Source: Dethiobacter alkaliphilus AHT 1 (GTDB taxonomy: Bacteria > Bacillota > Dethiobacteria > Dethiobacterales > Dethiobacteraceae). Taken from it: DNA of 64,000 bases. Position 1 is the stretch's first letter; the number at the start of each line of letters is the position of its first letter. Location: NCBI RefSeq assembly GCF_000174415.1, contig NZ_ACJM01000007.1, positions 1-64,000 of the forward strand, read 5' to 3'. The notes under the pieces are model-generated. The model ran no database searches, was not told the origin of the DNA, and was given only the letters and a program-made list of their open reading frames with translations. A program made the translations under genes and the position numbers. Below, one piece after another: positions 1-64,000 of this stretch.

Positions 1-13
1 TTTTTAATGCTTT

Positions 14-238
14 CTATAGAAAATCATTATCCAACTTATATCTATACAAGTCTTCCCGGTCATACTCATTTTTGCCCAATTTAAATTTGCCCAACTCATC
101 AGGCTTAAACTGGAGAAGATAGTTCTCCAGAGCTTCCAATATCAGTTCGCCCTCGGTTTTGCTTGTCTCTTCAGCGGCTTTCTTTAACATGTCGAGAATA
201 TGAACCTTTTCCTTAGGCACGGTAACATTAAGAATCAT
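14..238 (-). CDS. Small ribbon-helix-helix-like protein (antitoxin/CopG-like)
   Basis: A 74-residue protein. The first part reads as a short beta strand (MILNVTVPKEK) followed by two helices, the usual plan of ribbon-helix-helix DNA-binding proteins; the acidic and aromatic tail from about residue 45 is unassigned. I place the start at the ATG at 238 rather than the GTG at 247, because AGGG lies 8 nt before the ATG while the GTG overlaps it. Such proteins usually repress their own operon or act as antitoxins, but no toxin gene is visible before the window edge, which lies 13 bases downstream. The fold is an inference from pattern only. Confidence 0.6.
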   Translation of the reverse strand: MILNVTVPKEKVHILDMLKKAAEETSKTEGELILEALENYLLQFKPDELGKFKLGKNEYDREDLYRYKLDNDFL

Positions 239-302
239 AGCACTCACCCTGATATTATTTTATCTTCTTTTGATTAATTTTACAATATTAGTATCTATGA
301 AA

Positions 303-328
303 ATGAGCACGCCCGTGGGCGTGCTCAT
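303..328 (-). terminator. Perfect 26-bp palindrome, likely terminator
   Basis: A 12-bp stem with a 2-nt centre. On the minus strand it is followed by a short T-rich stretch (TTTCAT), so it can end the transcript of the 43-codon gene immediately upstream. The stop codon of that gene lies inside the stem. The T-run is weak, so termination strength is uncertain. Confidence 0.6.
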
Positions 329-456
329 CTCCTTCTTCTTTTGCGTTTTCTTTTGCGGGGTCGTGGGGGAGCATAAGTTTTTTCGTCCAATGTCATGGAC
401 AAGATGTTATAAATTAAAGCCACACCGATAATTCCCAGAGGCACCAGAACTTCCAT
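325..456 (-). CDS. 43-aa single-pass membrane peptide with Arg/Lys tail
   Basis: A short gene with a clear ribosome site (GAGGGGG about 11 nt before the ATG at 456). The peptide has an N-terminal hydrophobic segment (residues 3-22, LVPLGIIGVALIYNI and following), a short linker, a proline patch and a tail of ten consecutive Lys/Arg residues (34-43). This predicts one membrane helix with a strongly cationic end on the cytoplasmic side, which could bind phospholipid head groups, RNA or DNA. The stop codon lies inside the terminator hairpin. I recognise no family. The good ribosome site and the abutting terminator argue that it is a real small gene. Confidence 0.6.
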   Translation of the reverse strand: MEVLVPLGIIGVALIYNILSMTLDEKTYAPPRPRKRKRKRRRR

Positions 457-564
457 ATAAAAGCTGCCCCCTCACTTGTCAATTGTTATTTATTATATGA
501 GGTGGCTGATTTATTGGTTACCTGGGGCAATAGTAAATCGCCACTTTTGGAAGTGGCGATTATT

Positions 565-1326
565 TTAAAAGTAATTTTCCGGTTGGGTGAGGAAAGCGAA
601 TTTATCCGGAGAGGAGAGAAATTCCTGATACATAGGTTTGCCGCTGATTAAGCCCAGTTCCGGATGATCCTGTACCTGACGCAGGGATATGCGCGGGGCG
701 GGCTTGTAGCGGGGATTGGGGATGAAGGTTTGGTCTTCGCCTTCGGCGGCCAGTTCAAAGTAGGCGCCGCCGCCCAGTTCTTTGATGGGGCTGTAGACCG
801 AGTCAAAGCCGGAGGCTACCCAGTTGCTCATCACCAGGACTTCAGAGCCGGGGTTGATGGTGATGTGGCCGTAACCCGGGGGAATTAAGACTTTGTCGCC
901 GGGTTTTGCTTCCACCAGGATAACGTCTACGCCGTCATCGTCGGGTTCGGTTTGCAGGAGGTAGTGGGCGGTGCCGTAGAGCACTTCGTACACTTCCGGA
1001 TAGGTTACTTCTGTACCGGGTTTTAGTGGGTGGTAGTGACCGGCGGTTTTTATGTATTCCGGGCCTACCTGGCCGGAACGGAGCACTGTTATGTCGTAGC
1101 GCAGGCCGTGTTTGGCCATTAGTTCACGGTCTTCTTTGTAGCCGACGCCGCGATACATATAATAGAGTTCCTCGGAGCCTTGGCCATTTTTGTCATAGAG
1201 AACATCCAGCATATCCTTTTTGTAACGAACATCGGGATCTATGGAATCCAGTTCGGCCCAGAAGGTCAACTTACCGTTTTCATCGGTGGAGATTGACAGG
1301 CCGCTGGTTTCTTTTAGATCGTACAA
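565..1326 (-). CDS. pgiA: Cupin-type glucose-6-phosphate isomerase
   Basis: Interconverts glucose 6-phosphate and fructose 6-phosphate using a metal-bound cupin barrel, the type first known from Archaea (GPI family). The metal ligands are visible as TAGHYHP (two His near residues 97 and 99), a Glu in YPEVYEV (about 111) and the His of PPGYGH (about 154). Length is 253 aa. I choose the TTG at 1326: AAAGGAGG sits 7 nt upstream, whereas the ATG at 1353 would place that ribosome site inside the gene. It overlaps the end of the phosphohexomutase gene by 13 nt, implying translational coupling. A classical, unrelated Pgi is also encoded at 32135-33442, so two enzymes for the same step coexist. Confidence 0.88.
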   Translation of the reverse strand: MYDLKETSGLSISTDENGKLTFWAELDSIDPDVRYKKDMLDVLYDKNGQGSEELYYMYRGVGYKEDRELMAKHGLRYDITVLRSGQVGPEYIKTAGHYHPLKPGTEVTYPEVYEVLYGTAHYLLQTEPDDDGVDVILVEAKPGDKVLIPPGYGHITINPGSEVLVMSNWVASGFDSVYSPIKELGGGAYFELAAEGEDQTFIPNPRYKPAPRISLRQVQDHPELGLISGKPMYQEFLSSPDKFAFLTQPENYF

Positions 1327-2765
1327 GGCTCGCCCTCCTTTGTCTGGGAACATAAAGTTTGTTTAACATGTTGTTGGATTTTTTTCTTTTCTTCCTCTGA
1401 GTCAGCTTCCACGTAGATGCGAAAGACCGGTTCGGTTCCGGAGGCACGGACTAAGCACCAGTTGCCGTTTTCCAGAACAATCTTTAAGCCGTCAACACGG
1501 GATTGGGAAACAACCGGTGTGCCCGCCAGTTCTTTGGGCTCCCAGCTTTCCATGTTGTTGATGATGTCTTTTTTCGCTTCTTCGGTGGTGCGGAGATCTA
1601 TGCGTTCGCTGTAGAGCGGGCCGTAGTTATCGGAGATTTCCTTTAGGAGCTGCGCTGCGGTTTTGCCGGTTTTAGCCAGCATTTCGATGAAGAGCAGGCA
1701 GCCTAAGATGCCGTCTTTTTCCGGGACATGGCCGCGGATACTGACGCCGCCGCTTTCTTCTCCGCCCAGGAAAGCGTCCTGCTCACGCATGGCCTGACCG
1801 ATATATTTAAAGCCTACCGGAGTTTCCACTATGGAGAAGCCATGGTGGTCGGCAATGCGGTCCAGCATGTGGGTGGTAGCCACCGTTCTGGCCACTGTAC
1901 CTTCCCAGCCGCGGCTTTCTATCAGGTACTCCATAAAGAGGGTCAGGATTTCATTGGGGCTGTAGTAGCGGCCGCTGGGATCGATTACTCCCAGTCGGTC
2001 GGCATCGCCGTCCAAAGCTACCCCGATATCTGCTTTGGTTTCTTTGACTTTTTCGGCCAGGGCCTTAAGGTGATGGGCGGTGGGTTCCGGGAGCGCTCCG
2101 CCAAAGAGGGGATCGCGCTTGTTATTAATTGTCTCCACCTTACAGCCGTGTTTGGTTAAGAACTCGTCTAAATAACCGATGCCTGCGCCGTACATGGGAT
2201 CCACTACCACGTTGATGCCGGATTTTTTGATGGCAGAAAAATCTATGAGCTTTTCCACATGATTGACGTATTCTTCCATGGGCTCAATGGTCTCCACCAG
2301 CCCCTTTTCCCAGGCATGGGTCAGGGAGTAGCGGTCCACAGTGCCGGATTTTTGGATATCCACCAGACAGGCCACAATGGGGGCTATGTCTGCGGGAAGG
2401 GCCGGGCCGGCATAGGCCGGAATGAACTTGATGCCCAGGTATTCTGCCGGATTATGGCTGGCGGTGAGCATTACTGCGCCGCCGGCGTTGTGGACGGTGA
2501 CGGCATGGGCCACCACCGGAGTTGGTGTGTGTGTTTTACACAGATAGACCTGAATGTTGTATCTGGTCATTACTTCTGCCACAACCAGGGCAAACTTTTC
2601 TGCTAAAAAGCGGGTATCGTAGCCGATGACAATCCCGCGGTCGGCCAAGCCTTCGTCTCTTAGATGAGTGGCTATTGCCTGTGATACACAGCGGACATTA
2701 TCAAAGGTAAAATCTTCGGCAATAATGGCGCGCCAGCCGTCAGTGCCAAATGTTATCTCTGCCAT
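1314..2765 (-). CDS. Phosphoglucomutase/phosphomannomutase family protein
   Basis: An alpha-D-phosphohexomutase of 483 aa that moves phosphate between C1 and C6 of a hexose, feeding sugar nucleotides for cell wall or polysaccharide. The four family signatures are present in order: the phosphoserine loop TASHNP (Ser103), the metal loop DGDADR (Asp252, 254, 256), the sugar loop GGEESGG and the phosphate loop RASGTEP near the C-terminus. Glucose versus mannose preference cannot be told from the sequence. The ribosome site TAGGAGGG precedes the ATG at 2765. It is followed by the cupin glucose-6-phosphate isomerase in an overlapping arrangement and preceded by gap, so this is a small sugar-phosphate cluster. 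Confidence 0.92.
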   Translation of the reverse strand: MAEITFGTDGWRAIIAEDFTFDNVRCVSQAIATHLRDEGLADRGIVIGYDTRFLAEKFALVVAEVMTRYNIQVYLCKTHTPTPVVAHAVTVHNAGGAVMLTASHNPAEYLGIKFIPAYAGPALPADIAPIVACLVDIQKSGTVDRYSLTHAWEKGLVETIEPMEEYVNHVEKLIDFSAIKKSGINVVVDPMYGAGIGYLDEFLTKHGCKVETINNKRDPLFGGALPEPTAHHLKALAEKVKETKADIGVALDGDADRLGVIDPSGRYYSPNEILTLFMEYLIESRGWEGTVARTVATTHMLDRIADHHGFSIVETPVGFKYIGQAMREQDAFLGGEESGGVSIRGHVPEKDGILGCLLFIEMLAKTGKTAAQLLKEISDNYGPLYSERIDLRTTEEAKKDIINNMESWEPKELAGTPVVSQSRVDGLKIVLENGNWCLVRASGTEPVFRIYVEADSEEEKKKIQQHVKQTLCSQTKEGEPCTI

Positions 2766-2878
2766 TAAAAATCCCTCCTACCGGAAATAAACTGCAAGTT
2801 GCCGTTAACTCCCTATATATATTCCTGTTTTAGCTAATCATTCCCTGCTATCTTGGCAACTTCTTCCTTAATATTCGC

Positions 2879-3886
2879 TTAAATTCCCTGTTGTGCTATA
2901 TAAAACGACAAGTCGGCCACTCGCTGCGAATAACCCCATTCATTATCGTACCAAGCCACAACGCGCAGCATATTGCCGCCCAGGGCCATGGTCAGCAGGC
3001 TGTCCACTACGCTGGAATAGGGTGTGCCTTTGTAATCCACGGAAACCAAGGGCTCTTCAGAGTAGCCAAGGATACCGCGTAGTTCATTGGCAGCGGCGGA
3101 TTTAAAGGCCTCGTTTGCTGTTTCTGCCGTTACTTCCTTGCCCAGGTCGGCCACAAAATCCACCATGGAGACGGTGGGTGTGGGTACACGAACGGCGTAG
3201 CCGTCCACCTTACCTTCCAGCTCGGGAATGATTTTGCCGAGAATTTTGGCGGCACCGGTGGTGGTGGGAATCATGGAGACCTGAGCTGCCCGGGCGCGGC
3301 GCAAATCGGGATGGGGCAGATCCAGGAGGTTCTGGTCGTTGGTATAGGCATGGGTGGTGTTCATCAGGCCTTTTTTCAAAGCAAAGTTTTCATGGAGTAC
3401 TTTAACTACGGGAGCCAGGGCATTGGTTGTACAGGATGCGTTGGAGAGGATATGGTGCTTGTCCGGTTCGTATTGGGTATGGTTAATTCCCATGACGATG
3501 ATTTTGTCTGCGTCGTTTACCGGGGTGGAGACAATTACTTTTTTGGCTCCGCCCTGCAGATGACGGGAAGCATCTTTGTGGGTACGGAATCTGCCGGTGG
3601 ATTCAATGACGATATCTACTCCCAATTCGGACCAGGGGAGATTTTCCGGCTGGGCTTCCGCCAGGATGCGGATATCCCGTCCGTTTACATTGAGGTTATC
3701 TCCTTTGACCGACACATCACCGGGGAACTTACCAAAGAGGGAGTCATATTTTAAGAGATGCGCCAGCGTGGCGTTATCCGTCAAATCGTTTATGGCGGCA
3801 ACGCGCAGGTTCTCGTTTTCCATCAGCGCGCGAAACGTATTTCGCCCGATACGGCCAAAACCGTTAATGCCGATATTTACAGTCAT
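2879..3886 (-). CDS. gap: Type I glyceraldehyde-3-phosphate dehydrogenase
   Basis: Oxidises glyceraldehyde 3-phosphate to 1,3-bisphosphoglycerate with NAD(P), in glycolysis or in reverse in gluconeogenesis. It is 335 aa, the normal length. The Rossmann dinucleotide loop INGFGRIGR is at the N-terminus, the catalytic Cys152 is in SNASCTTNALAP, and the general-base His179 is in THAYTND. The start at 3886 has AAAGGAGG 6 nt upstream. The gene lies 113 bp upstream of the phosphohexomutase gene on the same strand. Asn33-Asp34 in the position after beta-2 leaves the NAD versus NADP preference open. Confidence 0.96.
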   Translation of the reverse strand: MTVNIGINGFGRIGRNTFRALMENENLRVAAINDLTDNATLAHLLKYDSLFGKFPGDVSVKGDNLNVNGRDIRILAEAQPENLPWSELGVDIVIESTGRFRTHKDASRHLQGGAKKVIVSTPVNDADKIIVMGINHTQYEPDKHHILSNASCTTNALAPVVKVLHENFALKKGLMNTTHAYTNDQNLLDLPHPDLRRARAAQVSMIPTTTGAAKILGKIIPELEGKVDGYAVRVPTPTVSMVDFVADLGKEVTAETANEAFKSAAANELRGILGYSEEPLVSVDYKGTPYSSVVDSLLTMALGGNMLRVVAWYDNEWGYSQRVADLSFYIAQQGI

Positions 3887-4014
3887 GGTTATCCTCCTTT
3901 ATTCATGCTGACCATTTATTTGGGGATGCTAATGTGCACAAATGGTCTTTTTTGTCCTTGTGTCACATCTGTCTTATCTTGCCCTGAGCAGCAGCTTACA
4001 ATTCCAGTGCATAC

Positions 4015-4043
4015 TTGACATTCATAAGCTGATATAAGACAAT
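4015..4043 (+). promoter_or_regulatory. Probable sigma-A promoter for dapB
   Basis: TTGACA at 4015-4020, a 17-nt spacer and GACAAT at 4038-4043 fit a vegetative promoter with a perfect -35 and a weaker -10. It lies 38 nt upstream of the dapB start codon. Confidence 0.55.
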
Positions 4044-4080
4044 GACTAATAAAGATTGGCAGACTAGGAGGTTTTTACAT

Positions 4081-4884
4081 ATGAAAATAAAAGTGGCAGT
4101 TAGCGGAGCGCTGGGCAATATGGGCAAAGAAGTGATTCGGGCCGTTACCGCCGATGCGGATTTAGAACTGGTGGCAGCCATTGATACCAATGGAGATAAT
4201 ACCAGCGATATTGGCCCCATTGCTCATATCGGGGAAACAAACATCCCGGTAAACAACGACATGGCAAAAACGCTGCGGGAAATCAAGCCCGATGTGGTGG
4301 TGGACTTCACCTCACCTTATACTGTGATGCAAAACGTGGAAACTATTATGGCTGCCGGAGTGCGACCCGTGGTGGGCACCACCGGCATCACGGAAGCTGA
4401 TTTGGAAAAAATTAAAGGATGGTCGGAGAAGTATGGTGTGTCGGGCATTATTGCGCCAAACTTTGCCATCGGCGCGGTGTTGATGATGCTCTTTGCCGCC
4501 CAGGCGGCCAAGTACCTGCCGGATGCGGAAATCATTGAGCTCCATCATGATAAAAAAGTGGATGCGCCCTCCGGCACCGCCATTAAGACGGCGGAGATGA
4601 TTCTCAAATCCCGGGGACGCTCCGGCCGGGAGGCCCGGGAAGAGCTGGAGAAAGTAAAGGGTGCCCGCGGCGGTGAAATGGATGGTGTCAATTTGCACAG
4701 TGTGCGGCTGCCCGGTTTGGTGGCTCATCAGGAAGTACTTTTTGGCGGTATCGGCCAGACTTTGAGTATCCGCCACGACAGCATCGACAGGACATCTTTT
4801 ATGCCCGGTGTGGTGCTGGCGGTCAAGGAAGTTATGAAGAAAGAGGAAGTAATTTACGGACTGGAAAATATACTCAATCTATAA
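4081..4884 (+). CDS. dapB: 4-hydroxy-tetrahydrodipicolinate reductase
   Basis: Catalyses the NAD(P)H-dependent step of the lysine/diaminopimelate pathway after DapA. The product is needed for peptidoglycan and, as its precursor, for dipicolinate in spores. Length is 267 aa. The N-terminal nucleotide loop reads GALGNMG (9-15), and the catalytic signature ELHHDKKVDAPSGTA holds His155/His156, Lys159 and the substrate-binding SGT. An upstream in-frame ATG at 4042 is rejected because AGGAGG stands 8 nt before the ATG at 4081. The next gene is a dipicolinate-synthase-B-like protein, so diaminopimelate and dipicolinate functions sit side by side. Confidence 0.95.
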   Translation: MKIKVAVSGALGNMGKEVIRAVTADADLELVAAIDTNGDNTSDIGPIAHIGETNIPVNNDMAKTLREIKPDVVVDFTSPYTVMQNVETIMAAGVRPVVGTTGITEADLEKIKGWSEKYGVSGIIAPNFAIGAVLMMLFAAQAAKYLPDAEIIELHHDKKVDAPSGTAIKTAEMILKSRGRSGREAREELEKVKGARGGEMDGVNLHSVRLPGLVAHQEVLFGGIGQTLSIRHDSIDRTSFMPGVVLAVKEVMKKEEVIYGLENILNL

Positions 4885-4902
4885 TCCGCCCCGGACAGGC
4901 AC

Positions 4903-4951
4903 GAACCCCCTTCCCTCTGCATATATATTATTGCAATTGTGAAGGGGGTTC
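4903..4951 (+). promoter_or_regulatory. Hairpin covering the ribosome site of the SpoVFB-like gene
   Basis: An 11-bp perfect stem (4903-4913 with 4941-4951) encloses a 27-nt AU-rich loop. Its 3' arm is the AAGGGGG ribosome site of the gene starting at 4955. It could be a weak terminator after dapB, but only TTT follows, so a translation-limiting role is at least as likely. Confidence 0.5.
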
Positions 4952-4954
4952 TTT

Positions 4955-5557
4955 ATGCATTTAAAAGGAAAACAAATTGGTTTTGCCTTACCGGAAGGGC
5001 ACTTTTCCATGCCTGACATTCTAACTGAAGTAAAAAAACTTGTGTCTGCAGGGGCCGATGTGTACCCGCTGTTTCTGGCAACATCCGAACAACCGGAGAT
5101 AGACTCCCAGTTCACAGAGGCTAAAAAAATCCTGGAACAGGTCACCGGTCGGGAGATGCTCACCACAACCCTGGCAGACGAAGCCGGAGAAACATCCGGC
5201 GAAGACATTAATTTTGACATCATGGTCATTGCACCCTGCCCGGGAAACTTTCTGGTCAGGCTGGTTAATGCCCGTACAACTTCAGCCCCGCTGTCCAAGA
5301 CAGTTCGCCACCTGCAGGAAGGCAATCCGGTGGTCCTGGCGGTTATCACCAACGGAGACTCGGAAAGCCTGCTGCAAAACGTGGAGCAAATCCTAAGCAT
5401 TAAATCCTTTTTCCTGGTGCCCTTTGGTCCCGTTGACCAGGGCGGCAAACAGATTTATCTGGCCAGGCTGGATTTACTTGCGGAGACGGTTACCTATGCC
5501 GTGCAGGACCGGCAGTTAGAGCCGGTGTATCTGGAACCCTGCTGGCTGCCGCATTAA
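4955..5557 (+). CDS. Dipicolinate synthase subunit B-like flavoprotein
   Basis: A 200-aa flavoprotein of the SpoVFB/DpaB type, which with SpoVFA oxidises dihydrodipicolinate to the spore solute dipicolinic acid. The N-terminal strand-loop LKGKQIGFALPEGHF matches the start of the family, and FDIMVIAPCPGNFLVRL matches the flavin-loop region (MVIAP-x-TGN in typical members). It is a divergent member: the usual TG of that loop is CPG here. No SpoVFA gene is adjacent, which is unusual, and the neighbour is dapB instead. It could be the real subunit B or a paralogue with another flavin role. The stop overlaps the convergent thioesterase gene by 4 nt. Confidence 0.7.
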   Translation: MHLKGKQIGFALPEGHFSMPDILTEVKKLVSAGADVYPLFLATSEQPEIDSQFTEAKKILEQVTGREMLTTTLADEAGETSGEDINFDIMVIAPCPGNFLVRLVNARTTSAPLSKTVRHLQEGNPVVLAVITNGDSESLLQNVEQILSIKSFFLVPFGPVDQGGKQIYLARLDLLAETVTYAVQDRQLEPVYLEPCWLPH

Positions 5558-5940
5558 CCTGATTTTTGCTCCACTTTGGCCATAAACTTGGCCTGATCCA
5601 CCACAAACCGGTCGTGGGTACCTTCACCTACCGGACCGGCATCATCAACTGCTGTAACTTTAAAGCGCAGGCGACGCCCTTCCACTTCCACCAGTTCCGC
5701 ATGGGCGGTTACCGTCATGTCAATGGGCGTGGCCGCAGTATGGGCCACGTCTACTTTCATGCCCACAGTAGTCTGGCCGTCCTCCAGTTGGCCTTTTAAT
5801 GCATTGATGGCTGCGTTCTCCATCAGCGCCACCAGCATGGGGGTGGCAAAAACCGGCACGCTGCCGCTGCCAACCTCCATGGCTGTATTTCCTTTTGCCA
5901 CCTTCATTGCTGCTTCTCCTGTCAAACCTTGCTTAAGCAT
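5554..5940 (-). CDS. Hot-dog thioesterase (FlK-like)
   Basis: A 128-aa protein of the hot-dog fold resembling fluoroacetyl-CoA thioesterase. Typical marks are VFATPMLVALMENAA near residue 29 and the strand V-x-HTAATPIDMTV near 67; the central Glu and the His-Thr pair fit the catalytic region of this family. It probably hydrolyses a small acyl-CoA and could be a housekeeping esterase for the acyl-CoA pathway encoded to the right. The start overlaps the end of the alpha/beta hydrolase gene by 8 nt, so the two are translationally coupled. The true substrate cannot be read from the sequence. Confidence 0.8.
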   Translation of the reverse strand: MLKQGLTGEAAMKVAKGNTAMEVGSGSVPVFATPMLVALMENAAINALKGQLEDGQTTVGMKVDVAHTAATPIDMTVTAHAELVEVEGRRLRFKVTAVDDAGPVGEGTHDRFVVDQAKFMAKVEQKSG

Positions 5941-6718
5941 TGATGTCCACCTCTCCCATTTTATTTATTTTATCTAACCAATCCTGAGCCGCATCCAGTG
6001 CCCGCGGCTCCTGGCGCAGCCTGTGCAGCACGCCTTCCAGAAGGACAAGCTCTTTGGGCTCCTGTGCAGCTTCATACAGGATTTTGGCATGCTCCACCGG
6101 CACCACTTCATCGGTTGTGCCGTGAACAATCAAGACCGGCCGCGGTGCAATCTGCCCTATGTACCGCCGGGCCTCTACACCATAGAGTCCCTCAAGCCAG
6201 ACCTTGGCATCCAGCGGGAAATCAGCATCACGGATGGAGCCGATTTCTCTGGCCCGCGCCACAATTTCCTCCAGCTCCTGCTCTTTAAACAGGAAAGAAA
6301 ATTCAGCGGGACAGGCCATCAGGGCCACCGCATTTACCCGAGTGTCTGAGGCCGCCACTTTGCAGGAAACAGCTCCGCCTCCGGAAAAGCCCAACAGGGA
6401 AATGCGGCTCTGGTCCACATCGGGACGGGTACTGATCATGTTCAAGATACCCTGCAAATCCCGGCACCAACCATCCAAGTCAATATTGCCGCCGCTTAGG
6501 CCGCAGCCTCGGAAATTAAAAAGTACGGCCATAAACCCGTCGGAGGCCAGGCTCTGCGCCAGCGGGCGGTACCCGGGATCACCATTTGCCGGCCTGCCGG
6601 CAGGAATACCGTGGCAAATCACCACAACGGGCATAGAATCTTTCTGCTCCTTGGGCAGATGCAGCTCCCCTGCCAGACGAATTCCGTCCACAGAAATTGT
6701 AAATGTGGTTACCCCCAT
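5933..6718 (-). CDS. Alpha/beta hydrolase (S33/dienelactone-hydrolase-like)
   Basis: A 261-aa cytoplasmic serine hydrolase. The oxyanion strand reads VVVICHGIP, the nucleophile elbow is GFSGGG, the acid is in VHGTTDEVVP and the His in GVLHRL, so a complete Ser-Asp-His triad is present. No signal peptide is seen. Proteins of this type cleave esters, thioesters or short peptides. Its coupling to a hot-dog thioesterase suggests release of an acyl group, but that is inference. The start at 6718 is preceded only by weak ribosome-site candidates. Confidence 0.8.
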   Translation of the reverse strand: MGVTTFTISVDGIRLAGELHLPKEQKDSMPVVVICHGIPAGRPANGDPGYRPLAQSLASDGFMAVLFNFRGCGLSGGNIDLDGWCRDLQGILNMISTRPDVDQSRISLLGFSGGGAVSCKVAASDTRVNAVALMACPAEFSFLFKEQELEEIVARAREIGSIRDADFPLDAKVWLEGLYGVEARRYIGQIAPRPVLIVHGTTDEVVPVEHAKILYEAAQEPKELVLLEGVLHRLRQEPRALDAAQDWLDKINKMGEVDINA

Positions 6719-6925
6719 ATAATCACCCCATTCCTATTCCCAAAATTAAACAACTACCTCCCCAAATCCTGCAAAAACCTCCACCATTAAGAAAATATTA
6801 ACGTGGACAGAGGGACAGGTTTATTTGTCCACAAGCAGTGGGATAAGAGGAACCCTCCGCGAGGACAGCCAAGTCCAACTGGCCACTCCACTCCCTCTGC
6901 CGTTATTATTGCCCAAAAAACAAAC

Positions 6926-6950
6926 AGCCGTGCGTCAGGTCCGCACGGCT
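6926..6950 (-). terminator. Terminator after the CofE-like gene
   Basis: A 9-bp stem (AGCCGTGCG with CGCACGGCT) is followed on the minus strand by GTTTGTTTTTTG, a typical intrinsic terminator 16 nt past the stop codon of the CofE-like gene. Confidence 0.8.
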
Positions 6951-6965
6951 ATATTTATACAAATA

Positions 6966-8138
6966 TTATTTTAAGATCCCTTTAACCACAATCACCGGAG
7001 TGCCGGCATCTGCTGAGCCGCTGACCAGATCCGCCAGGCTGGCAATCACATCTTCCACCCGCCGCGGTGTGGTCCCCTCGGTCATAATATGGTTATGCTC
7101 ATAGGCTACCCGGCATTGCTCCGCCAGATGAGCCTCGATTTCTTCTACGCTTTTACCCTCTTCATGGCAGACATCCGCCACATACTTATATTTAATTCCC
7201 TCACGGTAGCGGCCGCTGAACCCGTCGGTGGCACCGAAGACAGGCATGGGATCTGCCAGCTCGTAAATCCCTGAGCTGGGATCCTTGTAGGCACCGTCAC
7301 CATACACCAGCACTTCCACTTTACGTCCGGTGGCCTCCAGGACTGATTGCTGCACTTCCCGGGCAAAGGCGGAAGCTTCCCGCGGTGCCAGTTTCAGGCG
7401 CTTATTGGCCGACATGTTGCTTCCCAACAGGCCCCATTCGCACCAGTTCTCGCCTTCGCTGCAGAGGTCCTGCAGGGTAATGCAGTTGTCCAGGTCCTCT
7501 TTGATTTTTCTGCGCGTTTTCTCACGGGTATGAATATCGGCGGCGATGACGCCGTCGGGTGAAAACTCCAGGATTCTTTTGGGGTCATTGCTGAGGAAAA
7601 TGGTAGCTTTAGCACCTTGGCCCTCAATAACTTCCTGATACATCTGCAAATAATTCACCTTAGTGATTGGGTGACGGCAATCTGCCGCATCCAGCTCATC
7701 ATAGCGAACCAGGCCTGCAACATAATCGAAGGTTTCGGCTAACTCTTCAGAAATAATCTGGTTACCCACTTCGTCACAGGGAAAGGGTAGTTGCACGATA
7801 ACTTCCCCTTCAGGAACCGCCCGGGCAATCCCTTCCATAATCAATGAAAACCGGTTACGGCTGGTGATGGGAAATACCACCCCCACCATGCTGTCCTTTT
7901 TCAGACCCAGCTTAGCCCGGATTTCCTCAGCCACATAATCTACGGAAACAAAATTATTTTGCGCCCGGGCCACCACCGACTCGGTGACGCAAATAACGTC
8001 TCTGTCATCCAATAACTCATCATCATTAACCTGCTTCAGTGCAGAAGTCACCATTCCCGTTAGATCAGTGCCGGGAACTACCACACCCATTTTCACACCA
8101 AAAGCAAGGGGTCCGATATAATCGGGTAATTTAGGCAT
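6966..8138 (-). CDS. Coenzyme F420-0:L-glutamate ligase-like protein (CofE family)
   Basis: A 390-aa protein of the F420 gamma-glutamyl ligase family. In methanogens and actinobacteria CofE adds glutamates to F420-0 with GTP. Supporting features are the N-terminal DVICVTESVVARAQ segment, which corresponds to the family's nucleotide-binding strand, and the GDGAYKDPSSGIYELADP segment near residue 285. Firmicutes of this kind do not generally make F420, and no other cof gene is in the window, so the real substrate may be a different gamma-glutamyl acceptor. The start at 8138 follows GGAGG with 8 nt spacing. A terminator lies directly downstream. Confidence 0.82.
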   Translation of the reverse strand: MPKLPDYIGPLAFGVKMGVVVPGTDLTGMVTSALKQVNDDELLDDRDVICVTESVVARAQNNFVSVDYVAEEIRAKLGLKKDSMVGVVFPITSRNRFSLIMEGIARAVPEGEVIVQLPFPCDEVGNQIISEELAETFDYVAGLVRYDELDAADCRHPITKVNYLQMYQEVIEGQGAKATIFLSNDPKRILEFSPDGVIAADIHTREKTRRKIKEDLDNCITLQDLCSEGENWCEWGLLGSNMSANKRLKLAPREASAFAREVQQSVLEATGRKVEVLVYGDGAYKDPSSGIYELADPMPVFGATDGFSGRYREGIKYKYVADVCHEEGKSVEEIEAHLAEQCRVAYEHNHIMTEGTTPRRVEDVIASLADLVSGSADAGTPVIVVKGILK

Positions 8139-8241
8139 AAAACCGCTCCTCCATTTCACCATGCGAAATTCAGTTGCAAAAATACCGTACTACATTCGAG
8201 ATACCTCCCCCCGATTCCTGCCCATTGTGAAAAATTGCCTA

Positions 8242-8269
8242 CAAATCGGGGACGGACCTTTTTTCGCAT
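8242..8269 (+). repeat. Left copy of a 28-nt inverted repeat
   Basis: Contains GGGGACGGACCTTTTTTCGC. The reverse complement, with one mismatch in 28, lies at 10769-10796. The two copies bracket the acyl-CoA dehydrogenase and HMG-CoA lyase genes. Confidence 0.75.
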
Positions 8270-8365
8270 TTTTTTGCAACATTTTGCACACTTTCTCCAA
8301 AACACAGCAACATGTACTCCGTTTTAAAAGTTTCAAGGCTAATCCAAAATTTCATTTCCATTCCG

Positions 8366-8432
8366 GGGACGGTTCTCAAATTCTCATTTTAAACTATATA
8401 TTGTGGTACTGTGAGACGGTGAGAACCGTCCC
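8366..8432. repeat. GGGACGGTTCTCA inverted repeat (REP-like)
   Basis: A 13-bp perfect inverted repeat (8366-8378 with 8420-8432) with a 41-nt AT-rich centre. Short elements beginning with GGGGACGGT occur in many Clostridia as dispersed repeats; I know this pattern but cannot name a family with certainty. The stretch 8139-8524 holds no gene, only this element, the 28-nt repeat and a terminator. Confidence 0.6.
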
Positions 8433-8461
8433 GGGAGTCTCACGTTTAAAATTGCATAGTA

Positions 8462-8494
8462 AAAGCCGTGCAGTGTTAGGTTCTGCACGGCTTT
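8462..8494 (-). terminator. Terminator after acyl-CoA dehydrogenase
   Basis: A 12-bp stem (AAAGCCGTGCAG with CTGCACGGCTTT), 9-nt loop, ending on the minus strand in CTTTTACT, 31 nt beyond the dehydrogenase stop. The plus-strand side also has a T-rich tail (GGGTTTTT). Confidence 0.75.
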
Positions 8495-8524
8495 GGGTTT
8501 TTATGCCTGCTTATCTGCTGCTAG

Positions 8525-9664
8525 TTAGCAGCCCAGGAGGCGGGCGATGACCAGGCGCTGGACTTCGGAGGTGCCTTCGCCGATTTCCATCAGTTTGGCA
8601 TCACGCAGGTAGCGCTCCACCGGATATTCCTTCATGTAGCCGTAGCCGCCGTGGATCTGTACCGCTTCGGAGGCGTTTTGCATGCAGGTTTCCGAGGCAT
8701 ACAGCTTGCCGATGGCCGCTTCCATGGAGAAGGGCTGGCCCTGGTCTTTTAACCAGGCAGCTTTGTATACCATGAGGCGTGCCAGTTCGGTCTTCATCTT
8801 CATATCAGCCAGTTTAAACTGGATAGCCTGGAACTTGCTGATGGGCTGACCAAACTGCTCCCGCTCCTTGGCGTACTTCAGTGCGGCATCCAGGCAGGCT
8901 TGGGCAATACCCACCGACAGAGCGCCGATGCTGATGCGGCCGCCGTCTAAGGCCACCAGGAACTGCTTGAAACCTTCATCTTGATTGCCCAATAGGTTCT
9001 CTTTGGGAATCCGGACGTTCTCCAGAATAATCTCCCGGGTATCGGAGGCTTTTAAGCCCATTTTGTCGTAGGGCTGGCCCACGGAGAAGCCCGGGGTATC
9101 GGTGGGCACAATGAAGGACGAAATGCCTCTTGTGCCTTTGCTTCTATCGGTAACGGCGGTAATTACCGCCACTTTACCCACACCGACGTTGGTGATAAAG
9201 CACTTGCTGCCGTTTAAGACCCACTCATCGCCTTCCAGCACCGCTGTAGTCTGAGTGCCGCCTGCATCGGAGCCGGCATTTGGTTCTGTCAGACCAAACG
9301 CGGCAAAAGCCTTACCTGAGGCGCACAGGGGAACCCACTTTTTCTTCTGCTCTTCGGTGCCAAACAGGTAGATGGGGCCCGTACCAATGGAGCAATGGGC
9401 TGCATAAGTGATACCGGTGGATGCACAGGCGCGGGAGATTTCTTCCACCGCGATGGCATAGGACAGATATCCGGCACCGGAGCCGCCGTACTCTTCGGAA
9501 AACGGCAGGCCAAACAAGCCCATTTCCGCCATTTTACTTGTTATCTCGTGGGGGAACTCACCTTTCTCGTCTAATTCTCCCGCTATTGGCGCCAGTTCCT
9601 TCTGGGCAAAATCCCTCACAACCTTCTGAATCATTAATTGCTCTTCCGTCAATTGAAAATCCAT
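8525..9664 (-). CDS. Acyl-CoA dehydrogenase (short/branched-chain type)
   Basis: A 379-aa FAD enzyme that introduces a 2,3 double bond into a short acyl-CoA and passes electrons to electron-transfer flavoprotein. The FAD/substrate signatures FGLTEPNAGSDAGG and GGYGYMKEYPVERYLRDAK are intact, and the catalytic base Glu363 lies in GEGTSEVQRL. The Glu position in the last helix fits butyryl-/short-chain enzymes; isovaleryl-CoA dehydrogenases classically carry their base elsewhere, so isovaleryl-CoA is not proven as substrate. It is the second gene of a pair with HMG-CoA lyase, 37 nt downstream. The start at 9664 follows AGAGGAG. Confidence 0.92.
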   Translation of the reverse strand: MDFQLTEEQLMIQKVVRDFAQKELAPIAGELDEKGEFPHEITSKMAEMGLFGLPFSEEYGGSGAGYLSYAIAVEEISRACASTGITYAAHCSIGTGPIYLFGTEEQKKKWVPLCASGKAFAAFGLTEPNAGSDAGGTQTTAVLEGDEWVLNGSKCFITNVGVGKVAVITAVTDRSKGTRGISSFIVPTDTPGFSVGQPYDKMGLKASDTREIILENVRIPKENLLGNQDEGFKQFLVALDGGRISIGALSVGIAQACLDAALKYAKEREQFGQPISKFQAIQFKLADMKMKTELARLMVYKAAWLKDQGQPFSMEAAIGKLYASETCMQNASEAVQIHGGYGYMKEYPVERYLRDAKLMEIGEGTSEVQRLVIARLLGC

Positions 9665-9701
9665 GGTCTCACTCCTCTTTTAGAATTTATTTCTCCATCT
9701 G

Positions 9702-10625
9702 TTACTCCCGGCACTGAAGAATACGTGTAAGCGACAGCTGCTTACTGTTTAAATCCCTTCCCAGAATCTTTTCCGCCATCATTGCAGCATTCATCAACTG
9801 CTGCCAGTCAAGTCCGGTGGAAATCCCCATCTCTTCCATCATATAAACCACATCTTCTGTGGCAATGTTGCCGGTGGCGTTGGGAACAAAGGGGCATCCG
9901 CCCAAACCACCAATGGAACTCTCTATTACCCTGATTCCGGCCCAGACACCGGCTAAGGTACAGGCTAAGCCCAGACCCCTTGTATCGTGGAGGTGCAGGG
10001 AAAACCTGTCTTCAGGAAAGCGAGCCACGATCCCCTGACATAATTGGGCCACCTGCCTGGGATTTCCCAACCCTGCCGTATCTGAGAGAGAGACACGCTC
10101 CACACCCAGGGAAAATAGCTTTTCCAACAGATCATAGACACGGTCATAGGAAGTTTTGCCCTCAAACGGACATCCAAAAGTGGCAGACAGAGCGGTGCGT
10201 ATAGTCAACCCGTTTTCTTTGGCTAAATCACTGATAATGGCCGCCTGCTGCAATGCTTCATCCACTGACATGCGCACATTCTTCTGACTGTGAGTTTCAC
10301 TGCAGGACACCACATATTGCAGCTCTTTTACTCCACTGGCAATGGCATCTTCAGCCCCCCGGCGATTAACCACCAATGCCGAATAGGTCACGCCCTCCGG
10401 CTGTCCCAGTGCAGCCACAATTTCTTTGGCGTCCCGCATCTGCGGCACCGCCTTGGGGCTTACAAAGGAAGTAATCTCAATCTCACGCAACCCGGCCGCC
10501 GTCAACGCACGGGCCAAACGGATCTTATCTTCTGTAGCCACAAACTGCTTCTCATTCTGCAATCCATCCCTTAACCCAACTTCCCGGATTAAAACATCTC
10601 CACTAAGATCCGATAGCAAAAACAT
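9702..10625 (-). CDS. Hydroxymethylglutaryl-CoA lyase
   Basis: Splits 3-hydroxy-3-methylglutaryl-CoA to acetyl-CoA and acetoacetate, the last step of leucine/isovalerate breakdown. It is a DRE-TIM barrel: the opening loop REVGLRDGLQNE gives Arg and Asp, HLHDTRG gives the metal-binding His pair, and GGLGGCPFVPNATGN carries the catalytic loop Cys. The start is uncertain: ATG at 10625 or TTG at 10619, which lies 8 nt after AAGGGG; an upstream ATG at 10673 has no ribosome site. About 308 aa. It is first of a two-gene unit with the acyl-CoA dehydrogenase. Confidence 0.92.
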   Translation of the reverse strand: MFLLSDLSGDVLIREVGLRDGLQNEKQFVATEDKIRLARALTAAGLREIEITSFVSPKAVPQMRDAKEIVAALGQPEGVTYSALVVNRRGAEDAIASGVKELQYVVSCSETHSQKNVRMSVDEALQQAAIISDLAKENGLTIRTALSATFGCPFEGKTSYDRVYDLLEKLFSLGVERVSLSDTAGLGNPRQVAQLCQGIVARFPEDRFSLHLHDTRGLGLACTLAGVWAGIRVIESSIGGLGGCPFVPNATGNIATEDVVYMMEEMGISTGLDWQQLMNAAMMAEKILGRDLNSKQLSLTRILQCRE

Positions 10626-10768
10626 CACCCCTTCAAAGAAAATGCCGCCCGCCAATCCCCTAAAGGCAGCCAACCTCTAAAAGCAAGGCAGGCAGCAAAA
10701 ACAAACAACTTTTCAAACTGTAATCTGCTAAACTCCAGCGCCCAGGCCTGCAGGAATTTGCATGGTTT

Positions 10769-10796
10769 ATGCGAAAAAAGGTCCGTCCCCAATTTG
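10769..10796 (-). repeat. Right copy of a 28-nt inverted repeat
   Basis: Reverse complement of 8242-8269 with one mismatch. It lies in the gap between the enoyl-CoA hydratase and HMG-CoA lyase genes. Confidence 0.75.
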
Positions 10797-10839
10797 CAAC
10801 CAAGAGATGCGTAGCTCATCGTCGGTCCGCCAAGGCCTC

Positions 10840-11619
10840 CTAGCGGCCTTGGTAGTTCGGCTTCCGTTTTTCGTTGAATGCTTTTAGTCCCTCATCCCGG
10901 TCTTTACTGTAGAGGCAGCGGTTATATGCTTCCGCTTCCAGCGCCATCCCGGCGGTCAGGTCCACTTCCACACCCAGGTCCACGCAGCGCTTGGCCTGCT
11001 GCAGTGCCAGGGGAGCGTTTTTGGTAATCTCCCGGATCAGATCTGCGGTGGCCTCCATTAGTTGGCCGCGGGGTGCCACTTTGTTGGCAATACCCCACTC
11101 GAAGGCCGTTTGCCCGGAGATTTTCCGGCCGGTATATATTAATTCCTTGGCCTTGTTTTTACCAATGATACGGGGCAGGTTTTGCGTACCGCCGCCGCCG
11201 GGGATAATGCCTAGCCCCACCTCCGGCAAACCGAGAAACGCTTCTTCTGCCGCCACAATCATGTCGCAGCAGAGGGCAAACTCGAATCCGCCGCCCATGG
11301 CAAAGCCGTTTACCATGGCCACAATGGGTTTGGGGAAACGGACCACTGCTTCAAAAGCATCGCAGAACAACTCCCGCTGGCGAATCATTTCATCCTTGGT
11401 CATGCTTTTCCGTTCCTTGAGGTCGGCTCCGACACAAAACGCCCGCTCTCCTGCTCCGCTTAGGACTACAGCCCAGACGTCGATGTCTTTGCTTAACTCA
11501 TCCATCACGGCGATAATGTCTTTGGCCATTTGTGTGCTGAGAGCATTTAACGCATCGGGCCGGTTTAGGGTAACTATGGCGTAATGCTCCCGTTTTGTCA
11601 CCTCAATGGTTTCCCACAT
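10840..11619 (-). CDS. Enoyl-CoA hydratase/isomerase (crotonase family)
   Basis: A 259-aa crotonase that adds water to a 2-enoyl-CoA. The first oxyanion loop GERAFCVGADLKE, the second NGFAMGGGFEFALCCD with its catalytic Glu, and the LPEVGLGIIPGGGGTQ loop with the second Glu are all present, so it should be an active hydratase. Next to HMG-CoA lyase it may act as a methylglutaconyl-CoA hydratase, but crotonyl-CoA is equally possible. I choose the ATG at 11619: GAGGAGGG lies 6 nt upstream, and the TTG two codons earlier is too close. A -24/-12 promoter lies at 11691-11706. Confidence 0.92.
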   Translation of the reverse strand: MWETIEVTKREHYAIVTLNRPDALNALSTQMAKDIIAVMDELSKDIDVWAVVLSGAGERAFCVGADLKERKSMTKDEMIRQRELFCDAFEAVVRFPKPIVAMVNGFAMGGGFEFALCCDMIVAAEEAFLGLPEVGLGIIPGGGGTQNLPRIIGKNKAKELIYTGRKISGQTAFEWGIANKVAPRGQLMEATADLIREITKNAPLALQQAKRCVDLGVEVDLTAGMALEAEAYNRCLYSKDRDEGLKAFNEKRKPNYQGR

Positions 11620-11690
11620 CTGCAACCCTCCTCTTTTAGGTCATCTAAGTCAGCCTGTTTTCCGGTCGTTTTTTGCTACTTCTTCTTTAT

Positions 11691-11706
11691 CGCAAAAACA
11701 ATGCCA
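11691..11706 (-). promoter_or_regulatory. Sigma-54 promoter upstream of enoyl-CoA hydratase
   Basis: On the minus strand TGGCATTGTTTTTGCG has GG at -24 and GC at -12 with exactly 10 nt between, as required by RpoN. It lies 72 nt before the hydratase start. Upstream, half-sites resembling TTGATGC occur near 11797, 11831 and 11893. Confidence 0.7.
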
Positions 11707-11856
11707 ATTCTGCAAAAGTCTTTTATTTTAAATAACGCCCTGTTTTATGGGGTTTTGGGCTACGGCAACTGCGCCGGGGCAAAAGCCGCGGGCCCCGACT
11801 GATGCACCCTCCCATAATTTATGCAATGCCGCATCAAACTTCTCAACCGTATAGGC

Positions 11857-11893
11857 AAACATCGGCACGGAAGAAAACTCCGCGCCGATGTTT
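11857..11893 (-). terminator. Hairpin downstream of acyl-CoA synthetase
   Basis: A 10-bp stem (AAACATCGGC with GCCGATGTTT) 17 nt beyond the synthetase stop codon. The tail has only TTT, so it is a weak or Rho-assisted terminator candidate. Its right edge also carries a TTGATGC-like half-site. Confidence 0.5.
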
Positions 11894-11909
11894 TGATGCA
11901 TTAACTCAT

Positions 11910-13574
11910 CTAGGCTGTAACGATGCTATCTGCATCCTCCAGCTTAAGCTCCTTAATGGCCATTTCCCGCAATTTGTATTTCTGGATTTTGCCACTGGCG
12001 GTCATGGGGTACTCGTCAACGAAACTGACGTACTTGGGAATCTTATGGCGGGCAATTTTACCCTTGGAGAATTCGCGGATTTCTTCAGTACTGGATGTTT
12101 CGCCCTCCCGCAGCTTAATGACGGCCATTACTTCTTCGCCGTATTTTTCACTGGGAACACCGATAACCTGAACATCCAGCACCTTGGGATTGGTATAGAG
12201 GAATTCCTCAATCTCACGGGGGTAAATGTTCTCGCCGCCGCGGATAATCATATCCTTGAGGCGTCCGGTGATTTTTACATATCCATGCTCATCCATGGTG
12301 CCCAAATCCCCTGAATGTAGCCAGCCATCCTTGTCAACGGCTTTTTCTGTGGCTTCCGGCATCTTGTAGTAGCCCTTCATCACCACATAGCCGCGCATGC
12401 AGATTTCGCCCTGAACACCATGAGCACACTCTTCCCCGGTCTCCGGGTTAAAGATTTTCAGCTCCACACCGGGCAGCGCACGGCCCACGGTGGATACCCG
12501 CCGCTCCAGCTCATCGTCGGTGCGGGTTTGCGTTACCACCGGTGAGGACTCAGTCTGACCGTAGGCGATGGTTACTTCCGGAGCCATCTTGTCGGTAACT
12601 TTGCGCATCACTTCAATGGGGCAGGGAGAACCGGCCATAATTCCGGTGCGCAGGGAGCTCATGTCATACTTGGCAAAGTCGGGATGATCAAGCTCGGCAA
12701 TCCACATGGTGGGCACGCCCTGCAGTGCGGTGCACTTCTCGCGGTCAATGGCCTCCAGCACCCACTGCGGATTAAACTCTTCCACCGGCACCATGGTGGC
12801 ACCGTAGACCACACAGGTGGTGATACTCATGGTCAGGCCGAAGCAGTGGAAAAACGGCACCGGAATACACAGCCGCTCTTTTTCGGTATAATCCTGAGCA
12901 GCGCCTACATAATAGGCATTGTTGATTACATTATTATGGGTAAGCATTACGCCTTTGGGGAATCCGGTGGTCCCGGAGGTGTACTGCATATTAATCACAT
13001 CATCGGGATCGCAGGCTTCCTGCATGGAGGCCAGCTCTTGGTCACTGACATTTTCGCCCTGCTTGAGAAACGCACTCCAGGTAAACAGGCCGGGAAATTC
13101 TTTTTCGCCCATGTAAATCACATTTTTAAGATAAGGAAGTTTTTCGCAGTCCAATTTGCCCGGCTCTGCTGTGGCCAGCTCGGGGCAGACCTCATTAACA
13201 ATATCCACATAATTATTGCCGCGGTATTCTTCAATTAAAAACAGGGTGGTTGAATCGGACTGCTTGAGCAGATACTCCAGCTCATGGCTGCGGTAGTTGG
13301 TATTAACGGTAACCACCACCGCACCGATTTTGGCTGCACCAAACAACGCAAAAACCCATTCCACCACATTGGTGGCCCAGATAGCCACATGATCGCCTTT
13401 TTTAACGCCCAGGCCGATAAAAGCCTTTGCTGTCTGATTAACAATGTCTTGCAGCTCACTGTACGAATACCGTAAATCCTTTTGCACATTCACCAGCGCA
13501 TCTTTGTCGGGGTACTTTGCTGCAGTATCATCCAATAAATTGCCGAAAGTGGTGTTGAACTTTGGAACAAACAT
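11910..13574 (-). CDS. AMP-forming acyl-CoA synthetase
   Basis: Activates a carboxylic acid with ATP and CoA through an acyl-AMP. It is 554 aa. The ATP-binding P-loop reads YTSGTTGFPKGVMLTHNN (about residue 200), the adenine region is AYGQTESSP, the hinge is HSGDLG...DMIIRGGENIYP, and the catalytic Lys is in MTASGKIQKYKLRE near the C-terminus. The sequence type suggests a short- or medium-chain or branched acid. AAAGGAGGAG precedes the ATG. A -24/-12 promoter stands 45-60 nt upstream. It lies next to a carboxylate symporter, which makes uptake followed by activation likely. Confidence 0.93.
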   Translation of the reverse strand: MFVPKFNTTFGNLLDDTAAKYPDKDALVNVQKDLRYSYSELQDIVNQTAKAFIGLGVKKGDHVAIWATNVVEWVFALFGAAKIGAVVVTVNTNYRSHELEYLLKQSDSTTLFLIEEYRGNNYVDIVNEVCPELATAEPGKLDCEKLPYLKNVIYMGEKEFPGLFTWSAFLKQGENVSDQELASMQEACDPDDVINMQYTSGTTGFPKGVMLTHNNVINNAYYVGAAQDYTEKERLCIPVPFFHCFGLTMSITTCVVYGATMVPVEEFNPQWVLEAIDREKCTALQGVPTMWIAELDHPDFAKYDMSSLRTGIMAGSPCPIEVMRKVTDKMAPEVTIAYGQTESSPVVTQTRTDDELERRVSTVGRALPGVELKIFNPETGEECAHGVQGEICMRGYVVMKGYYKMPEATEKAVDKDGWLHSGDLGTMDEHGYVKITGRLKDMIIRGGENIYPREIEEFLYTNPKVLDVQVIGVPSEKYGEEVMAVIKLREGETSSTEEIREFSKGKIARHKIPKYVSFVDEYPMTASGKIQKYKLREMAIKELKLEDADSIVTA

Positions 13575-13618
13575 TTATACTCCTCCTTTGGGTAATTAAT
13601 ATATTTTCTAAATATTCT

Positions 13619-13634
13619 TGCAATTTATATGCCA
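13619..13634 (-). promoter_or_regulatory. Sigma-54 promoter upstream of acyl-CoA synthetase
   Basis: On the minus strand TGGCATATAAATTGCA matches the RpoN consensus at both the -24 (TGGCA) and -12 (TTGCA) boxes with the correct spacing. It lies 45 nt before the start codon. Confidence 0.75.
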
Positions 13635-13680
13635 TACTGCATTTGCTTCTGAAAAATTACAATAAATACCTACAGACAGC

Positions 13681-13710
13681 CCGAAGCCGGAGAATAATCT
13701 CCGGCTTCGG
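13681..13710 (-). terminator. 13-bp perfect hairpin after the symporter gene
   Basis: CCGAAGCCGGAGA pairs with TCTCCGGCTTCGG around an ATAA loop. It stands 49 nt past the symporter stop codon. There is no T-run on the minus strand, so it may stabilise the 3' end rather than terminate by itself. Confidence 0.55.
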
Positions 13711-13758
13711 TTCTTATCCGGGGCAGCGGATAAGACTGTAAGGAGGTTAGGGGCAAGC

Positions 13759-15369
13759 TTAGTGTAAGTCATCACAGTACTGCTGAATAACCTCGGGCCT
13801 GTTGGGCTTGGTCAGCAGTGAAACAATAATAAAGAAAATGGCCGAGGCCGGAACCAGCCAGACCTGATGGCCTGTGGGTAAGAGGAACCCGCCTTCGCCC
13901 CAGATCCACTGACTGGCAAAGAACCAGTGCGGGCTGCCCAGCACCTCTTTGGCATAGAGCCAGGTAAACAGGGACAGCGGGAAGAATACACAGATGGTGG
14001 CAATGGTGGCGGTGGTATTGGCCCTCCCCCACCAGATTCCGCCCACCAGCGGGACCCCGGTGGTACAGATAATCACTATAAAGGCCCAGCCCGACAAGTC
14101 AAGCACCATCGCCGCCGGATTAAAGGCAAACAGGGTGCAAACAAACATAATTATTATGGTCCAGATTCTAAGTGATTTTACGGGATTGTTAATGGCCCAG
14201 GTATTGCCCATCACCTTACCCATAAAGTCACGACCAAATAGCACGTTGAGCACCATCACCCAGGCTGCAGCGGTAGCCATGGAAATGGCCAGGCCGCCGG
14301 CTACCAGAATACCCAAAACCCATGGCTGATTCAATGCTTCAACCAGCGCAATATAGGAGTAGTCGGTCATGGCCGCGCCGCCAATGCCAAATGTTTCCTG
14401 AATCATGGCCAACACTTCCACCGCATTGGTGGCTCCGGCGTCCATCATGGGATGCAAGTTCTCCAGAGTTACACGGGCAGCGGTTCCGGCAATCAACAGG
14501 CCCCAGTACATGGGTCCGCCGAAAATTACAGCCCACAGAACGGAACGACGGGCGGATTTAATATCCATGGTGGTGAAGAAACGGACTACGGTGTAGGGCA
14601 TGGTGGAGAAACCAAAATGCCACACAAAGTAGAAACCCACCGCTCCGGTCCAGTAACTCATAATGGGATGGGAGAAAGCTCCTCCCGGGTCGGCTCCCGG
14701 CATCAACCAGAAGTTGGGGTTGTTGGCATATACCGCCTCACCCAAACCGGAGAAACCGCCGTACAGGTTGAGTACCACAAAGGCCACAACCACCGACGCC
14801 AGGGTAATCAAAACTCCCTGAAACGCCGAAGAGAAGGTGGTGGCAACCATGCCGCCCATCCAGACATAGAACATAATAATCAAAGCGCCGAGAATAATGG
14901 CGTAGGTGTAATCAATACGCAGAATCGCCATCATAAACAACCCGGTACCTACAATAGATAAAACGATATATGCCCAGCCGGACATGATGGTGGGAATACC
15001 GGCCAAAACCCGCATCAGCTTGGGGCTGTCAAAGCGGTCGGCAAAATAGTCGGTAAAGGACACCGGCGCGTATTTGCGCATCGGCGCCGCCGTCAGCATG
15101 GTAGCCAGGGGCAACCCGGCAATAATGGCCGACAGGACCCACCAGAACGGATACCCCATAAGGAAAATAAATGCAGGCATCCCCAAAAACGACGCGGGGC
15201 TGAAATAAGCCGCGGATAACGCAGCCCCGTTTACCACCGGGCCAATTTTGCGGCCCGCCACATAGTAGTCCATAGGATCCGCTGACGCCTTACGCGTGGA
15301 GTAACCAATGGCCACAATGACGGCAAAGTAGATAAACGCTGCAAATATGACAACAGGATTAGCTTCCAT
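13759..15369 (-). CDS. Sodium:solute symporter (SSS family), probable monocarboxylate uptake
   Basis: A 536-aa polytopic membrane protein with about 13 hydrophobic segments. The N-terminal stretch KASADPMDYYVAGRKIG followed by GAALSAAYFSPASFLG is characteristic of the sodium/solute symporters related to acetate permease ActP and pantothenate permease. Ser-rich residues in the AAYFSPASF helix correspond to the sodium site region. Its start overlaps the stop codon of the 87-aa membrane protein gene. With the acyl-CoA synthetase next to it, the likely substrate is the acid that synthetase activates. Confidence 0.9.
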   Translation of the reverse strand: MEANPVVIFAAFIYFAVIVAIGYSTRKASADPMDYYVAGRKIGPVVNGAALSAAYFSPASFLGMPAFIFLMGYPFWWVLSAIIAGLPLATMLTAAPMRKYAPVSFTDYFADRFDSPKLMRVLAGIPTIMSGWAYIVLSIVGTGLFMMAILRIDYTYAIILGALIIMFYVWMGGMVATTFSSAFQGVLITLASVVVAFVVLNLYGGFSGLGEAVYANNPNFWLMPGADPGGAFSHPIMSYWTGAVGFYFVWHFGFSTMPYTVVRFFTTMDIKSARRSVLWAVIFGGPMYWGLLIAGTAARVTLENLHPMMDAGATNAVEVLAMIQETFGIGGAAMTDYSYIALVEALNQPWVLGILVAGGLAISMATAAAWVMVLNVLFGRDFMGKVMGNTWAINNPVKSLRIWTIIIMFVCTLFAFNPAAMVLDLSGWAFIVIICTTGVPLVGGIWWGRANTTATIATICVFFPLSLFTWLYAKEVLGSPHWFFASQWIWGEGGFLLPTGHQVWLVPASAIFFIIVSLLTKPNRPEVIQQYCDDLH

Positions 15370-15632
15370 TAATTATCCCCCCCATCACTGCTTTGCGACC
15401 TTTTGTCATCCCGCTCCGGCAGGTAGACCCAAAGCCAAGCCAGGAAAAAGTTTAATCCCATCACGCCGATGAAGCCGTTATAGAAAAAAGATGCCGGTGC
15501 GCCGCCAAGAGTCCAGGAGTAGGTCATACCTTCCACGTTCATCTCCAGGATCATCATTGTCAACACATATCCATACAGCAAGAGGCATCCCAGCCAGAAA
15601 TAGATTGGCAAACCCTTCTTCTTCTTTTTCAA
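15369..15632 (-). CDS. Small two-helix membrane protein, partner of the symporter
   Basis: An 87-aa protein with a Lys-rich start, two hydrophobic helices (about 10-30 and 50-70) and a charged tail. It starts with TTG at 15632, 5 nt after AGGAGGAGGAG, and its stop overlaps the symporter start. Small membrane proteins are commonly encoded just before SSS carboxylate carriers (the DUF485/DUF997 arrangement), and this gene occupies that place, although I cannot confirm the family. Confidence 0.75.
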   Translation of the reverse strand: MKKKKKGLPIYFWLGCLLLYGYVLTMMILEMNVEGMTYSWTLGGAPASFFYNGFIGVMGLNFFLAWLWVYLPERDDKRSQSSDGGDN

Positions 15633-15759
15633 ATTTCTCCTCCTCCTTTTAACATAGAGTTAACAGGGCCATAAATTATGTCGCCCATCTCCCACCTCCC
15701 CGAATTGCAAGAATTGTCTGACAACTAAAAACACACCACACTTACTCTTTCCGCTGCCC

Positions 15760-16092
15760 TTAAGACTTAAGCGTCTTTTCTATAAACAGACGGTAATGAA
15801 TCTCTGTAAAGATGAACATGGTAGCTATGGGAATACCGCTGCCCACAATCATTCCCCACAAGATGTTCTGAGAGAGATCCAGCCCCGCCCGATATAGCAG
15901 GTAATTGAAGAAAACACCAAGCAGAAAATAAGGAGTATACCACCTACTCTTTTTAAACGCTTTGTGCCAAGCTTGTTTGTCTTCCTCCGACTCAAACTCC
16001 AACTTACGCGTCTTTCTGGAATCCACAACTTCCAGCGTTACCTTTTCCGCCGCTGCCCCGGCGTCATTCTTGCGCTTACTTTTAGCTGACAT
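15760..16092 (-). CDS. 110-aa membrane protein with charged N-terminus
   Basis: About 45 charged residues including KKSRW precede two hydrophobic segments (about 52-70 and 75-97). AAGGAGG stands 9 nt before the ATG. I do not recognise a family. It is the first gene after a near-perfect sigma-54 promoter at 16214-16229 and is probably cotranscribed with the 87-aa protein and the symporter, so it most likely belongs to the same uptake function. Confidence 0.7.
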   Translation of the reverse strand: MSAKSKRKNDAGAAAEKVTLEVVDSRKTRKLEFESEEDKQAWHKAFKKSRWYTPYFLLGVFFNYLLYRAGLDLSQNILWGMIVGSGIPIATMFIFTEIHYRLFIEKTLKS

Positions 16093-16213
16093 TACCTAGA
16101 CCTCCTTAACACATATTTTATTACTACCGCTAAGTGTAATATATTCCTAAATCATTGCCGGATATACGAATAAAAGCATGATAACTAAATATTTATAATT
16201 GTCTGAATATTTA

Positions 16214-16229
16214 TGCAACTAACGTGCCA
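16214..16229 (-). promoter_or_regulatory. Near-perfect sigma-54 promoter of the symporter operon
   Basis: On the minus strand TGGCACGTTAGTTGCA equals the RpoN consensus (TGGCACG-N4-TTGCA). It lies about 120 nt upstream of the first gene and about 130 nt from a 16-bp palindrome that could bind the activator. Confidence 0.88.
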
Positions 16230-16358
16230 ACTCTGCATACGACACAAAAACACGAAATAAAGGCAATCCTGCCGGGGGCAGGACTCACCCTTAATGCAAA
16301 AACACATCAAACAATGGGGACAATCATTTTGTCCACCCGGCAACGGTAGATTCTTCTG

Positions 16359-16374
16359 TGCATCAATTGATGCA
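16359..16374. promoter_or_regulatory. Candidate activator (enhancer) site TGCATCAATTGATGCA
   Basis: A perfect 16-bp palindrome between the sigma-54 activator gene and the sigma-54 promoter it faces. Spacing of about 130 nt upstream of -24 is typical for enhancer-binding proteins. Related half-sites occur upstream of the activator itself (18144-18165) and of the enoyl-CoA hydratase promoter. Confidence 0.6.
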
Positions 16375-16381
16375 TTATTGC

Positions 16382-18127
16382 CTACATGCCGGCCTCCAAC
16401 TCACGAATTCGCTGATACTTACGCACCACCGTTGACTGATCCACACCAAGGGCCTCCGCCGCCCGCCGTGTGGTCCCGTACTTTTGCAGCGCCTTAACCA
16501 CCAGCTTTTTTTCCACCTCAAACAGTGCATCCTTAAGCGGCACCACGCCGGAAACATCCACATGAAAATCAGCGTCGGTCTTCCCCACAGACTTTAACTG
16601 CAGAGGCAGCGCATCGGGGCCAACCTCATCATCACGGCTAAGCACAACCATCCGCTCCACAATATTCTGCAACTCACGCACATTGCCGGGCCAGTCATAG
16701 GAAACAAGCCGCTCCACCGTTTCGGGGGCCAGAGTTTTATTAAGGCGGTATTTTTCATTGTACTTGCACAAAAACAGCTCGATTAAAGCCGGTATATCCT
16801 CCCTGCGCTCCCGCAGCGGAGGCACCGTAATGGGAATCACATTCAGGCGGTAGAACAAGTCTTCCCTGAACTGCCCGGTCCGCACCAACTCATCCAAATC
16901 ACGATTGGTGGCGGCAATGATCCGTACATCCAGCTTCAGAGGCTTGGTACCCCCTACCCGGATAATTTCCTGCTCCTGAATGGCGCGCAGCAGCTTAACC
17001 TGCAGGTTCAGCGGAATTTCCGCCACTTCATCCAGCAGGATGGTTCCCTTATGGGCCAACTCAAACATTCCCGGCTTACCCTTTTTATCCGCACCGGTAA
17101 AAGAGCCTTTCTCATAACCAAAAAGCTCCGACTCCAACAAATTTTCCGGGATTGCTCCGCAGTTTACCTTAATAAAAGGCTCATCCCGTCGCTCACTGGA
17201 GCGGACAACGATTTGGGTAACCACTTCTTTACCTACGCCGGACTCACCCAAAATCAGTACGGTGGAATCCACCTGCCCTACCCAGGTAGCTAAATCAAAA
17301 ATATGACGCATCTGCGGGCTTTCCACCACAATGTCATCATAAATGCTTTTCGAGCGCAGCTGCGCCAGTTCATTCTGGTAGCGGGCCGCCTGTTTTGCTT
17401 TGTCTTCCAGATCCTGCTTTAGATTAAGCAGCTCGGTAATATCCCGCACATTGGTTACCACGCGCACAATTTCCCCGTTCTCATCAAAGATGGGGTTACC
17501 GGTAATCAGTGCGCGTTTGCCTGTTTTTCTGATCTCATGCATCATGGTAACGCGCTCTTTTTTCTCCAGCACATGCAGCGTCACCGAATCGGAGAAGTAC
17601 CCCTTATCCACCAACTCCTGCATATGCTTGCCCAGCACCTCTTCTTTTTTCATGCCTGAAATCCGTTCATAGGCACTGTTAACATGCAGGGTGTACCCCT
17701 GGCCGTCTGTAATCCACATACCGTCATAAGACGATTCAATAATATCCTGCAATTCTTCGGCCACTTTTTTCTCTTCTTTAAACGCATGGGTCATACTCTC
17801 CAACTCGGAGTTATCCTGAAACACCCCGATGGCGCCTACCAGTTCACCGTCGGCATTGCGAATGGGGGATCTATTGGACAATAACAGCCGCCCCTGAAAA
17901 TTAAGACGCTGATGCGGACGGTTTTCCCCGGTACGGATGATTTCCAAAAGACCGGTGTTGGGAAAGACCTGATCCACCCGTGCTCCCATTAATTTATCCT
18001 TGGGCTGACCCGCCACCCTTGCTGCAGACTCATTAATTAAGATAATCCGGCCGTCTGTATCACAAGCTACTATGCCGTTATACACTGAGTCCAATACCGT
18101 TTGCAAGTCAATACTTTTGACAGCCAT
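16382..18127 (-). CDS. Sigma-54-dependent activator, PAS-PAS-AAA+-Fis HTH
   Basis: A 581-aa enhancer-binding protein. Two PAS domains occupy about 6-115 and 125-240, a short coiled linker follows, then the AAA+ domain with Walker A GESGVGKE, the sigma-54 loop GSFTGA (Ser in place of the common Ala), Walker B GTILLDEVAEIP and the Arg-finger region LPPLRERREDIP. The C-terminal HTH has TRRAAEALGVDQSTVVRKYQ (a Fis-like helix-turn-helix). The PAS domains imply sensing of a small ligand or redox signal; the ligand is unknown. It is probably the activator of the three -24/-12 promoters to its left. AGGAGGAGG precedes the ATG at 18127. Confidence 0.94.
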   Translation of the reverse strand: MAVKSIDLQTVLDSVYNGIVACDTDGRIILINESAARVAGQPKDKLMGARVDQVFPNTGLLEIIRTGENRPHQRLNFQGRLLLSNRSPIRNADGELVGAIGVFQDNSELESMTHAFKEEKKVAEELQDIIESSYDGMWITDGQGYTLHVNSAYERISGMKKEEVLGKHMQELVDKGYFSDSVTLHVLEKKERVTMMHEIRKTGKRALITGNPIFDENGEIVRVVTNVRDITELLNLKQDLEDKAKQAARYQNELAQLRSKSIYDDIVVESPQMRHIFDLATWVGQVDSTVLILGESGVGKEVVTQIVVRSSERRDEPFIKVNCGAIPENLLESELFGYEKGSFTGADKKGKPGMFELAHKGTILLDEVAEIPLNLQVKLLRAIQEQEIIRVGGTKPLKLDVRIIAATNRDLDELVRTGQFREDLFYRLNVIPITVPPLRERREDIPALIELFLCKYNEKYRLNKTLAPETVERLVSYDWPGNVRELQNIVERMVVLSRDDEVGPDALPLQLKSVGKTDADFHVDVSGVVPLKDALFEVEKKLVVKALQKYGTTRRAAEALGVDQSTVVRKYQRIRELEAGM

Positions 18128-18143
18128 AAACCTTCCTCCTCCT

Positions 18144-18165
18144 ATTGATGATTCTTTACATCAAT
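18144..18165. promoter_or_regulatory. ATTGATG/CATCAAT inverted repeat before the activator gene
   Basis: A 7-bp inverted repeat with an 8-nt centre, located 17 nt upstream of the activator start and overlapping its leader. The half-sites match those of the palindrome at 16359-16374, so self-regulation is plausible. Confidence 0.4.
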
Positions 18166-18293
18166 ATATTCACGAGAAAGACTTTTTTTTCCTGCTTAAA
18201 ATTGTGAGAAAATTTGAAAAATTTCTAATTTGTAAAAACTGGAATTAATTTTCCTTTGCATATCACGACAAAATCCGGGCAACATACTAGCGT

Positions 18294-18597
18294 AGGGTTC
18301 GTAACGGCCGAGCCAAGACTTTTACGGGGCTTAACGGTTCCGTCCTAGTCGGCCAAAGGTTTTCATCGGGCCAAGCGGTTCGATGCTTAGCCGGCGGGAA
18401 GATCTTCAGTCGTCTGCAAGGATGGCTGGGGGTCGAGCGAAGATGGTCACATGGCGCATAATCTGTGTACGTGTGTCTGTCGGGCAAAGGTTATCATATG
18501 TTCTCCACACCGCGCTCTCACACCTTCGGGTGTACAGCCGGTATCAGGATGTATGTTAGCCGGCGCGCAGGTCGTTACGGGCTCTGCTTTTTTTTTG
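18294..18597 (+). ncRNA. Candidate structured non-coding RNA, about 300 nt, family unknown
   Basis: A GC-rich block in an AT-rich gap with no good reading frame. Its ends (18295-18309 and 18570-18584) pair over 15 consecutive base pairs, four of them G-U, so the match is not a simple DNA palindrome. Nine T residues follow at 18588-18596. Inside are a UUCG-capped hairpin (18520-18533), a helix 18402-18407/18439-18444 closing a branched region, and two similar modules with CGGTTC and TAGCCGG or TAGTCGG cores. A separate sigma-A promoter starts the next gene after it, so it appears to be an independent transcript. I find no signatures of tmRNA, RNase P, SRP or 6S RNA. Confidence 0.6.
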
Positions 18598-18621
18598 CGC
18601 TTTTGTTAATCTTTTGTTATT

Positions 18622-18650
18622 TTGACCCCCTATTGCATACATGGTATAAT
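18622..18650 (+). promoter_or_regulatory. Strong sigma-A promoter for the DUF3786 gene
   Basis: TTGACC, 17-nt spacer, TATAAT at 18645-18650, only 34 nt before the start codon and directly after the T-run of the RNA candidate. Confidence 0.8.
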
Positions 18651-18683
18651 TTAGCCAGCAAATAAACACGGGAGGGGAAACCA

Positions 18684-19304
18684 TTGAACAAAAGCCCGTT
18701 TAACCTGGAAGAAACCTTACGCGTAGCCCGTGAGGAATTTTCCCGCAAACCGGTTTTGGAAATGGCCGCAAACAGCGGCTGCCTGTACGATTTGGACAAA
18801 GAACGCGTTACCGTACCCTTTTTAAACCAGAAGTACCTGGTTACATATCCCCACGGCCAAGTTACCTACGCCCACGATAACAGCGAAGCACCGATTATTA
18901 CCGCCATTTTGCTACTGCACTACCTGACAAACGCCACCGGCATAGAGCTGTCCAATAATTGGATTTCCTTTAAGGAACTGCAGGGCGGCAGCATCTATAT
19001 CGAACCGTTTCAGCACCGGGCCATCATACCCTTTGTTAAAAAGTTCGGCGGCTACCCCCAGGACTTTGCCAAAGCGGCAGAAAAACTAGGCGGCAAAAAA
19101 GCTGAGCACGGCGACGTCTCCTACATTATCCCCGCCCTGCCGAAGGTACCGCTTTTATACATTCTCTGGGAAGGCGATGAAGAGTTTCCGCCCAACGGTA
19201 CCATTCTTTTTGATAACTATGCCAACGCTTATCTGGCCACCGAAGACTTTGCTTTCCTGGCCGGCATGACGGTGGCAGCACTACTGGCCGCATTAAAAGA
19301 GTAA
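18684..19304 (+). CDS. DUF3786 family protein
   Basis: A 206-aa soluble protein resembling the DUF3786 family of anaerobes, often found near corrinoid or redox genes but of unproven function. Segments such as ILLLHYLTNATG and ISFKELQGGSIY are the conserved core as I know it; a Gly-rich stretch and aromatic residues near FDNYANAYLATEDF end the protein. No cysteine cluster or signal peptide is seen. The start is a TTG 7 nt after GGAGGGG. It has its own sigma-A promoter and a strong terminator, so it is a single-gene unit. Confidence 0.75.
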   Translation: MNKSPFNLEETLRVAREEFSRKPVLEMAANSGCLYDLDKERVTVPFLNQKYLVTYPHGQVTYAHDNSEAPIITAILLLHYLTNATGIELSNNWISFKELQGGSIYIEPFQHRAIIPFVKKFGGYPQDFAKAAEKLGGKKAEHGDVSYIIPALPKVPLLYILWEGDEEFPPNGTILFDNYANAYLATEDFAFLAGMTVAALLAALKE

Positions 19305-19378
19305 AGAATTACGCCATATTAAACAAACGTTGGACATGCCTCGCGGCATCTATCCGGCCATAAAACCATAAACCCTTA

Positions 19379-19404
19379 AAAAAACTGCCCTTTGGCAGTT
19401 TTTT
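19379..19404 (+). terminator. Terminator of the DUF3786 gene
   Basis: An 11-bp stem with CTTT loop (core ACTGCC/GGCAGT) and a long T-run, about 75 nt past the stop codon. Confidence 0.85.
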
Positions 19405-19505
19405 TGTCTATTAAAGTTAATATCTGTCCCACTGCCGCCGCCATGCTTCTTGGGACTTCGCGCCGCCGCTGACGTACAATGACACTTGGAAAGCGAGGCG
19501 AAATT

Positions 19506-19685
19506 ATGCTCAAATGGGACACGCAAGACTCATATGAAGAGCCATTAAAAGTGCCAAAGTTTTTCAGCTGGTTAACCGGCGTTGTTATCATCGGCGCCTT
19601 TGCCTATGTCTTCTACCTGTGGTTCCGCTGGCTGACACTGCTGGGCCAGCACAATCAATCTTTGCTTTTCTGGCTGCAATCATGA
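19506..19685 (+). CDS. 59-aa single-pass membrane protein
   Basis: The N-terminal 20 residues are polar and are followed by one hydrophobic helix (about 24-46) rich in Phe and Trp. The ATG at 19506 is chosen over 19479 because GAGG lies 7 nt before it. Its last codon and stop overlap the start of the signal peptidase gene (ATGA), so the two are translationally coupled. I know of no named family; it could be an accessory subunit of that peptidase. Confidence 0.65.
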   Translation: MLKWDTQDSYEEPLKVPKFFSWLTGVVIIGAFAYVFYLWFRWLTLLGQHNQSLLFWLQS

Positions 19686-20206
19686 AAAAGCACCGCCCAC
19701 TGCAGCGCAACCACAAGCTGTTTCTGCTGCTTATCACCCTGTGGGCCTTTTTCTGGCTAATGGGTCTGGCACGTATGCCCGCCGTCTTTACCAATACCAG
19801 AATGCTTACCGTAGTCAGCGGTAGCATGGAACCACAGCTGGCCACCGGCACCATTATAGCAGTCAACCAAGGGGAAAACCGGCTTTTTGCCCCCAATGAT
19901 GTTATCACCTTTCATCAGGACGACATCCTGGTCACCCACCGCATTATTGATGTGGGCTATGACGAAGGGTTTTACTACATTACCAAGGGCGATGCCAATC
20001 AAAAACCGGACCCTGCACCTGTCAGACCTGCCCAGGTCATGGGACGGGTAGTTTTTGTGGTCCCCTCTTTCTTTGTGCCTCTGCTTAATCTAGTGCGTTC
20101 CCCTTATGCCGTCATTGCTATTCTCATCTTCTTGCGTCTCCGCTTTGCCGCACTACCCAAGAAACCAGCACCGCATCCCCTGCGCACCGCCAGAAAGGAG
20201 TCCTGA
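19682..20206 (+). CDS. sipW: Signal peptidase I, SipW/ER type
   Basis: A 174-aa membrane peptidase that removes signal peptides. The first hydrophobic helix is at about 12-30, the nucleophile Ser48 is in VVSGSMEPQL, and the second catalytic residue is His86 in LVTHRI rather than Lys, which defines the SipW/archaeal/ER type. A C-terminal hydrophobic helix follows (about 137-155). In Bacillus, SipW processes the biofilm proteins TasA and TapA; no such substrate gene is next to it here. Start overlaps the preceding small gene, and a zinc-ribbon gene follows 2 nt after its end. Confidence 0.85.
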   Translation: MKKHRPLQRNHKLFLLLITLWAFFWLMGLARMPAVFTNTRMLTVVSGSMEPQLATGTIIAVNQGENRLFAPNDVITFHQDDILVTHRIIDVGYDEGFYYITKGDANQKPDPAPVRPAQVMGRVVFVVPSFFVPLLNLVRSPYAVIAILIFLRLRFAALPKKPAPHPLRTARKES

Positions 20207-20208
20207 AA

Positions 20209-20373
20209 ATGGTAACCTGGTCATGTCCGCACTGTAAGTTCAGAATGCACAGCATCACCGACTTACGGGATACAGAAAATATTACCTGTCTGATCTGTGA
20301 AGAGAAAATACCCAATCCCCATTACCGCCGGGAAACCTTTAATCCGCCGCCTTACATATTCGCCCCCCGCTGA
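20209..20373 (+). CDS. 54-aa zinc-ribbon-like protein
   Basis: Contains CPHC (6-9) and CLIC (27-30), a four-cysteine knuckle pair typical of a zinc ribbon. AAAGGAG stands 9 nt before the ATG. It follows the signal peptidase gene by 2 nt, so the three short genes 19506-20373 form one operon. The function is unknown; the length and lack of a signal peptide suggest a cytoplasmic adaptor. Confidence 0.7.
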   Translation: MVTWSCPHCKFRMHSITDLRDTENITCLICEEKIPNPHYRRETFNPPPYIFAPR

Positions 20374-20413
20374 AGGTAAGCTACAATTAAACTTCAGTTA
20401 AAGGGGAAAACAT

Positions 20414-21421
20414 ATGGCAAACATCACCTTCTTTGAAACCCAAACAGGAGACCGACCTGCTTTTGAAACAGCTCTTAAAGACCACAGTCTCAGCTTTACA
20501 GAAGAACCCTTAAGCGACAAAAATATCGCTGATTTCAGTGACAGTGAAATCATTTCCGTTTTTATCTACTCCCATGCCACTGCTGAGCTGCTCTCGCAGC
20601 TACCTAACCTTAAGCTTATCCTTACCCGCTCCAGCGGGTTTAATCATATCGATCTTAAAGCGGCAACAGAGCGCAACATCCCGGTCTGCAACGTACCGGT
20701 TTATGGAGAAAACACGGTGGCGGAGCATGCCTTCGCCCTGATACTGACCCTCTCCAGAAACATCTACAAAGCATATCTCCGCACCCAGCGGGAGGATTTC
20801 TCCCTTAAGGGCCTGCAGGGCTTTGACCTTAAGGACAAAACGCTGGCCGTGGTAGGAGCCGGCCGCATTGGCCTGCACGTCATAAAAATTGCCCGTTCCT
20901 TTAACATGAAGGTGCTGGCGGTGGATCCCACCCCGGACCCCTTTTTAGCCGAGGTACTGCAGTTTAGCTATGCTCCTCTGGAAGAAGTACTGACCCGGGC
21001 GGATATTATTTCCCTGCATGCGCCGCTTAACGAAAAAACCCACCATCTGCTTAACAAGGAGAATATCTCCACCATAAAAAAAGGGGCCCTGTTAATTAAC
21101 ACGGCCCGCGGTGAGCTGGTGGAAACCGACGCCCTGCTGGCCGCCTTAAACGACGGCACCATTGCCGGCGCCGGCCTGGATGTCTTGGAAAGCGAAGAGC
21201 TGTTTGTGGAAGATGAAAAGCTCTTTAGCCCCCACACTCCACCGGAAACTCTCACCACCGTGCTCAAAAACCATATTCTTTTAAACCGGGAAGATGTTGT
21301 AATAACACCCCACATCGGCTTTAACTCCAAAGAGGCAGTCCACCGCATTCGCGAAACCACCGTTCAAAACATTACCGCCTTTTTGGCCGGCAGTCCGGAA
21401 AATGTGGTTAAAGCCCCCTAA
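20414..21421 (+). CDS. D-isomer-specific 2-hydroxyacid dehydrogenase
   Basis: A 335-aa NAD-dependent enzyme of the D-lactate/D-hydroxyisocaproate type. The dinucleotide loop is VGAGRIG (147-153), and the catalytic residues are Arg232 (NTARGELV), Glu259 (GLDVLESEE) and His300 (ITPHIGF). Length matches fermentative D-lactate dehydrogenases, but phosphoglycerate- or other 2-oxoacid specificity cannot be excluded. AAAGGGG precedes the ATG. The 3' end overlaps the convergent radical-SAM gene by 14 nt. Confidence 0.9.
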   Translation: MANITFFETQTGDRPAFETALKDHSLSFTEEPLSDKNIADFSDSEIISVFIYSHATAELLSQLPNLKLILTRSSGFNHIDLKAATERNIPVCNVPVYGENTVAEHAFALILTLSRNIYKAYLRTQREDFSLKGLQGFDLKDKTLAVVGAGRIGLHVIKIARSFNMKVLAVDPTPDPFLAEVLQFSYAPLEEVLTRADIISLHAPLNEKTHHLLNKENISTIKKGALLINTARGELVETDALLAALNDGTIAGAGLDVLESEELFVEDEKLFSPHTPPETLTTVLKNHILLNREDVVITPHIGFNSKEAVHRIRETTVQNITAFLAGSPENVVKAP

Positions 21422-22277
21422 AAGCTTCATCTTTTAACAAACGCTGATCCCTGAGCGCCTGCTCAATGGCCGAAATCATACTTTTGCGGTCTTTGGGTAG
21501 CGCTCCCCCCACTGCCAAATAGTTGGAGGCATGGTTGGAGCGAAACAGACAATCATCTACCTCCAGGTTTTCGATTAACGTTTTTAGCTCCAACAGGCTT
21601 TCTGCAGCGGAAGGTACGGCAAACTCGCCGGAAGCCACTTTTTTACCCAAAGGTGTGCGCTTATCCACCATCAAGGTCAGCGCCGCCAGATAGCGGGGAT
21701 TTATCTCTGAGGCCACTTTAGCTGTCTGCAGAGCATGCTCCCGCCATCTGTGGCGGCCGCCCAGACCCAGGATAACCGTCACCGACAAATCTATGCCAGC
21801 TAACTGAATCTTTTTCCCTGCTTTAGCCATCTCCTCCGGGGTGGCTCCTTTTTTTACCTCTTTTAGCACTTCTTCGTCGCCGCTCTCCAGCCCAAAATAA
21901 GCCAAAGAAACACCGGCCTCCCTTATAGACCGCAGCTCCTCTTCACTTTTAGCCAGGATATTCTTAGGCCCGGCATAAACTGAAATCTGCCGTGCTTTGG
22001 GAAAGCCCTCCCGCACCAACTGCAAAAGCTCCAGCAAATGATCCGTCTCCATGGCCAGTGCATCACCGTCGGCCAGAAAAACTTTTTCCACATAACCATA
22101 GCGCTCTTTAGCCATGCGGATGTCCTCTGCCATTTCTTCCAAACTACGTACCCGAAACTTTTTCCCCTTATACATGGAGCAAAAAGAACAGGCATTATGA
22201 CTGCACCCGATGGTTGCCTGTAAAATTAAACTGTACGCCTCACTGGGAGGCCGAAACAAAGGCTGTTCATAACGCAT
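21408..22277 (-). CDS. Radical SAM protein
   Basis: A 289-aa radical SAM enzyme. The iron-sulfur loop is CSHNACSFCSMY, a CX3CX2C cluster motif with the aromatic residue after it. The barrel has the usual GDALAMETDHLL and YFGLESGDEEVL segments (SAM-binding region). The substrate is unknown, and the sequence resembles generic Elp3/B12-independent radical SAM proteins (COG1032-like). I place the start at the ATG at 22277, 8 nt after GCGAGGTGAT, not at 22358. No partner gene is near. Confidence 0.85.
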   Translation of the reverse strand: MRYEQPLFRPPSEAYSLILQATIGCSHNACSFCSMYKGKKFRVRSLEEMAEDIRMAKERYGYVEKVFLADGDALAMETDHLLELLQLVREGFPKARQISVYAGPKNILAKSEEELRSIREAGVSLAYFGLESGDEEVLKEVKKGATPEEMAKAGKKIQLAGIDLSVTVILGLGGRHRWREHALQTAKVASEINPRYLAALTLMVDKRTPLGKKVASGEFAVPSAAESLLELKTLIENLEVDDCLFRSNHASNYLAVGGALPKDRKSMISAIEQALRDQRLLKDEAFRGL

Positions 22278-22389
22278 AACTATCACCTCGCCTACTATTT
22301 CCACAAACCACAGCCAACATCCTGCCCTAAGAAAGGCACGCTTATTCAGTTCCCTCAACTCGTGCCTTTCAATACTGGTTACCTTAGCA

Positions 22390-22408
22390 GCTTCGCATAC
22401 TGCGAAGC
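22390..22408. repeat. Hairpin GCTTCGCA/TGCGAAGC in the radical-SAM leader
   Basis: An 8-bp perfect stem with a 3-nt loop between the pentaheme terminator and the radical-SAM start. No T-run follows. Function unknown. Confidence 0.4.
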
Positions 22409-22434
22409 GTTATAATTTCATACCAGTAAAATAA

Positions 22435-22458
22435 AAATCCCGGCCGCAGCCGGGATTT
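22435..22458 (-). terminator. Terminator of the pentaheme lipoprotein gene
   Basis: A 10-bp stem (AAATCCCGGC with GCCGGGATTT), CGCA/TGCG loop and TTATTTTA tail on the minus strand, 5 nt past the stop. Confidence 0.85.
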
Positions 22459-22462
22459 TCAA

Positions 22463-23482
22463 CTATCTTATTTCTGCATCAGGGACATCCTCACCGGTCA
22501 GTTGCCGGTAGGACTGCTGCAGCAGCTGTACCACAAAGATGGGGTTATGGACACCAAGGCTGCCATCATATGTTACCAGCACATGATTGTATGCAGCCTG
22601 GTACACTTCATTAGGCACATCAACATCTTCTTCACCGTCTCCACTGGTGAACTGAATGCGTCCTCCACCGGTGGTAAACGAACCGCCGTTCAACTCTTCA
22701 GAGATGGCAGCTTCCAACAGATCCAACAGGCCCTGCACTTCATCCTGGAAGCCCTTGGTCTCTCCGTCACCGTCATAATCGGCCCCTGCCGTCAGGTTGG
22801 AATCCTCACCAATTTCCTGATGACACTGACCGCACGCCGCCTGGGTGTCATCCACCCGGAAGGAATGGGAAGCAAAGTTCCCTTCGGTCTGCGTCATATG
22901 ACAGGCGTTACAGGTGTTATCCAGGTTTTCGTGAGCAGTGGTGCTGCCGTAGTCAAAACCTTCCGCCCGGATACCGCCGGTAGCAGTATACACACCGGCC
23001 TGACTGCTGGCGTGGGGAGCAGAACGCCTTTCATCTTCAATATCCGGCGCACGCCGCTCGTTATGGCAGTAAAAACACTGTGCTCCTCTGCCCGCTTCGA
23101 TGGCTGCATCTGCGGTGGGGATTTCCACCGTTCCCGCCTCCAACAAATCTGCACCTGCTCCGGTATGGCAGGCCCGGCAGTCAATGGATACGAAAAATTC
23201 CCGTTCCAGCTCTGCGGGGTCCGTCACCCCTTCGGCAAATGCGGCGCCGTCGTGACAGTTAATACACCCTTCTCTTGCTGCCGGACCAAGCTGAATATTG
23301 CTGTGATCCGAATCCGCCCACTGCTGGGTCAGAGTATTAATGTCAATCTGAGCCCGCTCGCCATCTTGCGGGGGCGGCTGCTGATCATCCGGATCCGCAT
23401 CATCCTGCGGGGGGCAACCGGACAAAACCGCCACAGCAAAAAGCGCTATCAGGCTAAAAATCAACCACTTCCTCCTTTGCAT
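22463..23482 (-). CDS. Pentaheme c-type cytochrome lipoprotein
   Basis: A 339-aa exported lipoprotein: basic start, hydrophobic helix and lipobox VLSGC (Cys23). Five CXXCH heme sites are at about 73 (CINCH), 102 (CRACH), 136 (CFYCH), 191 (CNACH) and 217 (CGQCH). A disordered Asp/Pro/Gln linker follows the lipidated Cys, and the last 110 residues have no heme. It should sit on the outer face of the membrane and move electrons between the quinone pool and an external acceptor or a reductase. No quinol-cytochrome partner is adjacent. The ATG at 23482 follows GGAAAGGAG. Confidence 0.92.
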   Translation of the reverse strand: MQRRKWLIFSLIALFAVAVLSGCPPQDDADPDDQQPPPQDGERAQIDINTLTQQWADSDHSNIQLGPAAREGCINCHDGAAFAEGVTDPAELEREFFVSIDCRACHTGAGADLLEAGTVEIPTADAAIEAGRGAQCFYCHNERRAPDIEDERRSAPHASSQAGVYTATGGIRAEGFDYGSTTAHENLDNTCNACHMTQTEGNFASHSFRVDDTQAACGQCHQEIGEDSNLTAGADYDGDGETKGFQDEVQGLLDLLEAAISEELNGGSFTTGGGRIQFTSGDGEEDVDVPNEVYQAAYNHVLVTYDGSLGVHNPIFVVQLLQQSYRQLTGEDVPDAEIR

Positions 23483-23568
23483 ACCAACAACTCCTTTCCA
23501 AATCATCAAATACTACCACATATCTTTACCAAACCATGATAAATTATGTAACTTTTTGTTACAAAAAA

Positions 23569-23592
23569 AATAAGACCCGGTCGGGTCTTATT
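23569..23592 (-). terminator. Terminator of murJ
   Basis: A 10-bp stem (AATAAGACCC with GGGTCTTATT) and an eight-T tail on the minus strand. The stop codon of murJ lies in the stem. Confidence 0.85.
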
Positions 23593-25126
23593 ATCTCTTC
23601 AGTCTGCGCCGCACCATCTCCAGTGCCACGTCCAACTCTCTTACCTTCAGTGCGTAGGCCATGGCAAAATAAAGGGCCGCACCAAAACCAATCAAGGCGC
23701 CAAGCTCCATAGCCTGGCGAACAAATCCGCCGCCGGTTAAAAACCGCTGCCCCCAAAACACCACCAGCCCCATAATGCCGGCGGCCACCGCCGACTTAAC
23801 AAAAGTATCGAAAATCCGTCGTCCACCCAGCATACCAATCTTGCGCCAGAGAAGGTAAGCCATCCCCCCCGCTCCTACATAGACCGCAAGGGACGTGCCC
23901 AGCGCAATACCCCCATGTCCCAATGGCCCGATGAGCAAATAGTTCAGCAAAATATTTAAGGCCTCGGTAAAAATCATAAAATACATGGGCGTCTTGGTAT
24001 CCAGCAGCGCAAAAAAAGTCCGCTTAATCAACAACATAATCCCCAGCGGCATCAGGCTGATACTGTACAGTGCCAACGGGTAGGCGGTGGCAGCGGTGTC
24101 CACCGCACCAAACTCGCCCCGTTCAAACAAAAGTCGCACAACCGGTACCCGCAGAACAACAAGCCCCACCATCATGGGAAGCATTAAAACCACAATGAGT
24201 CCTACACCTTCACGGAAGGTTTTTTTAAACTCAGCCATCTTTTTTTCCACATTCAGCTCCACCAGCGTGGGATACAGCACTGTGAGCAAAGCCAAAATCA
24301 AAATCCCGTTGGGCAACAAATATATTCGGTTAGCAACAGCAAGCCAGGTAATACTGCCGTCGGGCAGAAGTGAACCAAACATCCGATCCACCAAAGTCTT
24401 AATTTCGATGGCGGCACCGCCCAACAAAACCGGTGGCAGTACCACCGCCATCTTCTTTAACCCGGGATGGCGCCAGTCCAGCTTCCAATCCTTGAATACA
24501 TTGTGTTTAGCCACCGCCGGCAGCTGCACCAGAAACTGGCTGGCAAAACCCACCACAGTCCCCCAGGCCAGTCCCATAATTCCAAACTGCAAACCAAAGA
24601 GCAGTGCTGTAAAAATAATAATCAGATTGCTGGAATATGCCGGAATGGCGGGAATCACAAAGTTCCTCTTAGTGTGCAAAATACCGCTGCACCACCCACC
24701 CAGACCCATAAAAATAAGGGACGGGAGAATAACCCGGGCCATCTCCACCGCAATCTGGTACTTCTCGCCCTCAAAGCCGGGTGCCACCAATCGCACCACC
24801 CAGGGCGCAAATAGGATTAATCCCGCCGTGACTATAATCAGGCTAACCGCTAAAATCACAAAAGCGGTGGCAGCCAAAGTAGCGCCGTCCTCCCGCTTAT
24901 GGTACTCACCGTATACGGGAATAAACGCCGTCTTTATTGCATCGTTAAAGGCCAAAAACAAAACCTGTGGTAAAACCATAACCAGATAATAGGCATCTGT
25001 CTCCAGCGTTGCACCGAAGCGAAAGGTAATGGCCGATTCCCGCACAAAGCCCAGCAGTCGGGAAACCACCAGCAGTACCGTGACGATGCCCGTCCACTTC
25101 AGTATCGTTTTATTATTTTCAGACAT
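23591..25126 (-). CDS. murJ: MurJ/MviN-type lipid II flippase
   Basis: A 511-aa integral membrane protein with about 14 hydrophobic helices. It flips lipid II across the membrane for peptidoglycan synthesis. The opening helix with FVRESAITFRFGAT (about 28-42) and PQVLFLAFNDAIKTAFIPVYGEY match the conserved front of the MviN family, including the Arg residue of the substrate cavity. The ATG at 25126 follows GAGGTTAC. It is a single-gene unit with its own terminator. A second MATE/MOP-type protein (34793-36226) belongs to a different branch. Confidence 0.93.
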   Translation of the reverse strand: MSENNKTILKWTGIVTVLLVVSRLLGFVRESAITFRFGATLETDAYYLVMVLPQVLFLAFNDAIKTAFIPVYGEYHKREDGATLAATAFVILAVSLIIVTAGLILFAPWVVRLVAPGFEGEKYQIAVEMARVILPSLIFMGLGGWCSGILHTKRNFVIPAIPAYSSNLIIIFTALLFGLQFGIMGLAWGTVVGFASQFLVQLPAVAKHNVFKDWKLDWRHPGLKKMAVVLPPVLLGGAAIEIKTLVDRMFGSLLPDGSITWLAVANRIYLLPNGILILALLTVLYPTLVELNVEKKMAEFKKTFREGVGLIVVLMLPMMVGLVVLRVPVVRLLFERGEFGAVDTAATAYPLALYSISLMPLGIMLLIKRTFFALLDTKTPMYFMIFTEALNILLNYLLIGPLGHGGIALGTSLAVYVGAGGMAYLLWRKIGMLGGRRIFDTFVKSAVAAGIMGLVVFWGQRFLTGGGFVRQAMELGALIGFGAALYFAMAYALKVRELDVALEMVRRRLKR

Positions 25127-25177
25127 ACGGTAACCTCGAATCCACTGTTCTAATACCTACCATATCCCAATGGCGCC

Positions 25178-25627
25178 TTAACTAAACACACTGATTACCA
25201 TCATGGTATTAAGCAAAACAATAATCCCCGCCATTACCACGCCCAGAGACACAATCCAAAAAGTATCTTTCATGGGTATACGAAAAACCCTGGAAGCTAC
25301 ACAGGCTGTCCACGCTCCGGTGACAGGCAGCGGAATGGCCACAAACAAAAACAAAGCATACTTGCCGTATTTGACAAATGAGGCCCGCTTTTTCTCCGCC
25401 TTGTGCACCATCCTGTTATAAAGCGGTGCAGTTAACCGGTTCTGGGCAAAATAGGTCTCCAGATGACACAAAATAAGCAACCATGGCAATATAATAGCCA
25501 CATTGCCCAAAGCACTGACCGCCAACGCTTCCCAACCGGAAAGCCCCAACATTACACCCAGAGGCACACCGCCTCTGATTTCCACCACCGGCATGGCAGA
25601 CAATACAAATACCTGTAAGTATTCCAA
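25178..25627 (-). CDS. Small multi-drug export protein family (COG2426)
   Basis: A 149-aa membrane protein with four hydrophobic segments. The N-terminal stretch PVVEIRGGVPLGV and the internal YGKYALFLFVAIPLPVTGAW match the family labelled putative small multi-drug export protein, whose real function is not established. It starts with TTG at 25627, 4 nt after GGGAGAGG. It is not obviously cotranscribed with murJ downstream. Confidence 0.8.
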   Translation of the reverse strand: MEYLQVFVLSAMPVVEIRGGVPLGVMLGLSGWEALAVSALGNVAIILPWLLILCHLETYFAQNRLTAPLYNRMVHKAEKKRASFVKYGKYALFLFVAIPLPVTGAWTACVASRVFRIPMKDTFWIVSLGVVMAGIIVLLNTMMVISVFS

Positions 25628-25698
25628 CGTTCCTCTCCCTGTAAAAAAAGTTATCAGGTTAAAATTCGCGATTTCCCCCCAAACTCCTTTAAGGAAAA

Positions 25699-25729
25699 AA
25701 ACTCCGGAACGAATAAAGTTCCGGAGTTT
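25699..25729 (-). terminator. Terminator of the DUF3048 gene
   Basis: A 12-bp stem with core CTCCGGAAC/GTTCCGGAG, 7-nt loop and a T7 tail on the minus strand directly after the stop codon. Confidence 0.88.
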
Positions 25730-25732
25730 ACT

Positions 25733-26674
25733 TTACTGCCGTACAACCTGGATCCACGTATTGCCAAAGCTCAGATCAACCGGTGTCCCATCCTGATAAT
25801 AATACTGGGTCTCGCCACCACTTTTTTCCCAGGTTATCTCATATTTTCTTCCCTCTTCATAGAGCAGGCCGCTACCGGAACCGGACAGGTCAATATCCAC
25901 CAGGCTCTCCCCCGGCACATTGGTTACCCGGTTTTCCCGTACAATTACCCGTCTGGCATTGTACTGCTTACCGGTCTCCCGGTCAGAGGATTCCCTGCCG
26001 TCCACAAACCGCAAATAGACTTCATTTTCTGCATCATATTCATAACGTACCTGGTTGTGACTGGCATACCTAATGTCAAGTTCTAACCCTTCTTGATATC
26101 CTTCCGGCAAATCCGGAGCCTCAACGTTCACAGTCCTCACTTCAGAATCGCCTCGGGCATCATACAACTGCTCCATACTGGTATAGAGGTTATGCGGCGC
26201 ATTTCTGGAGTTATCCCGGTACAAATACGTACCGCTGGTGATTTCCCGCAAACCTAGACCCTGAATCAAATTTCTCGTCCGTTCCGAATAACCGGAATGA
26301 GCCACCCATCCTCCATGTTCCATAGCCTGCACAGCAAAATACGGGCGCAAGCTCCGCACAGGCCCCACTGTTACATTCTCTTCAACCTTAGTATCATAAA
26401 CAGCCAACAGACGGGTATACCCGGCCTCAACCAAAAACTCGTAAACAATACTTGCTTCCTGTAAACCGGACTGCGGCCGGGCCGCAGCATGGTTATTGAT
26501 AACCGCCGTGACCGGATCCACTTTTTGCAGAGTAACAATTCCAGTATCTTCTTCAGGCGGTGGTTCAGGAACCGTCGGTTCAAAGTTATTGTTGTTATCA
26601 TTATTTCTGCCGCATCCCGCCATAATTGTAAAGCTTAGCAGTAAAATTAAAAATACAATTAACCATCTTCTCAT
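25733..26674 (-). CDS. DUF3048 (YerB-like) lipoprotein
   Basis: A 313-aa exported lipoprotein. Its signal has Arg2-Arg3, a hydrophobic core and lipobox IMAGC, followed by an Asn-rich linker. The DUF3048 N-domain carries NNHAAARPQSGLQEASIVYEF and the FAVQAMEHGGWVAHSGYS stretch; the C-domain ends with YYQDGTPVDLSFGNTWIQVV. Similar proteins (YerB) interact with the PcrA region in Bacillus, but the biochemical role is unproven. The ATG at 26674 is chosen because GGAGG precedes it by 7 nt. Confidence 0.85.
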   Translation of the reverse strand: MRRWLIVFLILLLSFTIMAGCGRNNDNNNNFEPTVPEPPPEEDTGIVTLQKVDPVTAVINNHAAARPQSGLQEASIVYEFLVEAGYTRLLAVYDTKVEENVTVGPVRSLRPYFAVQAMEHGGWVAHSGYSERTRNLIQGLGLREITSGTYLYRDNSRNAPHNLYTSMEQLYDARGDSEVRTVNVEAPDLPEGYQEGLELDIRYASHNQVRYEYDAENEVYLRFVDGRESSDRETGKQYNARRVIVRENRVTNVPGESLVDIDLSGSGSGLLYEEGRKYEITWEKSGGETQYYYQDGTPVDLSFGNTWIQVVRQ

Positions 26675-26897
26675 TGTCCTACCTCCAGCCGACTGTTTTT
26701 TCGTTAATTCCACACAAACCTCTGTTTTTCCTGTTCTCCCATAAATACACTTCCCTTCTTTCCCTGTCCTCAAACATTGTATTAGCTTGACCAAAAAAAT
26801 AAAACAGATAAATTCTTAATCTGGCAAAAAGGGAATATTGGCTTTGTGTGGAATCTATTCAGAGCAATAGTTGTACGGTAAGAAAGGAGCACATACA

Positions 26898-27236
26898 TTG
26901 AGTCAACCAAGTACACGCAAACCGGCTGTCCCCCAGGAAATCCGCGGCTGGAACTGGGGCGCCTTCTGGCTAAACTGGATCTGGGGTATCGCCAATAAAA
27001 CCTATATTGCTCTCCTTGCTCTTATTCCCGGCGTAAATATTATTATGATGTTTGTCCTGGGCTTTAAAGGAAATGAATGGGCCTGGAAAAACCGTGACTG
27101 GTCCAACAAAGAGGAATTTAAAGACACCCAGCAGATTTGGGCCATTTGGGGCTGGGGCCTTCTTATCATCTTTATCCTTCTGATTCTAATCGCCGGGCTC
27201 ACCGCCGCCTACCTGATTTTGAGAGGTGTCTTCTAA
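26898..27236 (+). CDS. 112-aa Trp-rich membrane protein
   Basis: Starts at the TTG at 26898, 9 nt after AAAGGAG. The first 20 residues are polar; RGWNWGAFWLNWIWGIANKT begins the first membrane helix, and two further helices follow (about 37-55 and 85-108) with a charged loop NEWAWKNRDWSNKEEF between them. The pattern of WNWGAF followed by membrane helices and KGNEWAW resembles a family of small bacterial membrane proteins of unknown function related to DUF2628-like proteins. Terminator follows. Confidence 0.7.
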   Translation: MSQPSTRKPAVPQEIRGWNWGAFWLNWIWGIANKTYIALLALIPGVNIIMMFVLGFKGNEWAWKNRDWSNKEEFKDTQQIWAIWGWGLLIIFILLILIAGLTAAYLILRGVF

Positions 27237-27254
27237 AACAAAGAAAGAGCAAAA

Positions 27255-27280
27255 AAATGACGCTTAACGGCGTCATTTTC
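27255..27280 (+). terminator. Terminator of the 112-aa membrane protein gene
   Basis: A 10-bp stem AAAATGACGC/GCGTCATTTT with a 6-nt loop, closing with T residues, 19 nt past the stop codon. Confidence 0.8.
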
Positions 27281-27310
27281 TTATGCCGGAAATCCGGCTA
27301 TATTTTTATC

Positions 27311-27338
27311 GGGCGGTGACTTGCCACAGTCACCGCCC
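27311..27338. repeat. 11-bp perfect hairpin (GGGCGGTGACT)
   Basis: Perfect stem with TGCCAC loop, followed at 27356-27375 by a second hairpin (ACATGCT/AGCATGT). It lies in the 247-nt gap between convergent genes. It has no T-run. No other content is seen in the gap. Confidence 0.5.
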
Positions 27339-27483
27339 CTCTTGCGCTGCTTGCCACATGCTCCACACAGCATGTAACAAGTACAAACAAAATTGTAACA
27401 TATTGCCGGCAAATGCTCAACAGGGTCGAAGCAATAATCTGAAAATTAGTACTTTAAGCTTAGTTTTATTAACTGCATTATGG

Positions 27484-27963
27484 CTATTCCCTTGCTTTTA
27501 GCACATACCTTCTTAAATTGTTTCCCAGGCTAAAAACGACTAAGCCAGCCGCAGCCCCAACGCTGTCTATCACCACATCACCGATTTCCCCGCTTCTACC
27601 CGGCACATATAACTGGTGCACCTCGTCGGTGACAGCATAAAAAACACAAAACAGAAAAGCAATTAAGTACGCTTTGCGGCCAACCACTCCGCTTCTGCCC
27701 AGCGCATGAATTACCAGCACTGCCAATACAAAGTACAAAAATGCATGGGCGCTTTTCCTTACCCAAAAATGAAACATGCCGTCCCCGGCGCCGGGGGCCA
27801 CATCAATATTAAAGACCGCCACCACGGTGCGAAAAATAACATCGGTTACACCGCTGCTCAGCGCCGCCGAAGCCTCTCCCGGCTGATGAGAAAGATAAAA
27901 AATCAGACCCATCCACAAAAAAACCGCCAGCCACGAAACAGTGGCAATCCGCCTCTCTCCCAT
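27484..27963 (-). CDS. VanZ-like family protein
   Basis: A 159-aa membrane protein with four to five hydrophobic segments. Its VanZ-like marks are GLIFYLSHQPGEASAALS (with SHQ-P), a K-S-A-H-A motif in VRKSAHAFLYFVLA and DEVHQLYVPGRSGEIGDVVIDSVGA near the C-terminus. VanZ-like proteins are linked to teicoplanin resistance, but most are general envelope proteins. I choose the ATG at 27963, 6 nt after GGGG. It follows the PAP2 phosphatase gene on the same strand after 16 nt, so they are one operon. Confidence 0.8.
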   Translation of the reverse strand: MGERRIATVSWLAVFLWMGLIFYLSHQPGEASAALSSGVTDVIFRTVVAVFNIDVAPGAGDGMFHFWVRKSAHAFLYFVLAVLVIHALGRSGVVGRKAYLIAFLFCVFYAVTDEVHQLYVPGRSGEIGDVVIDSVGAAAGLVVFSLGNNLRRYVLKARE

Positions 27964-27979
27964 AGACATCCCCAATTCT

Positions 27980-28480
27980 CTATAACAGATTAAAAGCAGC
28001 TACACTAGCCAAAACTCCAATGCCGGCACCAACCAGAATATCCGAGGGGTAGTGCACCCCCACCATGACCCGGGACAAGCCTGTTAATCCGGCCAAAGCC
28101 AGCACCCAGACACCCACGGATGGATTGACATACCAGATACTCATTCCTATGGCAAAAGCAGACATGGAGTGCTTGCTGGGAAACGAACCGTCGGCTCCGT
28201 GATGCACCAGGCTGTCTATCTCCAACTCAACAAACGGCCTGGGACGGCACCAAATCCTTCTTAACTCCCTGGCAAACAACAACCCTGCAGCAGGACCCAG
28301 TAAAAGCGGGATAATCTTTTCATCCCGCTGCACAAGGAGAAATACAATAAAACCCAGATAAAGAACATAAAAAACCTTAGACGACAGCTTTGTTACCGGC
28401 ACCATCACATTACCAAGCCAAGTGCCGCAGCCTAAACCATATAACCACTCAAACAGTGTTCTGTCTAACCGCGCTAGCAT
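27980..28480 (-). CDS. PAP2-type membrane phosphatase (BcrC-like)
   Basis: A 166-aa membrane phosphatase. The three catalytic motifs are RELRRIWCRPRPF (K/R-x6-RP), SFPSKHSMSAFA (PSGH-type with Lys for Gly) and SRVMVGVHYPSD (SR-x5-H-x3-D). The likely substrate is undecaprenyl pyrophosphate, so it may recycle the lipid carrier of the cell wall. The PSKH variant occurs in known undecaprenyl-pyrophosphate phosphatases. The ATG at 28480 has GAAGGAGAG upstream. Confidence 0.85.
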   Translation of the reverse strand: MLARLDRTLFEWLYGLGCGTWLGNVMVPVTKLSSKVFYVLYLGFIVFLLVQRDEKIIPLLLGPAAGLLFARELRRIWCRPRPFVELEIDSLVHHGADGSFPSKHSMSAFAIGMSIWYVNPSVGVWVLALAGLTGLSRVMVGVHYPSDILVGAGIGVLASVAAFNLL

Positions 28481-28593
28481 CTTGCTCTCCTTCTATGGCA
28501 AATTACATATCATTCTCTAGTCTGATTACCTGTAATTCGACAAGCATATTAAATCCCCTTCATTACATCTACCATAGCCCCCTGAGAAAAAAA

Positions 28594-28618
28594 CACCTCC
28601 TTTGCGACAAAGGAGGTG
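28594..28618 (-). terminator. Terminator of the nitroreductase gene
   Basis: An 11-bp stem CACCTCCTTTG/CAAAGGAGGTG with a T7 tail on the minus strand, directly after the stop. Confidence 0.9.
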
Positions 28619-28624
28619 CGGTAC

Positions 28625-29146
28625 CTAACCATACTTATTGTAATGAACCTTGTCATAAAGCAAATCTTCCTCAGCATAAGGCTTCTTCTCTTCGCCGGGA
28701 TAGCCGATGCCTATCATGCATTCAACATGATACTTCTCCGGGACCCCCAAAGCTTTCTTAATATAATCTTCTGCCTGCACACCTTCAGAGTAAAACCTTT
28801 CCCGCACCTGGATCCAACAGGAGCCAAGCCCCAGTGAATGGGCAGTCAACTGAATAATAATGGAGGCAATGGAAGCATCCTCAATCCATACATCACACGC
28901 CTCCGGGTCGGCAAGCACCACAATACCCAGGGGAGCGCCGGCCAGAAACTTGGAACTATGTTCTCTGCACTGAGAAAGCCTTTCCAGCATATCCTTATCA
29001 GTAACAACAATAAACTCCCACGGTCTCCTGGACTTTGAAGAGGGAGACAAAAGGGCACCTTTCATAATAGCATCAGTCTTATCTTTTTCCACGTTTCTGT
29101 CGGCAAACTTGCGGATACTCCTGCGCTCTTTCAACAAATCCAGCAT
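28625..29146 (-). CDS. Nitroreductase family protein
   Basis: A 173-aa FMN-dependent oxidoreductase of the nitroreductase fold. The opening RRSIRKFADRNVEKD, ALLSPSSKSRRPWEFIVVTD (FMN phosphate contact region) and the Gly-rich LGLGSCWIQVRER loop are typical. It probably uses NAD(P)H to reduce small nitro or quinone compounds; the physiological role is unknown. GAAAGGAG precedes the ATG at 29146. Single gene with its own terminator. Confidence 0.88.
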   Translation of the reverse strand: MLDLLKERRSIRKFADRNVEKDKTDAIMKGALLSPSSKSRRPWEFIVVTDKDMLERLSQCREHSSKFLAGAPLGIVVLADPEACDVWIEDASIASIIIQLTAHSLGLGSCWIQVRERFYSEGVQAEDYIKKALGVPEKYHVECMIGIGYPGEEKKPYAEEDLLYDKVHYNKYG

Positions 29147-29352
29147 AAAAGCTCGCTCCTTTCCAACCAGTTTCAGTCAATTATCTTCATATCAATATTA
29201 ATCATTTTACCCCTGTTTCCTCTAATATTACCTGTTGCCATGTAAATTTAATATTCCAGTAAGATTAAGAGTTTTAAAAAAAAGGATGCCATGTATCCGT
29301 AGAGAAAGTAGTTTAGATTAAGGATTCCAAAACTGTTATAAGAGGTACTGTC

Positions 29353-30102
29353 ATGGATGCAATCTTTGAACTGTCATTTCTTTTGAATCAGGCCATCAGC
29401 CTGACTGCACTTTGCCTGATTCAATACACAAACGGCTACCTTGCCGAACATAAAAACGTTAAAGTAAATTATACCCGCAAGATAAACCACTTTACCCTGT
29501 TTGTGATTCCCATCCTCCTAAACCGGGGCTATGCCTATGACCAGTCATTTGGCCTCTTTGCTCTGGGCGCTTTTTTGGCGGTCTTTAAATTTATCTTCTA
29601 TATCAAGCCCATCAGAGACCGGGTGCCCTTTATCAGGACCATGTTTAGCTCTTTTGACCGTCCCGAAGACCGTCCCCACACACTGCTTTGGCTCTCAACC
29701 CAAACCGCCGCAGGATATCTTGTCCTGATTCCCATGGGGATACTGTTTTCCCAATTAGGCCTGATGGAACTAATCTTAATCCCCATTCTGATCTATGGCA
29801 TTGGCGACGGCCTGGCCGAACCGGTTGGTGTGCGCTTTGGCAAACATAAATACGCAGCTTATGCTCTTTTTTCCGATAAAAAGTATTTCAGAACCTTTGA
29901 AGGCAGCGCCTGCGTCTTAATAACCAGCATTATTGTAGTAATCGCCCATTACACCTTTTTTACTCCGCTGCAACTGATGGTGGCCCTGGCCGCCATCCCC
30001 ATCCTCATGACCCTGGCCGAAGCATTCTCCCCCCATACCTGGGATTCCCCGGTTATGTTTTTGGTTGGCAGCTTGTCTTTGCTGGCCATCTCCTTTATCT
30101 AG
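29353..30102 (+). CDS. Membrane protein resembling phytol/dolichol kinase (CTP-dependent polyprenol kinase family)
   Basis: A 249-aa protein with about seven hydrophobic helices. Two elements match the CTP-dependent phytol/dolichol kinase and phosphatidate cytidylyltransferase superfamily: RKINHF near residue 42 and IGDGLAEPVGVRFGKHKY near residue 155 (GDG-x-A-x3-G-x-R-G-like nucleotide loop). The substrate is likely an isoprenoid alcohol or diacylglycerol, but this is inference. AGAGG precedes the ATG. The next gene starts 25 nt later, so it may be cotranscribed. Confidence 0.7.
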   Translation: MDAIFELSFLLNQAISLTALCLIQYTNGYLAEHKNVKVNYTRKINHFTLFVIPILLNRGYAYDQSFGLFALGAFLAVFKFIFYIKPIRDRVPFIRTMFSSFDRPEDRPHTLLWLSTQTAAGYLVLIPMGILFSQLGLMELILIPILIYGIGDGLAEPVGVRFGKHKYAAYALFSDKKYFRTFEGSACVLITSIIVVIAHYTFFTPLQLMVALAAIPILMTLAEAFSPHTWDSPVMFLVGSLSLLAISFI

Positions 30103-30127
30103 CGGTTTTTAAGAAGGAGGCGTTTTG

Positions 30128-31057
30128 ATGTCTAAAGTATATCCCCTGATAGCAATCCTTTTTATCCTCCTTGCGGCAGGCTGCGTGGAAGAAGAACCTC
30201 CTGAACTGGAAGTGGCCAGATTTGCCACCTATCATGACTTCATCATCAGCGAAGAAGGACTGCCCGCCCTGCAGGAATCCTACGGTTTTGAATTTGATGT
30301 GGTGTACGACCTGGTGTTTGGCCTAACCCACGAAGCACTGTACCACGGCGATGTGGATGCGGCCATGGGTTATGCCACCGACGGAAAAATACAGGAATTG
30401 GATCTGGTCAGGCTAACAGACGACAAAAGCTTTTTTTCCGTCTACAACCCGGCTCCGGTAATTCGTCGGGAAACACTGCAGGAGCACCCGCAAATCGAAG
30501 AAATCATGGCAGCAATCAGCGCACAACTGGACACCGACACCATGATCAACCTAAACTACCTGGCAGACATCAAGGAGTACCCCCACTCAGAAATTGCCCG
30601 GGACTGGCTGAAACAAGAAGGCTTTCTCTCCGGCGAAGGTCAGCCTGCCTTGGATACGGAACCGGTAATCATCGGCGCCAAACCGTTTACCGAACAACAA
30701 ACCCTGGCCCAAATCACCATCCTGGCTCTGGAACATGCGGGAATCCCTGTAGAAGACCGTACCGACCTGGGTGATACCCCTCAGAACCGCAACGCCCTGT
30801 TAACCGGAGAAATCCACCTCTACTGGGAGTACACCGGCACCGCCTGGTGGGAAATATTCGAAAAAGAAGATCCCCTCCCCGACCATGAACTCTATCAGCG
30901 CATTGCCAAAAAAGATGCCGAAAACGATCTGGTATGGCTGGAACCCGCTCCTCTCAAAGACTCCTACGCCATCTTAATGCAGGAAGAACGCGCCCGGGAA
31001 TTGGAAATAACCACCATCAGCGATCTTGCGCTATGGGTGAACCAACTGCAGGAATAA
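30128..31057 (+). CDS. Lipoprotein with swapped OpuAC (betaine-binding) lobes
   Basis: A 309-aa lipoprotein with lipobox LAAGC (Cys19). Residues about 27-167 match the second lobe of a glycine-betaine/osmoprotectant binding protein (GDVDAAMGYATDGKI, LTDDKSFFSVYNPAPVIRR, MINLNYLADI). Residues about 178-309 match the first lobe (IIGAKPFTEQ, GEIHLYWEYTGTAW, AILMQEERARELEITTISDL). The order is therefore reversed compared with normal OpuAC proteins. It is either a circular permutant or a leftover of a tandem binding protein. No ABC permease or ATPase gene is adjacent. The ATG at 30128 is 7 nt after AAGGAGG. Confidence 0.82.
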   Translation: MSKVYPLIAILFILLAAGCVEEEPPELEVARFATYHDFIISEEGLPALQESYGFEFDVVYDLVFGLTHEALYHGDVDAAMGYATDGKIQELDLVRLTDDKSFFSVYNPAPVIRRETLQEHPQIEEIMAAISAQLDTDTMINLNYLADIKEYPHSEIARDWLKQEGFLSGEGQPALDTEPVIIGAKPFTEQQTLAQITILALEHAGIPVEDRTDLGDTPQNRNALLTGEIHLYWEYTGTAWWEIFEKEDPLPDHELYQRIAKKDAENDLVWLEPAPLKDSYAILMQEERARELEITTISDLALWVNQLQE

Positions 31058-31115
31058 AGCTCCCCTTTCTGCAGCATGCTTAAAACCGACACTAACTCGT
31101 AAAGGGAGGCCAAAA

Positions 31116-32105
31116 ATGGATTTACCACCCTTGACGCGAAAATATTTTTCCCTACAACCGGCTAAAGAAAGAACTTATCGCCTGCTGTGCACTTTACTTG
31201 TAATAATCCTCAGCCTCATCCTCTATTTTTTCTGGGCTCCCCTGCGCAGCACTGAAATAGCCTACACCTTTGTATCCCCCACCATCACAAACCCTTACAT
31301 CTACATCATATCCCGTGCCATCACCACGTTAGGCAGCGAAGGTTTTTTTCTGGTCCTGCTCTCAGTGATCTACTGGTCCGTAAACAAACCCCTGGGCTCC
31401 TGGGGTCTCATCATGATGCCCCTCTCAATCTTTATCACCAGCGAAATCCCCAAAGACATTGTCCGCCTGCCCCGCCCCGCGGTTAGGGGGGTTACCGTCC
31501 CCACCTACACCTTTCCCAGCGGCCACACATCCGGCGCCGTAGCGGTATGGGGTTACCTGGCCATTCTAATTAAAAAACGCTCCTTCTGGATCCTATCCCT
31601 CACCATAATCATTCTGGTGGGCCTCTCCCGCGTCATGTTGGGCTACCACTTCCCCGGCGACGTCCTGGGAGGATACATAACCGGCATAATATTTCTGGCC
31701 CTCTTTTTCTGGCTGGGCATAACTCTGAAGGAAAAAAACTGGCACAAAAAAACCTCTCTCTCCCTTCTCTTTCTCCTTTCTCTAACCATCCCCCTGGCCC
31801 TCTCTTTCATCCCCGCCACCTACGCCCCCAACTTAACAGGCTACACCGCAGGAGCCGCCCTGGGCTACCTCCTGGAAAGAGAAACCCTCCAATTCACCCT
31901 GCAAACAACCCGGCTAAAACACCTTATCAAAGCACTCCTGGGCCTGCCCGTCATACCCCTGATAATCCTTGCTCCCCCAGCACTCTTTACCATTAACTCA
32001 CACCTCTTTACATTTACCCAATACGCCCTCTCCACCTTCTGGATAACCTACCTGGCCCCCCTGCTCTTTATAAAACTTAACCTGGCGCAAAAAACAACCC
32101 ACTAA
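31116..32105 (+). CDS. PAP2 family membrane phosphatase with C-terminal membrane extension
   Basis: A 329-aa protein. The catalytic motifs KDIVRLPRPAV, FPSGHTSGAVAVWG and SRVMLGYHFPGDVLGG lie in the first two thirds between membrane helices. About 120 further residues with four hydrophobic helices follow, which is longer than a minimal PAP2 enzyme. The substrate may be a lipid phosphate. It follows the lobe-swapped lipoprotein by 58 nt and may belong to the same envelope-lipid operon as the kinase-like gene. GGGAGG precedes the ATG. Confidence 0.88.
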   Translation: MDLPPLTRKYFSLQPAKERTYRLLCTLLVIILSLILYFFWAPLRSTEIAYTFVSPTITNPYIYIISRAITTLGSEGFFLVLLSVIYWSVNKPLGSWGLIMMPLSIFITSEIPKDIVRLPRPAVRGVTVPTYTFPSGHTSGAVAVWGYLAILIKKRSFWILSLTIIILVGLSRVMLGYHFPGDVLGGYITGIIFLALFFWLGITLKEKNWHKKTSLSLLFLLSLTIPLALSFIPATYAPNLTGYTAGAALGYLLERETLQFTLQTTRLKHLIKALLGLPVIPLIILAPPALFTINSHLFTFTQYALSTFWITYLAPLLFIKLNLAQKTTH

Positions 32106-32126
32106 GTGACAACCACTTAGTGGGTT
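32096..32126. terminator. Bidirectional terminator between PAP2 and pgi
   Basis: A 13-bp stem AACCCACTAAGTG/CACTTAGTGGGTT. Plus strand continues TTTGTG and minus strand GTTTTTTG, so it can end both convergent genes. The PAP2 stop codon is inside the stem. Confidence 0.88.
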
Positions 32127-32134
32127 TTGTGTAT

Positions 32135-33442
32135 CTACGGTTTTCCCAATAACCTGAACATATTGCTTTTATAAGCCTCCACCCCGGGCTGGTCAAAGGG
32201 GTTAACCCCCAACAGGTACCCGCTCAATCCACAAGCCTTCATCATAAAGTATACCAGGTACCCAAAACAGTACGGAGAAGCCTCGGCAATATTTATCACC
32301 ATATTGGGAACTCCTCCATCCACATGGGCAGCCAAAGTACCTTCCATGGCCTTCTTGTTTACAAAATCCAGCGTCTTCCCACCCAAATAGTTTAAACCGT
32401 CCAGGTTATCCTTATTTTCCTTAACCACCATTTCTTCTCTGCTCTCCTCAATATTTAGCACAGTCTCAAACAAATTCCTTCGCCCATCCTGCATGTACTG
32501 CCCCATGGAATGCAGGTCGGTGGTAAAATTCATGGAAGCGGGAAAAATCCCTTTTTTGTCCTTGCCCTCACTCTCGCCAAACAACTGCTTGTACCACTCA
32601 CCCAGATAAGACAGGCTGGGTTCGTAGTTTACCAGAACCTCCACCGTCTTTCCCTTATTATAAAAAAGATTGCGCAAAACCGCGTACTGGTAAGCTCCAT
32701 TGTCTTCCAATACATCCACAGCCAAATAATCATAAGCTGCTTTGGCACCATCCATAACCTCATCTATGTTAATACCTGCCGCCGCCATGGGCAACAGGCC
32801 CACCGGGGTAAGCACCGAGTACCTCCCCCCGATATCATCGGGCACCACAAAGGTCTCATAACCCTCCTCATCGGCCAGCTGCTTCAGAGCGCCTCTGGAC
32901 CTGTCGGTGGTGGCATATATCCTCTCGGCGGCCCCTTTCTCACCATACTTCTTCTCCATGTATTCCTTTAATACCCGAAAAGCCAAAGCAGGCTCGGTGG
33001 TGGTACCGGACTTAGAGATCACATTGATACAAATATCCTGTCCTTCCACCATATCCAAAAGATTCTTTAAATAAGTTGAGCTAATGTTATGCCCGGCAAA
33101 GTATACCTTGGCTCCGCTTCTTTTATCTCTTGCCAGCTCATTATGAAAGTTATGGCACAGCATCTCAATTGCCGCCCGGGCTCCCAGATAAGAGCCCCCT
33201 ATCCCCACCACAATCAAAACATCGGCCTGACTCTTAATCTTTTCCGCAGCAGCTTTTATCCTGCCAAACTCTTCTCTGTCATAAGCATCAGGCAAGTCCA
33301 CCCAGCCCACATAATCACTACCCAAACCGGTCCCATTCTGCAGCATACCATGGCAGAGCTTTACCCTTTCTTTAAATGCCGCCATCTCTTCCTCTCTCAC
33401 AAATCCCAATGCCTTGGAATAATCAAAAGTTACTTTTCCCAT
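32135..33442 (-). CDS. pgi: Glucose-6-phosphate isomerase (classical)
   Basis: A 435-aa isomerase of the SIS-fold family, about the length of Bacillus Pgi. It carries [12 protein letters not shown] (phosphate loop), [14 protein letters not shown] and the catalytic-base region near the C-terminus with [10 protein letters not shown]. It interconverts glucose 6-phosphate and fructose 6-phosphate. It is unrelated to the cupin enzyme at 565-1326, so the genome has two types. AAAGGAG precedes the ATG at 33442. Confidence 0.96.
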
Positions 33443-33586
33443 CTCATAGCTCCTTTATCTGGTAATAAACTCTGAATCCTATTTTTGCGCAGAAACAACA
33501 ACAATGCAGTTCTCTACGCTTATTATCAGGATACCAGAGCTATATAAGAATTCATAGATAGAATATTACGATTATAACCAATATAA

Positions 33587-33612
33587 CAAAAGAAGGCCTA
33601 TGCCTTCTTTTG
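33587..33612 (-). terminator. Terminator of the DUF1540 operon
   Basis: An 11-bp stem CAAAAGAAGGC/GCCTTCTTTTG with TTTTGTTAT on the minus strand, 7 nt past the stop. Confidence 0.8.
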
Positions 33613-33618
33613 ACTAAA

Positions 33619-33798
33619 CTATTTTCTGGGCCGTTCATCACCTTCATCCACCGGCTTAAACGTGTCGCAGCACGTCTCCCTGGAATCCGAGGCCAGCATG
33701 GAGGTATCGTCACAATTCACCTCGATGGCTTCCGCAGTGCACTCCAGATTGCTGTAATACTTGCAGTTGGAAACAGAACATTTCACACTGATTTCCAT
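33619..33798 (-). CDS. DUF1540 protein (copy 2)
   Basis: A 59-aa protein with six cysteines (KCSVSNCKYY, LECTAE, VNCDD, ETCCDTF), the DUF1540 pattern common in spore-forming Firmicutes. A metal may be bound. GGGAGGTG lies 6 nt before the ATG. It is a tandem paralogue of the gene at 33841-34011. Function is unknown. Confidence 0.85.
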   Translation of the reverse strand: MEISVKCSVSNCKYYSNLECTAEAIEVNCDDTSMLASDSRETCCDTFKPVDEGDERPRK

Positions 33799-33840
33799 TT
33801 AGTCACCTCCCTTTGGCACCTGGTCCGACCATGCCCCTTC

Positions 33841-34011
33841 TTACATTTCCTCATCATACCAGGGGGCAAAGGTATCACAACAGGTTTCCTCAGATTCTGA
33901 AGCCCGAATTGATCTGTCATCACAGTTAACTTCAATTGATCCTGCTGAACACAGCAGGTTTTTATTAAATTTGCAGTTTACCACCGAGCATTTTAAACCC
34001 CTCTCCACCAT
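33841..34011 (-). CDS. DUF1540 protein (copy 1)
   Basis: A 56-aa protein with the same cysteine spacing as its neighbour (KCSVVNCKFN, LLCSAGS, VNCDDR, ETCCDTF). The start is the ATG at 34011, 8 nt after GGGGAGG; an upstream in-frame start at 34053 is less likely. It starts 4 nt after the stop of the preceding gene, forming one operon with it and copy 2. Confidence 0.85.
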   Translation of the reverse strand: MVERGLKCSVVNCKFNKNLLCSAGSIEVNCDDRSIRASESEETCCDTFAPWYDEEM

Positions 34012-34015
34012 AATA

Positions 34016-34702
34016 TCACCTCCCCTCCACAAAACGCCTGATTTCAGCCTCAAACTCTTTTGTGGAAAGGATAGTAGACAACCTTATTTCCTCAGGCCGC
34101 ACTTGATTCAGCCGATTTACTAATTGCAGCCCTCTGGACGGACTCAAATCAGTTTCTATACTTCCGGCCACTTCCCAGAGAGTACTGGCCAAACCGGAGC
34201 TGTTTTCGCCAGTAACCTGCAGCAGCTGCTGAAAAAACTCCAGCGGTGAAGCTTCTTCTGTCAAAGCAGAAATCTCCCCTGTAGAAAACTGGCCGAAAAA
34301 ATCATCCACCAGTGACATATCAGTGACAATATAATTGTCAATGGCCAGGTACTCAGAGAGTGCCTCTACCACCGCCTCCGAATCATCCAAACGTCCCAGC
34401 GGTTCTCCGCCAACTTCCGCACTTCCGGCAATATACAAAGCCCTAATTTCACCGGTATCAGGTATATTCAGCACAATAAACTCAGCACCCCGCGCCGAAG
34501 AAGGATCACAGATCAAAACAGTCAATCCGTCCCGCTTAACCTGTCCGTAAGGAGGCATCCCTTCATCTATCTGGCCCCCCCAAGCATCGCCTTCCGGAGG
34601 ATCGGTCATTGGCACCCTGGGAATCCCGGGTATCAACAGATAAATCGTCATTATTAAGACAATCAGGAAAAGTAAGAGATAAATCCAAGTAGCTTTGCGC
34701 AA
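34016..34702 (-). CDS. Membrane-anchored extracellular protein, LytR/CpsA/Psr-like fragment pattern
   Basis: A 228-aa protein with one N-terminal hydrophobic helix (about 7-27) and an extracellular domain. The segment IVLNIPDTGEIRALYI and LSEYLAIDNYIVTDMSLVDDFF resembles part of LCP (LytR-CpsA-Psr) proteins, but the conserved catalytic Arg/Asp set of LCP enzymes is not seen, so the assignment is weak. It may be a divergent or truncated relative. The TTG start at 34702 follows AGGAGGG by 6 nt; that ribosome site lies in the 3' arm of a hairpin. Confidence 0.6.
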   Translation of the reverse strand: MRKATWIYLLLFLIVLIMTIYLLIPGIPRVPMTDPPEGDAWGGQIDEGMPPYGQVKRDGLTVLICDPSSARGAEFIVLNIPDTGEIRALYIAGSAEVGGEPLGRLDDSEAVVEALSEYLAIDNYIVTDMSLVDDFFGQFSTGEISALTEEASPLEFFQQLLQVTGENSSGLASTLWEVAGSIETDLSPSRGLQLVNRLNQVRPEEIRLSTILSTKEFEAEIRRFVEGR

Positions 34703-34706
34703 AACA

Positions 34707-34742
34707 AACCCTCCTCGCGGGTAAGATTCCCGGAGGAGGGTT
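34707..34742 (-). terminator. Hairpin that ends the MATE transcript and holds the next ribosome site
   Basis: A 10-bp stem AACCCTCCTC/GAGGAGGGTT followed by TTGTTTT on the minus strand. The 3' arm is the AGGAGGG of the TTG-start gene at 34702, so the structure may lower its translation. A nearly identical hairpin occurs at 50475-50509. Confidence 0.65.
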
Positions 34743-34792
34743 GTTGTATACAATTAGCCTTCATATGTTCTTCTTTTATGCACTACTTAGCA

Positions 34793-36226
34793 TCAAATAT
34801 TCTCACCATCCACCACTGCTTCCATAGAAAACACGGGACTGTTCCCCGCCAACCAGCGGTAAAGCAAAACTGTCCCCACCAAAGCAGTGGCCCCTTCGGC
34901 GAAAACCGGTGTTATCCAGATTCCTGTTTCACCCCACAGCAGCGGAAATAGAGCCAGGCCGGTCACGGTAAAAACAAAGCCACGACAAACAGCAATAATC
35001 AAAGATTTTTCTGCCTTCTCCAGTGCGGTAAAGAAAACTGAAACCACAATACCCACTGGAATAAAGAGCATTGACCAGCTAACAGTAGCGGCAACCCGCA
35101 GAGTTGTGGCCAGCGCTTCAGGATGATCGGCAATAAAGAGCCCGGCCAACGAAGCAGCCTGAAAGCGCATCACCACAAAGAACAAGAAGCCAATAACCAT
35201 AGATGTTCCCAATAATCTGATCAAAGTGCCCTGCACCCTCTCTGTCAGACCAGCCCCATGATTATAGCTTAGTATGGGCTGTGCACCATTTCCCAGCCCC
35301 ATAAAAACCATCATCCCCACTGCCAGCAGATACTGGGTTACAGAAAAAGCAGCCACGCCCATAGCGCCTACATAACTAAGGATTATCCGGTTGAAAAGAA
35401 ACGTGGTCACTCCCACCGCCAGACTGTTGAAAAGCTCCGATGATCCGTTGGCAGCTATTGAGAGCAGTACAGGCACCCCGCCGCCGGGAGTAGCAAAGCA
35501 CAACCCGTCTTGCCGCAGTAAAGTTTTTCGCCAGAAGTAACATACAAATATTAAAGCACCCAAACTCTGTGATATTCCTGTAGCCAAAGCGGCACCGCCA
35601 ATTCCCAGATTCAGCACAAAGAGAAATAAATAATCCAGAGCTATATTCAAAAGAGCCATCCCCGCCATGACCATAGCTGCCAACCCGGCTTGCCCGTCAT
35701 TGCGCACAGACTGCTCCAGGATAAAAAACAAAATCATCATGGTAGCAAAAGGATACATGGTCCTCAAATACTCTCCTGCAAAAATACCCAGACTACCGGA
35801 CGTACCCAGCACAGCCAGAATCTGTGGAAAAAAAACAGCCACTACTACGCTACCCGTCAGACCTAATCCTACCCCCAAAGCCACTATCAGGCCCAGTGTC
35901 CTGCGGGCCTGCTTAGTTTCTCCGGACCCCAACAAGACCGCTATACGTGCATTGCCTCCCACCCCGATCATCACCGCCAAGCCAACAAAGACAGCTAGAA
36001 TGGGATAGAGAATATTCACCGACGCCAACGCTTCCGGCCCCAGGCGCCTTCCCACCAACATGGCGTCCACAGCCTGATATAAAGCCATAAACAACATGGA
36101 AGCCACCGCTGGCAGTGCATTTTTTAGCATCAGCCTGCCCAGGGGAAGAGTAAGAAACTCCGCCCTGGCACTGTCAGCCTCAACATTACCCGACGACAGA
36201 TTTTCCATAGTAACATTCTTTTCCAT
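34793..36226 (-). CDS. MATE family efflux transporter
   Basis: A 477-aa membrane transporter with 12 hydrophobic segments and the internal duplication of MATE proteins. GDALAYQAVDAMLVGRRLGPEAL-type residues appear near the start of the first half (ALYQAVDAMLVGRRLGPEA), and the second half has SIAANGSSELFNSLAVG. It exports drugs or metabolites with sodium or protons. It is the second gene of an operon behind a TetR repressor, and TGAATGAA palindromes precede both genes. The ATG at 36226 has AGGAG 10 nt upstream. Confidence 0.9.
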   Translation of the reverse strand: MEKNVTMENLSSGNVEADSARAEFLTLPLGRLMLKNALPAVASMLFMALYQAVDAMLVGRRLGPEALASVNILYPILAVFVGLAVMIGVGGNARIAVLLGSGETKQARRTLGLIVALGVGLGLTGSVVVAVFFPQILAVLGTSGSLGIFAGEYLRTMYPFATMMILFFILEQSVRNDGQAGLAAMVMAGMALLNIALDYLFLFVLNLGIGGAALATGISQSLGALIFVCYFWRKTLLRQDGLCFATPGGGVPVLLSIAANGSSELFNSLAVGVTTFLFNRIILSYVGAMGVAAFSVTQYLLAVGMMVFMGLGNGAQPILSYNHGAGLTERVQGTLIRLLGTSMVIGFLFFVVMRFQAASLAGLFIADHPEALATTLRVAATVSWSMLFIPVGIVVSVFFTALEKAEKSLIIAVCRGFVFTVTGLALFPLLWGETGIWITPVFAEGATALVGTVLLYRWLAGNSPVFSMEAVVDGENI

Positions 36227-36243
36227 TTATCCTTATCTCCTCC

Positions 36244-36269
36244 TGAATGAATATATTTTAGTTCATTCA
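36244..36269. promoter_or_regulatory. TetR operator before the MATE gene
   Basis: Inverted repeat TGAATGAA/TTCATTCA with a 10-nt centre, identical in half-site to the repeat upstream of the tetR gene. Likely bound by the TetR protein. Confidence 0.7.
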
Positions 36270-36285
36270 TTTTATTTTAAAAAAA

Positions 36286-36870
36286 TCAGTTCTTCTCCTG
36301 CAGCCCTTTTACAATAAACTCCACCATATGCTCCATCAGCTGGGGAAAATACTGACTGCCGATTTCCTCTTTATGCATATCAATATATTGAAATGTGTTA
36401 AAGATGGCTAAAATCATGTCGCTGTCAATATCATTTCTGAATTTCCCCTCTTGCTGCCATTTTTTTATGATGCCGGTAAACAGGTTATAGGAGTATTCAT
36501 CTTCCCACTTATCAGCCCCATCCTGTTCATAAATATATTTCTCCAATTTAGCGTAAACATCCCTGCTGTACCATTCCCGCAAAATAGGGTTTTCCCTGAT
36601 GGCCACAAACATTTTTGCCGTGGCTTCCTTTATCACAGCAACCGGTTCATCGTCCAGGTCAACTTCAGCCATAATTTCCTTCTTCAACTGCTCACTTTCT
36701 GCCATAAACACATCCAGAAAAACTTCTTCCTTAGCCCCGTAAAACTTATAAAAACTACCCACCGCAATACCCGTCTTCTTGGTAATATCAGAAATACTGG
36801 TATCCTTAAATCCCTTAGCCGCAAACAGCTCCCTAGCATTTACAAAGATATCAGCTTTATCTACCTTCAT
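36286..36870 (-). CDS. TetR family transcriptional repressor
   Basis: A 194-aa regulator with the TetR N-terminal HTH (ELFAAKGFKDTSISDITKKTGIAVGSFYKFY-type pattern, residues about 13-43) and an all-helical ligand domain. The ATG at 36870 is chosen, 7 nt after AGGAGG. Operator-like repeats flank the gene. It is expected to repress itself and the MATE pump until a pump substrate binds. Confidence 0.9.
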   Translation of the reverse strand: MKVDKADIFVNARELFAAKGFKDTSISDITKKTGIAVGSFYKFYGAKEEVFLDVFMAESEQLKKEIMAEVDLDDEPVAVIKEATAKMFVAIRENPILREWYSRDVYAKLEKYIYEQDGADKWEDEYSYNLFTGIIKKWQQEGKFRNDIDSDMILAIFNTFQYIDMHKEEIGSQYFPQLMEHMVEFIVKGLQEKN

Positions 36871-36882
36871 CACCCATCCTCC

Positions 36883-36908
36883 TGAATGAATAATTTTTTA
36901 TTCATTCA
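36883..36908. promoter_or_regulatory. TetR operator before tetR
   Basis: An 11-bp perfect inverted repeat (TGAATGAATAA/TTATTCATTCA) with a TTTT centre just upstream of the repressor start. Confidence 0.75.
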
Positions 36909-36970
36909 TATAATACTCTAAAAAGCCTCCCCTGTCAAGAGGCTTCTTCTCTACTGATAATTAGCCTAAA

Positions 36971-37087
36971 CTATTCAATGGTGATTAATTCCCAGTTGCC
37001 ATTGTTAATGGGTTTGCGATAAATGTTGGCGCTCCCCTGTTCCAAGTAATAAATCCAATCACCCAGCACATCAATACTATCATACAT
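36971..37087 (-). pseudogene. 38-codon remnant of a DUF5050-like repeat protein
   Basis: The translation contains GDWIYYLEQGSANIYRKP, typical of one repeat of DUF5050-type extracellular beta-propeller proteins (WIYY...IYR). No signal peptide or ribosome site of quality is seen, so it is more likely the tail of a lost gene than a functional one. Confidence 0.35.
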
Positions 37088-37120
37088 TCCTATGTCTGAC
37101 TTTAAGAGCTCTAAGCAGCA

Positions 37121-37163
37121 AAAAACCTCCTATGGCAGTCGCAACTCACCATAGGAGGTTTTT
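37121..37163 (-). terminator. Terminator of the subtilase gene
   Basis: A 15-bp stem (core ACCTCCTATGG/CCATAGGAGGT) with a T6 tail on the minus strand, 10 nt past the stop. Confidence 0.9.
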
Positions 37164-37172
37164 GAAAATAAG

Positions 37173-39821
37173 TTAATTACCGCTATAATAAATCATCTGC
37201 CAGAACTCTGCGTCTAGCTCAGAATTAACGGCAGCGGAACCCCCAAGGACCGTAACCCAATATGCTTGGTTATCTGTAATGAATTTCCTGACAATATCCG
37301 GCACGGCATCTTTTCTCACCAGCAAAATCCCTGCTTCATTTCTGGCAGCCAAGACCGCCCCGGTTATGGCATCAGCATAATCACCACCTGTAGCGATAAA
37401 CACCTCTTTCATATCTGGAGCAAAGTAATCTGCAACGTCCACAGCAGTACTAAAGCGGTCTCTTCCAGCCAAACGCTTAGGACCAGGCAAGTCATCTAAA
37501 ACAGCGTCAGAAATAACATTAGTGCCGCCAACAACAATAGTTTCCTTAACGCCGAGCATATCAAATAATTTGCTGGACTCTTCAGGTAGCACATCATCCC
37601 TTGTAAGGACTATAGGATACCCTTCCCTGGCAGCATAAGAAGCTACAGCGAGGGCATCGGGAAAGTTAAATCCTGTAGCAACAATTGCTGTTTCTAGCCC
37701 ATAAGGTGCTATTCGCTGTGCAATAGAAGCTGCTGTATCAAAACGATTTTTACCGGCAATACGATCTGCCTCAAGCCCCATTTTAATTAACTCATCTTCT
37801 ACTGCCTCTGATATCGCACCGGTACCACCTAGAATAATTACTCTCTCCGGTTGTAACCTGCCAATTTCTCTTTTAGTAGCAGTGGGCAAACTATGAGGCC
37901 TGGTTAGGAGAATAGGTGCATCAAGCTGATAAGCTAATGGTACCCCAGCCAGAGCATCTGCATATTGATCACCTCTGGCCAAAACCACCGTCTGGCTTTG
38001 TGTCCAACCTGATTCACTAATGGTAGTTGCAGTAGAATACCTGTCAAAACCAAAAATCCTGTTAACGTGTGTAACCCTAACATTAGTTTCTGACACATAC
38101 GAACCGTCTACCGTAATGGCCTCAATAGTAGCCATACCCGGATCCACAGGATAAACAAATCCATCTATTACTTTTGCAACACTTTCATTGCTGCTTTTCC
38201 AGACAACGCCTTGCTCTGAAGCGTTACTCGGCTCTACTTTTGCCGTAAGTTGTGTGCCGTTTTCACCTAGCTTAAAATTCAAAGCATTATAATTTATCGT
38301 CACACCGGATACAGGTACATCAGAACTACCGTTTAGCACATGACTAACTGCTGCAAAAGCATCTATCAGGCCATATCCATAACCAAAATTAGGAGAGCCT
38401 GTGAACTCTTGATCTTCTAATGGCCTGGATGTGTCTTTTATTACTTCTTCTAGTTGTTCAATGGTTAACTCCGGCTTTGCTTCCAGTAATAATGCGGCTA
38501 CCCCGGCAACATGCGGAGCGGCCATCGAAGTACCGCTGGAATAACCATATTCACCTCCGGTAATAGAAGAAAGTATTTGTACTCCTGGAGCCGATATGTC
38601 AGGCTTTATATTATCGAAGTAAGGAGATGGCCCCCTGCTGGAAAACATTGCCAAGTAATCATTGTTATCCGTAGCGGCAACAGAAAAACTTTCCGGATAA
38701 TTTGCAGGGTGTGAAATAGAGCCCGAACCATATGTTCCTAAGTTCCCGGCGGCAAAAACGGGGAGTATCTGCGCATCTCTCCAAGCCTGAACCATTGGCC
38801 TAAACCATTCATCATTCTCTCCGGGCACATTACCGCCCCAGGAATTATTTATCACATCAGGAGCTTTGTCAGGATGAGCCACACCATTAATATCTGTAGG
38901 AGCTAACATATATTGAGCTGCTGCTAAAATATCAGAGGACTTAGCTGTTCCGTCGGATCCAAAAGCATTTGCTGCAATCCACTTAGCTTCGGGAGCCACA
39001 CCAAAATAACCTTGCATCTCTTCTACTGAACCTAAAATTGTACCGGTTACATGTGTTCCATGGTTATTAAGATCAATTGGAAGAGCGTGTTGATTAACCG
39101 CATCAAACCAATTAAAATCAGGATCAATGCTTCCACCATCATAGCCCCGCCATTTTTCTCTGAGAGCCTCATGGTGCCAATCAACACCAGTATCAATTAT
39201 ACCTATCACCACACCATCCCCGGTTATTCCATATTGATTCCACACAAGGGGCGCATTAATTCTCTCTAAATTCCATTTAACACCATAAACTCCAGATGGT
39301 GAAAAACTATTTATACTTTCTATATTTGTATTATGTACCTGAAATTCATTATTGGGCAGAATATTTCCTACATCCGCATGTTGTGCTATAACATCGAGAG
39401 CGACCCTATTTACCTTTGCATAAATAAGGTTAACAATGTAGTACTCACGAAATTCTTTAACATTTCCTTTTTCCTGTTCTTCTGATAATAAGTTTATTAA
39501 GCTTTTTTGAGTAACTTCTGCATTTTTCTTTAAGGTATTAACTACAGAAACCCTTGCGGCTTTCTTTATTGCTTTTTCGGGCATACCGGCAGGAACTGCT
39601 TTTCGCACGTCGGCTGCTGCTTTCTTTGTATCAGCTTGTTCATTGAGTATTATTAAAACATCAACAAACTCATCAGCCTTAAGTGAATCGGTCACCTGAG
39701 CACTAATTTTTTGTGAAGTCACACCAACATCAACTCTGCCAGCAAATAGCTGGACGGGCAAATAGATGGTGATTAACGATATGATTACTAAAGTACTTAT
39801 TAATCTTTTTATTATTTTCAT
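37173..39821 (-). CDS. Cell-wall-anchored subtilase with CWB2 repeats
   Basis: An 882-aa secreted protease. A signal peptide (1-27) is followed by an I9-like propeptide (about 45-165), then the S8 domain with the triad Asp210 (IIDTGVDW), His254 (NNHGTHVTG) and Ser431 (SSGTSMAAPH). A bacterial Ig-like Big_2 domain covers about 505-590, and three CWB2 cell-wall-binding repeats occupy about 595-880 (each with LARGDQYADALAGVPLA-like and VIILGGTGAIS-like parts). It should sit in the cell wall and degrade external protein or process surface proteins. AAGGAG precedes the ATG. The divergent neighbour is a c-di-GMP-controlled CWB2 protein. Confidence 0.93.
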   Translation of the reverse strand: MKIIKRLISTLVIISLITIYLPVQLFAGRVDVGVTSQKISAQVTDSLKADEFVDVLIILNEQADTKKAAADVRKAVPAGMPEKAIKKAARVSVVNTLKKNAEVTQKSLINLLSEEQEKGNVKEFREYYIVNLIYAKVNRVALDVIAQHADVGNILPNNEFQVHNTNIESINSFSPSGVYGVKWNLERINAPLVWNQYGITGDGVVIGIIDTGVDWHHEALREKWRGYDGGSIDPDFNWFDAVNQHALPIDLNNHGTHVTGTILGSVEEMQGYFGVAPEAKWIAANAFGSDGTAKSSDILAAAQYMLAPTDINGVAHPDKAPDVINNSWGGNVPGENDEWFRPMVQAWRDAQILPVFAAGNLGTYGSGSISHPANYPESFSVAATDNNDYLAMFSSRGPSPYFDNIKPDISAPGVQILSSITGGEYGYSSGTSMAAPHVAGVAALLLEAKPELTIEQLEEVIKDTSRPLEDQEFTGSPNFGYGYGLIDAFAAVSHVLNGSSDVPVSGVTINYNALNFKLGENGTQLTAKVEPSNASEQGVVWKSSNESVAKVIDGFVYPVDPGMATIEAITVDGSYVSETNVRVTHVNRIFGFDRYSTATTISESGWTQSQTVVLARGDQYADALAGVPLAYQLDAPILLTRPHSLPTATKREIGRLQPERVIILGGTGAISEAVEDELIKMGLEADRIAGKNRFDTAASIAQRIAPYGLETAIVATGFNFPDALAVASYAAREGYPIVLTRDDVLPEESSKLFDMLGVKETIVVGGTNVISDAVLDDLPGPKRLAGRDRFSTAVDVADYFAPDMKEVFIATGGDYADAITGAVLAARNEAGILLVRKDAVPDIVRKFITDNQAYWVTVLGGSAAVNSELDAEFWQMIYYSGN

Positions 39822-39952
39822 ACGGCACTCCTTATTCTTTTGTCAGGCTAAAATATATTATTTCGCCAATATAAGTTACAGTTCCTCTTATCGAACCGTC
39901 ACTTTTCGTTAAACCTCTGGTTTTAAATTGCTGTCAAAATAAAAAAAAGTTA

Positions 39953-39981
39953 TTGTCAAAGACTCCTAATTACATTATAAT
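39953..39981 (+). promoter_or_regulatory. Sigma-A promoter of the c-di-GMP riboswitch transcript
   Basis: TTGTCA, 17 nt, TATAAT (39976-39981). The transcript would start near 39988, just before the riboswitch. Confidence 0.8.
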
Positions 39982-39997
39982 GGTAAATATAAACAAT

Positions 39998-40083
39998 CCT
40001 TGATAAAGGCAAACCCGTCGAAAGACGGGGACGCAAAGCCACGGGCCTAAAGCATTGCTATGGCAGCCGGGTCGCCGGGGTAG
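39998..40083 (+). promoter_or_regulatory. c-di-GMP-I (GEMM) riboswitch
   Basis: The core GGCAAACC, a GAAA-capped stem, GACGCAAAGCCACGGGCCTAA and GGCAGCCGGGTCGCCGG are the hallmarks of the class I cyclic-di-GMP aptamer. An intrinsic terminator follows at once, so it likely switches transcription. The regulated gene is the CWB2/CAP surface protein. Whether the ligand turns expression on or off cannot be told without folding both states; a variant ligand (3',3'-cGAMP) is possible in this class. Confidence 0.93.
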
Positions 40084-40087
40084 GAAC

Positions 40088-40107
40088 AACCTGCACCTGT
40101 GCAGGTT
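40088..40107 (+). terminator. Riboswitch-controlled terminator
   Basis: AACCTGCA/TGCAGGTT stem with CCTG loop followed by TTTTT, directly behind the aptamer and 48 nt before the start codon. Confidence 0.85.
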
Positions 40108-40155
40108 TTTTTATTGCTTCCTACACCCTGGTAATTCACTGGGGGGGGAATAATT

Positions 40156-41511
40156 ATGAAAATGCATTCCGCAAAAATTTGTGTACTGTTGACCTTTTTA
40201 TTTATTTTCTTTACTGCCACCATCACTGAGGCAGCCACACACAGGCTGTATGGCTCTAACCGTTATGAAACGGCCGTTGAGATATCCCGCAGCGGCTGGG
40301 ATGCCGCTCACACGGTTTTAATTGCCCGCGGGGATGATTTTCCTGATGCTCTGGCCGGCACTCCACTGGCCTACCAACACGATGCTCCGATCCTGCTGAC
40401 CCAGCCTAACTCCTTAAATCCATTGACAGCTGCAGAAGTAGACCGGCTTGGTGCCAAAAAAGCTATAATATTGGGTGGGTATGCAGCAGTCTCACAAGCA
40501 GTTGAAGACCAATTAACAAACATGGGCCTTACAGTTGAGCGCATAGGTGGGACAAACCGTTATGAAACTGCTCAGCTGATAGCAGAAAATATGCCTTCCA
40601 GCAACACAGCCATTATTGCTTACGGACAGGATTTTCCCGATGCTCTCTCCATCGCCTCCTATGCAGCCATTAACGGATATCCCATCCTGCTATCTACAAC
40701 AGACAGTCTTCCTTCTGCTACTCAAAGCGCTCTCACAGGAATCAGCAACACTATCGTTATCGGCGGATCTCGTGTTATCAGCAACAGTGTCCTCTCCAGC
40801 CTGCCGGAACCCCAAAGAATTGCCGGAAGCAGCCGATTTGAGACTGTAGAACAAATATTTCAGACTTTAGACATATCAACCGATAAAGCTTATATAGCCA
40901 CGGCACTGAACTTTGCAGACGCACTAACTGGCTCAGCTTTGGCAGCAAAAGAACATACTGCTATTCTCCTTGTCCAACCGGAACAGATTCCTCAATCCAT
41001 TCAAACCATTGTAAACGATACCGGAATCACAAAGTTTACCATACTTGGCGGTGAGAAAGCCGTCTCCGCAAACGCTGTAAATTTACTTGCCTCGGCGCTA
41101 AACCCTCCGCTTCCAGAGCGAATTCAAAGAGTGTTTGACCTAACAAATCTTGAACGGGAAAAACATGGACTAGCCCCGCTACAATACCACGCAGAGCTTT
41201 CTGAAGTGGCAGAGATAAAGTCTAAGGATATGTACGACAACCAGTACTTTGACCACAACTCACCCATCTACGGTAGCCCCTTTGACATGATGAGCCATTA
41301 CGGAATTTCATACACCAGGGCAGCAGAAAATCTGGCAGCAGGTTTTCTTTCACCCCAGACCCTTGTTAATGCCTGGATGAACAGTCCAGGCCACCGGGCA
41401 AACATCCTAAACCCCAACCTGACTCACATCGGCATCGGATATTATTACAATGCAAATGACCCCAGCAACTTACGCCACTACTGGACACAAATGTTTATCG
41501 CGCCCCAATAA
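40156..41511 (+). CDS. CWB2-repeat protein with C-terminal CAP (SCP/PR1) domain
   Basis: A 451-aa secreted protein. Signal peptide 1-27, three CWB2 repeats (about 28-320), then a CAP domain (about 325-450) with LTNLEREKHGLAPLQYH, KDMYDNQYFDHNSP, AAENLAAG and WMNSPGHRANILNP, including the His-Glu-His set typical of the fold. CAP proteins of Firmicutes are exported and linked to adhesion or spore coat, but have no general enzyme activity. GGGGGGG precedes the ATG. Controlled by the c-di-GMP riboswitch, so it is part of a lifestyle switch (motility/sessile). Confidence 0.92.
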   Translation: MKMHSAKICVLLTFLFIFFTATITEAATHRLYGSNRYETAVEISRSGWDAAHTVLIARGDDFPDALAGTPLAYQHDAPILLTQPNSLNPLTAAEVDRLGAKKAIILGGYAAVSQAVEDQLTNMGLTVERIGGTNRYETAQLIAENMPSSNTAIIAYGQDFPDALSIASYAAINGYPILLSTTDSLPSATQSALTGISNTIVIGGSRVISNSVLSSLPEPQRIAGSSRFETVEQIFQTLDISTDKAYIATALNFADALTGSALAAKEHTAILLVQPEQIPQSIQTIVNDTGITKFTILGGEKAVSANAVNLLASALNPPLPERIQRVFDLTNLEREKHGLAPLQYHAELSEVAEIKSKDMYDNQYFDHNSPIYGSPFDMMSHYGISYTRAAENLAAGFLSPQTLVNAWMNSPGHRANILNPNLTHIGIGYYYNANDPSNLRHYWTQMFIAPQ

Positions 41512-41539
41512 AAATAAGCACCCATGGGTGCTTATTTTT
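41510..41539 (+). terminator. Terminator of the CAP gene
   Basis: A perfect 30-nt palindrome with AT/CCC...GGG core and T5 tail beginning at the stop codon. Confidence 0.85.
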
Positions 41540-41586
41540 GTACACGGAGCCAAAAATTGCTGCTACGTTAAGAAAAAAATCCAACA

Positions 41587-41627
41587 AAAAGGGAGATCTG
41601 CCTCAGATAGCGCAGGGTCTCCCTTTT
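41587..41627 (-). terminator. Terminator of the giant surface-protein gene
   Basis: AAAAGGGAGA/TCTCCCTTTT stem with T5 tail on the minus strand, 20 nt beyond the stop codon. Confidence 0.8.
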
Positions 41628-41646
41628 CTTAGAATCTTACTTCTTC

Positions 41647-44600
41647 TTAAAGATTATCCTTCAACCAGTCTTCAATGCTTTCACCCACAGCTGCACTGCC
41701 GCCAAAAATAGTAACCGAGGTTATGCCACAATCAGCTATGAATTCTTGCAGCACTGTGTTGGGCTCACTGCTGATCCCCCGTACTAAAAGGACACCACTG
41801 TTATTCTTTGCCGCCAGCCCCCCACCGGCAATGGCATCGGGAAAGTCCAGTCCTGTGGCCATATATACATGACCGGTACCCGGCGGAAGGAATTTTTCTG
41901 CCAAAGCGATGGAGGTTTCGTAGCGGTTGCTGCCGTAGATGCGCTTCGGGTTTGGAAGCTGGCTGAAAACAGCGCTTCCCACCGCCGCATCACCACCGAT
42001 GACAAAGGTTTCGTTGATAGCCAACTCATTTAACACTTCTTCTGTCGCTGAAGGGAGTCTGTCGTTACGGGTAAGCAGAATGGGGTACCCATTCACAGCG
42101 GCATAAGAGCTGGCGGACAGGGCATCAGCAAAGTTGGTGCCCACCGCCACCATAGTGGTATCAAAAACTGCTCCTTCCTCTGCCATCTCTGCCGCAATCA
42201 GGGCTGCGGTGGCAAAACGGTTCGGGCCGGCGATACGGTCCACATCCGGAACCAGGGCTGCTAATTCCTGTTCAACTGCTGCAGATATCGCCCCTGTACC
42301 GCCCAGGATAATAACGCGGGAAGCGTCCAGACGCTGTATCTCGTCAGTGGTAACACTCTCCAGGCGGTCGGTGCGGGACAGCAGGATGGGAGCATCTAAA
42401 TGGTAGGCCAGGGGCACCCCTGCCAGAGCATCGGCATAGTCATCACCCCGAGCCAGGATTACGGCATCAGAACCGTCCTGCCAGCCGTTCTGGCTCACTT
42501 CTACAGCAGTTGTAAAGCGGTTGGCTCCAAACAGCCTTTCTACCACAGGCTCCAGAGGAAAATCTTCATACCATATCACAAAGCAGGCATAGTAGTCTGT
42601 ACTAAAGAAAATCCGTTCCCGATCAACATCATACTCATGCTCAATTTCTGTCAACCTACCCTCTTCATCCAACCGGTATAATGCCAGCCCTTCCGCCACT
42701 TCGCCGGCTTTTAGAGAGTAAGGAATAGAAACATCTACTCTACCCGGCACAACTTCAGCGTCTCCGCTATAGACTGCAAACTCATAGACGGGACGGTTGC
42801 CTGCCGTCTCCCGCTGCGCTTCCTTTAGCGTATCCGCATCCACTCTTGCGGCAACCAAACTCACGTCGCCTTCAGTTCCTGCTGCCTGCACCATTGCCGA
42901 CAGCGCTTCCCGGCTGAAAGTTAACTCTGCCAAATGGTTATGATAACCCAGTTTACCCCAGGTATCTTCAAACAGAGTTTCCAGCAATACACCAGGAACC
43001 ACCAACTCTCCTTCTGTCACCACCCCTTCCTCTTCAGCAGTAAGTTCCGGCCTCAGAGCAAGCAGAGAGTCAAAATAAGTATAAGGGTACTGCTCGGATA
43101 CCACATGTTCTTTTGCAGTCACCCCAGCAATAAGCGCCTCAACATCATCCACCCCCACGATACTTGTGGCAAGATTGCCGTTCACTGCCGTACTTACTGC
43201 TGCAGTATGGGTCAGATCGGCCTCCTCATCTGCTACTACAAAAGGCACCTCATAACGAGTCATTTTACCGTCATTCTCAAATTCAACAACCAGCGTAGCC
43301 TCTCCCGGCCCCACTGCAGTCACCACAATATCAAACTCCTGCCAAAGTGGTTCGGATTGTATCCTGCCACCGCCGCTACTAGACACGTTCAGGTCAATAA
43401 CACTCCCGTCATCCCGCTTCACAAAAATGTTTGCCGCGGAATTGGCAGGCCCCTGTCTCAGCTTGTATGCTTTTCGTACATTCTTTGCCAACGGGACATG
43501 GTCTGCCAGCACTGTACCGTCTGTGATAACCTGAATAAACAGATCTTCCAGTTCGCCTCCTGCCAACATCTTGGCATAATCAAAAATTGTGGAGTGAGGC
43601 ACCTGCTTAATTTCAATCTGATGGGGAATTGTGGTGGTACTTCCTTCCAACGTGGTGACAAAGACATTTGTGAGGTAATAGGCTATCGGCACGTCGGTCA
43701 GCTCCCAGATTGAGTTGAACCAAATGGTGGTACTGAAATCAATAACAAACTTGTCTCCAGGCTCAAGAACAGGTATGGACCTTGTCATGCCCTCGCCAAA
43801 ATCTTCTTCGCTTAGCATCAGCGGTTCCGTAGAACCATCTCCGATCTCAATTATTTTAAACTGTTCCGCTCCTGTAATACCAAATGACAAATTGTAAATC
43901 GGCTTTGACGAAACGTTCTCCAGCTCAAACAAAACGTGATATCTCTCACCTCGGAATGCCACGCTGGGTGCCGTGATATTCAGATTCAGAGCACTGCCGG
44001 CATAAACCTTCACCGCCTCGTTTGTTTCAAAAGTCATGTGAAACGGTTCTGTATTAGGCATAAAAGTGCCTGTAACCTCTGCACTCAGGTGGTACTCCCC
44101 TTCCTCATCACCCCGCACAAACCATTGCGTAGTTGCAGAAGAACCTTCCCGTATGTCACCCAGATTTATTTGAGCCTGCTGTGATCCAGTGGTAGTTGAT
44201 GCAAAAGACATTCCTTCCGGCAAAAACAGTTCGGCTGTACAATCTTCAATCCAGTCCACATTAGACTCATTGATGACTAACAGCTCCACCTTATACATTT
44301 CTTTTAACCAGCGCGCTTCTCCGTAAATTATCAGATAGAAACGTTCACTGATGGGGAATATTCTTAGATTGAGGCCCGAACCCCACGTTAAACCCTCTCC
44401 CAGTGTAAAGCGCTGTCCTTGGGGATTTAGTATCTTGCCGGCACTGTTTTTAAAAACTTCCACCGGCAGCGCGTAAAGTCTCGGCCCCGCCATAAACTCC
44501 AGCTCTGTTGAAAACCGGTATACATGGTGGTTATCCGGGTCACTGGTGTCAATCCCGGCTTCCAGAATTTCCTCATAGCTCATCTCATGGACGGTCAATT

Positions 44601-47421
44601 CACCGGCAACGAGCTGACTGACACTAAGGCCCATAGTTACCTCATCATTACTTTCATTTACAACTACAGTGGCCGAACGTGGTAAATACCCATCTGCCAA
44701 AGCATTAAGCTGGTACGTGCCGTCGGGCATCACCAACTGAGCCCGGCCTTCTTCATTAACAGAAACAACCGCATCAAACTGCTGCCCTTCCAGGATCAAT
44801 TGTGCTGAATCAATGGGCTCCACACTCACCGCATCGACAACTTCAAAACTGACCAACCTGTAGCCGTCCTCCACGGCCAAATTTAAGACCGTAATCTCAG
44901 CGGTGACAGTATTACTGTTTCCAGCAGGATCGGTAACAGTGAGGCTAACAGTATACGTTCCCGCCTGGCTATAGGTATGGGTTGCGCTGACACCGCTTCC
45001 TGTAGCTCCGTCGCCAAAATCCCAGGCATAAGAGGCGATCCTGTCATTGTCGGTGGAAGCCGCCCCTGAGAAGGTAAACGATACCCCTTCTGCGGCCAGC
45101 AGGGTTTCCGGCTCAATTACCGCCACCGGATCTTCCAGATCTTCAACAACGGATACGCCACGCACCGTATTACTTATGGCAGTTTTACCTTCAGTATCGG
45201 TAAGCAGCACATAATAATCATAGCGTCCGGCCGCTACAGAATCAGTGTAGCTGTAGCCCGTCTGTGTTCTGATACGACTATAATTATTACTACCAGCAGG
45301 GGAGCGGTAGATATCAAACTTACTCACTTCTGCGGGATCACCGCCGTATGTCCATTGCAGGTGCACAGACAAATGGCCGCTCTGTGCAGACAACACCGGA
45401 GCTTTAAGCCACTGGGCATACAGGGTAACATCCTCCGAACCCATCACTAACTGGGAGCCCTCAGAATAAAAGGTCCCACTTCCGTCTGCTTCCGTATTCC
45501 AGCCGGCAAAATTATACCCTGTCCGGACCAGGTTGCCGGTATTGCCCATTACAACAACGGCAGAACCTTCCTGATATAGGCTTGCATCCTCAGGGACCGA
45601 CCCACCGGTATGCTCAGTGCTCTCATACCTTACCGCATAATAACGCAGATGACCGTCATCAATATCTTTAAAAGTATGGCCGTGAAGATAGGCATACTCA
45701 GCCGAAACAGAGTCTAAAACCCCATAAATTGTTAAATCTTCCGGATCCTCCTGATTGTCGGCAAAAGCCGTATTTCCGATGGTGCTCACACTGTGCGGTA
45801 TCACAACACTGGACAAGCTGCTGTTGCGAAATGCGTTACTGCCGATATTAATGATTCCCTCCGGCACTAAGTCTGTATTGACTACACCGCTTAAGTCGGC
45901 ATTCCGGAAGAAATTGCCCGGGATTACCAAAACCTCCGGACCGTATTCCAACTTGTTAATCATATTTTCTTCGAAAATACCATAGCTAAGTGAACCCACC
46001 GACGAAAGGTTGGCCTCAAGCCTCACTTTGGAGATGCTGTTGCCGGCAAAAGCATCCCTACCGATATCATCTATATTATCCGGGATAACAATTTCGCCAA
46101 GCTGGTTGTTATTAAATGCGTAACTACCGATATTTGTAACCGACTCCGGAAGCACTATTTCCGAAAGGCCGCTGTTCTGGAAAGCAGCACTGCCTACCCG
46201 CGTTATCCCCTCAACAATAAGGCTCTCCGTAGCAGCACCGCTTAGATCACTGTCCCTGAAGAAATTTCCTGGTATTTGGGTTACCGCCGGGCCGTATTCC
46301 ACCTCGTCTATCACATTATCTTTAAAAATACCATAGCTAAGTGAACCCACCGACGAAAGGTTGGCCTCTAGCCTCACTTTGGAGATGCTGTTGCCGGCAA
46401 AAGCATCCCTGCCGATATCATCTATATTATCCGGGATAACAATTCCGCCAAGCTGGTTGTTATTAAATGCGTAACTACCGATATTTGTAACCGACTCCGG
46501 AAGCACTATTTCCGAAAGGCCGCTGTTCCGGAAAGCAGCACTGCCTACCCGCGTTATCTCCTCAACAATAAGGGTCTCCGCAGCAGCACCGCTTAGATCA
46601 CTGTCCCTGAAGAAATTTCCTGGTATTTGGGTTACCGCCGGGCCGTATTCCACCTCGTTAATCACATTATCTTTAAAAATACCACTACTTGACGAACCCA
46701 CCGACGAAAGATTGGACTCTAGCCTCACTTTGGAGATGCTGTTGCCGGCAAAAGCATCCCTGCCGATATCATCTATATTATCCGGGAAAACAATTTCGCC
46801 AAGCTGGTTGTTATTAAATGCGTAACTACCGATATTTGTAACCGACTCCGGAAGCACTATTTCCGAAAGGCCGCTGTTCTGGAAAGCAGCACTGCCTACC
46901 CGCGTTATCCCCTCAACAATAAGGGTCTCCGCAGCAGCACCGCTTAGATCACTGTCCCTGAAGAAATTTCCTGGTATTTGGGTTACCGCCAGGCCGTATT
47001 CCACCTCGTTAATCGCATTTCCTCCAAAAATACCATGGAGCGACGAACCCACCGACGAAAGATTGGACTCAAGCCTCACTTTGGAGATACTGTTGCCGGA
47101 GAAGGCAGAGCTGCCGATCTCGGAAACATTCTCAGGCACGATAACTTCACTCAGTTGGTTGTATCTAAAGGCACTACCGCCAATGGCGGAAACACCCTCA
47201 GGCAGAATAACTTCACTCAGTTGGTTGTTACTAAAGGCGAAACGGCCAATATTTACAAGCGATTCCGGAAGTACAATTTCCGTAAGACCGCTGTTCTGGA
47301 AAGCATAACTACCTACTTGCGTTATCCCTTCAATAATAAGGGTCTCCGCTGCAGCACCGCTTAGATCACTGTCCCTGAAGAAGTTTTCCGGTATTTGGGT
47401 TACCGCCGGGCCGTATTCCAC
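41647..47421 (-). CDS. Giant LRR/PKD/CWB2 surface protein, main (frameshifted) part
   Basis: A 1924-codon open frame that lacks its own start: it begins at a GTG inside a repeat, with no ribosome site and no signal peptide. In order it has BspA-type LRR_5 repeats (about 1-560), a Listeria-Bacteroides InlB-type repeat (about 600-670, GYNFAGWNTEADGSGTFY), an Fn3-like domain, a PKD domain (about 770-850, YAWDFGDGATGSG), a carboxypeptidase-regulatory-like domain, about 700 residues of beta-rich sequence, and three CWB2 repeats (about 1634-1924). It is the continuation of the 47400-48362 frame, separated by a single missing C at 47420-47422. Together they would form a 2238-aa wall-bound protein. 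Confidence 0.88.
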   Translation of the reverse strand: MEYGPAVTQIPENFFRDSDLSGAAAETLIIEGITQVGSYAFQNSGLTEIVLPESLVNIGRFAFSNNQLSEVILPEGVSAIGGSAFRYNQLSEVIVPENVSEIGSSAFSGNSISKVRLESNLSSVGSSLHGIFGGNAINEVEYGLAVTQIPGNFFRDSDLSGAAAETLIVEGITRVGSAAFQNSGLSEIVLPESVTNIGSYAFNNNQLGEIVFPDNIDDIGRDAFAGNSISKVRLESNLSSVGSSSSGIFKDNVINEVEYGPAVTQIPGNFFRDSDLSGAAAETLIVEEITRVGSAAFRNSGLSEIVLPESVTNIGSYAFNNNQLGGIVIPDNIDDIGRDAFAGNSISKVRLEANLSSVGSLSYGIFKDNVIDEVEYGPAVTQIPGNFFRDSDLSGAATESLIVEGITRVGSAAFQNSGLSEIVLPESVTNIGSYAFNNNQLGEIVIPDNIDDIGRDAFAGNSISKVRLEANLSSVGSLSYGIFEENMINKLEYGPEVLVIPGNFFRNADLSGVVNTDLVPEGIINIGSNAFRNSSLSSVVIPHSVSTIGNTAFADNQEDPEDLTIYGVLDSVSAEYAYLHGHTFKDIDDGHLRYYAVRYESTEHTGGSVPEDASLYQEGSAVVVMGNTGNLVRTGYNFAGWNTEADGSGTFYSEGSQLVMGSEDVTLYAQWLKAPVLSAQSGHLSVHLQWTYGGDPAEVSKFDIYRSPAGSNNYSRIRTQTGYSYTDSVAAGRYDYYVLLTDTEGKTAISNTVRGVSVVEDLEDPVAVIEPETLLAAEGVSFTFSGAASTDNDRIASYAWDFGDGATGSGVSATHTYSQAGTYTVSLTVTDPAGNSNTVTAEITVLNLAVEDGYRLVSFEVVDAVSVEPIDSAQLILEGQQFDAVVSVNEEGRAQLVMPDGTYQLNALADGYLPRSATVVVNESNDEVTMGLSVSQLVAGELTVHEMSYEEILEAGIDTSDPDNHHVYRFSTELEFMAGPRLYALPVEVFKNSAGKILNPQGQRFTLGEGLTWGSGLNLRIFPISERFYLIIYGEARWLKEMYKVELLVINESNVDWIEDCTAELFLPEGMSFASTTTGSQQAQINLGDIREGSSATTQWFVRGDEEGEYHLSAEVTGTFMPNTEPFHMTFETNEAVKVYAGSALNLNITAPSVAFRGERYHVLFELENVSSKPIYNLSFGITGAEQFKIIEIGDGSTEPLMLSEEDFGEGMTRSIPVLEPGDKFVIDFSTTIWFNSIWELTDVPIAYYLTNVFVTTLEGSTTTIPHQIEIKQVPHSTIFDYAKMLAGGELEDLFIQVITDGTVLADHVPLAKNVRKAYKLRQGPANSAANIFVKRDDGSVIDLNVSSSGGGRIQSEPLWQEFDIVVTAVGPGEATLVVEFENDGKMTRYEVPFVVADEEADLTHTAAVSTAVNGNLATSIVGVDDVEALIAGVTAKEHVVSEQYPYTYFDSLLALRPELTAEEEGVVTEGELVVPGVLLETLFEDTWGKLGYHNHLAELTFSREALSAMVQAAGTEGDVSLVAARVDADTLKEAQRETAGNRPVYEFAVYSGDAEVVPGRVDVSIPYSLKAGEVAEGLALYRLDEEGRLTEIEHEYDVDRERIFFSTDYYACFVIWYEDFPLEPVVERLFGANRFTTAVEVSQNGWQDGSDAVILARGDDYADALAGVPLAYHLDAPILLSRTDRLESVTTDEIQRLDASRVIILGGTGAISAAVEQELAALVPDVDRIAGPNRFATAALIAAEMAEEGAVFDTTMVAVGTNFADALSASSYAAVNGYPILLTRNDRLPSATEEVLNELAINETFVIGGDAAVGSAVFSQLPNPKRIYGSNRYETSIALAEKFLPPGTGHVYMATGLDFPDAIAGGGLAAKNNSGVLLVRGISSEPNTVLQEFIADCGITSVTIFGGSAAVGESIEDWLKDNL

Positions 47422-48010
47422 TCGTTAATCGCATTTCCTCCAAAAATACCATAGAGCACCCAACCCACCGACGAAAGATTGGACTCAAGCCTCACTTTGG
47501 AGATACTGTTGCCGGAGAAGGCAAAGCTGCCGATGTCGGAAACATTCTCAGGCAGGATAACTTCACTTAGTTGGTTGTTTCTAAAGGCACTGTCACCAAT
47601 GGTGGAAACACCCTCAGGCAGAATAACTTCACTCAGTTGGTTGTTTCTAAAGGCGAAACGGCCGATATTTACAAGCGATTCCGGAAGTACAATTTCCGTA
47701 AGGCCGCTGTTCTGGAAAGCATAACTACCTACTTGCGTTATCCCTTCAATAATAAGGGTCTCCGCTGCAGCACCGCTTAGATCACTGTCCCTGAAGAAGT
47801 TCTCCGGTATTTGGGTTACCGCCGGGCCGTATTCCACCTCGTTAATCGCATTTCCTCCAAAAACACCATAGTACAACGAACCCACCGACGAAAGATTGGA
47901 CTCAAGCCTCACTTTGGAGATACTGTTGCCGGAGAAGGCAAAGCTGCCGATGTCGGAAACATTCTCAGGCAGGATAACTTCACTCAGTTGGTTGTTTCTA
48001 AAGGCACTGT
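45890..48010 (-). repeat. Tandem array of long LRR repeat units (351 and 417 nt)
   Basis: Measured between copies of the same CTGTCCCTGAAGAA landmark, three units are 351 nt apart (46250, 46601, 46952), the next is 417 nt (47369) and the last is 416 nt (47785). The longer units hold one extra 22-aa LRR. Copies are nearly identical, which favours slippage and recombination. The 416-nt unit carries the one-base deletion. Confidence 0.8.
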
Positions 48011-48362
48011 CACCAATGGTGGAAACACTCTCGGGAATAATCACACTGGTTAGCTGCATGTTTTCAAATGCCCTAAAAGAAATACCAGTTACAGCGTAAC
48101 CCTCCAAAGTATCGGGAATAACCACGTCCTTTGGTCCCTCGTCGCTATACCCGGTAATTTCTACCTGCTCCCCGGAGATACTGTATGTAAAGTATTTATC
48201 CGTAGCGGTCAAAAGATCTTCCTGCTCTGCAGCCACTACATTTTCCACTGAAATTCCACTACTAATATTTACACTAAATGACGACAGAACCAACAACATG
48301 GTTAACAACAAGCTTACAGCTTTTTTCAATGCACTGCCTCCCTTTACTTTGCGATTTGTCAC
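47400..48362 (-). CDS. Giant LRR surface protein, N-terminal part with signal peptide
   Basis: A 320-codon frame starting with a signal peptide (about 11-40, KKAVSLLLTMLLVLSSFS) followed by BspA-like LRR_5 repeats (LSEVILPENVSDIGSFAF). It ends prematurely in six alien residues (WNTARR) because a C is missing in the run CCACCTCG, present as CCACTCG at 47418-47424. Full-length copies of the same repeat elsewhere keep the intact run. On translation of the reported sequence this part alone would be exported but has no wall anchor. Confidence 0.85.
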   Translation of the reverse strand: MTNRKVKGGSALKKAVSLLLTMLLVLSSFSVNISSGISVENVVAAEQEDLLTATDKYFTYSISGEQVEITGYSDEGPKDVVIPDTLEGYAVTGISFRAFENMQLTSVIIPESVSTIGDSAFRNNQLSEVILPENVSDIGSFAFSGNSISKVRLESNLSSVGSLYYGVFGGNAINEVEYGPAVTQIPENFFRDSDLSGAAAETLIIEGITQVGSYAFQNSGLTEIVLPESLVNIGRFAFRNNQLSEVILPEGVSTIGDSAFRNNQLSEVILPENVSDIGSFAFSGNSISKVRLESNLSSVGWVLYGIFGGNAINEWNTARR

Positions 48363-48384
48363 CCTAAATCTCTAATAATAAAAA

Positions 48385-48408
48385 TAACCGACCACAAGTG
48401 GTCGGTTA
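48385..48408 (-). terminator. Terminator of the 54-codon gene
   Basis: TAACCGACCAC/GTGGTCGGTTA stem with TTTTTATT on the minus strand. Confidence 0.82.
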
Positions 48409-48418
48409 CGCTACCGGC

Positions 48419-48583
48419 TCATTCCAGGCAAAGCGTCCAAATCAGCCCAAAAATCATTGCCCCCACAAAAATTATTGGGAAACTGGTGAGGGTTTTGCTG
48501 TAGAGAAGGCTACAAATGTTAAAACATACCGTATTTTCCTTTTGCTTCTTTTTGTTCTTTGTTTTCTTTAAAATTCCTGCCAT
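48419..48583 (-). CDS. 54-aa single-pass membrane protein
   Basis: A Lys-rich start (residues 4-16, KKTKNKKKQKEN) is followed by a hydrophobic C-terminal helix (about 34-53, SFPIIFVGAMIFGLIW). It stops 11 nt before a terminator, which supports it being a real gene. There is no good ribosome site in front of the ATG, so it is uncertain. No family recognised. Confidence 0.4.
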   Translation of the reverse strand: MAGILKKTKNKKKQKENTVCFNICSLLYSKTLTSFPIIFVGAMIFGLIWTLCLE

Positions 48584-48703
48584 AAAAGAAGAATTTTACT
48601 CCAGCCTGTAACAATACTTACTTGGCGCCATCTGCTACCCATAAAAAGAATTGGGGAAAACATTAGCCCTTCGTCACAGGTATATAACATTCTCAATAAT
48701 AAA

Positions 48704-48734
48704 ATGACACCAACCATTAAATGATTAGTGTCAT
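48704..48734 (-). terminator. Terminator of the histidine kinase gene
   Basis: A 14-bp stem with G-T pairs (ATGACACTAATCAT with ATGGTTGGTGTCAT) followed by TTTATT on the minus strand, 62 nt past the kinase stop. Confidence 0.7.
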
Positions 48735-48795
48735 AGGTTTTCTCAAGGTCCGCCCAATATTGTCCGGTTACGGCAACACTACTTCTATTTACTCA

Positions 48796-50406
48796 TCAGA
48801 GTGCTTTGCTAATGCTCCCTGTCTCGTTTTGCTCCGACGCAAAAGGAAGATAAATTTTAAAGCACGACCCTTCGCCCACCTCACTATCAACGGCGACTTT
48901 GCCATCCTGCAGTTCAGCCAGGGTCTTAACCAGAGCCAGGCCCAAGCCGGTTCCTTTACGGCGCTGTTTGGGGTGGTCTCCCTGTCGGAATTTCTCAAAG
49001 ATATGCGGCAGCAGCTCCGGCGAAATACCAATGCCGGTATCCTGGACAGAAATTATGGCAAAATCCCCTTCTCCGTTGGCTGACACGGTGATTCGGCCAC
49101 CGTCTTTGGTAAACTTGATGGCATTGGCAACCAGGTTTACAACCATCTGTTGAATCCTGTCCCTGTCTCCGTACACAAACGGCAACGTTGTTTTTTCTAC
49201 ATCCAGGCTGATGCCGTTTTGATGGGCAATGGCACTCATGCTGCGCCGCACCATCCGTAGCACATCGTTTAAATCCACTTTCTCTTTATGAATTCGCAAG
49301 CTACCCGCCTCATGCTTAGCCATATCTAAAATATCGTTCACCAAAACCATCAGCTGTTGGGCCGAGGTTTTAATATCCAGCAGGTTTTCCCGTTGCTCCG
49401 GGGTAATGGGGCCGGACACTTCATCCAGCATCAACTCACAAAAAGCAACTACAGAGGTAAGAGGCGTACGCAGCTCATGCGTCATGGTGGCCGTAAACTC
49501 ACTCTTTAAGCGATTGCTCTCACCCAGCTTCTCGTTTAGCTGCGAGAGCCTCCTCTGCCCTTGGGCCAAACGCATATTGGCAACTTCCAGCTCTCTGGTC
49601 CTGACCTTTACCTTCTTATCCAGATTTTGATATAAATCATTGATAACCTCATACGGTTCCAGCAACTTTTTGCGAATCATAATCACATAGATAAAATAAT
49701 ATGATGCCACGTTAAATAAATGACCCACCATATTGGAAAAACCATACACCGATACATAAAAAGTAAAAGACAGTTCTGCCAAGATTGTTGCCCCACAGGC
49801 CAGCAGCAAATATTTTACAACTTCTTTATCAAACTTTTCCTTGTTTCTCCAAATCAGAATACCGGAGATCAGCAGAATTGTGGAAATAATGTACTCACTG
49901 ATAATTTTAAACGGAGTAAGCCCTTCACCGGGAATAAAACTATCCGGAAAAATTCCGGCAAAAACAGACGCTAAAAGCACCAAAGAAATAACGGGAATTA
50001 GATAATGTATTCTAATTCTGCGGCCAGGATTGGCCATCAAAAAAGGAACGGCCAGAAACGTAAAGGCCTCGATATACCTGGGTATAATCCACAACTGCGT
50101 GGCCAGGTTTGCAGTATTGCCGGGAAAGACCCCCATGCCGTCATAGGCCAGGGTATGTAACAAATCTAAAAACCCAATACATAAATAAGCCACACCAAAA
50201 AAGTTCAGAAAATCGTTGCGTTCCTCGGTTAACTGGCTGGTATGAAAAGCAATGGCAGCTATCCCAAATGCCACAAGCACACTAAAGAGCTCCACTAAAG
50301 TGTGGAATAACAAAAAGTTATAAAAACTCATAGTTACCAAAACCGCAATAATACTAACCACTATGGCAGCCTTAGTAACCGGTAGCTTAAGCATCCTCTC
50401 CATCAT
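48796..50406 (-). CDS. MASE3-type membrane histidine kinase
   Basis: A 536-aa sensor kinase. Residues about 12-235 form about eight helices of the MASE3 type, then a coiled linker, HisKA with the phosphorylated His in THELRTPLTSV, and HATPase_c with NLVANAIKFT (N box), DTGIGISPELL (G1), FEKFRQGDHPKQRRKGTGLGLALVK (F/G2; split in the copy). It senses a membrane or lipophilic signal. The partner response regulator is not adjacent, so it is an orphan. GAGGAG precedes the ATG at 50406. Confidence 0.92.
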   Translation of the reverse strand: MMERMLKLPVTKAAIVVSIIAVLVTMSFYNFLLFHTLVELFSVLVAFGIAAIAFHTSQLTEERNDFLNFFGVAYLCIGFLDLLHTLAYDGMGVFPGNTANLATQLWIIPRYIEAFTFLAVPFLMANPGRRIRIHYLIPVISLVLLASVFAGIFPDSFIPGEGLTPFKIISEYIISTILLISGILIWRNKEKFDKEVVKYLLLACGATILAELSFTFYVSVYGFSNMVGHLFNVASYYFIYVIMIRKKLLEPYEVINDLYQNLDKKVKVRTRELEVANMRLAQGQRRLSQLNEKLGESNRLKSEFTATMTHELRTPLTSVVAFCELMLDEVSGPITPEQRENLLDIKTSAQQLMVLVNDILDMAKHEAGSLRIHKEKVDLNDVLRMVRRSMSAIAHQNGISLDVEKTTLPFVYGDRDRIQQMVVNLVANAIKFTKDGGRITVSANGEGDFAIISVQDTGIGISPELLPHIFEKFRQGDHPKQRRKGTGLGLALVKTLAELQDGKVAVDSEVGEGSCFKIYLPFASEQNETGSISKAL

Positions 50407-50474
50407 AGCTCTCCTCTTACATCAGCTTAAATCCATAGTTTCGACAAACATCATAAATCCCCTTTTTTCGCAAA

Positions 50475-50509
50475 AACCCTCCTCAAGGATTAATTCCCAG
50501 AGGAGGGTT
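50475..50509 (-). terminator. Hairpin AACCCTCCTC/GAGGAGGGTT
   Basis: A 10-bp stem followed by TTTTTG on the minus strand. Almost the same hairpin lies at 34707-34742. Here it ends a transcript from the right, before the kinase promoter. Confidence 0.65.
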
Positions 50510-50640
50510 CTTCGTCCAAATCATAATGCGCTGCAGGGTCACCTGCCTCCAGCAGCTCCTTTTTTGAACAACAGCCGCCTGCTATTCTGCCCGGCCAATC
50601 TTCTACATTATCATACTCTTCCCAAGAAGCAGAATAGAAG
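50490..50640 (-). pseudogene. Coding-like remnant of an acidic protein
   Basis: The minus strand reads AFYSASWEEYDNVEDW and, after a Cys-Cys, KELLEAGDPAAHYDLDEE to a stop at 50490. Composition is protein-like, but there is no start codon between this frame's upstream stop and the conserved-looking part. It may be the end of a lost gene. Confidence 0.25.
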
Positions 50641-50664
50641 GCTCATAGACTGCAATACGGAAAC

Positions 50665-50976
50665 TTAGCCTTCACTATTAATGTTTAATTCAATGCCCTT
50701 TGTATCTATATGTTTTCTTAATTCTTCATTGGAGATCTCATTATAGTCAACCACATCAACGTAATACGGTAAAGGTGCTACTTCGTTCAAATACTCGCTT
50801 AGCTTAGCAACGGTTTCTCCGGTAACGTTCTTTCCTGCAATTGCAATATCTATGTCAGAACCCCGCTTATAGTTACCCATAGCCCTGCTGCCAAAAACCA
50901 CAGCCCGTTCAATTTCAGCAAACGTCTTAATGCCTTCTCTGATATATATCAGGTTTTTTTCAGATAATCCAAACAT
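50665..50976 (-). CDS. mntA: MntA-type nucleotidyltransferase antitoxin
   Basis: A 103-aa minimal nucleotidyltransferase. The motif GSRAMGNYKRGSDID gives GS-x10-D-x-D (Gly29, Ser30, Asp41, Asp43), exactly the MntA signature. In HepT-MntA systems MntA adds AMP to the HEPN RNase and so inactivates it. It follows the HEPN gene with 1 nt between, the normal order. AAAGGGAAC precedes the ATG. The toxin next to it looks damaged. Confidence 0.88.
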   Translation of the reverse strand: MFGLSEKNLIYIREGIKTFAEIERAVVFGSRAMGNYKRGSDIDIAIAGKNVTGETVAKLSEYLNEVAPLPYYVDVVDYNEISNEELRKHIDTKGIELNINSEG

Positions 50977-50977
50977 A

Positions 50978-51380
50978 TTACAGTTCCCTTTTTAGCTTCT
51001 CATATAATTTCTTTAACTGCGGAAAATACAACTCATGTATTTCTCTAAGCAGCTTCTCAGCCACTTCATCATTATAAGTATAAACGGTCAAATTTCTTTT
51101 CATAAGAGCATCAATCCAAACATCACCATCTTCAATAAATTCACTTTTGAAATGACTGCTTAATAGCCTCCCGGGGGCTGTTGACAACATATCCCACAGC
51201 CTCCAGGTAGTCTTTCAGCAATTTCCACGATAACTCAAAAGTCATTTCAAAAAACTGAATAATACCCGCTTTCTCCAGTTCGTTTTTTTCCTTTTGGGCA
51301 ATATATTTCTCTAACAACGAAAACGATTTTTCAAAGTTTTGAAATCTCTGCTTCCATCTGATGTCTTTTAAATTATTCAA
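50978..51380 (-). pseudogene. hepT: HEPN (HepT-type) toxin, frameshifted
   Basis: Two frames together form a 133-aa HEPN protein. The first gives MNNLKDIRWKQRFQNF and runs to NSPREAIKQSF; the second continues as KSEFIEDGDVWIDALM and on to the end. Joining needs removal of one T at 51150-51152 (TTT to TT). The RNase motif of HepT is R-x4-H-x-Y; here the reconstructed text reads RNLTVYTY, so Arg95 and Tyr102 remain but the His is a Tyr. It starts with TTG after GAGGTGT. Either the gene is decaying or one base is a sequencing error. Confidence 0.75.
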
Positions 51381-51470
51381 AAGGACACCTCATTTCCCCA
51401 GGCTAGTACGTATTATTTCTATCTTTAACTAATATTTCCTGTACAAGTATCATCTACTTTCTTGCCGCTT

Positions 51471-52094
51471 TTACTCTTCCCCTTCCCTGTGGCTCGTTGC
51501 TTCCTCGTCCACCCAGTCTTCCTCTTCATATACCATGCCTTTTCTTCCCGGCACTTTCCTCGTTGGCCCTGCCTTATAGAACTTACAGGAAAGAGGCCCG
51601 TAGCAGAAAGTCTCAAAACGGTATTCCCTCTGCCCCGGATTCCAGTGATCCACAATTATCTCAACCGGCATCCGACAACCCCATATGCAGGATAAACACT
51701 TGCTGTCATATGTTCTGGCAGACAGCCTCCGGCGGCCCCTGTTGCGGTACGTCTCAAGACCCGGTGCAATATCTTCCCAGGGCGGCGGTTTTTTTCCGGC
51801 AATATCTGCGCTCCCCACCTTTTTTAATTTTGATACTTTATAAAACGCTACCGTCTCCAGCCTTTTGTCCGCCACAGGCAGGCATTCTCCGGACGCCTCA
51901 TCTCCGACTCGAAACAAATGCTTGGCCTGAGCAGCTTTTCCGATACCTACGGAAAAAGACATCTGTTCTTCACCAATAACACCTGCAAACAATAATGCGT
52001 ACCCAAGATAATTATGCGAAGCCTCATCAAAAGACCTAATCAACCTGATCCTTGGCTGAACAGATTTCAGCACCCCTCTAAAAACTATCTTCAT
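51471..52094 (-). CDS. Conserved hypothetical protein with OB-like N-domain and cysteine cluster
   Basis: A 207-aa protein. The first 90 residues are beta-rich (LKSVQPRIRLIRSFDEASHN, FSVGIGKAAQAKHLFRVGDE), resembling an OB fold. The C-part has CLSCIWGC and CYGPLSCKFY, a likely metal-binding four- or five-cysteine set, and ends in the acidic VYEEEDWVDEEATSH tail. I know similar proteins across many anaerobes but no function. A remnant of the same C-terminus lies at 61777-61863. GGGGGTG precedes the ATG at 52094. Confidence 0.72.
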   Translation of the reverse strand: MKIVFRGVLKSVQPRIRLIRSFDEASHNYLGYALLFAGVIGEEQMSFSVGIGKAAQAKHLFRVGDEASGECLPVADKRLETVAFYKVSKLKKVGSADIAGKKPPPWEDIAPGLETYRNRGRRRLSARTYDSKCLSCIWGCRMPVEIIVDHWNPGQREYRFETFCYGPLSCKFYKAGPTRKVPGRKGMVYEEEDWVDEEATSHREGEE

Positions 52095-52124
52095 AGTGCA
52101 CCCCCATACGAAATACGGTTTCCA

Positions 52125-52727
52125 CTAGACCCAGCCCAGCAGCATTTTATAAACCTCTTGATTTTCAGCATGGGCTTTTTCCATTTGCTTTTTCTGTTGC
52201 TCTTTTTCTTCCGGGGTGCGATTATCAGCAATACCAAGATCGGCCCTAACTTCTTCATAGGGTATTAGCTCAGTCTCGCCTCTTTCTATTTCGTCAAGGC
52301 GCCTCTTTAGTATCTGCTTTTCTTTGGCTACTCTTTTAGCTGCCCCTTCTGCAGAATACCCGTAGAAAGTCAATTCATATATAGCATGTGCTACTACTGC
52401 CGGTGCCCCATAAATTTGAATTGATTTATCCAAAACATTAAACCCATTCCACTCTTCCCAAGGCTCCATTGACAATGAATAGCGTTCTTTATCATCCTCA
52501 AATACTCCAAAAACATCAAAAATAACTCCATTTGGTTCCAAAATATTTTTTATTTTAGCTACCACTAATGTAGTCGGCTGTTCACTGGGCTTCGCCAGAA
52601 GGGATTTTAATTCTTCTATTACGTGCTTATATATTTCATAAGCACCTTCCTCATGGCAATACTCGCTGTCTAGTATTTTCCAGACATCTTCATAATCCAC
52701 AGTATTGAGTAACTCCTTAAAAAGCAT
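52125..52727 (-). CDS. Hypothetical protein (possibly DUF6557-like)
   Basis: A 200-aa soluble protein starting with LLNTVDYEDVWKILDSEYC, a central GFNVLDKSIQIYGAPAVVAHAIYELTFYGYS region and a long charged C-terminal helix (about 145-195, EKEQQKKQMEKAHAENQE). The N-terminal pattern reminds me of DUF6557-type proteins that sit in small accessory units. No catalytic motif is seen. AGGTGG precedes the ATG. Confidence 0.55.
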   Translation of the reverse strand: MLFKELLNTVDYEDVWKILDSEYCHEEGAYEIYKHVIEELKSLLAKPSEQPTTLVVAKIKNILEPNGVIFDVFGVFEDDKERYSLSMEPWEEWNGFNVLDKSIQIYGAPAVVAHAIYELTFYGYSAEGAAKRVAKEKQILKRRLDEIERGETELIPYEEVRADLGIADNRTPEEKEQQKKQMEKAHAENQEVYKMLLGWV

Positions 52728-52917
52728 AGCTTCACCACCTATTTAATAATTGGCTACCATCTGCTTTTTAAATCATGTATTCTCGTAGAGAGGTTAGATT
52801 CCTGCCGGCCCATAAATACTCTTGTAATGATAAAAATTCCTCCTTTGCAGGGCTTATTAAAGAACAGTATCCCATAAAGAAAGACGTAAAGAATGTCCGA
52901 CTACAAACAAAGTGGAC

Positions 52918-53820
52918 CTATCCTAACGGATGCTTGGCCATGGCACTTCTGATCTCTCTTTGAGTTACATGAACATAGATTTCCGTGGAACTTATATTCT
53001 CATGCCCGGCAATATCTTTAATAGTGGGCAAATCAACGCCTGCATTTAACAACATGGTAAAGCAGGTATGCCGAAGCTTATGAACCGTAAGCCGCTCTTT
53101 GTTCAGTCCCGCTTCTTTGCAAGTCTGATTGAAAATCAACTGCACACCCCGGTGAGATATCCGCCTCCCCCTCTGATTGAGAAAAACAGCCTGCTCATTT
53201 TTATCCTCAGGCAATCTTCCTGCCAGATACTCTGCCAGCGCTGCGCACGTTTTATCCGTCAGCGGAATCATTCTTTCCTTATTTCCTTTCCCGATAATCC
53301 GCATATAGCGGTCTTCCAGGTTCAGACTATCCAAATTCAGCGACACCATCTCGTCCAGGCGGCAACCGGTCTGTAAAAGAACTCTCATCATGGCATAGTC
53401 ACGGTAAGGCGGCTTGTTATGCATCCTGGCAGCGTTAATCAGTCTGTCAGACTCATCTTTGGTCAGAAAAACCGGCAACAACTTTGCCGTCTTTACGTTT
53501 TTCAACTGTTGTACAGGGTTACTTTCCACATACCCCTGTATCTCAAGAAAACTGAAATAACTCCGTAAAGATGCAAGCTTCCGGTTTCTGGTACCGGCAT
53601 CATTGCTTCTCTCTTTTTTCAAATACACAAGAAACCGGCGCACATGCTTTGTTTCCAACTGATCCAAAATCATACCTTGGGGAAAGAACTCACGCACCAT
53701 CAGTTGTGTAAAAATGTTAAGATCCCTTCGGTATCCTTCCACAGTACCATCCGATAATCCCCGTTCAATCTCAAGATAGTCAGTAAACTCCTGCTGATAA
53801 GGGAAAGATTCTTCTTTCAT
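52918..53820 (-). CDS. Tyrosine recombinase (copy A)
   Basis: A 300-aa XerC/D-like integrase. SAM-like N-domain (about 5-95) and catalytic domain with Arg154 (TGCRLDEM), Lys178 (GKGNKER), His247 and Arg250 (VHKLRH), His273 (AGHENIS) and Tyr282 (IYVHVT). All six residues are present, so it should cut and rejoin DNA. It is about 78 percent identical to the recombinase at 55696-56598, and the two flank the Xre-ImmA/PIN genes. GGGGGAG precedes the ATG. Confidence 0.93.
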   Translation of the reverse strand: MKEESFPYQQEFTDYLEIERGLSDGTVEGYRRDLNIFTQLMVREFFPQGMILDQLETKHVRRFLVYLKKERSNDAGTRNRKLASLRSYFSFLEIQGYVESNPVQQLKNVKTAKLLPVFLTKDESDRLINAARMHNKPPYRDYAMMRVLLQTGCRLDEMVSLNLDSLNLEDRYMRIIGKGNKERMIPLTDKTCAALAEYLAGRLPEDKNEQAVFLNQRGRRISHRGVQLIFNQTCKEAGLNKERLTVHKLRHTCFTMLLNAGVDLPTIKDIAGHENISSTEIYVHVTQREIRSAMAKHPLG

Positions 53821-53928
53821 TCGCTTCTCCCCCTCTAGCTTTTATATCCACATTACATGAAACATATATTCTTAGCAGCAGCATGTTTTTTAGTTCACGC
53901 TTACCGGAGCAGGGATAATACCTCTAAT

Positions 53929-54447
53929 TTATTTAGAATCTTTTCCCAGACGCTCAAATGCTTTCTGAATAATTTTTTCGGTTATGTATTTTGGATTGAG
54001 TTTCTGGATTCTTAATATCATATCTTTTGCCTGTTTAACAGGCAAGCCACCCGACTCAACAAGAATGCAAATCAATTCAATTCCCCATACTACTTCAATG
54101 TCTTCAGCCTGACACACCCTTCTTAAAGGTTTATCATTTGTAACACACGCCCACTGATTATCCTTTGCCAGGATGTAGCACAACTTATCCTGAAAAGAAA
54201 GGGAGCCTGTACCCTCTGATGCAAGCAGTAGTTGCTCTAGCCCAGGCTCAACCAAAATAATTCCCAGCTCTATACAATCATTCGCGTTAATCTCCCAGAC
54301 CTCATCGAAAACAGGCTTAGCCAAATATATTTCACCAAGATAGGTCGTAAATAACTTTATAAGCATCCTATCACTTTTATAAAAGTCGATAAGGGTATTC
54401 GCATCCAATATTAGAAATCGCTTTTCCTTCTTCATTGTTACACCCAT
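53929..54447 (-). CDS. PIN-domain protein, probable RNase toxin
   Basis: A 172-aa protein of the PIN fold. Acidic metal-binding residues occur as ILDANTLIDF (Asp), the Glu/Asp region of KPVFDEVWEI and the C-terminal TNDKPLRR (Asp). PIN toxins cleave specific RNAs. Its start overlaps the end of the Xre-ImmA gene by 10 nt, and no separate ribosome site is seen, so translation is probably coupled. The pair is a known toxin-antitoxin layout (Xre-COG2856 with PIN). Confidence 0.78.
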   Translation of the reverse strand: MGVTMKKEKRFLILDANTLIDFYKSDRMLIKLFTTYLGEIYLAKPVFDEVWEINANDCIELGIILVEPGLEQLLLASEGTGSLSFQDKLCYILAKDNQWACVTNDKPLRRVCQAEDIEVVWGIELICILVESGGLPVKQAKDMILRIQKLNPKYITEKIIQKAFERLGKDSK

Positions 54448-55586
54448 GAGCCAACGATTTCACGCATATTTTCCAGGTCTAACCTAAGAATTTCCGCGCC
54501 CCGACTCATGGTGATCTCATCATTTTCTATAGCAGTTCTTACAAGCTTATATAGGCGGTCTTCTATAAAATGTGACGGTGAAATTGAGTCCGGTTCGTTA
54601 GAGCGGAGCACTTCCGGAGATTGTTGAAAACTATCCGGAGATAATCTATTAGGTTCATCAGCAAGGAGCAACGTCTTTCCTGTTCGAGCTTTATATGCAA
54701 CCTTAAATTTTCCCCATATGGAGTTGCCTGTCTTTTCAGATAGGCGATAGAGCACAGTCTTGTAACTCACCCGAAAAATAAGTTTTACTTTAAGAACACG
54801 ATCCACAAAGGGCAGGCCATAAGTGTCGTTCCACTCTGATTCAAACGCACTCTTAGGCATTAAAAAATAGGAGGCAAAAATATTAGCTTCAACTTCTTCA
54901 TCTGGATTTTCATTATTTTCTCCAACTTCATAAGCATCCAAATGTAAAAGCAAATGACCTAGCTCATGTGCTGCGCTAAAAATCCACCGTTCAACAGATA
55001 TACGCTCCCACACATTAACAATAATTGCGGGCCCCTTATCATGTTCAGATACGGACAGGCCAAAGAACCCTTCTGAAGCAAGACGAAGTGGACGTACTTT
55101 TATGCCACAAGACTCGAGTAACCCTGCAATATCACGAATAGGCTCTTTTTCAGTCAGGCGCAAAACTTTCCTCGCTTTATCAGCAGCAACCTTAGCACGC
55201 TCATGACCCGCCGGCATTGCAGAAAGTTCTTGGGCCAACTTGCTAAACTTATACTCATGCTTATCCTTTAGCAGTTTCTCTAGATAGTTAAAGTTTTCTA
55301 ACCATCTATTTACCTCGGTTAAAATAGAATCGCGGCTATTCATTTTTTTAGTGGCACGGAATCTAACTTTTTTTAAAGTGCTAACCGGGACAAATAAGTC
55401 CTGAAGCTTAATATCAATTCCATCAGCAATATTTTGCAAAGTTGATACTTTGGGAATTGAGGCACCACTTTCAATTCTTCCGTATGCTACTCTTGATATG
55501 CCTGCAAGATGGGCTACTTCGGACTGAGATAAACCCTTTTCTTCCCGAACCCGTCGAAGGTTAATGCTTATCATTTTATGATCCAT
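54438..55586 (-). CDS. Xre HTH-ImmA/IrrE metallopeptidase regulator (antitoxin)
   Basis: A 382-aa fusion of an N-terminal Xre helix-turn-helix (about 8-62, KGLSQSEVAHLAGISRVAYG) and an ImmA/IrrE domain with the zinc site AAHELGHLLLH. The C-terminal 100 residues are a regulatory tail. Such proteins repress their operon and, when cut or activated, release the neighbouring toxin. The ATG at 55586 is chosen over an upstream 55658 because of the GGTGTGG site before it. It forms one operon with the PIN gene. Confidence 0.87.
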   Translation of the reverse strand: MDHKMISINLRRVREEKGLSQSEVAHLAGISRVAYGRIESGASIPKVSTLQNIADGIDIKLQDLFVPVSTLKKVRFRATKKMNSRDSILTEVNRWLENFNYLEKLLKDKHEYKFSKLAQELSAMPAGHERAKVAADKARKVLRLTEKEPIRDIAGLLESCGIKVRPLRLASEGFFGLSVSEHDKGPAIIVNVWERISVERWIFSAAHELGHLLLHLDAYEVGENNENPDEEVEANIFASYFLMPKSAFESEWNDTYGLPFVDRVLKVKLIFRVSYKTVLYRLSEKTGNSIWGKFKVAYKARTGKTLLLADEPNRLSPDSFQQSPEVLRSNEPDSISPSHFIEDRLYKLVRTAIENDEITMSRGAEILRLDLENMREIVGSWV

Positions 55587-55695
55587 CTTCACCACACCTT
55601 TTATTTTAATTATATGCAAATAATCAATAATTGTAAACATGATAACCGCGGTTATCATGTTACAAAGTTTTGTTTGTTTTTATTCAGCGCAATTA

Positions 55696-56598
55696 TTATC
55701 CCAACGGATGCCTGGCCATCGCCTTCCTTACCCCGCGTTGTGTCACATGAACATAAATTTCCGTAGAACTAATACTTTCATGGCCGGCAATATCTTTTAT
55801 AGTGGGCAAATCCACCCCTGCATTCATCAACATTGTAAAACAGGTATGTCGAAGTTTGTGAACCGTCAATCTCCCCCTGTTTAACCCTGCTTCTTCACAG
55901 AGCCGATTAAAAACCAACTGCACGCCCGGGTAAGTTATCCGCATACCCAAGTGATTCAGAAAAACAGCTTTCTCTTTTTCATCTTTGGGTACCCTTGCTT
56001 CTAAATACTCAGCAAGGGCCGCGCACGTTTTATCCGTCAATGGAATCATCCTCTCCTTATTACCTTTACCGATAATCCGCATATATTTTTCTTCTAAATT
56101 AAGGTTCCCTATATTCAGCGACACCAACTCTTCCACCCTGCAGCCTGTTTGTAAAAGCACTCTCATCATGGCATGGTCACGGTAAGGTGGCTTGGCTTGC
56201 TTCTTGGCAGCGTTAATCAGTCTGTCTGATTCATCTATAGTCAGAAAAACCGGCAAAAGCTTTGCAGTCTTCACATTCCGCAACTGTTGTACCGGATTTT
56301 TTTCCACATACCCATGTATCTCGAGAAACTTGAAATAACTCCGCAAAGATGCAAGCTTTCGGTTCCGGGTACCAGCATTATTGTCTCTCTCTTTTTTCAA
56401 ATACACAAGAAACCGACGCACATGCTTTGTTTCCAACTGATTCAAAACCATACCCTGCGGAAAGAACTCACGCACCATCAGCCGGGCAAACACGCCAATA
56501 TCCATCCGGTATCCGTCTACAGTACGATCCGACAATCCCCGTTCAATCTCAAGATAGTCAACAAACTCCTGCTCATAGGGAAAAGATTCACTAGTCAT
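55696..56598 (-). CDS. Tyrosine recombinase (copy B)
   Basis: A 300-aa paralogue of the recombinase at 52918-53820 with all catalytic residues conserved (TGCRVEEL, GKGNKER, VHKLRHT, AGHESIS, IYVHVT). The ATG at 56598 follows GGGGGAG by 7 nt. About 45 nt of leader before the start is also similar in the two copies, so the duplication includes the promoter region. Both genes point the same way and end next to similar GGATGC sequences. Confidence 0.93.
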   Translation of the reverse strand: MTSESFPYEQEFVDYLEIERGLSDRTVDGYRMDIGVFARLMVREFFPQGMVLNQLETKHVRRFLVYLKKERDNNAGTRNRKLASLRSYFKFLEIHGYVEKNPVQQLRNVKTAKLLPVFLTIDESDRLINAAKKQAKPPYRDHAMMRVLLQTGCRVEELVSLNIGNLNLEEKYMRIIGKGNKERMIPLTDKTCAALAEYLEARVPKDEKEKAVFLNHLGMRITYPGVQLVFNRLCEEAGLNRGRLTVHKLRHTCFTMLMNAGVDLPTIKDIAGHESISSTEIYVHVTQRGVRKAMARHPLG

Positions 56599-56851
56599 TA
56601 CTTCTCCCCCTGACCATTTTACCCACATTATACCAAACAAATGTTCGCACTGCAACTGTTTGCCTGGCAAAAATAACAAGATAGAGGGAAAAAGCCTTAC
56701 TCATCAGAGTTAATTTTTTCACAAATCAGATAATTGTACTTGTACAAATCATTATTTTGCGAAGGGCTTCCGTCTCCCCAGTCATTAGTCACGGAGGGAA
56801 GGGTAAACCAACAATTGTTAGCAGGCTAAGAAAGGTTTATTGACAAATATA

Positions 56852-57384
56852 TTATATAGTGATTGTAATGCCATTTTTAGGCATTTTTACTCTAAATGGC
56901 AACCAGTATTTTTGCTCGATCAAGTAATGATACATTTTAAGATTAATATCATGATTATTAAAATCAATATTAAAACTGTTTTTAAAAAATTTAAAAGAAA
57001 CCTGGGTAAGCATATTATTATAAATCTCTTCTGACGATAGATTATCATATATTTTTTTTTGATAAAACTTATAAATATCCATTGTATCGACTAATAAAAG
57101 AAGGAAATAAATAGGATATTCTTCTGCAGTAAAAATTGGGTTTTTAATAATTAAGTTTTTAAGATTTAACATGTTATATATGCCTGCTTCTTTCTGCTGT
57201 GGAGTTACAAAAAATATGTTGTGTCCAATTATTGAGCCTGCTATTTCAGCTTGTATTTCAAGTATATCATCAGACCATATCAGTCCTGTAATATCATCTC
57301 TGTAAACTCCGTCACTGACCTCATAGCATCTTTTTTTGATTTTTTCAAACTCCTGACACCTGTTATGATAAAAGTAAGCACCCG
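56852..57384 (-). pseudogene. HD-domain protein, C-terminal part after a frameshift
   Basis: The frame after 57384 reads SGAYFYHNRCQEFEKIKKRC and later WSDDILEIQAEIAGSIIGHN and YPIYFLLLLVDTMDIYKF to a stop at 56852. It continues the HD-domain frame of 57280-57966 if one T is added to the six-T run at 57385-57390. The pieces DHG-FFSG, HN and D complete the metal set of the HD fold. Whether the base is truly missing is open. Confidence 0.65.
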
Positions 57385-57966
57385 AAAAAAGCCATGGTCT
57401 ATAAATTCTTCAAATATGTCATAATTACATGTTTTAAAGGCATCATAATTTTTTATGGATGTAGATATGGGTTTTGGAACGACCACTGATTTCTGCATAA
57501 TTTCTAGTGCGAGTTCTAAAGTTTTTTGCCTAATGGTAGATTTATCCTTACTATCAAAAGCTCTGCAAGTTAATTTTTCTTTTTTCCTGACAAATGTAAA
57601 ACCAAAATCATGAAAAAAGGCGATGAGAAACCAGTCATACAAGAACCTAGTAAAATCATATTGCTCATTAATTCCTCTATCCTCTAAATATTTGTCTGTT
57701 ATCCTTTTGAGTTTTGGAACTGAACAATAAAGAAAAACTCCTAGGACATAGATAGATGCCGCATGACATAATCTATCAATATTATTGTCACTGAAAAATT
57801 CTTCGTCCAACTCTGAAGGGATTTTATCCCCTCTTTTAAGGTATTCATAAATAAACAGCTCGGGTTTTTTATGGAAATAATGTATCATGTCACTAGTATT
57901 AGTAGAATCGTAATAGCCGATCATCTCACTATCAAACACAAAATCTAGAATGGTTCTCGATTTCAT
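57280..57966 (-). CDS. HD-domain protein, N-terminal part
   Basis: As read, 228 aa, but the last 35 residues (from about residue 195) are in the wrong frame; the intact protein would be 371 aa. Residues include His68 (LCHAAS), His119-Asp120 (FFHDFGF) and DHG at 190-192, the H...HD...D pattern of metal-dependent phosphohydrolases (HD superfamily), which act on nucleotides or nucleotide second messengers. GGGGG precedes the ATG. It is the last gene of a three-gene minus-strand operon. Confidence 0.7.
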   Translation of the reverse strand: MKSRTILDFVFDSEMIGYYDSTNTSDMIHYFHKKPELFIYEYLKRGDKIPSELDEEFFSDNNIDRLCHAASIYVLGVFLYCSVPKLKRITDKYLEDRGINEQYDFTRFLYDWFLIAFFHDFGFTFVRKKEKLTCRAFDSKDKSTIRQKTLELALEIMQKSVVVPKPISTSIKNYDAFKTCNYDIFEEFIDHGFFRVLTFIITGVRSLKKSKKDAMRSVTEFTEMILQD

Positions 57967-58024
57967 ATGGCCCCCTTGTCAACTAAATTTAGTTCCTCAG
58001 AAGACAGCATACCATCTTATCCTA

Positions 58025-59308
58025 TTATTCTAGATTCTTGCCAATTTTTATGCTACGGAGTTCTTCCCAGGTTATATCAATCACGTCCCTATTTCTGACA
58101 AGCTTCTCAGTGGTTGTATCACGAGTAACAGCCGTTAACATATTAATACTCTCCTTAACAAGCATCATCCATTGTGTAATATTTATTGCGGTAGGATTGC
58201 CTTGATAGGCCCATACTTTCAAAGCATTACCGGTAGCAGCAGTAGCATGAGCCAAACACAACATCTTATGTAGCTTCAAATTATTTTTTAATACTTTTAT
58301 TTCTTTTTCTGCAATCATTTCTACTGGATTAAACATAGAATTTTCATCTTGCAACAATGAGAGCCCGTGGTATCCCCTTACTATTATTTCAACACTCGCT
58401 GGGACAATTGACATTGTCATAAAGTGCCTTAGATCATAACCATAAAAATACATCCATTCAGAAATTTGCGCTATTGTCCTATCCTTTGAGCCAAATGAAC
58501 CGAATTGAAGAAGCTGTAGAAATCCCCACCCTGGTATCGGTAACCCCTGTTTTGTACAGACATCGGAAATCAAATGCCCAATCCAAATCAAGGGTGCTAA
58601 TAGCGTATCTCCAACACCCGTAGTCATAGTATTTGTTATATGGATTTTTCCCTGCTTGTCAAAATATGTAACCGATCCATTCCAAATATCAAAAATGCCA
58701 AAAATCAATCCAAACAAAGGGTCATGCGCTAGGCTCCGCAACCTATGGTTTCGCGGATATACCCCTGCTTCTTTTATTACAGCTGTATCATATGGCACTT
58801 TGCACCTATCTTCACACCACTGCAAAAATGGAGTCAACTTTCCTTCATCATTAACTCCCAGGCTTTTTAACCGTTCTGTAAAACCACTACCCTTTTGTTG
58901 TATATGTTGCATATAATTCATGTCCCTTGGTATTCGCACTACTAAAAAGTCTAAAATTGCTGCGATAACTCCTGCTAAGCCTACAACTGCCCAATCCATT
59001 TTACTTAAAGAAGGTAATAATTCAGGATTAAGCATTACTTCTTTTTTGATTTTTTTCTCTAAATTTACCCAATCTCCATCTAGATAGAATTGATTGTCCC
59101 ATTCCGTTATTAACGTCTTTTTATCTGTATTGATTGGCAAATCAATACCTGCTTCCTTGGCTAATTCCTCTAATTCTCTCTGTAGCCTCTCTATGTGACA
59201 AGCATCTTGAGTTATGTCTGCTTTCAAAACCTCCATTCCGAGGCAGACACGGTTAATTCTAGTTTTATCTTCTTTAAAATCTTTATCAAAATCAATAACC
59301 TTCTTCAT
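58025..59308 (-). CDS. YdjM-like multi-pass membrane protein
   Basis: A 427-aa protein with a coiled N-terminal part (about 1-85) and several hydrophobic segments (around 108-125, 205-220, 240-260, 285-305). HRLRSLAHDPLFGLIFGI and IGHLISDVCTKQGLPIPGW resemble the His/Asp pattern of the YdjM/DUF457 membrane hydrolases (related to zinc phospholipase C/P1 nuclease). This is a distant resemblance, so a membrane hydrolase role is inference. Its start overlaps the end of the upstream gene (TAATG). The HD-domain gene follows after 58 nt. Confidence 0.6.
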   Translation of the reverse strand: MKKVIDFDKDFKEDKTRINRVCLGMEVLKADITQDACHIERLQRELEELAKEAGIDLPINTDKKTLITEWDNQFYLDGDWVNLEKKIKKEVMLNPELLPSLSKMDWAVVGLAGVIAAILDFLVVRIPRDMNYMQHIQQKGSGFTERLKSLGVNDEGKLTPFLQWCEDRCKVPYDTAVIKEAGVYPRNHRLRSLAHDPLFGLIFGIFDIWNGSVTYFDKQGKIHITNTMTTGVGDTLLAPLIWIGHLISDVCTKQGLPIPGWGFLQLLQFGSFGSKDRTIAQISEWMYFYGYDLRHFMTMSIVPASVEIIVRGYHGLSLLQDENSMFNPVEMIAEKEIKVLKNNLKLHKMLCLAHATAATGNALKVWAYQGNPTAINITQWMMLVKESINMLTAVTRDTTTEKLVRNRDVIDITWEELRSIKIGKNLE

Positions 59309-60381
59309 TAATGTGTACCCTCAATTAAATTTTGACTTCTTATCAAAGCCTTCTTTAAATAAGAAATGGCCTCCTCTAGGTTCTTTATCTCCTCTTTTTG
59401 ATCCTTTCTTTCCAATTTCATTTTTAAAAGCTCATCCTCAAGGTTTGAAATGGCCATTCTCTGTTCTCTAATTAATTCTTGTACAAACCTTACATCTTTC
59501 TGTTTCGTCAACAGAATCTCTTTCATTACAACTTCAAGTTTTGCTGCTTCTGTTAGAGCAAATTTACCAGAAGCTTTCATAATAGCGTTAGCGCCTGCAC
59601 CTGCAGTTGCTCCAACGCCGGCGCCTACTAAAGCCCCGCCACCAACAATAACTGCCATGCCGCCTGGTATACCCAACCCCCCGGTAGCAATCGCACCTCC
59701 GCCTAAAGCAGCCATACCTGATGAGACTGCTGCAGCACCATACAATCCTGCAGGTGCAAACTTAGCTGCTATTGCTGGGGCACCGTAACCAGCAGTTATT
59801 ACCAGAATAACAGTGCCAATTATAACCCCACCCGCTATTTTCATCTTCTTCCCGGTTAACCCGTCTACAGCTTTATCGTAAGATTTTATAAAACTATCAA
59901 TATCTGATTCGTTGATACTGAGCATATTTGCAAAATGATAAAGCTTTCCCTTTATAATTTTTTTGTCAGCCTTTGTTCTACGCATTTTATCTTTTAAACG
60001 ATCCAACAGAACTTCCTTGTTATGACCTACCTCAAGAGGAAAATATGGCTCAAATAAGGTTGCTTCCAACAACATTAAATAGAGCGGCAATTTATTAGCA
60101 CCAGCTTCCTGACGCAATGCGTCTAACTCCCTATCTAATAGTGGATTTTTTTTAAGCATATAGGATGTTGAAATATTAGGTTTTTCTTCTGCACCTTCTA
60201 AGCGTGATAAAAAGGTATTAATTGAATCCTTCCATTTATTTAACCATACTTGTTTTGTTTTTTGTTTTTCTATATTTTTTTCGTGTAATATATCTGAATG
60301 CGTCAAATCATATTGCATCATAAACAAAGCTTTGGTCTGTTGGTAAGTTAAACCGAACTTATTTAATGTTTCTACTCTCAC
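59308..60381 (-). CDS. Glycine-rich coiled-coil membrane protein
   Basis: A 357-aa protein. An alpha-helical N-domain (1-170) is followed by a long hydrophobic Gly/Ala segment (about 185-275; for example GGGAIATGGLGIPGGMAVIV), like a glycine-zipper channel or membrane insertion domain, and a C-terminal coiled coil (about 290-350). The GTG start at 60381 follows AGGAGGG. Gly-zipper membrane proteins often are pore-forming effectors; this is inference. It is the first gene of the three-gene operon. Confidence 0.62.
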   Translation of the reverse strand: MRVETLNKFGLTYQQTKALFMMQYDLTHSDILHEKNIEKQKTKQVWLNKWKDSINTFLSRLEGAEEKPNISTSYMLKKNPLLDRELDALRQEAGANKLPLYLMLLEATLFEPYFPLEVGHNKEVLLDRLKDKMRRTKADKKIIKGKLYHFANMLSINESDIDSFIKSYDKAVDGLTGKKMKIAGGVIIGTVILVITAGYGAPAIAAKFAPAGLYGAAAVSSGMAALGGGAIATGGLGIPGGMAVIVGGGALVGAGVGATAGAGANAIMKASGKFALTEAAKLEVVMKEILLTKQKDVRFVQELIREQRMAISNLEDELLKMKLERKDQKEEIKNLEEAISYLKKALIRSQNLIEGTH

Positions 60382-60631
60382 TAAAATCCCTCCTAATTTT
60401 GGTGAATTTAACTATACACTTTGCAAACTGAAGCGAAACAATTACCTACAAATAAACCTTTTGCAACCTTTTAAGTACAAATGCTAATCCGCAAACTATG
60501 CCCCCTTCTCAACAAAAATCTTCTGCTAAACCCTACCGCTTATTCCATCGTGTCAGTCGCAGAAAACGCACAGCCTCAACTTACATGTTCAATTATTTTC
60601 TAAAAAAACAACACATCTTTTGGGCAAAAAC

Positions 60632-60946
60632 TTATAACATACTCCCAATTACCCCAAGCACAACTAATAGCAAAAGACAAATTCCTAGTACTTTAAATGC
60701 CTTATTGAGTGATATTGAAATACCTTTACCTCGAAGATAGTAAAATAATCCTATTGCTAAAGCTAACAGTATAAGTGGGGGAAAAGCTATTAATAACATT
60801 ATTCCGCCTACAATTAAAGCGATTAACAAAACCAATCCAAGTAGCGAAAAAACCCCTGATATTATTGAAGTCACTAGCTCTTTGAGAAGCTCAATAAGGA
60901 CAGCTAATAATACAAACCCAACAATAATTCCAATAATATATACCAC
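60632..60946 (-). CDS. 104-aa hydrophobic membrane protein
   Basis: About four hydrophobic segments (3-25, 33-57, 58-72, 87-104) cover most of the sequence. A single charged patch (LRGKGISISLNKAF) separates the last two. GGAGGGACG is the ribosome site before the ATG. No family recognised. A terminator for another transcript lies at 61038-61072, upstream of it, so it has its own promoter. Confidence 0.6.
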   Translation of the reverse strand: MVYIIGIIVGFVLLAVLIELLKELVTSIISGVFSLLGLVLLIALIVGGIMLLIAFPPLILLALAIGLFYYLRGKGISISLNKAFKVLGICLLLLVVLGVIGSML

Positions 60947-61037
60947 AACGTCCCTCCTTTCAAGCTCTGTTAACCATCGCTAAAGACCGCGTTTGTTAAG
61001 TAGCTCCCACAACCATACTGCTCGTTCCCAAAAACAA

Positions 61038-61072
61038 ACACGCACCATTCGCTGCAATGCGGAAGTGCGTGT
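61038..61072 (-). terminator. Terminator of the riboswitch transcript
   Basis: ACACGCAC/GTGCGTGT stem with extra inner pairing and TTTGTTTTTG on the minus strand. The 337-nt gap 60947-61283 holds nothing else that I can identify. Confidence 0.75.
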
Positions 61073-61283
61073 CTCAATAGTTCTGAATAATGTTAATACA
61101 TGCTCGGAGCTTTTTGTTTTTCGTAATAAAAAATTAAATAACCCGGTGGTAAGTAGCAGTTAGGACACCCAAAAGCAATATTTGAAAGAAAAAGATGTAG
61201 CAGTTTAATATTCAGAATGAATTAAGTACAAAGACAACAAAAAACAGAAACAAAACAACTGTCCCCAGAGTAATAACCAACGC

Positions 61284-61364
61284 CTATCCACAGCCACTCT
61301 CCCTGTCAACCAGGATCATCGCTACAGCTATGGCCATGGCAATCATATATACCCATTCGTTCAT
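61284..61364 (-). CDS. 26-codon peptide with one hydrophobic helix (tentative)
   Basis: Reads MNEWVYMIAMAIAVAMILVD and a short tail. The size and shape resemble holin-like or small toxic peptides. AAGGA is 12 nt upstream, which is far. Another frame across the same DNA reads LLPIPAEVTEAELEGQAKKN and also looks protein-like, so the true product, if any, is unclear. Confidence 0.3.
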   Translation of the reverse strand: MNEWVYMIAMAIAVAMILVDRESGCG

Positions 61365-61549
61365 TTTTTTTTGCCTGTCCTTCTAACTCCGCCTCAGTCA
61401 CCTCTGCCGGTATAGGCAGCAACTATATAGCAAAATCATGAAACTTGCTGTCACACAAACTAACTCTTGCCGGAAAGCTTATCGCACATCAGCAAGTGTT
61501 ATTTTAAACAAACAGGCGCCTGTAATTTCAGGCACTAATAAACACAAAA

Positions 61550-61574
61550 AACCTGCTCACGATGAAAGCAGGTT
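61550..61574 (-). terminator. Terminator behind the second c-di-GMP riboswitch
   Basis: AACCTGCT/AGCAGGTT stem with TTTTTGTGTTT on the minus strand, directly after the aptamer. Confidence 0.82.
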
Positions 61575-61577
61575 ACA

Positions 61578-61674
61578 CAGTCCTGGCAACCGGCTGTCAT
61601 CGCTACAATAGCATTAGACCCATGGCTTTGCGTACCCGCCTTTCGACGAGCTTGCCTTTAACAGTTCCCATTTC
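61578..61674 (-). promoter_or_regulatory. Second c-di-GMP-I (GEMM) riboswitch
   Basis: On the minus strand the conserved parts AAAGGCAAGC, a GAAA tetraloop (TCGAAAGG), GTACGCAAAGCCATGGGTCTA and GACAGCCGGTTGCCA match the class I aptamer, though less perfectly than the one at 39998. A terminator follows. Downstream on the same strand there is no clear full-length gene for 630 nt, so the target is unknown or lost. Confidence 0.88.
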
Positions 61675-61776
61675 TTCACTTCGACATTTTACCTGATTTT
61701 CCTCTTTTCTCCATCTTTAAAAAACAACACTCGCGGTAACAAAATACCTGCGAAATGATTAAAGCTTACCCCAAAA

Positions 61777-61863
61777 CTACTCCTCCCCTTCCCTGTGACC
61801 GGTTGCTTCTTCATCCACCCAGTCTTCCTCTGTATAGACCATTCCTTTTCTATTTAAGGGCAC
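61777..61863 (-). pseudogene. Remnant of the 51471-52094 gene (C-terminus only)
   Basis: Translates as RKGMVYTEEDWVDEEATGH and the final residues REGEE, matching the last 25 residues of the protein at 51471-52094 with two changes, then a stop. Upstream similarity ends within a few codons. It is a broken duplicate. Confidence 0.7.
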
Positions 61864-61886
61864 ATGGGAAAAAGGTTCTCTTAATT

Positions 61887-62906
61887 TCAAAATAGCACCC
61901 TTTTAGTCGCCCTGCTTGAATTATTATCAAAGTACAAAGTATAATTATCTGCTTTGGGTATATGGAACAATAACCATCCCCCTGAATATGTTTCTGGCTG
62001 CAACCTAGTATTTTTATAATTACGGTAACTGATCTCGGTTGGTTCAATCGGCATAACAAGAAATCCGTCCGGAGTTGAGAGAGAGAAGTCTCTATGTGTA
62101 ATTTGTTCTCCTTGTGTACCATAGTTTCGGGTGTTAACGTAGATCTTTATAAACCAACTATTTTCAGCGGCCGTGAAATAATCAAAACTATCTGTTTTTT
62201 CTACATTAGTTACAGCAACTTTTATAGCACCTGTATCATTTTCATACCTTCTCATAAGTTCTAGTTCTTCTTCTTTTTGTTTCTGCGCCTGTTTTTCTCT
62301 TTGGGCTTGTAGTTGCTTTTCTTGCTCGATTTCTCTTTGTTCTAAAAATTCTTCCTTTTTCTGTTCGTATTTAGGCAACAGATTTGTTGCTGCGACTAAA
62401 TCAGGATTAATCGAGATGGATTCTGTCAGGTAGCTATATGCCTGGATATAGCTCTTATTTGAAAAATGATCTCTAGCTATTTGTAAATACTCTTCAGCTA
62501 CACCTTCAACTAATTGCTCTATTTTTTGTTGAGCTAATTCATAATTATCATCACGAGGTACAACTTTATTGAACCAATCCCACGCGGCTATTAGTTCGTC
62601 CTCATCCAAAGCATACATTCCAGATATAAAATATGTATTAGATAAAGCTAATTCATTGGCTATATTATAGGCTATATTATACTGTTCCCGAATATAATCA
62701 TCATTAGGGTTCAATGCTAATGCCCGTGAAAAAGCAGATGCAGCTTTTCCATAATCCTGTTCTGACATATATTCAATTCCAGACTCCGTTAATTCATTTA
62801 TTGTTTTTTGTTGTTCATATAAAGAAACTCCAAAATGATATAAATAAACAGTCGCAAGGGCTAAACAGACTGTAATAATTAAATGTGTAAATGGACGCTT
62901 AAGCAT
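61887..62906 (-). CDS. Membrane-anchored TPR protein with extracytoplasmic C-domain
   Basis: A 339-aa protein. A hydrophobic helix near residues 9-25 anchors it. TPR repeats follow (about 40-75 and 140-175: YGKAASAFSRALALNPND, SYIQAYSYLTESISINPD), then a coiled charged segment (about 185-215) and a beta-rich C-domain (about 225-339) like DUF4352-type extracellular domains (FYNYGT-like, FSLSTPDGFLVMP). It may scaffold other envelope proteins. GGAGG precedes the ATG. Single gene. Confidence 0.75.
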   Translation of the reverse strand: MLKRPFTHLIITVCLALATVYLYHFGVSLYEQQKTINELTESGIEYMSEQDYGKAASAFSRALALNPNDDYIREQYNIAYNIANELALSNTYFISGMYALDEDELIAAWDWFNKVVPRDDNYELAQQKIEQLVEGVAEEYLQIARDHFSNKSYIQAYSYLTESISINPDLVAATNLLPKYEQKKEEFLEQREIEQEKQLQAQREKQAQKQKEEELELMRRYENDTGAIKVAVTNVEKTDSFDYFTAAENSWFIKIYVNTRNYGTQGEQITHRDFSLSTPDGFLVMPIEPTEISYRNYKNTRLQPETYSGGWLLFHIPKADNYTLYFDNNSSRATKRVLF

Positions 62907-63190
62907 ATTACATCCTCCAGAAAATTCTAGTATTATATAACATTCGTCAATTTACACATATTTCCTCCCTAATGTACATCCTTTACGCTTAGTTCTCAGA
63001 CGAAGAGGTTTACTTATCGCTTTTACTATTAAGCATTTGCGTCATGCTGTTTACGCGCTGCCGCTATTAGCTAATGCCGCTCTTCCCTAACCCCAAAACG
63101 AATTCTGGTTAAGCTCACCATACTTTTAACACCAGACTTCGTATATTTAATTTGCATAACATCACCCCGTTAACAAACAATGAATTCCTG

Positions 63191-64000
63191 TTAACAGCTC
63201 CTATACATTCCTCCGGGCATTCTTTTAACTTTACCTTCCAATTCCATTACAGATAAGGCCTCCAGAAAGCTCTTCCTGTTTTCTGTAAAAGACAGTGCCA
63301 GTTTCTCAATACTTACTTCCTCACTGCCAATAAGTTCGATTATCTGCCTCTCATAAGCAGAATCCTCAACCACAGACACTATCTCTGCAACTACCTTGCT
63401 TTTCCTCTTTTGTTTAACTGACCTATCTACAGATACATTTTCTCTTGGCATCTCTAATAACTGATCCGGCTTTATAAAAATCTTTGCACCATCAGCTATT
63501 AGTCTGTTTGTCCCGTAACTCTCCCTGTTATAGATGCCATTAGGCACAGCCAGCACTTCTTTTCCCTGCTCGCGGGCCACCTTGGCTGTAATCAACGCCC
63601 CACTGTTATAACCGGCCTCCACCACCAAGAGTTTATGGGACCATGCACTAAGTAAGTAATTCCTGCGAGGAAAATACACCTGTTTTGCCGGGGTACCAGG
63701 CGGATACTCCGAGATTACCGCCCCATTCTCAACAATGGCCTCCATCAGTTCCAAATGCTCCGGGGGATAGCACAAATCAAGGCCATGGCCGAGAAACGCC
63801 AGAGTATAACCTTTAGCATTAATACAGGCTGTATGTGCATAACCGTCAATTCCCTTTGCCATCCCGCTGATCACCGGCACTTCATTTTTTGCCAGAAATT
63901 CTGCCGCTTCCTTTGCTACCTTTTTGCCGTAAGCAGTACACCTTCTCGCACCGATTACGGCTACCCCCGAACTGTCTTCTCGCAATTCTCCCCTATAATA
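63191..64000 (-). CDS. dprA: DprA (Smf) DNA-processing protein, truncated by the window edge
   Basis: About 269 codons are inside the window and the N-terminus lies beyond position 64000; the frame continues as YYRGE before REDSSG. The Rossmann-like DprA core shows VAVIGARRCTAYG, GMAKGID-x2-AH and PNGIYNRESYGTNRLI, and a C-terminal winged-helix-like part follows. DprA loads RecA on single-stranded DNA in transformation. It is normally near topA. The TTG at 63985 is not taken as start because the family begins further upstream. Confidence 0.92.
   Translation of the reverse strand, partial: YYRGELREDSSGVAVIGARRCTAYGKKVAKEAAEFLAKNEVPVISGMAKGIDGYAHTACINAKGYTLAFLGHGLDLCYPPEHLELMEAIVENGAVISEYPPGTPAKQVYFPRRNYLLSAWSHKLLVVEAGYNSGALITAKVAREQGKEVLAVPNGIYNRESYGTNRLIADGAKIFIKPDQLLEMPRENVSVDRSVKQKRKSKVVAEIVSVVEDSAYERQIIELIGSEEVSIEKLALSFTENRKSFLEALSVMELEGKVKRMPGGMYRSC

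Follow-up and report, generated by a model that had tools for sequence, protein, structure and literature searches.

The window analysed here is a stretch of 64,000 nucleotides from Dethiobacter alkaliphilus AHT 1 (contig NZ_ACJM01000007.1). It contains a free-standing RNA gene of approximately 300 nt on the forward strand, at positions 18292-18596, which is single-copy in this genome and is followed 99 nt downstream by a DUF3786 gene (PF12654); all features are listed in Table 1. A preliminary description of the window had pointed out that the ends of this block pair over 15 bp with four G-U pairs, that it has its own terminator with a nine-T tail, and that the G-U pairs speak for selection at the level of RNA. 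These points are borne out by our analysis. All 15 pairs of the closing helix P1 (18295-18309 with 18570-18584) are formed, four of them G-U, and three additional pairs (18292-18294 with 18585-18587) extend the helix to 18 bp. The 18-bp helix runs directly into the nine T, so that P1 also serves as the stem of the terminator. Nearly all copies of the RNA form the 15 pairs of P1 in full, with compensatory changes. The four G-U pairs of the window copy all fall at positions that are wobbles in most copies; for two of these pairs, in columns 2 and 4 of our full-length alignment of 53 sequences (A1), this holds in 52/53 and 53/53 copies. The folding energy of the whole block is -143.7 kcal/mol (z = -7.2), with none of 100 shuffled sequences being as stable. 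The six-way architecture, the internal duplication and the sporulation-type promoter reported below go beyond what was described previously.

Table 1. Features of the RNA gene and of the surrounding window (positions refer to the 64,000-nucleotide window).
Feature	Position	Strand	Remarks
-35 element GCATA, sigma-F/G (forespore) type	18258-18262	+	conserved across the family with identical spacing
-10 element GGGCAACATA	18277-18286	+	5/6 of GGnnAnAnTA
P1 closing helix, 5' strand	18292-18309	+	15-bp unit 18295-18309 plus 3-bp extension
Linker 1, GAGCCAA	18310-18316	+	linker 4 pairs with positions 3-4, linker 2 with position 5; covariation
Arm 1	18317-18350	+	15-bp unit with wobbles, tip loop; alignment, covariation
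Linker 2, GGCCAAA	18351-18357	+	pairs with linker 3; covariation
Arm 2	18358-18392	+	alignment, covariation
Linker 3, GGCGGGAA	18393-18400	+	covariation
Arm 3	18401-18434	+	one tier in the window, two 15-bp tiers in most relatives
Linker 4, GAGCGAA	18435-18441	+	pairs with linker 1, pseudo-twofold axis; covariation
Arm 4	18442-18481	+	shortened in the window; alignment
Linker 5, GGGCAAA	18482-18488	+	pairs with linker 6; covariation
Arm 5	18489-18561	+	two tiers, UUCG tip in the window copy; alignment
Linker 6, GGCGCGCA	18562-18569	+	covariation
P1 closing helix, 3' strand	18570-18587	+	also terminator stem
Nine-T tract	18588-18596	+	end of intrinsic terminator
3' half matched by the 5'-half model R1	18420-18573	+	45.6 bits, E = 3.5e-8
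Sigma-70-like promoter of the DUF3786 gene	18622-18650		TTGACC-N17-TATAAT
DUF3786 gene (PF12654)	18684-19304	+	
Lipoprotein-like ORF	22463-23509	-	several CXXCH motifs
c-di-GMP-I-GGC riboswitch	39999-40080	+	Rfam
c-di-GMP-II riboswitch	48391-48473	-	Rfam
c-di-GMP-I riboswitch	61582-61666	-	Rfam

When 60 relatives were searched at the DNA level, 19 gave matches. Searching 84,980 species genomes with a pattern covering arm 2 and the two linkers that flank it (GCCNAAGGYY-N28-GCCRGMGGGMAGA) identified 53 loci, mainly in relatives of Dethiobacter, Peptococcaceae, Pelotomaculum, Desulfofundulus, Desulforamulus, Sporotomaculum, Desulfotruncus, Desulfallas, Moorella, Ammonifex and Desulfovirgula. One of the pattern loci (L042) is a chance match inside a coding gene. 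A covariance model built from the 5' half of the RNA only (R1) was positive in 114 of the 299 genomes sampled across the phylum (38%), with a best E-value of 1.5e-23; named positive genomes include Dethiobacter, Moorella, Pelotomaculum and Desulfotruncus. RNA-positive genomes usually carry one copy and sometimes two, the latter being the case in G132 (contig 9, L098; copies about 2.6 kb apart), G097 (contigs 4 and 12) and Desulfotruncus arcticus (L060 and L080). Two copies (L059 and L078) lie on MAG contigs labelled Deltaproteobacteria and Armatimonadetes, labels that are probably binning or labelling errors. Most relatives have a longer RNA (380-430 nt) than the window, and the minimal form (L119) is 283 nt long with nearly equal halves.

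The window copy, searched against Rfam 15 as the preliminary description had suggested, has no match at the gathering cut-offs or at E<=10; the sole hit at E<=10 is a chance match outside the RNA and on the opposite strand. Likewise, 42 homologous loci gave no Rfam match at the RNA at E<=1, and no description of a six-armed RNA of this kind was found in the subset of the open-access literature that was searched. The size and GC content would be compatible with a divergent representative of a known family (6S, RNase P, SRP, tmRNA, OLE, raiA or a riboswitch), but these negative searches and an architecture unlike any of these RNAs make such an assignment extremely improbable. In addition, the window contains no tmRNA or tRNA, and a separate, normal 6S RNA gene is present elsewhere in the genome. 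Judging from sequence comparison, we are almost certainly dealing with an undescribed family of non-coding RNA, with the secondary structure presented here. It is the RNA family and its architecture that are new; at a broader level, bacterial RNAs that are large, structured and of obscure function are already known. Two loci carrying the six-armed RNA also have matches to TwoAYGGAY RNA (RF01731), at 2924-3081 (+) in L033 and at 2781-2938 (-) in L099, the latter just below the cut-off.

RNAalifold applied to A1 predicted 136 pairs, 108 of them with compensatory changes. In our model of 142 pairs, 110 pairs changed on both sides. The model pairs 95.9% of the alignment cells, as compared with 80.1% in shuffled controls, which ignore shared ancestry, and 29-43% when partners were slid, a control that accounts for ancestry and tends to favour an alignment-derived structure. 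Its covariation score is 0.541 versus 0.231, and none of 500 shuffles scored as high by any measure. With such covariation and no Rfam match, the proposal of an unassigned structured RNA gene is sustained. The fold is a six-way junction formed by P1 and five arms; in most members, arms 3, 4 and 5 are extended by a second helix tier. The copy in the window is shortened, with one tier each in arms 3 and 4 and an imperfect helix in arm 1. The UUCG hairpin noticed previously is the tip of arm 5. A helix proposed at 18402-18407/18439-18444 fared less well: it is a possible alternative pairing without comparative support, the bases involved being part of arm 3 (18401-18415/18420-18434) and of linker 4 plus arm 4. 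In members of the Desulfotomaculia type such as L041 and L076, arm 5 has a 5' strand (GGTCATTACGGG) that is equal or nearly equal to the 3' strand of P1, which could allow the two helices to swap strands in these RNAs; the identity is not conserved in the window copy.

Each helix at the junction consists of approximately 15 bp with wobbles at the same distances from the junction, U.G at position 3, G.U at position 12 and U.G at position 14. The fractions of copies with wobbles at positions 3, 12 and 14 are 0.91, 1.00 and 0.98 in P1, 0.42, 1.00 and 0.85 in arm 1, 0.91, 0.96 and 0.87 in arm 2, and 0.70, 0.91 and 0.62 in arm 3. For arms 4 and 5, the fractions at positions 3 and 12 are 0.60 and 0.74, and 0.94 and 0.77, respectively, with mixed orientation at position 14. 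In the outer tiers 3b and 5b, this wobble pattern recurs when read from the opposite end (positions 2, 4 and 13), and in 4b it is shifted by one. Since wobbles occur at common positions across helices, the full-size molecule comprises nine near-equivalent helix units.

The helices are connected by six linkers, which we delineated across the family with a parser relying solely on complementarity within helices and on a loose linker score; those of the window copy were set by hand from the alignment, its arm 1 being imperfect. The 82 good parses kept gave linker lengths of 7, 7, 8, 7, 7 and 8 nt, and linkers 3 and 6 are numbered as 8-mers. Among 806 inter-linker position pairs, mutual information was highest for position 3 of linker 5 with position 5 of linker 6 and for position 3 of linker 2 with position 5 of linker 3. 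The latter pair is Watson-Crick in 69 of 71 distinct linker sets (CG 53, GC 16) and GU in the other 2, and the former is Watson-Crick in 59/71 (GC 46, UA 7, AU 4, CG 2). Position 4 of linker 1 and position 3 of linker 4 form Watson-Crick pairs in 66/71 sets (CG 63, UA 2, GC 1) and UG in 4 more. Position 5 of linker 1 matches position 2 of linker 2 in 58/71 sets, and position 5 of linker 4 matches position 2 of linker 5 in 56/71, again counting Watson-Crick pairs. All five linker pairs exceeded every one of 2000 shuffles. These counts indicate that the linkers pair 1:4, 2:3 and 5:6. Two pairs between linkers 1 and 6 predicted by RNAalifold (columns 18-459 and 19-458) were replaced by the covarying 1:4 and 5:6 pairings.

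The linkers and helices are arranged with a twofold pseudo-symmetry, in which linkers 1, 2 and 3 correspond to linkers 4, 5 and 6, and P1, arm 1 and arm 2 correspond to arms 3, 4 and 5, respectively. R1, although built from the 5' half, independently matches the 3' half of the same RNA (Table 1), and on this comparison the RNA is an internal duplication. A second R1 match inside the same RNA was obtained in about 46 of 68 loci (E<=0.1), with no second match outside the RNA in 232 kb searched. The "two similar submodules" mentioned in the preliminary description are thus real but were understated, as the halves 18295-18404 and 18420-18573 match one and the same covariance model.

Genes neighbouring the RNA vary from one clade to another, being conserved only inside a clade, and a Pfam search of 148 neighbours revealed no recurrent family beyond common ATPases. 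The DUF3786 gene of the window has its own sigma-70-like promoter. Variable neighbours and this separate promoter identify the RNA as a free-standing gene. The downstream gene is on the opposite strand in 71 of 111 cases, which argues against the RNA being a leader, and a cis-regulatory or riboswitch leader was rejected in the absence of a constant co-directional downstream gene. For DUF3786 specifically, proximity in the window and close downstream positions in several other Dethiobacteraceae would suit a cis-acting leader of this gene, but downstream genes are unrelated or convergent in other clades, the U-tract ends the RNA, and TTGACC-N17-TATAAT intervenes before DUF3786; synteny refutes such a leader, and we give it next to no credence. 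A mobile or repeated DNA element, such as a palindromic repeat or an inactive transposon end, might be suspected from the internal repetition and from the two copies in a few genomes. It is, however, hardly believable for an RNA that is single-copy in this genome and syntenic within clades, the covariation of which preserves G-U pairs. The plasmids and phages searched contained no copy, and the pattern search found none in viral contigs.

Upstream of the RNA, the window has -35 and -10 elements resembling those recognised in the forespore. The consensus of sigma-F and sigma-G is GYATA-N14/15-GGnnAnAnTA, which we cross-checked on SASP genes. When 111 unique upstream regions of the family were compared with GGnnAnAnTA, 54 matched at 6/6 and 45 at 5/6 (99/111 with at least 5/6), versus 0.8% and 14.3% of shuffled regions (15% with at least 5/6). 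The -10 element mostly lies 7-11 nt before P1, and an ATA-rich, GYATA-like -35 element precedes it by about 14 nt (spacing N14/15). A scan for TATAAT alone showed weak enrichment, the forespore consensus fitting far better. We then ran a PWM trained solely on the RNA promoters on the 150 nt upstream of gpr and of 22 genes for SASP, which are established forespore genes, taken from this genome and related ones. Of these 23 regions, 18 scored above 95% of the null, and many of the SASP matches, of the form GTATA-N14-nGAnATAATA, lie 20-33 nt before the start. The window promoter (18257-18286), itself a member of the training set, is the best PWM match on both strands of the 64 kb.

Nearly all RNA-positive genomes, 111 of 114, encode SpoIVA, a marker of endospore formation, as against 137 of 185 genomes without the RNA (p = 2e-8, a value that ignores phylogeny). 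Two of the three RNA-positive genomes with no SpoIVA hit are only 61% and 75% complete. Conversely, 137 of 248 SpoIVA-positive genomes have no detectable RNA, so the RNA is not required for sporulation in general. Promoter statistics, the PWM scores of SASP genes and the SpoIVA distribution together make forespore expression probable, and we consider it very likely that sigma-F or sigma-G directs transcription of the RNA in this compartment.

Non-coding RNAs of the forespore are known from Bacillus. CsfG of Bacillus subtilis is cited in PMC9147052 as controlled by sigma-F/G, and Bvs196/S357, which is about 294 nt long, has its own terminator and is forespore-specific and sigma-F/G controlled, affects spore resistance (PMC9147052). 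The six-armed RNA resembles CsfG in being a non-coding RNA of endospore formers with apparent forespore expression from a sigma-F/G promoter, and Bvs196 in size, in having its own terminator and in its probable sigma-F/G forespore control. The csfG gene is located between ylbG and ylbH, and by eye these regions of Bacillus genomes contain no six-armed pattern. Bvs196/S357 lies between hinT and ecsA, where Bacillus-type genomes gave no R1 match at E<=10 and show no linker and arm pattern. R1 also found no match at E<=1 in 60 Bacillaceae genomes, an empty result that is weak evidence. As compared at the Bacillus loci, CsfG and Bvs196 on the one hand and the six-armed RNA on the other appear to have the compartment in common, but not the molecule. 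A repeated CACCTCATTT motif was seen in the hinT-ecsA intergenic region of L185 and L186.

The presumably shared compartment lends some weight to a forespore regulatory RNA that base-pairs with mRNAs or sequesters a single regulator, functioning like CsfG or Bvs196 with unrelated sequence. This appears unlikely, as a conserved open seed would be expected and the unpaired tip loops vary in A1. Conservation resides in helices, wobbles and linkers instead of open seeds, and the module is repeated on a rigid hub; we therefore favour a multivalent, architectural role in the forespore over antisense action.

Several large structured RNAs of bacteria invite comparison. OLE RNA (RF01071), described in PMC12265935 and PMC9723947 as a large structured RNA of anaerobic and extremophilic Gram-positives that forms an RNP, is similarly large, structured and free-standing, but it is about 600 nt long and has another structure, and the six-armed RNA has no Rfam match to it. 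The raiA-motif RNA (ModT) is a structured RNA conserved in Bacillota that has been investigated in Clostridioides difficile (PMC11706538). In contrast to it, the six-armed RNA lacks any Rfam match. Its architecture also differs from that of the raiA motif. ROOL and GOLLD, which are longer and mostly linked to phages or mobile elements, are large ornate RNAs that build symmetric particles, their symmetry arising by oligomerisation. They set a precedent for modular RNA architecture, whereas the pseudo-symmetry of the six-armed RNA is inside one chain; it has no Rfam match to either.

The best overall explanation, which we hold to be probable, is a free-standing RNA gene that would be expressed in the forespore and yield a multivalent scaffold. 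The gene would be transcribed by sigma-F or sigma-G holoenzyme during endospore formation, with transcription ending at a terminator that P1 forms or that directly follows P1. The product, a six-way junction of up to nine near-identical 15-bp units, would act in trans as a rigid and pre-organised body presenting many equivalent helix modules. Several copies of one forespore protein, or further copies of the RNA, could serve as partners, and the scaffold may build or silence a particle in the spore core. Being suggested by analogy, the scaffold mechanism as such is put forward with reserve. Still more tentatively, the RNA might be a particle made in the forespore, with up to nine modules on a pseudo-twofold hub, which organises or shuts down the spore core either by binding a single spore protein in many copies or by self-assembly.

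The dense conservation of the six linkers, in a rigid multi-helix junction such as catalytic RNAs possess, could also be taken as the active or binding site of a ribozyme or ligand-binding RNA. We regard this as quite improbable, there being no expression platform and no constant downstream gene; besides, all six linkers are variations on a single motif and pair among themselves, and so read as architecture. We also abandoned a comparison with CsrB-type GGA sponges, since the GG in the linker-arm motif takes part in base pairing.

The RNA offers a precise target for structural biology, with a two-fold duplicated hub and a repeated wobble signature, and it raises the question of what a structured RNA does inside the spore. 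An unusually regular class with more than 100 covarying pairs, present in 38% of the sampled genomes of a phylum and outside Rfam 15, is a rarity. Forespore specificity, if real, might explain why it has been overlooked, since its members occur mostly in little-studied anaerobes and would be made only during sporulation.

Elsewhere in the window, three c-di-GMP riboswitches of different classes lie within 22 kb (Table 1), and the lipoprotein-like ORF with several CXXCH motifs probably encodes a multiheme cytochrome c.
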